A stretch of 23,135 nucleotides of DNA, taken from positions 1 to 23,135 of the IMG/VR virus record IMGVR_UViG_3300025671_000556; one strand, 5' to 3'. The position numbers and the translations under genes are program-made. Position 1 is the stretch's first letter; every line of letters begins with the position of its first letter. The DNA comes from a virus. This document shows positions 1 to 23,135 of this stretch, in pieces. A model generated the notes under the pieces. It was not told where the DNA came from. It was given only the letters and a program-made list of their open reading frames with translations, and made no database searches.

Positions 1-2
1 AA

Positions 3-119
3 CTAACACATGAATATTTCCATGATGATGACGGCAATTTTTTATGTGAAGATTGCTATATGGACAAACTTAAAAAAGGTCTAACGAGTGACCATTACGA
101 TATATTGGAGGACGAATGA
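3..119 (+). CDS. C-terminal part of a small hypothetical protein (5' end outside window)
   Basis: This reading frame is open from the window edge to a TGA at 117-119 and encodes at least 38 residues ending in ILEDE. It carries a CxxC pair (CEDC) after an acidic stretch, so it could be half of a small zinc-binding module whose other half lies upstream. Its stop codon overlaps the next start in an ATGA (116-119), the usual sign of translational coupling in this genome, which is the main reason to accept it as real. No family is recognised and no function is proposed. Confidence 0.6.
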   Translation, partial: LTHEYFHDDDGNFLCEDCYMDKLKKGLTSDHYDILEDE

Positions 120-298
120 GAAATAGTGATGACTTAGCTAGTCAATGTATAGAACACATTATCAAATGGTTGAATAGCAATATTGATAAATCAAACTTTG
201 ATGACTATCCGAAATTTCAAGAAATGTTGGCACAAGATAGTGCAGACCTTAAAGAAAAAATAGAATTATTTATGGAGGAGGGTATCGATGAATTCTAA
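116..298 (+). CDS. Small acidic hypothetical protein, 60 aa
   Basis: A 60-residue, acidic, mostly helical protein with no recognised family. An N-terminal helix (roughly residues 5-22, DLASQCIEHIIKWLNSNI) is followed by a second helical, Lys/Glu-rich segment near the end. The start is coupled to the preceding gene by an ATGA overlap, and a GGAGG lies about 8 bases upstream (TTGGAGGACGAATG). The 3' end overlaps the next gene by 11 bases, so the three genes at the left edge form one rightward operon. The function is unknown; its size and position fit the accessory early or host-interaction genes of phages. Confidence 0.65.
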   Translation: MRNSDDLASQCIEHIIKWLNSNIDKSNFDDYPKFQEMLAQDSADLKEKIELFMEEGIDEF

Positions 299-479
299 AA
301 TAGATAGAGTATTATCAGATGATGTTTACAATATTTGTCTGGACTGTAACCACTTGTCGCTTGATTATGGAGAAGTAGACATGGAATATGAAGAGGAGGC
401 TGTTGTTGTTTGTCCAAAATGTACAAGTAGCTATTACTATATTGCAACTGAAGAAGACATAGGGAAGGGGGCTATTTAG
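288..479 (+). CDS. Small zinc-ribbon protein, 63 aa
   Basis: The protein has two CxxC knuckles, C17/C20 (CLDC) and C42/C45 (CPKC), separated by an acidic linker. This is the classic layout of a four-cysteine zinc ribbon. The C-terminal Tyr-rich stretch follows the second knuckle. A strong GGAGG lies upstream (ATGGAGGAGGGTATCGATG). It is the last gene of its operon: its TAG stop lies inside a hairpin followed by a T-tract. The stop also overlaps that of the convergent terS gene by four bases. Zinc ribbons of this type usually bind nucleic acid or protein partners, but the partner here cannot be inferred. Confidence 0.7.
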   Translation: MNSKIDRVLSDDVYNICLDCNHLSLDYGEVDMEYEEEAVVVCPKCTSSYYYIATEEDIGKGAI

Positions 480-492
480 CCCTCTTTTTTTT
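465..492 (+). terminator. Intrinsic terminator of the left rightward operon
   Basis: The segment 465-473 can pair with 478-486 around the loop ATTT (nine pairs including one G-U), and the T-run continues to 492. The stop codon of the zinc-ribbon gene lies inside the hairpin. On the opposite strand there is no comparable T-run, so it should work mainly for rightward transcription. Confidence 0.8.
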
Positions 493-964
493 GCTCTATT
501 TCTTTTACCTCTGTAAAGTCAGCATCAATAATATCACCATACAGTTTGCGTATATCTTTTAATCTAGACTGTACTTGGTCTAAGCTCATTGAATCAATAG
601 AATTAACCACATGAATGTTTTGTGCATGATTGTAAAATCCTGCCGCCTGACCTCGATTCTTTTCAGCTTGAACGGCTGCACTCCAGGCATTTTTTTCTTC
701 TGCTTTTCTGGACAGTTCGTCTAATCTACTGACGTGTCTGTCATAAGTAACGGCAGTTTTGTGTTGCATTTCTTTTTTCATTTCATCGATGTATCTAACA
801 ACCTCAGGGTGTTTCTGAGGATTCAATAATTCAGATGCTGTTACAGTTGCTCTGCTTTCCCCATATCCTGCACGTTTTGCCGCCTCTGTGGCTGTAATCT
901 TTCCATCATTTGAAACGTATTCATTAACAAATCTAAGTTGTTTTAACGTTAAGCGTTTAGTCAT
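476..964 (-). CDS. terS: Terminase small subunit (DNA packaging), 162 aa
   Basis: The N-terminal half matches phage small terminases: MTKRLTLKQLRFVNEYV opens a helix-turn-helix region with TEAAKRAGYGE (about residues 26-36 of this start), then the conserved HPEVVRYIDEM block. The C-terminal half is helical, with an NAWSAAVQAEKNRGQAAGFY segment typical of the oligomerisation region. TerS recognises the packaging site on phage DNA and hands it to the large subunit, which is not in this window. The start is taken at ATG 962-964 because homologous proteins begin with this MTK sequence; an in-frame ATG eight codons upstream (988) has no visible Shine-Dalgarno. The stop overlaps that of the convergent zinc-ribbon gene by four bases. 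The gene is alone on its strand, facing the GTAC-rich gap upstream. Confidence 0.85.
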   Translation of the reverse strand: MTKRLTLKQLRFVNEYVSNDGKITATEAAKRAGYGESRATVTASELLNPQKHPEVVRYIDEMKKEMQHKTAVTYDRHVSRLDELSRKAEEKNAWSAAVQAEKNRGQAAGFYNHAQNIHVVNSIDSMSLDQVQSRLKDIRKLYGDIIDADFTEVKEIEQKKEG

Positions 965-1032
965 ACGCCTATATATAGAAGATATCAAAAGTTAATTCTA
1001 TTAAAAAATTAAGTAACTCCTGAGAGAACTAA

Positions 1033-1103
1033 AACGTACTATGAAGGTACTAAGTAAATCATTGTAATATAAAGATTAATTGGTCAAAGTACGTTAGTAC
1101 GTT
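1033..1103. repeat. GTAC-centred repeat cluster in the terS upstream gap
   Basis: The gap between terS and the HNH-like gene holds AGTACGTT twice in tandem (1088-1095 and 1096-1103). An inverted copy AACGTACTA lies at 1033-1041 (complementary to TAGTACGTT at 1095-1103), and a second GTACTA starts at 1047, 11 bases after the one at 1036. The palindromic core GTAC thus occurs four times in about 65 bases. A TATACT (1130-1135) resembling a -10 box follows on the plus strand without a convincing -35. Operator, TerS-binding (pac/cos-type) or origin roles are all possible; none can be chosen from sequence. Confidence 0.5.
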
Positions 1104-1174
1104 GAGTTTCAGAGTTGAAGGATAAAAATTATACTACTAACTTTTAATTTCTTCTATATGTGTTACTATACACC

Positions 1175-1399
1175 ATGCGAAATTATAAAAAAGAGTACAA
1201 AAACTACCATTCCAAGCCAAGTGAACGTAAAAGAAGGTCCTCCAGAAACAAGGCCCGTAGAAAATTAGGCGATAAAAAAGGTTATGACGTTTCGCACCGT
1301 GATTCGAACCCCATGAATAATAAGAAAAGTAACCTCAAACATTCAAAACCATCAAAAAATAGGTCATTTAAACGTACAAAAACGGCCCGTGAAGCCTAA
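1175..1399 (+). CDS. Small basic HNH-like phage protein, 74 aa
   Basis: An extremely Lys/Arg-rich protein with an N-terminal run of basic residues (YKKEYKNYHSKPSERKRRSS) and a central DVSHRDSNPMNNKKSNLK block. That block matches the core of HNH-type folds, where D/N-H-x-D-x-N-P-x-N-N-x-x-x-N-L supplies the catalytic His and the helix Asn. Similar short basic proteins are common near packaging genes in marine phages and are often called HNH endonuclease-like or DNA-binding. The position just after the terS gap fits the observation that HNH nucleases often sit beside terminase genes. The start is ATG 1175; a GTG at 1160 is possible but adds only five residues. No good Shine-Dalgarno is visible. 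Whether it is a nuclease or only a DNA-binding derivative is uncertain. Confidence 0.7.
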   Translation: MRNYKKEYKNYHSKPSERKRRSSRNKARRKLGDKKGYDVSHRDSNPMNNKKSNLKHSKPSKNRSFKRTKTAREA

Positions 1400-1593
1400 T
1401 CTAAGAAAAACTTAGGATCTTCCGTTACTGGTGCTAAAATTTTTCGGAGAGCTTCAAACCCTTGACCGCGAACCGTGTCCCATTCTTCACGAGTATAAGT
1501 CCTATCATAATGAGGGTTCCAAAACGTCACCGTAATCGTGCCACATTTCGTGCATTCATGTATCCTTTTTACAGGACTATTAGGCAGTATCAT
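1396..1593 (-). CDS. Hypothetical protein with one CxxC, 65 aa
   Basis: No family is recognised. A short N-terminal stretch leads to ECTKCG (C14/C17), a hydrophobic TITVTFW strand and an acidic, aromatic middle (HYDRTYTREEWDTV). With only one CxxC it could bind zinc as a dimer or not at all. Translation signals are very strong: AAGGAGGT lies 6-8 bases before the ATG. The gene has its own promoter (1617-1645) and an upstream hairpin, and it is the only gene on its strand between two rightward-facing stretches, so it looks like an independently expressed cargo gene. Its stop overlaps that of the convergent HNH-like gene by four bases (CTAA). Confidence 0.65.
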   Translation of the reverse strand: MILPNSPVKRIHECTKCGTITVTFWNPHYDRTYTREEWDTVRGQGFEALRKILAPVTEDPKFFLD

Positions 1594-1616
1594 GACTACC
1601 TCCTTTTCGGTGCAGT

Positions 1617-1645
1617 ATTATATGATGTTTTATAAGATAAGTAAA
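1617..1645 (-). promoter_or_regulatory. Sigma70-type promoter for the 65-aa gene
   Basis: On the minus strand a perfect TATAAT (1617-1622) is preceded, after exactly 17 bases, by TTTACT (1640-1645; four of six matches to TTGACA). Initiation about seven bases downstream would give a leader of roughly 15-20 bases carrying AAGGAGGT just before the ATG at 1593. Confidence 0.7.
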
Positions 1646-1668
1646 GCCCCGCACGACAAGTGCGGGGC
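1646..1668 (-). terminator. GC-rich hairpin upstream of the 65-aa gene promoter
   Basis: GCCCCGCAC (1646-1654) and GTGCGGGGC (1660-1668) form a perfect nine-pair stem with a five-base loop, strikingly GC-rich for this genome. On the minus strand it is followed by TTTACTTATCTT, a broken T-tract, so it could stop leftward read-through before the promoter whose -35 it abuts. A regulatory role for the hairpin is equally possible. The remaining gap (1669-1805) shows no gene or RNA that I can support. Confidence 0.5.
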
Positions 1669-1805
1669 CGGAGGAGCGGAAAGTTGGTGGTTTAACGGGC
1701 CAAATATGAATGTTGGGAGTCGAACAACCCGAACCACCTTCGCTTTCACCTCACGGATAAGCTAGATACTTTCCATTTACCTATAAGGTATGTTCTATCC
1801 CGACT

Positions 1806-1829
1806 TTAAAAGGGCGGTTCGCCCTTAAA
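1806..1829 (-). terminator. Probable terminator of the leftward SNF2/GcrA operon
   Basis: AAGGGCG (1810-1816) pairs with CGCCCTT (1820-1826) around a three-base loop; on the minus strand the stem is followed by TTTTAAAG. It lies about 15 bases after the stop of the last gene of the leftward operon. The T-tract is short, so efficiency may be moderate. Confidence 0.55.
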
Positions 1830-1842
1830 CTCTATAACTGGT

Positions 1843-2064
1843 TTACTCATTCGAAATCGTGTAGTTTTTGAAACACTCTGGGTCAAGCGGTGGTCCGTAG
1901 TAGTACGTAACGGCCTCACCTTCGGTCCATGTTTGGTGGTAGTACTTATTTTCATTGATTTCCCCTTGTGAGTGACAAATCTTACACTGACCAATTGATT
2001 CTTCGTTTTCAAATTTAAGTCTAACATATCCATTTCCTTTGCAATTGTAACATATCACTTCCAA
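1843..2064 (-). CDS. Small DnaJ-type zinc-finger protein, 73 aa
   Basis: Two cysteine knuckles of the DnaJ central-domain type are present: C5/C8 in CYNCKGNG and C27/C30 in CKICHSQG, matching the CxxCxGxG pattern twice. Full DnaJ has four such motifs plus a J domain; neither is here, so it is a single zinc-binding unit rather than a co-chaperone. The C-terminal half is Tyr- and Glu-rich with no known motif. It overlaps the GcrA-like gene by ten bases and is the last gene of the leftward operon, just before a hairpin. Similar one-module DnaJ zinc-finger proteins are frequent in phages; the function is unknown. Confidence 0.7.
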   Translation of the reverse strand: MEVICYNCKGNGYVRLKFENEESIGQCKICHSQGEINENKYYHQTWTEGEAVTYYYGPPLDPECFKNYTISNE

Positions 2065-2315
2065 CTCCTTTGATGCGTGTCATAATATCGTATAATTTTT
2101 TCATACTCTGCTCTGCCTCTCTTCGGTATTGTATAAGGAGAATCTTTAGGAGGTTTATAACCGTTCTTTAATTTACGTCTATACACGGCGCCTAATACAG
2201 AATTCTTACTACGGCCAAAGATAGTGCCTATCTGTGAATACGAATACTTTTCTTTTAACTTTTCAATTAGATCTAATTCTCTGTCTGTATATTTTTTTTC
2301 AATTCCACTTCTCAT
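2055..2315 (-). CDS. GcrA-like helix-turn-helix protein, 86 aa
   Basis: Residues about 9-50 (YTDRELDLIEKLKEKYSYSQ followed by IGTIFGRSKNSVLGAVYRRKL) match the helix-turn-helix of the GcrA family: an acidic first helix, the SQI-x-x-x-x-GRS turn and the recognition helix SVLGAVYRRKL, where GcrA has RNAVIGKVHRL-type sequence. In alphaproteobacteria GcrA is a cell-cycle transcription factor that works with sigma70 at methylated promoters. A phage copy could redirect host transcription or simply bind phage DNA. It lacks the long GcrA C-terminal region; the tail after residue 50 is basic. Its start is coupled to the 105-aa gene by an ATGA overlap (2312-2315). The family points to an alphaproteobacterial host, though GcrA-like HTHs also occur in unrelated phages. 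Confidence 0.7.
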   Translation of the reverse strand: MRSGIEKKYTDRELDLIEKLKEKYSYSQIGTIFGRSKNSVLGAVYRRKLKNGYKPPKDSPYTIPKRGRAEYEKIIRYYDTHQRSWK

Positions 2316-2629
2316 TGTACTTTCTCCCTGTGGTATACTTTTTTAAAATCAACTTCGTTAGGACCAACAACTGTAAGAATTGATTCAACAAACTCTAACA
2401 AATCGACGTTTGCGTATGCGTTTATTTCGTATCTGTAACCTTTATAAATGCATGCATAAAAAGTGTATGTTATTTCATGTCCGTTAAAATTCTCTGTTTC
2501 TTTTTCATTGGTGTTTATTATTTCACAACCTTGAACCGTTAGTTTTTGTATAGGGATTTCTTCTAAACCTTTCCTTGCCATGTCTCTATAGTAATCAATC
2601 AACTCCCTTACTGTTTGTTTGCTTTTCAT
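2312..2629 (-). CDS. Hypothetical protein, 105 aa
   Basis: No family recognised. The first 20 residues form a charged helix (VRELIDYYRDMARKGLEE), followed by a region rich in beta-forming residues (ITYTFYACIYKGYRYEINAY), suggesting a small alpha/beta domain. Two cysteines are isolated, so there is no metal site. Translation signals are excellent: AAGGAGGT lies six bases before the ATG, inside the end of the upstream 45-aa gene, with which it shares an ATGA overlap. It is in the middle of the leftward operon of small early-type genes. Confidence 0.65.
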   Translation of the reverse strand: MKSKQTVRELIDYYRDMARKGLEEIPIQKLTVQGCEIINTNEKETENFNGHEITYTFYACIYKGYRYEINAYANVDLLEFVESILTVVGPNEVDFKKVYHREKVQ

Positions 2630-2763
2630 TCGTACCTCCTTATTATAATTCTATGCAGTCTTTCCCATTGTAATCTAGTGGCTACCTCCCGACCGTTCCG
2701 TGGTTCGCGAAGCGCCTTCAATGATGCTTTTAACTTGCGTAATTTCTTTTCACATTTAGTCAT
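2626..2763 (-). CDS. Very small basic protein, 45 aa
   Basis: This short frame runs from ATG 2763 to TGA 2626-2628 and encodes a strongly basic, helical peptide beginning MTKCEKKLRKLKASLKAL and ending IIIRRYE. It is supported by context rather than similarity: GGGAG lies about nine bases upstream of its ATG, it starts four bases after the stop of the membrane-protein gene, and its stop overlaps the next start as ATGA. It also fills an otherwise empty 135-base hole in a continuous operon. The frame carries the Shine-Dalgarno for the next gene near its end, so its translation could feed downstream re-initiation. Function unknown. Confidence 0.6.
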   Translation of the reverse strand: MTKCEKKLRKLKASLKALREPRNGREVATRLQWERLHRIIIRRYE

Positions 2764-2767
2764 CTTT

Positions 2768-2941
2768 CTATTCTCCCAGTTTAATTAACACATGACGTAA
2801 CCATGAGTCTTCCTGTTTTATCTCATAATACAACCAAATACAATAATCATCATCCCCTGGACAAGTTCGCATGAAACTCCAGAACGGGGAAAAGTAAATT
2901 AACATCCCCGTAATGATGATCATTGCGAGCCATTTATTCAC
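2768..2941 (-). CDS. Small single-pass membrane protein, 57 aa (GTG start)
   Basis: From GTG 2939-2941 the frame encodes a peptide with a hydrophobic stretch at residues 4-20 (WLAMIIITGMLIYFSPF), a short loop with two cysteines (C27, C34) around acidic GDDD, and a polar C-terminus. This fits a signal-anchor membrane protein with a small exposed domain. The GTG start overlaps the end of the DUF6378-like gene by eight bases; ATG codons at residues 7 and 13 are alternative starts. A longer frame reaching back to 3013 exists, but that part runs inside the DUF6378 gene and is probably not translated. Role unknown. Confidence 0.5.
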   Translation of the reverse strand: MNKWLAMIIITGMLIYFSPFWSFMRTCPGDDDYCIWLYYEIKQEDSWLRHVLIKLGE

Positions 2942-3200
2942 GGCGCTTGACAATTTCCCCTGCAATCGCAGAGTACGCCGCCAAATCAACATAACTGTCA
3001 TGTTTCGTTGCATGCATACTTCTTGCGATCTTTACTAAGCCCATCATAATAGCAACCTGATCAGGACGAACAGGCGTCTCGAGATACGTGGACCATAAGT
3101 CAGCAATGCGAGTATGATTCACAAGTTTATCACCGTAGTCTTCATGGCGATCACCAGCCACTAGATCTTTCGCTTCTAATAATATGTCTTCACAAATCAC
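2934..3200 (-). CDS. DUF6378-like phage protein, 88 aa
   Basis: The sequence matches a family widespread in phages: EAKDLVAGDRHEDYGDKLVN (residues 9-28), then RIADLWSTYLE, PDQVAIMMGLVKIARS and a C-terminal HDSYVDLAAYSAIAGEI. The conserved GDR-x-x-x-YG and D-S-x-x-D-x-A-x-Y blocks are the signature. The family is assigned as DUF6378 from memory; its function has not been established, although the all-helical architecture with conserved acidic residues recalls MazG-like nucleotide pyrophosphohydrolases. The start is GTG 3198-3200, fixed by a GTGA overlap with the stop of the upstream 55-aa gene and preceded by GAGG. The next ATG would remove conserved residues. Confidence 0.75.
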   Translation of the reverse strand: MICEDILLEAKDLVAGDRHEDYGDKLVNHTRIADLWSTYLETPVRPDQVAIMMGLVKIARSMHATKHDSYVDLAAYSAIAGEIVKRRE

Positions 3201-3364
3201 TGAAGCCTCGCTCTCTCTTCTTGCGAACGCATTCTTTTTTCATAATACCCGCGCAGTTTTAACATTTCTATTTCATCTTCTCTACCTTGCCACCAACGAC
3301 CTAAATAAAAAGCAATGCCCCAAGAAATACCGATAGTTAATAAGTGCCAAAAATCAAACATCAT
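3197..3364 (-). CDS. Small membrane-anchored protein, 55 aa
   Basis: The frame from ATG 3364 to TGA 3197-3199 encodes MMFDFWHLLTIGISWGIAFY with a hydrophobic segment (residues 3-21), then LGRWWQGREDEIEML and a strongly charged helical tail ending QEERARLQ. One transmembrane helix plus a cytoplasmic coiled segment is the likely topology. Its reality rests on tight coupling: ATGA overlap with the upstream gene (3361-3364), GTGA overlap with the downstream DUF6378 gene (3197-3200), and GAGGGG about eight bases before its ATG. No family is recognised. Confidence 0.7.
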   Translation of the reverse strand: MMFDFWHLLTIGISWGIAFYLGRWWQGREDEIEMLKLRGYYEKRMRSQEERARLQ

Positions 3365-3546
3365 GCGGACCCCTCTGGTTTAGACATAGCGAGGTAATGT
3401 TCCTCGTCTATCTCGTTTCCTAAATCCCATTGAACGCGTACCCAAACATCAATGTTATCACCACCGTGTTTATCAACGAATTCTTGAGACGTCATCTCTG
3501 CAGCATCTTGCTCCATATCCATAAGCCAGTTTTTTACACTACCCAT
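3361..3546 (-). CDS. Small acidic hypothetical protein, 61 aa
   Basis: An acidic protein with the segment MTSQEFVDKHGGDNIDVWVR, giving a helix followed by a strand, and a helical DEEHYLAMSK end. No family is recognised. AAGGAG lies about eight bases upstream of the ATG, and the gene overlaps the RHH gene by eight bases and the 55-aa membrane-protein gene by four (ATGA). It is part of the leftward early operon behind the SNF2 helicase. An acidic product of this size could be a host-protein inhibitor, but nothing specific supports that. Confidence 0.65.
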   Translation of the reverse strand: MGSVKNWLMDMEQDAAEMTSQEFVDKHGGDNIDVWVRVQWDLGNEIDEEHYLAMSKPEGSA

Positions 3547-3742
3547 TTTTCTTCTCCTTATGTTTATTTACTAACCATACAATCTGATTACTGATGGAAC
3601 GTAAATCTTTATCTGCTAACTTCTTAAGATCTTTCCACGTATTAAGTGGAACTGTTACAGACTTATATTTATCCGTGTTCATAAAATTCCTTTCTGGCCA
3701 AAAGACCGTGTGTTTATAAAAAGTAACTAATCTATCTTCCAT
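3539..3742 (-). CDS. Ribbon-helix-helix (Arc/MetJ-type) DNA-binding protein, 67 aa
   Basis: Residues about 25-64 fit a ribbon-helix-helix: the strand KYKSVTVPL, helix A NTWKDLKKLADKD, a turn, and helix B SISNQIVWLVNKHKEKK. RHH proteins bind operators as dimers through the paired strands, so this is a candidate regulator of phage early genes. The start at ATG 3742 has AAGGAG eight bases upstream; an internal ATG (residue 21) also has AAAGGA ahead of it, and the minimal 47-residue RHH from there would be complete, so two forms are possible. It directly follows the SNF2 gene (43-base gap). Its operator might be among the inverted repeats in the divergent gaps, but that is not testable by reading. 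Confidence 0.65.
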   Translation of the reverse strand: MEDRLVTFYKHTVFWPERNFMNTDKYKSVTVPLNTWKDLKKLADKDLRSISNQIVWLVNKHKEKKNG

Positions 3743-3785
3743 AGCTTTCTCCTTAATATAAAAGACAATATAAGAATTTATTTTA

Positions 3786-5231
3786 TTAAGTCAACCACTC
3801 CTTTAATTCTTCGCCTAAAACTTTCGCGGCAATGTCTATTTTATTTCGAAGACTCTTAACAATTTTTTCATCGACAGTCTTCTCTGTCATTAAATCAATG
3901 TAAGTAACGCTTTTGGTCTGACCAATACGATGCGCTCTATCTTCTGATTGAATTCTTTTTTCTAAATCGTAGTTGTTAGAATAATAAACAACAGTGCTTG
4001 CGGCGGTCAACGTCAAGCCGTAGCCGGCGGTCTGTTGATTACCTACAAAAAATCGCAAGGAATTGTCTGGATCCTGAAAGCGCTTGACAATCTCTTGCCG
4101 TTCCTTATCTGGTGTGTCACCAAAATAAGTTGATACACTATCGACCCCGTATTCCTTTTCTATCTCCTGTCTGATGTTACGAATATCTTGTCGATAGTTA
4201 GCCCATATAATAACTTTTCCATCTGTTTCAGCAAGTATATTCATTAATTCTTTTATACGATTATTTTTAAATGTCTGGATTTCTCCGTCTTCTCCTGTAA
4301 GATGCCCGCAACTAATTTGATGTAGTCGTAATAGTTGTGTCATTACAGTAGGCGCCGTAACCAAACCACCCTTCTCAAGTTCTGCTAAAGCAAACTCTTT
4401 CATTGTTGAATACGCTTTCTTTTGTTCGTCTGATAACTCAACAACTCTCTTCGTATAAACTTTAGGTGGTAGATCTAAACAATCTTCTTTCAATACTCTA
4501 TAGGAATAAGGTTCTAATAATCCACTGAGCTCACCCAAGTTTCGGTAACCAACAACTTTATTAAAGATGTGTGTACCAACATTTGTTTTTACCTGAATGC
4601 AGTATCTACTTTTAAAACTGTAGTAAGAAGAAAATCCTAAGATCGCCGGATCAAGAAATTCACATTGTGAAAATAAATCAATCGGATCTTTTGTAACAGG
4701 AGATCCTGTTAGAATTCTTTTAAACTTCGCAAGTGTACCAAGCTTTAAAATATTTTTTGTTTGTTGTGCTTTTGGATTTTTTATCGTGGTGCTTTCATCT
4801 ACCGCCATCAATGCACGATGACCATTTAGAAAGCGTTCCGCGAACCGTGCACCCTTAGTCGTACGAAGCGCTTCAACATTCATTAATAATATGTCGAGCG
4901 TCAGATCCTTCGGGTCCTTTATAATACTCTCTAACAATTCCTTCTCTGTCTTATTAGGAGTAGGTGTCCACGATACAACATAAGGTTCAACGTGATCAGG
5001 CAAGTGATTAGGTATTTCTTGTTTCTCCCAGTTACGATACACGCCCTTTGGTGCAATAATAAGAGCACCATTAATATAGCCTTGGTCATACAACATAGAC
5101 ATATTATCAATGAGAACTTTCGACTTACCTGTTCCCATTTCCATGAATAAACCATAGGATTCTTTCTCCCATGACTTTTCTAATGCAGTTTTTTGATGTG
5201 CGTACGGCACAGTTTTAAATGGATAATCCAT
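3786..5231 (-). CDS. SNF2-family (superfamily 2) DNA helicase/translocase, 481 aa
   Basis: All SF2/SNF2 motifs are visible: Walker A MEMGTGKSKV (GTGKS 33-37), motif Ia ALIIAPKGVYRNW (56-68), Walker B LMAVDESTTIKN (D145/E146), motif III LTGSPVTK (174-181). In the second RecA lobe are KVIIWANYRQD, VKRFQDPD, TAGYGLTLTAASTVVYYSNNY and the motif VI RAHRIGQTKSV, the arginine-finger signature of SNF2 proteins. The length is that of the compact phage SNF2 helicases, with no extra domains. Such enzymes translocate on duplex DNA; in phages they are thought to assist replication fork remodelling or recombination, comparable in role to T4 UvsW. It is first in the leftward operon, after AGGAG, and divergent from the replication module, from which it is separated by a 96-base gap. 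Confidence 0.9.
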   Translation of the reverse strand: MDYPFKTVPYAHQKTALEKSWEKESYGLFMEMGTGKSKVLIDNMSMLYDQGYINGALIIAPKGVYRNWEKQEIPNHLPDHVEPYVVSWTPTPNKTEKELLESIIKDPKDLTLDILLMNVEALRTTKGARFAERFLNGHRALMAVDESTTIKNPKAQQTKNILKLGTLAKFKRILTGSPVTKDPIDLFSQCEFLDPAILGFSSYYSFKSRYCIQVKTNVGTHIFNKVVGYRNLGELSGLLEPYSYRVLKEDCLDLPPKVYTKRVVELSDEQKKAYSTMKEFALAELEKGGLVTAPTVMTQLLRLHQISCGHLTGEDGEIQTFKNNRIKELMNILAETDGKVIIWANYRQDIRNIRQEIEKEYGVDSVSTYFGDTPDKERQEIVKRFQDPDNSLRFFVGNQQTAGYGLTLTAASTVVYYSNNYDLEKRIQSEDRAHRIGQTKSVTYIDLMTEKTVDEKIVKSLRNKIDIAAKVLGEELKEWLT

Positions 5232-5327
5232 AGTTTTCTCCTCTAGTTAGTAATTTTTCTTTCTAAGTATGCATTTAATGCTTGATTTATTTTTTTGCAA
5301 GGACTAAATGGAGAAAGAAGAAAGCTT
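5232..5327. promoter_or_regulatory. Divergent control region between SNF2 operon and replication module
   Basis: Both the leftward and rightward early blocks start from this 96-base AT-rich gap. It contains the palindrome GCATTTAATGC (5271-5281) and the self-complementary TTGCAA (5295-5300). On the minus strand TTGCAA, 16 bases and TTAAAT could act as a weak promoter; on the plus strand TTGATT (5282-5287), 17 bases and TAAATG is a poor match. Promoters must be here or nearby, but these boxes are weak, so phage-specific or activator-dependent transcription is possible. Confidence 0.35.
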
Positions 5328-5633
5328 ATGACAGTTTATGTAGTACAAGAAAAACCAGGAGTAGATATGACAGATGCTCTTCGCTTTGGTGATTTCCAAG
5401 AGTTATTGCCAAGAAAAGATCAATTAATCATTAGTGCTAAGCCTGTTCTTTTTTCGCTTAAAAAAAAGTTAGAGAACTTTTCTGACGATGACTATATATT
5501 ATGTCTAGGCGATCCATCCATCATTGCTGTGGTAGCATCGGTGGCGTCTAAAATGAATAGAGGAAAATATAAACTCTTGAAGTGGGACCGCATGGTAAAA
5601 AAATATTATCCCGTGGAGATAGACATCAACTAA
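5328..5633 (+). CDS. Conserved phage protein of unknown function, 101 aa
   Basis: First gene of the replication module. A central segment YILCLGDPSIIAVVASVASK looks like a strand-turn-helix of an alpha/beta fold, and the protein ends in a KYKLLKWDRMVKKYYPVEI block that is the same kind of sequence seen in many marine phage genomes at this position. No catalytic motif can be named. The start is ATG 5328, preceded by GGAGAAAGAAGAAAGCTT; an upstream TTG at 5295 would add 11 residues but lies over the control region. The next gene begins 21 bases downstream with a near-identical AGGAGAAAGCT leader. A replication-accessory role is inferred only from position. Confidence 0.7.
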   Translation: MTVYVVQEKPGVDMTDALRFGDFQELLPRKDQLIISAKPVLFSLKKKLENFSDDDYILCLGDPSIIAVVASVASKMNRGKYKLLKWDRMVKKYYPVEIDIN

Positions 5634-5654
5634 ATAAATATAGGAGAAAGCTAT

Positions 5655-6206
5655 ATGTCATTATTTGAAGATACGAAGAAAAGCATCGATGACTTTAAAC
5701 AGTCAGGCGATGATCGATTACGAACTTTAGGAGAGCGTTGTGAGGATCTTGAAGAAGTACGTGAAGATATAAAGACAGCGAAAGCAAAACTAAAAGCTTT
5801 GGAAGAAGATCAATTCAAATTAGAAAATGAATCTATTCCAACATTGCTAGAGGAATTGAATATGAAGTCTGTCACACTTACAACAGGAACAAAAGTTTCT
5901 GTAGAAGAAGTGTATAAGGCACACATAAGTGAAGACAATAAAGCCGATGCGTTTGCATGGTTAAGAGAAAATGGGTTTGACGATATAATTAAAAATGATA
6001 TTGTCGTGACCTTTGGAAGAGGAGAAGAAGACAATGCTACTGATTTGTATCAGAGATTGCGCGATGAAGGGCAAGCTCCAATACAGAAGAGCGGTGTTCA
6101 TGCCTCTACCTTAAAAGCTTTTGTTAAGGAGCAAATACAAAAAGGTGTTGATTTGCCCCAAGACAAATTTGGTGTCTATGTAACCAACAAAGTGAAAATC
6201 ACATAG
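5655..6206 (+). CDS. Conserved phage protein with N-terminal coiled coil, 183 aa
   Basis: Residues about 25-70 form a charged heptad-rich coiled coil (EEVREDIKTAKAKLKALEED and onward), followed by a compact C-terminal domain with FAWLRENGFDDIIKNDIVVT, then STLKAFVKEQIQKGVDLPQD and the end KFGVYVTNKVKIT. This C-terminal pattern (WLRENG-x-x-D-I-I-K-N, T-L-K-A-F-V, D-x-F-G-x-Y-V) recurs in proteins beside phage SSB and DNA polymerase genes, but I know of no assigned function. AGGAGAAAGCT precedes the ATG. It lies 28 bases before the SSB-like gene, so a role as a replication or recombination partner of SSB is a reasonable guess. Confidence 0.75.
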   Translation: MSLFEDTKKSIDDFKQSGDDRLRTLGERCEDLEEVREDIKTAKAKLKALEEDQFKLENESIPTLLEELNMKSVTLTTGTKVSVEEVYKAHISEDNKADAFAWLRENGFDDIIKNDIVVTFGRGEEDNATDLYQRLRDEGQAPIQKSGVHASTLKAFVKEQIQKGVDLPQDKFGVYVTNKVKIT

Positions 6207-6234
6207 TGAAACTTGAAAACTGAAAGAGGAAATT

Positions 6235-7029
6235 ATGGCGAAGAATGCTATGACGACTAAGAAAGAAACAAAAGAGGTAGCACAGGTTATCCCTTTTGAA
6301 AACTTTGGATCAATGGGTTTTGATACTATTGATACACAAGACTACGCTACACCAAGGCTTAAAGCTTTGATGGCATTATCTCCAGAGGTACAGGATGAGA
6401 CTGTTCCTGGAGCAAAGGCTGGCATGATATATAACAGCGTGACAGAAGAATTGTACAGTGGTGAAACTGGCATTCGTGTAATCCCTTGTGGCTTCGCAAG
6501 AGAATACGTTGAATGGTCTAACATCGGTACAGGATCTAATGCACCTGTTAATGTCTATCCCGCAACTTCAGATATTCTCTCACAAACAACGAGAGACAAT
6601 ATGAATAAAGATAGACTGGAGAATGGTAATTACATTGAAACATGTGCTAATCATTTTCTCTATGTTCTAAATGACAACGAGACATCTTCAGGAATGTTAG
6701 GTGCACCTTGTGTTATCACACTCAAATCAACAGGGTATAAACGAAGTAAGAAATTTAATTCTCTTATTCGTTCCGTGATCCCTTCTGCGTGGCCAATGTT
6801 TTCTGGTATCTTTAAAGTTACCACAACAAAACAGAAAAACGACAAAGGAACGTGGCACTCTTTTGATTTCGCTTTCGATCGATTACTTGATCAAGGTAAT
6901 GAAAAGGACATTGCAATCTTTAATTCTGCGAAAACTTTTGCTGAAACCGTTTCAAAGGGTGAGGCTAAAGTATCACAGGAAAGAGGAGAAGGCAATGCGA
7001 CTACAACGGAAGAAGCTGTTCCGTTTTAG
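6235..7029 (+). CDS. Phage single-stranded DNA-binding protein, 264 aa
   Basis: The protein resembles the putative SSBs of marine podoviruses: an N-terminal disordered Lys/Thr stretch, the block YATPRLKALMALSPEVQDE, AKAGMIYNSVTEELY and a beta-rich core with GFAREYVEW and GAPCVITLKSTG. The C-terminal 30 residues are Gly/Glu/Thr-rich and end in EEAVPF. A flexible acidic tail ending in an aromatic residue is a hallmark of SSBs (E. coli SSB ends DDDIPF, T7 gp2.5 ends in DDF) and is the docking site for replication partners. AGAGGAAATT precedes the ATG. A strong terminator follows before the primase gene, so SSB may be expressed at a higher level than the downstream enzymes. Assignment rests on family resemblance and the tail, not on an OB-fold proven here. 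Confidence 0.75.
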   Translation: MAKNAMTTKKETKEVAQVIPFENFGSMGFDTIDTQDYATPRLKALMALSPEVQDETVPGAKAGMIYNSVTEELYSGETGIRVIPCGFAREYVEWSNIGTGSNAPVNVYPATSDILSQTTRDNMNKDRLENGNYIETCANHFLYVLNDNETSSGMLGAPCVITLKSTGYKRSKKFNSLIRSVIPSAWPMFSGIFKVTTTKQKNDKGTWHSFDFAFDRLLDQGNEKDIAIFNSAKTFAETVSKGEAKVSQERGEGNATTTEEAVPF

Positions 7030-7039
7030 GTAGCGAAGA

Positions 7040-7093
7040 GGGGGCTCCAATCCTCAGTTAAGGGTTATCTGTGGGGAGCCTCCTTTTATTTTT
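7040..7093 (+). terminator. Intrinsic terminator between SSB and primase genes
   Basis: GGGGGCTCC (7040-7048) pairs with GGAGCCTCC (7075-7083) in a nine-pair stem with one G-U. The enclosed 26 bases can extend it (7052-7057 with 7069-7074, one mismatch). TTTTATTTTT follows (7084-7093). Its place inside the replication operon suggests partial termination that lowers primase, helicase and polymerase relative to SSB. Confidence 0.8.
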
Positions 7094-7103
7094 AAAGGGT
7101 GTT

Positions 7104-8699
7104 ATGAACGTAGAAAAATTTATAGAAATATTTTCAGGATTAGAAAGAGCCTATGGTTCTTATGAGCCTGATGGAAATGTAAGATCGGATGGTAAAAAAG
7201 GTGGCAAAGCTTTTATTAACAAACGATTAGTTACAGAAGAATTATGGGTTAATCATTTACAAGGAAAACAAAGTTTAGGAATTATACCAATCACAGACAA
7301 CTCTACTTGCAGGTGGGGATGTATTGATATTGATGTGTATGAAGGATTTGACCACAGCATATTAATTAAACAAATAGAAAAAAATAAATTACCTGTTGTT
7401 GTTTGCAGATCAAAGAGTGGCGGTGCACATATATTTATTTTTACTACTGAACCAATCTCTGCAAAACTAATGCGATTAAAACTTCACGAGTTTAGAGCTC
7501 TTCTTAATTACGGCGATGCAGAAGTTTTTCCAAAACAAACAGAACTGGATACAGAGAGAGGGGACACAGGTAACTTTTTAAACCTTCCTTATTTTGATGG
7601 AGATAGATCGGTGCGTTATGGTTTTAACGAAAAAGCTGAATCACTATCAGTAGATGAGTTTATAGATTTTGTTCAAACAAAAATAATTTCAGAGAAAGAT
7701 TTAAAATCATTTAAGTTAAAGAAAAGAAAAACAAAAGAAGAGCCAGAAGGTTTATTAGCAGATGGTCCACCTTGTTTACAAGGCTTGGCTCAAGATAAAA
7801 TTCAAAAAGGAATGCGCAATGAATGTATGTTTCAATATTCTGTATATGCAAAAAAGAAATGGGCAAATGAAAACTGGCAAAGTAAGGTGCACAGTTTTAA
7901 CACATTAGAAAACTTTACAGAAATCTTAGACTACAGAGAAACTGATACCGTTATCAAAGAACAAGAGAAAAAAGATTACGGATATAAATGTAAAACAGAA
8001 CCATTTAAGGGACGATGCAATAGAACAGAATGTCGTTCTCGTAAGTGGGGCATTGGTGATTTCTTTGAACCACAGATTTCTGGTTTACAAAAATATGAAA
8101 CAGATGATCCTCAATGGTATTTAAATTTTACAATTTATACTGATGAAGGAGAAGAAGTTAGACGAATTAAATGCAACACGGAAGAATTATTTGATCAAAG
8201 AAAATTTAGAAAAAAGTGTATGGATGTTTTAACCGTGTTGCCTGATGCGATGGGTGGAGACGACTGGACTAAAAAACTACAGACGTTGATGGCTGATGCA
8301 GATGTAATTAAAATGGAAGAAGAAATATCTAAAGGTGGTCAGTTTGATCAACACTTAAAATCTTTCTTAACAGATCAAGGTATCTCTGATGATGTAAGAG
8401 ATCTATTAGTTGGTAATCCTGTTCGTAAAAGAATTAATATTAAGAATGACGAAGATCAAACAGAAGAGATCGATGCTATTTTGTTTAATCCAAAAGATGT
8501 TGTTGATTATTGCACAAAGAAAAAATTTACAGCGCTAGATCAGACAAGAATGATATTAAGAATAAAAGAATCTTTTAAAGGGGATAGTCATAAACTTAGT
8601 GTCGATAATAATAAAAAATATGTTTGGTTTGTTCCTGATGATTTTCAAAAACCTAAAGATATCGAGATACCAGACATGAAGAAAGCGGAACCGTTTTGA
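7104..8699 (+). CDS. AEP-superfamily primase with PriL-like cysteine domain, 531 aa
   Basis: The N-terminal half is an archaeo-eukaryotic primase (PrimPol-type, close to the TOTE/phage group). Motif I CIDIDVY gives the metal-binding D75 and D77, motif II CRSKSGGAHIFIF gives the nucleotide-binding S105/H109, and motif III lies around DAEVFPKQTELD followed by GNFLNLPYF. Residues about 221-320 carry PPCLQGL (C224), RNECMFQYSVY, then YGYKCK (C296), GRC (C305) and TEC (C310), a four-cysteine arrangement like the iron-sulphur domain of PriL. The protein ends in KKAEPF, similar to an SSB tip. The start is ATG 7104 after AAAGGG; an upstream in-frame GTG (7071) lies inside the terminator. It would make primers for the downstream PolA and shares a four-base TTGA overlap with the UvrD-like helicase gene. 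Confidence 0.85.
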   Translation: MNVEKFIEIFSGLERAYGSYEPDGNVRSDGKKGGKAFINKRLVTEELWVNHLQGKQSLGIIPITDNSTCRWGCIDIDVYEGFDHSILIKQIEKNKLPVVVCRSKSGGAHIFIFTTEPISAKLMRLKLHEFRALLNYGDAEVFPKQTELDTERGDTGNFLNLPYFDGDRSVRYGFNEKAESLSVDEFIDFVQTKIISEKDLKSFKLKKRKTKEEPEGLLADGPPCLQGLAQDKIQKGMRNECMFQYSVYAKKKWANENWQSKVHSFNTLENFTEILDYRETDTVIKEQEKKDYGYKCKTEPFKGRCNRTECRSRKWGIGDFFEPQISGLQKYETDDPQWYLNFTIYTDEGEEVRRIKCNTEELFDQRKFRKKCMDVLTVLPDAMGGDDWTKKLQTLMADADVIKMEEEISKGGQFDQHLKSFLTDQGISDDVRDLLVGNPVRKRINIKNDEDQTEEIDAILFNPKDVVDYCTKKKFTALDQTRMILRIKESFKGDSHKLSVDNNKKYVWFVPDDFQKPKDIEIPDMKKAEPF

Positions 8700-10234
8700 C
8701 CACTAAAAAAATATTCGGACCTCCTGGCACAGGTAAGACACATACTCTTTTAAGTATTGTAGAAGAAGCTTTAGATAATGGAATAGAACCAAATAAAATT
8801 GGATACTTTTCTTTTACACAAAAAGCAGCGAAGGAAGCTATCTCGCGAGCCGTGGACCGTTTTCCACAATACGATAAAAAAGATTTTAAATATTTTAGAA
8901 CGTTACATAGTTTAGCATACATAGAGCTTGGTCTTGGAAATGATTCAATGATGGATGATGATGATTACAAAGAGCTCTCTGATAAATTAAATATAAAAGT
9001 TTCTAATCCTAATCAAAAACTAAAACAGTATGGGGTGAGTTGGCAAGATGATGCGTATTTACAGGTTTATGATTTATCGCGTATTAAACAAGTCAGCCTT
9101 GAACATCAATTCATGCAACCTGACACACCGTTTTTAAAAGACGGAGAAATTAAATTAAGAAAAATTGCTCGGGGTTTTGAACGGTATAAAAAAGATAACA
9201 AATTCATGGACTTCACCGACATGATTATAGAGTACACAAAAAGAAAAGTGACTCCTCGTTTTGAAGTTTTAATTATCGATGAGGCGCAAGATCTTAGTAG
9301 CATTCAGTGGGATCTGGTTGAACTACTATCACGTTCTTCTAAATCTGTTTACATTGCCGGGGATGATGACCAAGCAGTTTTTAAATGGGCGGGCGCAAGC
9401 CCAGAAAGATTTCTTAGATTAAAAGGTGAGCAAGTTATTTTAAATCAATCGTACCGTGTTCCGTTAGCCGTGCAAGAGAAAGCGGTAAACATTATAAATA
9501 GAATTCCTGAGAATGAACGCGTTATGAAAAATTGGAACCCTCGTGATTTTCAAGGACTTTACAAAAAACACAATTTTGTTTTCTTTAATAATTTTAATTT
9601 ACATAATAATGATTGGTTGATTTTAGCCAGAACAAAATATCATTTAGATAATGTAGAAAAAGAATTAAAAAAAACAGGAGTATTTTATTCTCGTTACGAT
9701 AAAAAATCTATTTCTGATCGACTGTTAAACGCAATTATTTCATGGACTGATGTTTCAAGAGGCAAATCAGTGTCTCTAAAATCAGTGAAAGATATGTATA
9801 GTTACATGAAAGTAGACGAAGACGTTGCGCATGGGTTTAAAACAATGCCTAGAGCATCAGATACAGCGCAATACACATATGAAGATCTAAAAAATAACTA
9901 TGGATTACTCGCAAAAAAAGATATGATATGGCGAGAATCAATGTCTGACATATCAGACAGTAAAGCACAGTACGTAAAAAAGATGTTGGAGAATAAACAA
10001 AACTTAAAAAAAGATCCTGATGTACGCCTCTCTACTATACACGCTTCAAAAGGCGGGCAAGCATCAAACGTATTATTATTTTCTGACACGTCTTCAAAAG
10101 CGGACGAAGCTTACAGACGAAATAAGAGTGATGAAAGAAGAGTTTTTTATGTAGGAATGACAAGAGCAAAAGAACAACTGCACGTAGTTCGTTCAGAAAC
10201 AATGTATGAGTTTGGAGAATTGTTTTGGAGTTAA
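8696..10234 (+). CDS. UvrD/Rep-like superfamily 1 DNA helicase, 512 aa (TTG start)
   Basis: A complete SF1A helicase motif set is present: Walker A GPPGTGKT (8-15), motif Ia YFSFTQKAAKEA, motif II IIDEAQD (D195/E196), motif III VYIAGDDDQAVFKWAGA (Q226), motif IV LNQSYRVP, motif V VRLSTIHASKGGQASNVLL and motif VI RRVFYVGMTRAKEQLHVV. At 512 residues it is shorter than cellular UvrD (about 720) because the 1B/2B insertions are reduced, as in phage Dda-like and pelagiphage helicases. It probably unwinds DNA ahead of PolA or displaces proteins. The only start that keeps Walker A is TTG 8696-8698, overlapping the primase TGA as TTGA; the next Met is near residue 85. Confidence 0.9.
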   Translation: MTTKKIFGPPGTGKTHTLLSIVEEALDNGIEPNKIGYFSFTQKAAKEAISRAVDRFPQYDKKDFKYFRTLHSLAYIELGLGNDSMMDDDDYKELSDKLNIKVSNPNQKLKQYGVSWQDDAYLQVYDLSRIKQVSLEHQFMQPDTPFLKDGEIKLRKIARGFERYKKDNKFMDFTDMIIEYTKRKVTPRFEVLIIDEAQDLSSIQWDLVELLSRSSKSVYIAGDDDQAVFKWAGASPERFLRLKGEQVILNQSYRVPLAVQEKAVNIINRIPENERVMKNWNPRDFQGLYKKHNFVFFNNFNLHNNDWLILARTKYHLDNVEKELKKTGVFYSRYDKKSISDRLLNAIISWTDVSRGKSVSLKSVKDMYSYMKVDEDVAHGFKTMPRASDTAQYTYEDLKNNYGLLAKKDMIWRESMSDISDSKAQYVKKMLENKQNLKKDPDVRLSTIHASKGGQASNVLLFSDTSSKADEAYRRNKSDERRVFYVGMTRAKEQLHVVRSETMYEFGELFWS

Positions 10235-10416
10235 AAGAATTTAAAAAACATACAAGAACAACTCTGCGCGGTGTTCAAGAATGCCTATATAAACTGCCCC
10301 AACTTAAACGTCCTGATGTTGAGCGCTATCTAAAATTGGCGGTATTAGATTTGCAACTCGTGCTTAATGAAATACGGGCGTTGGAAAGTAAACATGGCGA
10401 AGAAAAAAAGAAGTAA
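10225..10416 (+). CDS. Small helical protein between helicase and polymerase, 63 aa (TTG start)
   Basis: A basic, all-helical protein with two amphipathic helices (roughly residues 3-24 and 28-54) and a Lys-rich end EEKKK. No family is recognised. TTG 10225 is the start, with GGAG eight bases upstream; it overlaps the helicase end by ten bases. The 3' end overlaps the polymerase start by 23 bases, so translation of the two may be linked. Its location between helicase and polymerase genes suggests a replisome accessory role, which is inference only. Confidence 0.6.
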   Translation: MELKEFKKHTRTTLRGVQECLYKLPQLKRPDVERYLKLAVLDLQLVLNEIRALESKHGEEKKK

Positions 10417-12295
10417 AAGCACTTTACAAATTCCATTCCCGGAATTTAATTTTAAAAGAGAATTAGATTGGGCTCCTCCAGAATCTCTCCCCGATTTATC
10501 TGATGCAAAAGAAATAGCAATTGATTTAGAAACAAGAGACAATGGTTTAGGTTCTGGTGTTGGTCCTGGTTGGGCTACTAAAAATGGATATCCAATAGGT
10601 ATAGCCGTAGCCGTTGAAGGATGGAAAGGATATTTTCCTATTGCCCATGAAGGTGGTGGGAACATGGATAAAAATTTAGTTCTTCGTTACATGAAAGAAA
10701 TTTTAAAACTACCTTGTGATAAAGTTTTTCATAATGCTATTTATGATGTTGGTTGGATGCATGCTTTAGATCTGCAAGTAAATGGTCGTATTATAGACAC
10801 ATTGATTGCCGCTCCATTAGTTGATGAAAACAGATATCGTTACACTCTTGATGATTTAGGAAAAGAATATGTTGGAGAGAAAAAATCACAACACGATTTA
10901 TATGAGGCCGCAAAAGAATGGGGGGTAAATCCAAAAACAGAAATGTGGAGACTTCCTCCAATGTACGTTGGCCCTTATGCTGAACAAGATGCGGCTTTGA
11001 CGTTAAAGCTATGGGGCGCTTTAAAAACAAAAATTATACAAGATGATTTATTAGATGTTTTTAAATTGGAGTCTGACTTATTCCCTGTATTATTTGAAAT
11101 GAAAAAACAAGGAGTACGCATTGACTTGGATAAAGCGGAAGCTACAAAAAAAGATTTGTATAAACAAGAGCAAGGAATTCTTAAAAAGATTCATGACATC
11201 TCTGGCATGCATGTTGATATATGGGCAGCAGCTTCTGTTGCAAAAGCTTTCGATGCTCAAGGAATTGAGTATGATAAAACTGAAAAAACAAAACAAGCAA
11301 AATTGGATAAAGAGTTTTTGGTATCTCATCCTAGTGATTTGGCTAGGTTGGTTGTTAGGGCTCGTGAGATTAATAAAGCGAGAACCACCTTCATCGATAG
11401 TATACTCAAGCATTCGCACAGAGGGAGGATTTTCGCTGAGGTTAACCAAATGCGTAACGAGCAAGGAGGAACTATATCAGGACGTCTTTCCATGCAAAAC
11501 CCGAACTTACAACAAATCCCAGCAAGAGACGAAGAGATAGGTCCATTAATTAGAAGTTTATTTATTCCTGAAGAAGGAACGACATGGGGGTGTTTTGATT
11601 ATTCGCAACAGGAACCGCGATTGTTAGTTCATTATGCATCTGTCTTAAAACAAGAAGGTTCTGAAACATTAGTAAATGGATACCGTGAGGGTGATATTGA
11701 TTTTCATCAAGTAGTTGCAGATATGGCGGGCATAAAACGTAAGCAAGCTAAAACAATTAATCTTGGTATGATGTACGGTATGGGTAAAGCAAAACTAGCT
11801 GATCAATTAAATTTAAGTTTAAGGGAGGCGGAAGAACTCTTTACTAAATATCATTCCAATGTTCCTTTTGTTCGAGCAATTAGTAGACGAGCAATGAAAC
11901 TAGCGGGGGACAGAGGATATATTAGAACGTTAAAAGGTCGTAAGTGTCGTTTTGATTTATGGGAACCTTTAGAATTTGGTGCAGGCTTGCCTTTACCAAG
12001 AAATGAAGCCGCCGCTAAGTATGGTGGATTTAGCCAGTTAAAAAGAGGTTGGACATACAAAGCGTTAAACAGATTAATACAAGGAGGTTCAGCTGATCAA
12101 ACAAAACAAGCGATGGTGTCTTTGTATGATGAAGGATTTTTACCTATGATACAAGTTCATGATGAAGTTGATATTTCTGTGGAGAACGAAAAGCAAGCGG
12201 AAAAGATAAAAGAAATCATGCAAACATGCGTGGAATTAAATGTTCCTAGTGTAGTTGATTATGAAAAAGGCGCATCGTGGGGCGAGATCAAATAG
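10394..12295 (+). CDS. polA: Family A DNA polymerase with 3'-5' exonuclease, 633 aa
   Basis: The N-terminal proofreading domain has Exo I IAIDLETRD (D44/E46), Exo II HNAIYDVGW (N114/D118) and Exo III YAEQDAALT (Y195/D199). The polymerase domain has SGRLSMQNPNLQQIPAR, motif A CFDYSQQEPRLLVHYA (catalytic D402), motif B RKQAKTINLGMMYGM and motif C QVHDEVDI (D590/E591). There is no 5'-nuclease domain, as usual in phages. Leu457 occupies the position of E. coli Phe762, a feature of one large group of marine phage polymerases. Motif A has QEP where most have IEL. The start is ATG 10394 (GGAAAG upstream); an ATG at 10367 would add nine residues inside the overlapping gene. The gene ends WGEIK, and a similar tail is repeated just downstream (12277-12375). 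Confidence 0.93.
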   Translation: MAKKKRSKSTLQIPFPEFNFKRELDWAPPESLPDLSDAKEIAIDLETRDNGLGSGVGPGWATKNGYPIGIAVAVEGWKGYFPIAHEGGGNMDKNLVLRYMKEILKLPCDKVFHNAIYDVGWMHALDLQVNGRIIDTLIAAPLVDENRYRYTLDDLGKEYVGEKKSQHDLYEAAKEWGVNPKTEMWRLPPMYVGPYAEQDAALTLKLWGALKTKIIQDDLLDVFKLESDLFPVLFEMKKQGVRIDLDKAEATKKDLYKQEQGILKKIHDISGMHVDIWAAASVAKAFDAQGIEYDKTEKTKQAKLDKEFLVSHPSDLARLVVRAREINKARTTFIDSILKHSHRGRIFAEVNQMRNEQGGTISGRLSMQNPNLQQIPARDEEIGPLIRSLFIPEEGTTWGCFDYSQQEPRLLVHYASVLKQEGSETLVNGYREGDIDFHQVVADMAGIKRKQAKTINLGMMYGMGKAKLADQLNLSLREAEELFTKYHSNVPFVRAISRRAMKLAGDRGYIRTLKGRKCRFDLWEPLEFGAGLPLPRNEAAAKYGGFSQLKRGWTYKALNRLIQGGSADQTKQAMVSLYDEGFLPMIQVHDEVDISVENEKQAEKIKEIMQTCVELNVPSVVDYEKGASWGEIK

Positions 12296-12375
12296 TAAAT
12301 AAACGTTGCACGCGTTGTAATACACATACAAAAGTAGATTGTGAGATAGGTCCTTCTTGGGGTGAAGTAAAGTGA
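12277..12375 (+). CDS. Tiny ORF resembling a second PolA C-terminus, 32 aa
   Basis: From GTG 12277, in another frame over the last polymerase codons, runs a 32-codon frame containing KRCTRCNTHTK and ending VDCEIGPSWGEVK. The last 13 residues match the PolA end VDYEKGASWGEIK at nine positions, and GPSWGE tails are typical of phage PolA proteins. Nearly every shared codon differs at its third base, so this is not a recent copy. The TGA at 12373-12375 overlaps the endonuclease VII GTG as GTGA, the coupling style of real genes here. It could be the leftover 3' end of a former resident polymerase gene, or a short translated leader with cysteines C11, C14 and C22. Which of these is true is open. 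Confidence 0.45.
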   Translation: MGRDQIVNKRCTRCNTHTKVDCEIGPSWGEVK

Positions 12376-12803
12376 TCAAACAAGAAAGAAATAGACGTTA
12401 TAGAGCTACAAAAAAAGGTAGAAAAAAACATAACGAAGTAAATAAGAAATACATTGATAGATTAAAACAAACAGAAGAAGGTAGAATTACCCTTAAGCTA
12501 CGCAAAATTAAAGCAATGTATAACGAAAAAACTTCATTGTGGTGGTTAAAAAAGAAACCTATATGCGAGATTTGTGGTAAAAAATTTAAAGAAAAAGCTC
12601 CAAAAAGAACTAAAAATAATAAACCTAATTTTTTAAAAGAGCTTGTAATAGATCACGATCACAAGAATAAACATAAGGATTTTAAGAAAAACCCTAATTT
12701 ATTACCAAGAGGACTGCTTTGTAACCCCTGTAATATGATGCTCGGTATTATAAAAGATGATATCAAAATACTAAAATCATCTATAAAATACTTGAATGAT
12801 TAA
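12372..12803 (+). CDS. Recombination endonuclease VII-like Holliday junction resolvase, 143 aa
   Basis: The C-terminal 80 residues match the endonuclease VII (T4 gp49) family: zinc-binding C65/C68 (CEICGKKF) and C117/C120 (CNPC), the catalytic ELVIDHDHK block (D94/H95, D96/H97), RGLLCNPCN with N121, and a helical LGIIKDD tail to IKYL. The first 60 residues are a Lys/Arg-rich helical extension, probably DNA-binding. T4 endonuclease VII resolves branched DNA before packaging; related HNH proteins also act as free-standing homing nucleases, and the extension plus the rearranged polymerase tail just upstream make that a live alternative. The start is GTG 12372, overlapping the tiny upstream ORF as GTGA, with GGGGTGA ahead of it. 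Confidence 0.85.
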   Translation: MIKQERNRRYRATKKGRKKHNEVNKKYIDRLKQTEEGRITLKLRKIKAMYNEKTSLWWLKKKPICEICGKKFKEKAPKRTKNNKPNFLKELVIDHDHKNKHKDFKKNPNLLPRGLLCNPCNMMLGIIKDDIKILKSSIKYLND

Positions 12804-13014
12804 AATATGGTTATTAATTTCTATGGTGTCCATGCCTGGCATGCCTTCCGTTAAACATACGGCTGAACTTTGGTTTGATGAACCTAAGTGTGAAGCTAGA
12901 CGCGTTGATATAGAAAATGTTTTATATGATGCTGCGGCAGAACAAGGAATTAATCCTGTATATATTGAAACATGGTGCCTTGAATCAAATATGTTTGTAA
13001 TGAGCCCTACTTAA
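12796..13014 (+). CDS. Small secreted or membrane-anchored hypothetical protein, 72 aa
   Basis: A hydrophobic N-terminus (MIKIWLLISMVSMPGMP) looks like a signal peptide or signal anchor, followed by about 50 polar residues with two cysteines (C32 and C61) that could form a disulphide in the periplasm. No family is recognised. It overlaps the endonuclease VII gene by eight bases and lacks a clear Shine-Dalgarno, so translation probably depends on re-initiation. It is the last gene of the rightward replication block; its TAA overlaps the stop of the convergent leftward membrane-protein gene by four bases. A lysis or superinfection-exclusion role is conceivable but unsupported. Confidence 0.6.
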   Translation: MIKIWLLISMVSMPGMPSVKHTAELWFDEPKCEARRVDIENVLYDAAAEQGINPVYIETWCLESNMFVMSPT

Positions 13015-13211
13015 TCAATAGCTTGATCGATCTTATCATTGATTGCTACAACATTTGCTTCAATGACCGAGAGCCGTGCATCAATACGCAACATATCTAA
13101 ATCTTTTATCTTATTTTCATTAGCAATGACTTTATTCACCAACATACCGTAACTGTAAATTACAGTCACACCTGCAATAATAATTGCAGTGATGTTGATT
13201 TTAGATTTCAT
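13011..13211 (-). CDS. Small single-span membrane protein with coiled coil, 66 aa (holin/spanin candidate)
   Basis: Residues 5-25 (INITAIIIAGVTVIYSYGMLV) form one transmembrane helix; the rest (NKVIANENKIKDLDMLRIDA and onward) is a heptad-like amphipathic helix ending in polar DKIDQAID. This layout occurs in XhlA-type lysis proteins, some holins and inner-membrane spanins, but no signature proves any of them. It is the last gene of the leftward virion operon, overlapping the 325-aa gene by 11 bases, a common place for lysis genes. AGG lies about nine bases upstream of the ATG. No endolysin is recognised in the window to support a cassette. Confidence 0.6.
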   Translation of the reverse strand: MKSKINITAIIIAGVTVIYSYGMLVNKVIANENKIKDLDMLRIDARLSVIEANVVAINDKIDQAID

Positions 13212-14178
13212 ACATTATGCCTGCGTTATTTGGATCTAAACTAAATGTAAGACTGCCTGGCAAATTAAATGGTGAATCTTTCCTATACTGTAATAACCTA
13301 TCGTTTAAATTTATATCTAATCCTTTATTATCATCAAGTTTTTTAAATCCCTGAACAAGCGGATTGTTAGAAAAACGATTTCCTAAATCATTAAGATTTA
13401 AAGCACCAATCCCATCTTGAAAATTACCAAACAGGTTTCCTAAATCAAGATTTCTTGGTTCTTCTGGCGCAATGACTCCTTGATCAATGAGAAGATCTAT
13501 ACCATCCTTTAAACTGTTGGCATTCATAACTTGATACGGACTGGTGTTGAAAGCATCCTCTACATTTGCATTAGCATTTATAATTGTAGCGGGAGCATTA
13601 AAATCACCTTCATTTGAAAAAATATCAGCGCCCTCAGCTGCTGCCATGTTTTGTTCGTCTAATGGATAATTGATCGCTGGCATGATACCATCTCCACTGT
13701 ATGGAATTGGTTTATCTTCGATACCAAACATTTGTTTTATCGCTTGTACGGCAAACGGTCCGCGTTGCGCTTTTCTCGACATAGGGTACATTGCTTCCAT
13801 TTGTTTAGGAAACAAATTATCGAGTCTTCTTGTAGGATTTAAAAAATCTCTATCTATAACGCTTTGACGTAACTCGTTTCCTTCTGTCGTAAGAATAGGA
13901 CCGCCTGAACTTGTTCTTACATTTCCTTGTATGGTTAATTCAGGATCATTTCCTCCATATGGAGATGCTGCTTCTTTAACAACTGTATCAGCAAGGTTTT
14001 GAACGAATTTATTTTGACGAGATCTTAAATCTTTTGCTTGATCCACGTTACCGCTTTTAACAGCGTTATTAATTCTTCTATCTAAACTACCAATACTCTG
14101 CTTAAGATTATCGGATTTTTGTTTAAAGGACTTTCCATAACCGCCCCCAGTTCTTGCTAAATAATCACCTCTTGCCAT
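13201..14178 (-). CDS. Hypothetical virion-operon protein, 325 aa
   Basis: No family is recognised. The N-terminus is basic and Gly-rich (MARGDYLARTGGGYGKSFKQ) followed by a charged helical region (residues about 20-70), then a long low-complexity Asn/Asp/Gly-rich middle with IINANANVEDAFNTSPYQ. The C-terminal stretch DLGNLFGNFQDGIGALNLND recalls the repetitive linkers of phage structural proteins. It lacks membrane segments and enzyme motifs. It lies eight bases after the 1173-aa gene in the same leftward operon, so a virion or assembly role is inferred from position. Confidence 0.65.
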   Translation of the reverse strand: MARGDYLARTGGGYGKSFKQKSDNLKQSIGSLDRRINNAVKSGNVDQAKDLRSRQNKFVQNLADTVVKEAASPYGGNDPELTIQGNVRTSSGGPILTTEGNELRQSVIDRDFLNPTRRLDNLFPKQMEAMYPMSRKAQRGPFAVQAIKQMFGIEDKPIPYSGDGIMPAINYPLDEQNMAAAEGADIFSNEGDFNAPATIINANANVEDAFNTSPYQVMNANSLKDGIDLLIDQGVIAPEEPRNLDLGNLFGNFQDGIGALNLNDLGNRFSNNPLVQGFKKLDDNKGLDINLNDRLLQYRKDSPFNLPGSLTFSLDPNNAGIMYEI

Positions 14179-14186
14179 ATCTTGTT

Positions 14187-17100
14187 TTACCTTCTTTTAA
14201 TTGGAACGTCAAACTTCTCGTACAAATATTCCTTTACTTGAGGCAAATAAGATACCCCTGGAACACTTTTAATTATCTCACGTATCATTTTTTCTTTTTC
14301 ACCGTCTGTGAAAATATCTCTAATTCCTTCCATATAACTTACTAAACGCGATACAATAGGCCCTAACAAGGCTTCTATGGGCCCTGATCCATACTTTTCC
14401 GCACGCGCAGAGTCTATTAAAAACTGAACAGGTCCTAATAATCCTGTTCTTTCAACAGCTCTTTTAATTTTTTCTATATCGTCTTCTTTTTTATACCTCG
14501 GGTTTCCTTTTGCACCGTACTGTAAAAACTCTCTTATCTCGTTTCCAAATAAGGCAACAGCTATCATCATTGCTCCAACAGCAGCGAACTTAGATCCATT
14601 TTTTAAACCATTGTAAAAACCACTTCTAAATATTTCATTGTACCATCTTCTTAAAACAGTATTGGAGAAAGTAACTTGGAAACCTTTTAGTTGTGAAAAG
14701 ATAGCTAAGTGTGGATCCGACATCCATAATGGTCTTTCTGTTGCTCTGGGATTCATTACAACATCATTAATATATCGAACTGCACCTAGTCTAAGTTGGT
14801 TTTTATAAAAAGGCGTATCTGAATATATCTTACGGTTGCCTGTTTTAAATTCGTTACTATTAACAAAAACTACTGCGTCTTGTGGATTAATTCCAAGCTC
14901 ACGCAATTGTTCTTTTTTTGTTTTAAATCTTCCTGTGTCAGGAAGATCATCAACATTGTTTACTTTTCTTTTTTTCATATTAGATGCTAAAAATCTTGCA
15001 TTGTTTAACATCAGGCCTTCCCCTGTGTAAAAAGCAAGAGCTCTATTGAATCTAGTAAACTGTGATAAAAAGTTAAACCTGAAGAAAGCTTCTGTGAATT
15101 TATTTGATTCTTGTCCGCCACCAAATGCATCGTTTAATCTTTCCGCTAACGCTTGATCCGCTGCTAAAGAAATATTATCAAGAGCTAATTCCATGTCATT
15201 TTTTGGAAAACGTGGAGCCACCGTTCGTATTGTTCGTCTTACTCCTCCGACAAGAGCTTTCGCTACTCCCTGCATTGCCGGTCCTCCTCTTGCTAAAACA
15301 AGTAAAGGTTCGCTAATAGAAGATATCGTTGCAAAACCTAATGTTGTTAAGTAACCGTAGCCAATAGCAAATGAATTAAGTTTTCTTCCAACGTCGCTTT
15401 CAATTGGTTTATATCTTTTTTGTATTGCATCTGTTAGTCCTACAATTCTTTTTGATTCGGATGGCTGGACCGCGAAACCAGATCTCTCGGCTTCCGCTGC
15501 AATTAAATTATTCATTTGTTGCAACACTTCGTTATTACCTCCAAATCTTTCCGCTGTTGAAAATCTTTCCGCTGCCTGCTGTGTGTATCTAGACAATGCG
15601 TCATAAACATTTGTGTTAACAAAAGGAGCCAAAGCTTCTGGCGGTATGTTTTTTAATTTACGTTCTCTTTCCAACGCTCCCATTTTTGTTGCAACGCCCA
15701 CTTCAGTTTCAGTAAAGTCTTGAAAACCTGTTGTTGATCCTTTGCCTCCAATTACTTCAGCAACAGTTCGGTCTGCTCCATTTTCAGTAAACCCATTTTC
15801 CACTAACATTTTTTTAAAATTAGCTCTGACTTTTCCGTTATCTCTTATGCTTTGATATTTTAAAAGAATAGGAAAGTATCCTTTTATATATCCAGGATCT
15901 ATCTTCGCACTTTGTCCCTTAAAAGTTCCTCCTTTTCCATCCGGAATATCTTCTATAATTTTTAAATTAGCCGCATCTTTTCTTACTAATTCTAATAAGT
16001 CTCTTATTTTATTTGCTGCTTGTCTTATTCTTTTGTTTGGCACTGTTGCTTCGTTAATTATTTCTTGATTTAATGCTAAATACAAAGCATCGTTTGTTTC
16101 TTTTGTAATTCGTGAAGTTCCGGGAACCTTGGCTAGTTTAGCAACTTTTTGCATTGCCTGTTCTAACGGCGTGTTATATTTTCCTAATCTGAGATACTTC
16201 GCTTCATCTATTGATGCAGGTTGCGCTGTTTCTTTTGATACTGAAGGTCGAGCATAAGGCGCGATTATTTGTCTAAGTTTAAACGCTGTCTCTGATCTCG
16301 CTGCAAGATCATCTAACGCAGAAACTGATTTACCAATCGTTGAATATAGCGCTGTCTTTCCTAAAGCTCTAACACCTTTTCTCATATTATAGAAACGTGA
16401 AGTAGGAGGATAGAAAGGACGCTGTTCTGTTTCAATCGTTCCATCTTTTTTCTTAACGTCTATGTCATACATAATTCTTGCAGGCCCCGCACCATAGTAA
16501 TTAGACGAGTACGGTTTACCACCTTTAGCATAAATTTCTTTAAAATAAGGACGCAGTGGCTTGTCCACATATTGTTGAATCTCTGCATCTCTTACTTTTT
16601 TAAATATGTTTTCTGTAATTTCACTCTTGTCTGTGCCTTTATAGTTTTTTTGAAACTCTGAGTAATTTGGAAATTGTATAAATTGACCTGATCCTTCTGG
16701 AAAATTTCTCGCTGCTGAGTCTGTTCCAAAACTTAATAGCGGTCCGGAGACACTGGTAACTGTACCGTAGACACCGCCCCCTATACCTTCTGATATAGCC
16801 GCATTAATAACATCACTTTTAAATTGCTCAGTGCCAACTGTTTTTCCTGTGACTTTTTCTGCATCTTTAATAAAAATAGATTCTTGCGCTGCACCTGTTG
16901 CAGCTTCTAAACCTATTGCCGTTGGAACTGTTGTTCCTAAATTCTTAACAATCTGTAATATCTTTCCCGCTTCTGCTTTTGGAACATTTAGTAATTGCTG
17001 TACTGCACTCACGCCTTCTTGCTCTGGAAGTTTTTCAAAAAACTTTCTATACGGTCGAAGAATAGGTATGACAGTCACCGCATCAATAGATCCTGCTTTT

Positions 17101-17708
17101 ACTCCTGTTAGTAAAGCTTGTAAGGGATCAATTAAATCAGGGCCTTCTGATAACTCTTTTTGTTTGGAACCAGCTTCTCCTGTAGATAAAAATATAGAGG
17201 GAGCGAGCGCGCCTAAAATTGTAGTCGCTGCAATTCCAGCAGGGCCTCCGCCTACACCAACAAGTCTAGCTAAAATATTTGCTGTGGTAGAACCCGCTAA
17301 CAGCGTTCCGAGATTCGGTATCGCTTGACCAATTTGATTAGATAAGAAGGGACCAAGATCTCCAGCGTTTTGAATTTGTTCGTATATGCCTATTTGTGCA
17401 GGGCCTATTGCAGCAGCTTCTGCTCTGTTTTTTTCTGATACACTTCTTCCGTAATCAGCTAGCTTATCACTGTCAACAAGTTCACCAAACACTTCGATAG
17501 CATCACCAGTAACGGCTTGTAATGTGTTTACGCCTCTGTCAAACCCTTTTGAAAATTCGCTTTGCTCTTCAATGTCTTCACCACCTAGTATTCCTGAAAG
17601 ATCAACACCGCTAAGATCGTCTCCTAATATTCCTGAAAGATCAACGTTGGATAAATCGTTTTTATCTCCTAATACTCCTGAAAGATCAACGTCATTAATG
17701 TCAACCAT
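14187..17708 (-). CDS. Large internal virion / DNA-ejection protein candidate, 1173 aa
   Basis: The largest gene. The N-terminus has three repeats of xVDLSGxLG (residues 6-42), then an acidic spacer and FSKGFDRGVN. A long Gly/Ala-rich hydrophobic region (about 120-175) could insert in membranes, as could segments near 785-810 and around VGAMMIAVALFGNEI toward the end. The middle is helical and charged. The C-terminal 250 residues, with PLWMSDPHLAIFSQLKGFQV and then LRRWYNEIFRSGFYNGLKNG, match the end of large phage polyvalent/ejection proteins (LPD38-like; recalled, not searched). No transglycosylase motif is seen. Size, hydrophobic segments and neighbours fit a T7 gp16-like role: ejected with the DNA to form a channel across the cell envelope. 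The ATG directly follows the stop of the 948-aa gene with no gap. Confidence 0.7.
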   Translation of the reverse strand: MVDINDVDLSGVLGDKNDLSNVDLSGILGDDLSGVDLSGILGGEDIEEQSEFSKGFDRGVNTLQAVTGDAIEVFGELVDSDKLADYGRSVSEKNRAEAAAIGPAQIGIYEQIQNAGDLGPFLSNQIGQAIPNLGTLLAGSTTANILARLVGVGGGPAGIAATTILGALAPSIFLSTGEAGSKQKELSEGPDLIDPLQALLTGVKAGSIDAVTVIPILRPYRKFFEKLPEQEGVSAVQQLLNVPKAEAGKILQIVKNLGTTVPTAIGLEAATGAAQESIFIKDAEKVTGKTVGTEQFKSDVINAAISEGIGGGVYGTVTSVSGPLLSFGTDSAARNFPEGSGQFIQFPNYSEFQKNYKGTDKSEITENIFKKVRDAEIQQYVDKPLRPYFKEIYAKGGKPYSSNYYGAGPARIMYDIDVKKKDGTIETEQRPFYPPTSRFYNMRKGVRALGKTALYSTIGKSVSALDDLAARSETAFKLRQIIAPYARPSVSKETAQPASIDEAKYLRLGKYNTPLEQAMQKVAKLAKVPGTSRITKETNDALYLALNQEIINEATVPNKRIRQAANKIRDLLELVRKDAANLKIIEDIPDGKGGTFKGQSAKIDPGYIKGYFPILLKYQSIRDNGKVRANFKKMLVENGFTENGADRTVAEVIGGKGSTTGFQDFTETEVGVATKMGALERERKLKNIPPEALAPFVNTNVYDALSRYTQQAAERFSTAERFGGNNEVLQQMNNLIAAEAERSGFAVQPSESKRIVGLTDAIQKRYKPIESDVGRKLNSFAIGYGYLTTLGFATISSISEPLLVLARGGPAMQGVAKALVGGVRRTIRTVAPRFPKNDMELALDNISLAADQALAERLNDAFGGGQESNKFTEAFFRFNFLSQFTRFNRALAFYTGEGLMLNNARFLASNMKKRKVNNVDDLPDTGRFKTKKEQLRELGINPQDAVVFVNSNEFKTGNRKIYSDTPFYKNQLRLGAVRYINDVVMNPRATERPLWMSDPHLAIFSQLKGFQVTFSNTVLRRWYNEIFRSGFYNGLKNGSKFAAVGAMMIAVALFGNEIREFLQYGAKGNPRYKKEDDIEKIKRAVERTGLLGPVQFLIDSARAEKYGSGPIEALLGPIVSRLVSYMEGIRDIFTDGEKEKMIREIIKSVPGVSYLPQVKEYLYEKFDVPIKRR
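17583..17693 (-). repeat. Three xVDLSGxLG repeats at the N-terminus of the 1173-aa protein
   Basis: DVDLSGVLG, NVDLSGILG and GVDLSGILG occupy residues 6-14, 21-29 and 34-42. At DNA level the block CCTGAAAGATCAAC recurs three times on the plus strand within about 110 bases, so the array arose by local duplication. Spacers of four and six residues are acidic. Confidence 0.8.
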
Positions 17709-20555
17709 TTATTGACCCGGATATTCTGAAATTAATTGTATAGCTTCTTCCTTTGTAATTGTTATCCCTTTTTGATCTTTAACGGCTTGAATAACAGCTT
17801 GTATAGTTGCCGGATCAGTGTCCTTTAAGCGTCCTGTAATTTTTGTTGTGCTTTCAGGTTTTTCTCCAAATAGAAAATTCTTTAAAAAATTTGTAGGAGT
17901 ATATTTTCTTAAAGTTCCTTCATTATCTACTTCCTCTGTTGTAAACAAAGGTATTAAATCACTAACAGCTTGTGAAACAGCGTCTTCGTAATTTAAATTT
18001 ATATCGGCTGTTCTTGCTTCTGTCATATACTGTGCTGATTTACTTTTTACTGCGTTAATAAAATCGTTTGTCGGCTGTGTTGCATCATCATCATCGATAT
18101 CCACATCTATTCCAAATTTATTTACCATAACAGATTGCACCATGTCATTTTGAGCAGTTGCTCCTGGTAAGAAAGGAGATTTTAAACTAACTCCTTTTGT
18201 TGTTTTAGCTTGTTCTTTTAAGATATCGAGTTTACCTGCTAAAAGAATTTTAAATACATCGCCTTTAAATTTTTGTTTCTGCGCAGCTGATTTGTACTTT
18301 GCGTTAATTTCATCTTTAACAAACCTATTTAAATTTTGCATTGCAGCATCTTTAAATTCACCTGGAGTAGTAGCTAGTAAAGTTCCGTAATAAACCATTT
18401 TTAAAGCATCTGAATTTGGATCTTTCACTGTGTTTAGATTATAGCCAGCTTCTTTTAAGGTTTGACTTATAAGATCATTCATATTTCCAGATCCTAATTC
18501 ACCTGTTGTAGTTCCTGCGGAAGCTAGCACATTACCGTCTGTTGATTTTGTATTAGAGCCATCAGCTACTTGATTTGCTGATGTATCTAAATTGTCTACC
18601 TCAGCTTCAGATTCAACTGTTCCAGTTACAGCTTCTTCACTATCAACAGGAATTTCTTCACCGTTTGTTTTTTTAACTTTAAACTTTTCAAGATCTTCTT
18701 GCGTTATAGGTTCTGCAACTCTTTTATCAGGATCGACGTATGTACTTGATTTAGTAGATTCAGTAGAAGTTAAACCAGTAATAGTGTCCTTAACATTATC
18801 AACAACATCAAGTACACCTTCTTTAACTTCTCCTCCTAGATCTGCTGTAAGCTCGATAATGTTATCTTTTATTTGATCAAGACTCTCATTAAATTCTTTC
18901 GTGTTTATTTTATTATTTTTTACTTTTTCTGTTAATGAATTAATTTCTTTTTCCATTATCTCATATGTTTTTGGAGCTACTTCTTGTAGTTTATTACCTA
19001 GATCTTTTATTTTAGTTAATCCTTCAGTAACAAGTTCTTTAGTTTCTGTTACTGTGTCTTTTACTTTTGTTTCAAAAGGACCTATTCTTTCTGCGATATT
19101 CGCCATCACATCATTTGGAACACGATCAGCCAAGTCTATTGCTTTGTCTTGATCTTCAGATATGCCAGATGCTAATCTTGGATCAACAGTAGCAGCAACT
19201 GTTCCTGTTTGTAGTTCTGGAGGAAGATCACTACCTACTCCAAGATCTGAAGCGCCGAATATATTTTGAGCGATATCTAAACCACCTTCTACCATTTCAG
19301 GAAGAACAGTTTTTTTCCACCATTCCTTTATATTCTCTCCGCCTTTTTGTAACGTTTCCATATCCACACCAAATATAGGAGCGCCAAGATTGCCCGCATC
19401 CTTACTTTGTGATTTTAGATACTCTAACTGTTCGTTAAGACTTTTCTTTTGATCGTCAGTGAATCCTTCGGAGAAAGCTTCTTTCCAACCTTCTAATACC
19501 TCACCCGCTGATTCCGCTATTTCTCCACCAGCATTTAACATATCATTATAAATTAAAATTGCTGCTTCTGCTGAATCACCAGCAGCAGTAATAAAATTCT
19601 TTAATCTATCTTTAGAAGCATCCGTTAGATCTACTTCTTCTCTTTTTTGTTTTGATACCGCGTCATCAACTTTCATTTTTTCAACGGCTGATAAAGCCTC
19701 ATATTCTGGAGTGCCTTTTTCTACAATATTAGTTCCTTGTAATATGTTTCTTTTAATCATTTCTATATTTTCGTCACCCGTCACCGATTGTCCTGTTGAT
19801 GTTCCAGATAAATTACCAATACCTGCTTCTATTAAATCTTTCGCTACGTCTCTTCTACCTGCTTCGGGCGCCTCTAAAGTTTCTGTTCCTGTCAATGCAC
19901 CTTCTCTTAAAAGAGAATCAACTACACCTGGTTGTCTTTGACTAGGATTAGACGCTGCCGCTGCCATAATACCTGCAATTTGTTCATTTTTAGCTTGATC
20001 AATTAAAGCTTGATACGCGTCTCCTTCAGGAGCTCTTTGTCCAAATCCCATAGATTCAACTCTATCAAGATCTGTTTGTTCTAAAATTTCTCGAATTCCT
20101 TCTTTGTTATCTGGAAAAAATGTAAATTTTAAAGGTTCTCCTTCTCCTGGAAAGAAACCTTTTTCATTCATTAATTTAGTTGCTTCAATTGCTCTTAAAA
20201 AACTCTCTGTATCTGTAGGTTGTCCAGATTGATCAAAACCACCTTGATAGAAATTCATTATCTGTTCTATGGTAGGAACATACACACCAGATTGTGCCTT
20301 AATAGGCTGTTGAAACATTTTCCTGTTAAGAGGATTGTTTGGTCCTACTGCTCCACCGTCTGCCATCTTACGAGTTTTATAAAAAGACTCTACTTCATCA
20401 ACAAATTTTATTAACTCTTCCTGATATGTGGTATCGTTTTGATCTGCTTTTCGTTGTATAAATTCAATTAGTTTTGGATCGTCGTAAGAAAACTCACCTT
20501 GGCCAAATGTTTTACCTTCTTCTTTTGGATTTATTGTTGATATTATTCCTGCCAT
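17709..20555 (-). CDS. Large structural / internal virion protein, 948 aa
   Basis: An acidic, repetitive protein without enzyme motifs. The N-terminal part contains KMADGGAVGPNNPLNRKM, a Gly-rich element seen in several marine phage structural proteins. Residues about 480-590 form a long coiled coil (KVKDTVTETKELVTEGLTKI and following), and a Thr/Ser/Asp-rich linker follows (about 590-690). The C-terminal third is globular and helical, with LKEAGYNLNTVKDPNSDALK and a stretch of IDIDDDDATQP acidic residues. Position between the 328-aa and 1173-aa proteins resembles that of gp15 in T7-like internal cores, so an ejection-core role is inferred. The start is ATG 20555, one base after the previous stop; an upstream TTG (20564) is possible. 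Ends SEYPGQ. Confidence 0.7.
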   Translation of the reverse strand: MAGIISTINPKEEGKTFGQGEFSYDDPKLIEFIQRKADQNDTTYQEELIKFVDEVESFYKTRKMADGGAVGPNNPLNRKMFQQPIKAQSGVYVPTIEQIMNFYQGGFDQSGQPTDTESFLRAIEATKLMNEKGFFPGEGEPLKFTFFPDNKEGIREILEQTDLDRVESMGFGQRAPEGDAYQALIDQAKNEQIAGIMAAAASNPSQRQPGVVDSLLREGALTGTETLEAPEAGRRDVAKDLIEAGIGNLSGTSTGQSVTGDENIEMIKRNILQGTNIVEKGTPEYEALSAVEKMKVDDAVSKQKREEVDLTDASKDRLKNFITAAGDSAEAAILIYNDMLNAGGEIAESAGEVLEGWKEAFSEGFTDDQKKSLNEQLEYLKSQSKDAGNLGAPIFGVDMETLQKGGENIKEWWKKTVLPEMVEGGLDIAQNIFGASDLGVGSDLPPELQTGTVAATVDPRLASGISEDQDKAIDLADRVPNDVMANIAERIGPFETKVKDTVTETKELVTEGLTKIKDLGNKLQEVAPKTYEIMEKEINSLTEKVKNNKINTKEFNESLDQIKDNIIELTADLGGEVKEGVLDVVDNVKDTITGLTSTESTKSSTYVDPDKRVAEPITQEDLEKFKVKKTNGEEIPVDSEEAVTGTVESEAEVDNLDTSANQVADGSNTKSTDGNVLASAGTTTGELGSGNMNDLISQTLKEAGYNLNTVKDPNSDALKMVYYGTLLATTPGEFKDAAMQNLNRFVKDEINAKYKSAAQKQKFKGDVFKILLAGKLDILKEQAKTTKGVSLKSPFLPGATAQNDMVQSVMVNKFGIDVDIDDDDATQPTNDFINAVKSKSAQYMTEARTADINLNYEDAVSQAVSDLIPLFTTEEVDNEGTLRKYTPTNFLKNFLFGEKPESTTKITGRLKDTDPATIQAVIQAVKDQKGITITKEEAIQLISEYPGQ

Positions 20556-20556
20556 A

Positions 20557-21543
20557 CTAACCAAACAACTTACTTAATCCCAATGCGCCAATACCAAGAC
20601 CAGCAATTTGAGATAATGGGTTTACGGGAGGAGCTTGATCACCGTAGGTAATACTAGAATAACTAGAAGGCTGACCTGTAAGTATATCGCTAGCAAAACC
20701 AAGTCTAGTGAACGGTTCCATTTCTTGTTGTTCTGCAGTTTTTCTTGCAGCATCAAGACCCGCTTGAGCAATTTGTTGTTGTAATCCACCGATACCAAGA
20801 AGAGAACTTACATCAGTTAAACCTGCGCGTTGGAAGTCTAATCCAAGACCCGCTTGTCCAGCACCCAGTGTACCTAATCCTTGACCTAGTTGCCCGAACC
20901 GTGAACCGATAGCCCCAATACCTTGCCCACCATACAGTTGACGTTGCTTTTCTGCTTGCGCTCCTGCTAAAGCTTGCCCAAAACCTGATTGTTGCGCTTG
21001 ACCGATTTGTCGTAAGGTTGCCTCATCAATACCTTGTTCTACTAACTGTGCTCTAGATCCACCAAATGCACCAGCTCTTGTCGCTTGACCCGCAGCCTGT
21101 GTTTTCATGATATCACCTTGTCTCTTTATCTCGTCAGTAACAAATTGTTGATAAGGATTAAAGTATCTACTAATATCTTCACCTGTAACACCCGAAGCAC
21201 CCTGACCTAACATCTGTGCACCTTGTGCAAAATAAGGAGTTCCGGCTAATGTTGCACCGACACCGCTTTGTAATGTTCCTTGTGCTTGTTGTAAAAAAGG
21301 AGCGTATTGTCCAATACCTTGACTAGCTAAATTAAAAGCTGCTTTTTGTGGATCTGTGTAACCGGCTATTTCATATCTCGGTACTTGCCTAGAAACACCA
21401 GCTCTACCAAAACGACGTAAATTAAATTGTTCGTCCGTTTCTCCTTGTTGTCTTGTCGCGTTCGGATCACCAAATACACTTGCAAGAAGTTGTTCACTTC
21501 TCTCTTCTATATAGGGTGCTTGTCTATATATTGTCTCAGCCAT
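20557..21543 (-). CDS. Gln/Gly/Ala-rich virion protein, ejection-protein-like, 328 aa
   Basis: After an ordered N-terminal segment (about 1-60, with TDEQFNLRRFGRAGVSRQVP) the protein is dominated by Gln, Gly and Ala: AGYTDPQKAAFNLASQGIGQ, QAAGQATRAGAFGGSRAQLV and repeated Q-x-x-G-L-G units near residues 200-250. Such composition and the F-N-P-Y-Q / SRAQLVEQGI segments are typical of podovirus internal core or DNA-ejection proteins. A Gly/Leu-rich hydrophobic end (IAGLGIGALGLSKLFG) may touch membranes. The gene starts in a TAATG overlap with the upstream structural gene and has AAGAGGT ahead of it. In T7 terms it takes the gp14 place in front of two larger proteins. Confidence 0.7.
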   Translation of the reverse strand: MAETIYRQAPYIEERSEQLLASVFGDPNATRQQGETDEQFNLRRFGRAGVSRQVPRYEIAGYTDPQKAAFNLASQGIGQYAPFLQQAQGTLQSGVGATLAGTPYFAQGAQMLGQGASGVTGEDISRYFNPYQQFVTDEIKRQGDIMKTQAAGQATRAGAFGGSRAQLVEQGIDEATLRQIGQAQQSGFGQALAGAQAEKQRQLYGGQGIGAIGSRFGQLGQGLGTLGAGQAGLGLDFQRAGLTDVSSLLGIGGLQQQIAQAGLDAARKTAEQQEMEPFTRLGFASDILTGQPSSYSSITYGDQAPPVNPLSQIAGLGIGALGLSKLFG

Positions 21544-22697
21544 TATGCGTTACCTCTTGATTGCGGTGACAGTTTACCACCTTTTTCTAAATAATCCATC
21601 ATTTCATACATAGGCTTCGCACCTCCTGCATTTTTTACAGCCTTTGCTGTAACAACGAATTCACCATTGCTTAAGTATGCGGGTATACTATCACTTGTTC
21701 CCGTTCCAGGACCATTCAACATTCCTTGAGCTCTTGGTGCGTTTTCAGGAAAACCACCTTTTGCCAACATAGCAATACCAGAACTGTTAGAAGGTACTAC
21801 ATTACTTCCTGGAGAATAAGAAGGAGCAAGACCAAGTGACGCTAGTTGTCCATAATCTCCTGGATAAACATTTGTATCTACATACTCTTCTTCATCGCCG
21901 CCCATAAACGCGTTAAAAAGCTGTGGTGCTTGCTGTGCTAACATTAGACCAGCCAACACTCTTGATTTACTGTATGGTTTCGTTGGATCTCCTTCAGTTC
22001 TAAATAAATTTGACGCTGTTTCAAATATGCCTTTTTTTGTTGCTGCTGTTGGTTGAACCACTGACGGTGCTAGTTCTGCAGTGTTTGCACCGCTCATAAC
22101 TTGTTGACTTGTATTTGTAAATTGAGGTGCTGCTCCTTTAAATAACGTACCTAAACCACCTTCTTGAATACCTTTAAATATAGAACTTCCTAAAGATCTC
22201 CCAGGAGCTTGACCTAAATTAAATGCTTGCGTTCCTTTACCAAGTCCCGCTAATCCTCCAGCCATAATACCTGACATTAATGCTTGTCTTGGATCTTGTC
22301 CTCCTATTAAACCGCCCGCTGTTCCTGCTGCTCCTACTAATAAAGGACCTGCGCCAGGAATAAACGATGCTGCTATAGGTAAAAGAACTGGTGCTGCTTT
22401 TTTTATTTTTTTAAATAGTTTTTTTAGAAAGAATTCTGGTTGGCCTGTAACTGGATTGATTGAGTTAAGATTACTACCAACAATATACTCAGCCGGATTA
22501 ATACCGAGTTTTACCATAGAGGAAAACACTTGATCTCGAAGTTCTGGGTTTTTATCAAAAACCTCCATCGGAATGATGGTTTCACCTGTTGCTACATGAG
22601 CAATAGTGTCATCTTCAAAACGTCCTAATTCTCGTAAAGCTCCGACAGCGTCTTGAAAATTAGCCAATCCGCCCTGTTGTAGTTTTAATTTTTTCAT
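21543..22697 (-). CDS. Virion structural protein with tape-measure-type GE motifs, 384 aa
   Basis: The first 70 residues contain FEDDTIAHVATGETIIPMEV and the last 70 contain GPGTGTSDSIPAYLSNGEFV then VTAKAVKNAGG. Both are versions of the D-x-I-x-A-x-L/V-x-x-GE-x-V/I element found at the ends of tape-measure and other tail-associated proteins. Residues about 95-135 are hydrophobic and Gly/Ala-rich (VLLPIAASFIPGAGPLLVGA), and low-complexity linkers fill the middle. It is far shorter than a true siphovirus tape measure, so a podovirus tail or core protein is more likely. It is the first gene of the leftward virion operon, with TAGGAG seven bases before the ATG and a promoter about 75 bases upstream. 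Confidence 0.75.
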   Translation of the reverse strand: MKKLKLQQGGLANFQDAVGALRELGRFEDDTIAHVATGETIIPMEVFDKNPELRDQVFSSMVKLGINPAEYIVGSNLNSINPVTGQPEFFLKKLFKKIKKAAPVLLPIAASFIPGAGPLLVGAAGTAGGLIGGQDPRQALMSGIMAGGLAGLGKGTQAFNLGQAPGRSLGSSIFKGIQEGGLGTLFKGAAPQFTNTSQQVMSGANTAELAPSVVQPTAATKKGIFETASNLFRTEGDPTKPYSKSRVLAGLMLAQQAPQLFNAFMGGDEEEYVDTNVYPGDYGQLASLGLAPSYSPGSNVVPSNSSGIAMLAKGGFPENAPRAQGMLNGPGTGTSDSIPAYLSNGEFVVTAKAVKNAGGAKPMYEMMDYLEKGGKLSPQSRGNA

Positions 22698-22742
22698 AAT
22701 CTCCTAGTAGTGCATTATCTTAATGTAGCAAGGAGGCTGGCC

Positions 22743-22770
22743 TTGGAAAGTAAGCCTAATTATTTATATG
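22743..22770 (+). promoter_or_regulatory. Possible rightward promoter for the 93-aa gene
   Basis: TTGGAA (22743-22748), 16 bases, then TATATG (22765-22770), each four of six matches to consensus. The -10 directly abuts the leftward -10, so the two divergent promoters would compete or be co-regulated. The -35 also overlaps a small hairpin (22729-22745, CAAGG/CCTTG) located in the leader of the leftward transcript. Confidence 0.35.
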
Positions 22771-22799
22771 ATTATAGGCAAATTTCATGTAATGTGCAA
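22771..22799 (-). promoter_or_regulatory. Sigma70-type promoter of the leftward virion operon
   Basis: On the minus strand TTGCAC (22794-22799) and a perfect TATAAT (22771-22776) are separated by exactly 17 bases. Transcription would start near 22764 and leave a leader of about 66 bases containing the hairpin CAAGG-N7-CCTTG (22729-22745) before TAGGAGATTATG. No other promoter is evident within the 9.7 kb of leftward genes, which are nearly gap-free. Confidence 0.7.
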
Positions 22800-22807
22800 T
22801 CAGAAAT

Positions 22808-23089
22808 ATGACCTTTGACATTAAGAAAGTACCCATGGTCCGTGTAACGTGGCTCGATGCCCGTGATACAGAGACAGGATGGCTAGATATAAAGGACGTT
22901 ATGGACGCTCCTTTAGCAACATGTCAAGAAGTTGGTTGGTTAATTCACAATAATAAAGAGAAAGTAATCATTATGCGATCTTATAGTAAAGACAAAGATG
23001 ACATATCAGGTGGTGGCGCTATTGCTATACCGAAAGGGTGGGTAACAAAGATAGAATACCTATCCGTTGACTACGCAGAACACGAATAG
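22808..23089 (+). CDS. Conserved phage protein of unknown function, 93 aa
   Basis: A small beta-rich protein with VRVTWLDARDTETGWLDIKD at the start, ATCQEVGWLIHNNKEKVIIM in the middle and a Gly-rich GGGAIAIPKGWVTKIEYL end. Proteins with this W-x-D-A-R-D ... C-x-x-V-G-W ... IPKGWV-x-K-I-x-x-L layout are very common in marine and other phages, usually beside structural or early genes, and have no assigned function; the fold looks like a small SH3/OB-type barrel. The Shine-Dalgarno is weak (CAGAAAT before ATG). It is divergent from the virion operon and begins a new rightward unit that continues past the window. Confidence 0.75.
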   Translation: MTFDIKKVPMVRVTWLDARDTETGWLDIKDVMDAPLATCQEVGWLIHNNKEKVIIMRSYSKDKDDISGGGAIAIPKGWVTKIEYLSVDYAEHE

Positions 23090-23126
23090 CTTGTCAAGAA
23101 AACAATTTTAAAAAAGAATATTGATT

Positions 23127-23135
23127 GGAGAGAAA
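23127..23135 (+). promoter_or_regulatory. Shine-Dalgarno of the next gene beyond the window
   Basis: GGAGAGAAA at the last bases resembles the GGAGAAAG leaders before 3742 and 5655 and lies about 40 bases after the 93-aa gene, so a further rightward gene probably starts just outside the window. Confidence 0.45.

Follow-up and report, generated by a model that had tools for sequence, protein, structure and literature searches.

A terS-linked bipartite repeat array with lineage-specific words as a candidate packaging-start region in phages

What purpose do short, regularly spaced sites serve when they cluster directly upstream of a phage terminase gene? The question is raised by the gap in front of terS in the DNA analyzed here (the window: 23,135 nucleotides of IMG/VR virus record IMGVR_UViG_3300025671_000556), where the original prediction placed four GTAC-centred sites, considered either as the packaging site recognised by TerS or as an operator controlling both divergent genes. 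The four sites are real and lie where they were placed, two on the minus and two on the plus strand, and the spacing of one helical turn corresponds to the 11 bp separating the two minus-strand sites (Table 1). The leftward gene was correctly named, as its product meets Pfam Terminase_2 (51.3 bits against a cut-off of 26.1, E 2.5e-13) and PHROG 51 (phrog_51, 8.4e-17), and a TerS profile constructed from 16 relatives matches the solved TerS 21di, 3zqp, 2cmp and 4zc3. The rightward gene, described as HNH-like, is also present, but its likeness to HNH proteins is weak.

Table 1. Positions of the elements of the terS upstream gap and of nearby genes in the window
Feature	Position	Strand	Remarks
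terS, terminase small subunit	476..964	-	ATG at 964, frame open to 988
Non-coding gap	965..1174		210 nt, from ORF list; holds the whole dyad element
Left outer arm of 29-nt inverted repeat	973..1001		83% complementary; kept in 13/13 clade members
Word site A, TAGTACGTT	1033..1041	-	13/13 clade members
Word site B, TAGTACCTT	1044..1052	-	11 bp from site A; 13/13 clade members
Centre separating the two opposed site pairs	1053..1086		position only
Word site C, AAGTACGTT	1087..1095	+	13/13 clade members
Word site D, TAGTACGTT	1095..1103	+	tandem with C at 8 bp; 13/13 clade members
TATACT, -10-like box	1130..1135	+	starts 27 bp after the tandem
Right outer arm of 29-nt inverted repeat	1131..1159		kept in 13/13 clade members
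Small basic gene, weakly HNH_3-like	1175..1399	+	HNH_3 E 0.0032, below Pfam cut-off
GcrA/Myb-like small protein	2055..2315	-	Myb_DNA-bind_6 E 0.00051, below Pfam cut-off
Ribbon-helix-helix protein	3539..3742	-	Pfam RHH_5 E 0.00049, below cut-off

Two mirrored outer arms, which the original prediction had missed, frame the four GTAC sites, and these make up the interior of a larger dyad; the core of this outer inverted repeat was matched by none of 1000 gap shuffles. GTAC is not enriched over the whole window (46 found versus 49.3 expected). Within the 210-nt gap, four GTAC were equalled by 96 of 5000 shuffles, and four AGTACGTT-like sites with at most one mismatch by 8 of 3000. The words presumably serve as protein-binding sites, and the centre between the opposed pairs would be a candidate cut or wrap region.

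The TerS scan yielded 15 loci, 12 belonging to the window's clade and three (L012–L014) to a sister clade. All 13 clade members (the window and the 12 loci) retain the tandem as well as the two inverted sites and the two outer arms. The -10-like TATACT, found at the predicted distance from the tandem pair, occurs in 4 of the 13; it is not conserved and is probably not a promoter. In the sister clade, where TerS is 83–85% identical to that of the window, the gap likewise combines an inverted repeat with a word, GTAATGTA, that recurs. The HNH-like gene is missing there (by eye) and the array is retained; the gap's other neighbour varies in general, while terS is constant (by eye). A conserved promoter for each divergent gene was therefore not found in these two clades, and the idea of an operator serving both genes is weakened.

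Between the window's clade and L012–L014 the words and the TerS helix change together, and in the comparison of the window with L014 the TerS changes concentrate in the N-terminal helix-turn-helix (HTH) region. However, silent fourfold sites of terS differ at 16 of 24 positions in codons 1–80 versus 6 of 21 in codons 81–163, so that the joint change of word and TerS is likely confounded by a recombined tract in the 5' part of terS. Although their terS arrays differ, the two clades also share TTTTGTGTACGTTTAGCG-like units that are clustered at the 3' terminus of a nuclease-like gene (by eye), at a distance of ~3.4 kb from terS and outside the window (8301–8504 in L179, record G004; around 8041 in L168, record G003). 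In records G001 and G004 a related 8-mer, AAACGTAC, is clustered once more ~3.4 kb away from terS, so that the word core also occurs in part outside the gap.

Linkage to terS extends beyond the clade. The exact 16-mer AGTACGTTAGTACGTT was found in 32 stretches of the viral collection, 27 of which adjoin terS and five of which are without TerS. The TerS beside it is 94–100% identical to that of the window at 12 loci and 36–41% identical at 15, so the comparison with relatives proposed in the original prediction came out in favor of the sites. These 15 distant loci represent two TerS groups that are 65% alike, and the independent evidence is accordingly smaller than the count. Their layout is similar, with one to three inverted copies located ~57–77 nt from the direct copies. 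When 12 terS-linked records, none known to be complete, were searched whole, 35 of 38 exact AGTACGTT occurrences fell inside the terS array.

Exact and gapped pattern scans gave at least 122 loci that were taken on, 40 of them with a TerS detected by HMM (34 of 91 in an earlier pass). In each of these 40 the first spacing is 0, 1 or 4 nt, and many of the other gapped-pattern matches are probably due to chance. Eleven pattern loci in which the HMM detected no TerS have at least four AGTACGTT-like sites in a span of 150 nt. In three unrelated phages (L119, L075 and L076) four or five such sites lie beside a large-terminase-like gene (by eye); nine (L122, 1968–2078) and eight (L106, around 2050) adjoin primase-like and HNH-like genes (by eye); and in L087 and L093 three AGTACGTT follow one another every 10 bp, with a TerS-like gene (by eye) ~550 nt away.

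To cover the wider TerS family, the distant TerS group was taken as a query; it confirmed at least 547 relatives, 80 of which were used, and a second TerS query confirmed 313, of which 80 were used, some contigs being common to both sets. An 8-bp word was called in 168 of 194 loci, which represent 63 distinct gap groups; the remaining 26 lacked a TerS at E 1e-10 or an LTxxQ motif, or had less than 330 nt upstream. Word repetition upstream of terS exceeded that in 12 shuffles in 57 of the 63 groups and that in 20 shuffles in 56. The same test applied to eight other segments was passed by 2/49, 4/57, 5/62, 0/62, 6/55, 4/51, 9/47 and 3/39 groups. The segment from +700 to +1000 downstream of terS could not serve as a control (47 of 59 groups pass, 46 of 59 against 20 shuffles), since a repeat array of another kind lies there, and further offsets were run instead. 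That array consists of G+C-rich units of ~7 bp (TGCGCCC; in L226 at about +800 to +900 nt past the LTxxQ anchor) close to the 3' terminus of a nuclease-like gene (by eye), and it occupies the same place in most relatives.

Seven of the 63 groups did not rise above the 20 shuffles: L001, L010, HTVC027P (L162), 023Pt_psg01 (L164), L108, L290 and L332. The first two belong to the window's own clade, and the window's gap type is borderline, with a score of 7 against a maximum of 6 in 12 shuffles of L016 and of 9 in 20 shuffles of L001, the group that holds the window. The window's own array draws its support from conservation and inverted repeats.

An alignment of 23 gaps revealed a shared frame (elements by eye). 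It begins with a CTATAG element, a TTCTCCAGA-like stretch and an A/T tract; three word copies, a centre often containing AGCCCA and up to three opposed copies follow, and mirrored TCTGGAGAA and CCTATATAGG, a promoter-like TTG...TATAAC and the terS start make up the right side. Mirrored CTATATAG/TTCTCCAGA elements flank the opposed site clusters. Among the 49 groups with strong scores, all have both word orientations, 26 have AGCCCA, which was not seen in the window's centre, 18 have CTATATAG at the right and 27 have TATAG at the left. Their best 8-mers number 32, or 28 after strand merging and 19 words after register merging. A similar frame with another word, TGTTACGA, was seen by eye at 4670–5000 of L368, a contig in a Maricaulis MAG. 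The terS array is a conserved, terS-linked, bipartite site, and its layout is common across phages while the words are lineage-specific.

Because the opposed triplets are complementary, the array could in principle act as an RNA or cruciform structure in which the words need only left–right pairing. We regard this as highly improbable: in L200 the word variants are arranged such that left and right units mismatch (by hand), the tandem units within an arm are alike although pairing does not demand it, and Rfam gave no match in the window at the gathering threshold.

If TerS alone read the words, identical TerS proteins should accompany identical words, and this is not the case. Full-length TerS is identical in L225/L226 (words TGTTGACA and TGAGAACA), L253/L252 (TGAGAACA and TGAGTACA), L223/L224 (TGAGTACA and GGGTTCCC) and L196/L200 (TGTTTACA against TGAGTCA with TGCGTCA). 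Altogether, eight of 15 pairs compared have TerS identical from the anchor on yet different words; one of these pairs also has TerL proteins that are 99.4% identical. In seven of the eight pairs the word sites (39–88% alike) have diverged more than the remaining gap (77–94%); the exception is L253/L252, with 84% in the word sites versus 73% in the rest of the gap. For L260/L307 the difference is a single point (80% versus 81%), and the words of L246/L242 differ in one edge base only. Conversely, the 400 positions preceding the anchor agree at 368 between L343 and L347, whose TerS proteins have 10 differences, several of them within the HTH region. When an identical TerS is accompanied by differing words, TerS alone does not choose the word, and TerS as the only reader was rejected as a general rule; something besides TerS seems to set it. 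The proposal of a packaging site recognised by TerS consequently holds for the linkage to terminase and the packaging-site-like layout but not for TerS as the whole answer, given that one array also occurs with different HTH regions.

TerS, or TerS together with TerL, might nevertheless read a loose frame (T....AC) and the geometry, leaving the middle of the word unread, with copies homogenised by slippage or template switching. This would account for a TerS that stays unchanged between words, for the many words that fit the frame TNNNNACR, for the mixed words in the single genome of L200, and for the limited exactness of the copies, as 228 of 366 sites match the word exactly and all sites are exact in 5 of 49 groups. 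Yet isolated copies far from the triplets have the same word, GGGTTCCC and TGAGTCA break the frame, and the downstream array, although also repetitive, kept its best 8-mer in four of six same-TerS strain sets and differed in two. We therefore consider such frame reading rather improbable.

A search for another reader was conducted on two same-species pairs of long contigs, G031/G032 and G049/G050, the G031 comparison excluding an estimated ~18 kb of mostly structural genes. In both pairs TerS is unchanged, most large proteins are 89–100% identical and several small ones 70–93%. No nameable shared DNA-binding protein changes with the word in these pairs, and accessory genes differing between strains do not track the words, either there or at other loci. 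A ribbon-helix-helix (RHH)-like protein was rejected, being 100% identical in G031 and G032 and not tracking words; for the RHH protein of the window, the presumed DNA-contact strand KSVTVP is identical in L013, whose word differs. Between G031 and G032 an HTH-like protein has three changes outside the likely recognition helix and an AlpA-like protein is 100% identical (families by eye).

Further candidates were likewise dismissed. A two-domain protein (L264 7442–8002, G031) has a near-identical N-terminal half and a C-terminal half replaced between the two strains, and its types do not follow the words. A SANT-like 109-aa gene (by eye; no Pfam match) lies beside three words only and is present in G048 but missing from the corresponding place in L280; a 197-aa accessory gene, known from three loci of two phage groups, does not fit; and none of the small genes downstream of terS fits at the 16 loci compared. 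The GcrA/Myb-like protein is a possible candidate reader; eight different versions of it are recorded for the window's clade, and the sister phages L012–L014 gave no match. Between terS and terL lies a hypervariable protein of ~380 to 1731 aa (L268 12471–17663, in G033, and counterparts immediately preceding terL). G033 and G036 agree in this protein at 51% over 170 aa, whereas their terL is 98% identical.

The G031/G032 pair also bears on a replication origin with iterons that lies beside terS by accident. An AT-rich dyad with repeats, present at one place per record, is what an origin could look like; however, the polymerase-, helicase- and primase-like proteins of G031 and G032 are 97–100% identical (functions by eye) while the words differ, and the conserved feature is the link to terS. 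An origin is therefore very unlikely.

The main rival to a packaging start is an operator array for terS, in which a phage or host regulator would bind the words and time terS expression, its specificity diversifying as that of immunity repressors does. In relatives the array lies upstream of a seeming sigma-70-like terS promoter, TTGNNN-N17-TATAAC (by eye), a position that, as read from the sequence, suits an operator as well. The regular 8–11 bp phasing, the opposed site groups and the independence of word identity from TerS point the same way. On the other hand, no second cluster of a record's own word was seen in the 24 records scanned, and thus nothing to suggest that a regulator controls its own gene or that further operons share the operator, with the AAACGTAC cluster of G001 and G004 as a partial exception; no regulator covaries with the word among the shared genes of a same-species pair (families by eye); and loss of the divergent gene leaves the array in place. 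On balance we regard an operator as somewhat unlikely.

We tentatively prefer to read the terS-upstream dyad as a packaging-start region, of pac or cos type, with a putative second reader. It is suggested by the conserved bipartite site tied to terS and by a layout like that of P1 pac and phiBB-1 pac. In the wider family the words do not covary with the TerS recognition helix, as they would at a lambda-type cosB, which leaves a packaging start with a second reader, or with a TerS that reads the frame only, as the likeliest arrangement. In the proposed mechanism, opposed clusters of the 8-bp word would flank the short centre, and proteins binding the words on both sides would bring terminase to the centre in a manner resembling P1 pac. 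A second factor of the phage or the host would set the word, and TerS and TerL would act on the common frame. We infer each of the three elements, namely the start of packaging at the array, the binding of the words by a protein and the setting of the word by a second factor. The words that differ although TerS is identical, the one array that accompanies different TerS helices, the lack of a clear array in HTVC027P and DSL-LC04, the AAACGTAC cluster, the borderline gap of the window, the position relative to the promoter-like sequence, the lack of a reader among the candidates and the lack of evidence for fixed genome ends count against the packaging-start reading. Of 112 distinct upstream contig ends, 20 fall in the interval 100–400 nt ahead of the LTxxQ anchor, roughly threefold the rate on either side, but they are spread out with no sharp point, and assembly breaks suffice to explain this enrichment.

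A more speculative proposal, which we consider unlikely, is that the array is an exchangeable DNA address, by which a fast-changing reader (an accessory protein, a satellite-driven or a host factor) selects genomes for packaging or terS expression. If true, it would resemble an immunity or anti-parasite lock. The family in any case provides a natural allelic series, with one layout and 19 words in the 49 strong groups, several of them beside the same TerS; such same-TerS word pairs could show whether TerS or a partner reads the sequence, and for many uncultured phages the arrays mark sites that may act in packaging or control.

No paper was recognised in the open-access literature searched as reporting such arrays; PMC9599517 does not contain 'intergenic' or 'terminase small', nor PMC12753301 'terminase', 'packaging' or 'promoter'. 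In its accessible part, a review calls TerS DNA binding still unclear and controversial (PMC9611059). The nearest named relatives by TerS are DSL-LC04 (42%), HTVC027P (42%), HTVC023P (40%) and 023Pt_psg01 (34%). HTVC023P has an array of its own, with CTAGGAAA five times upstream of terS, and pelagiphages of this type differ from the window in having other words; upstream of terS, HTVC027P and DSL-LC04 have no clear array and 023Pt_psg01 a weak one.

Three characterised systems offer comparisons, each described here from the accessible text of the paper cited. In lambda, 21 and N15, the TerS HTH reads its own site, and helix and R sites differ together (PMC4669245). Like the arrays, the lambda-type cosB has several R sites of mixed orientation beside the terminase genes, with specificity differing between relatives; here, in contrast, words differ with TerS unchanged. 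The pac of Borrelia phage phiBB-1 is a 377-bp intergenic region whose motifs, direct and inverted, keep a fixed order (PMC11008901). This region is located upstream of the erp locus and has a mapped cut, whereas the present site is tied to terS and known from sequence. P1 pac comprises 161 bp, with seven hexamers split into HEX4 and HEX3 around the cut (PMC10028697). The terS array resembles it in its size of ~160 bp, in the short-word copies on either side of a cut or centre and in its link to the gene of a TerS-like subunit; words cluster on either side of the centre as 2+2 sites in the window and as up to 3+3 plus single sites in relatives. It lacks P1-type Dam (GATC) sites in AGTACGTT and the listed family words (by eye), lies upstream of terS and not inside it, and differs further in its opposed 8-bp words, its mirrored outer arms and a word that changes between close relatives. 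By likeness to P1, the centre of the array may be a candidate for cutting of the same kind.
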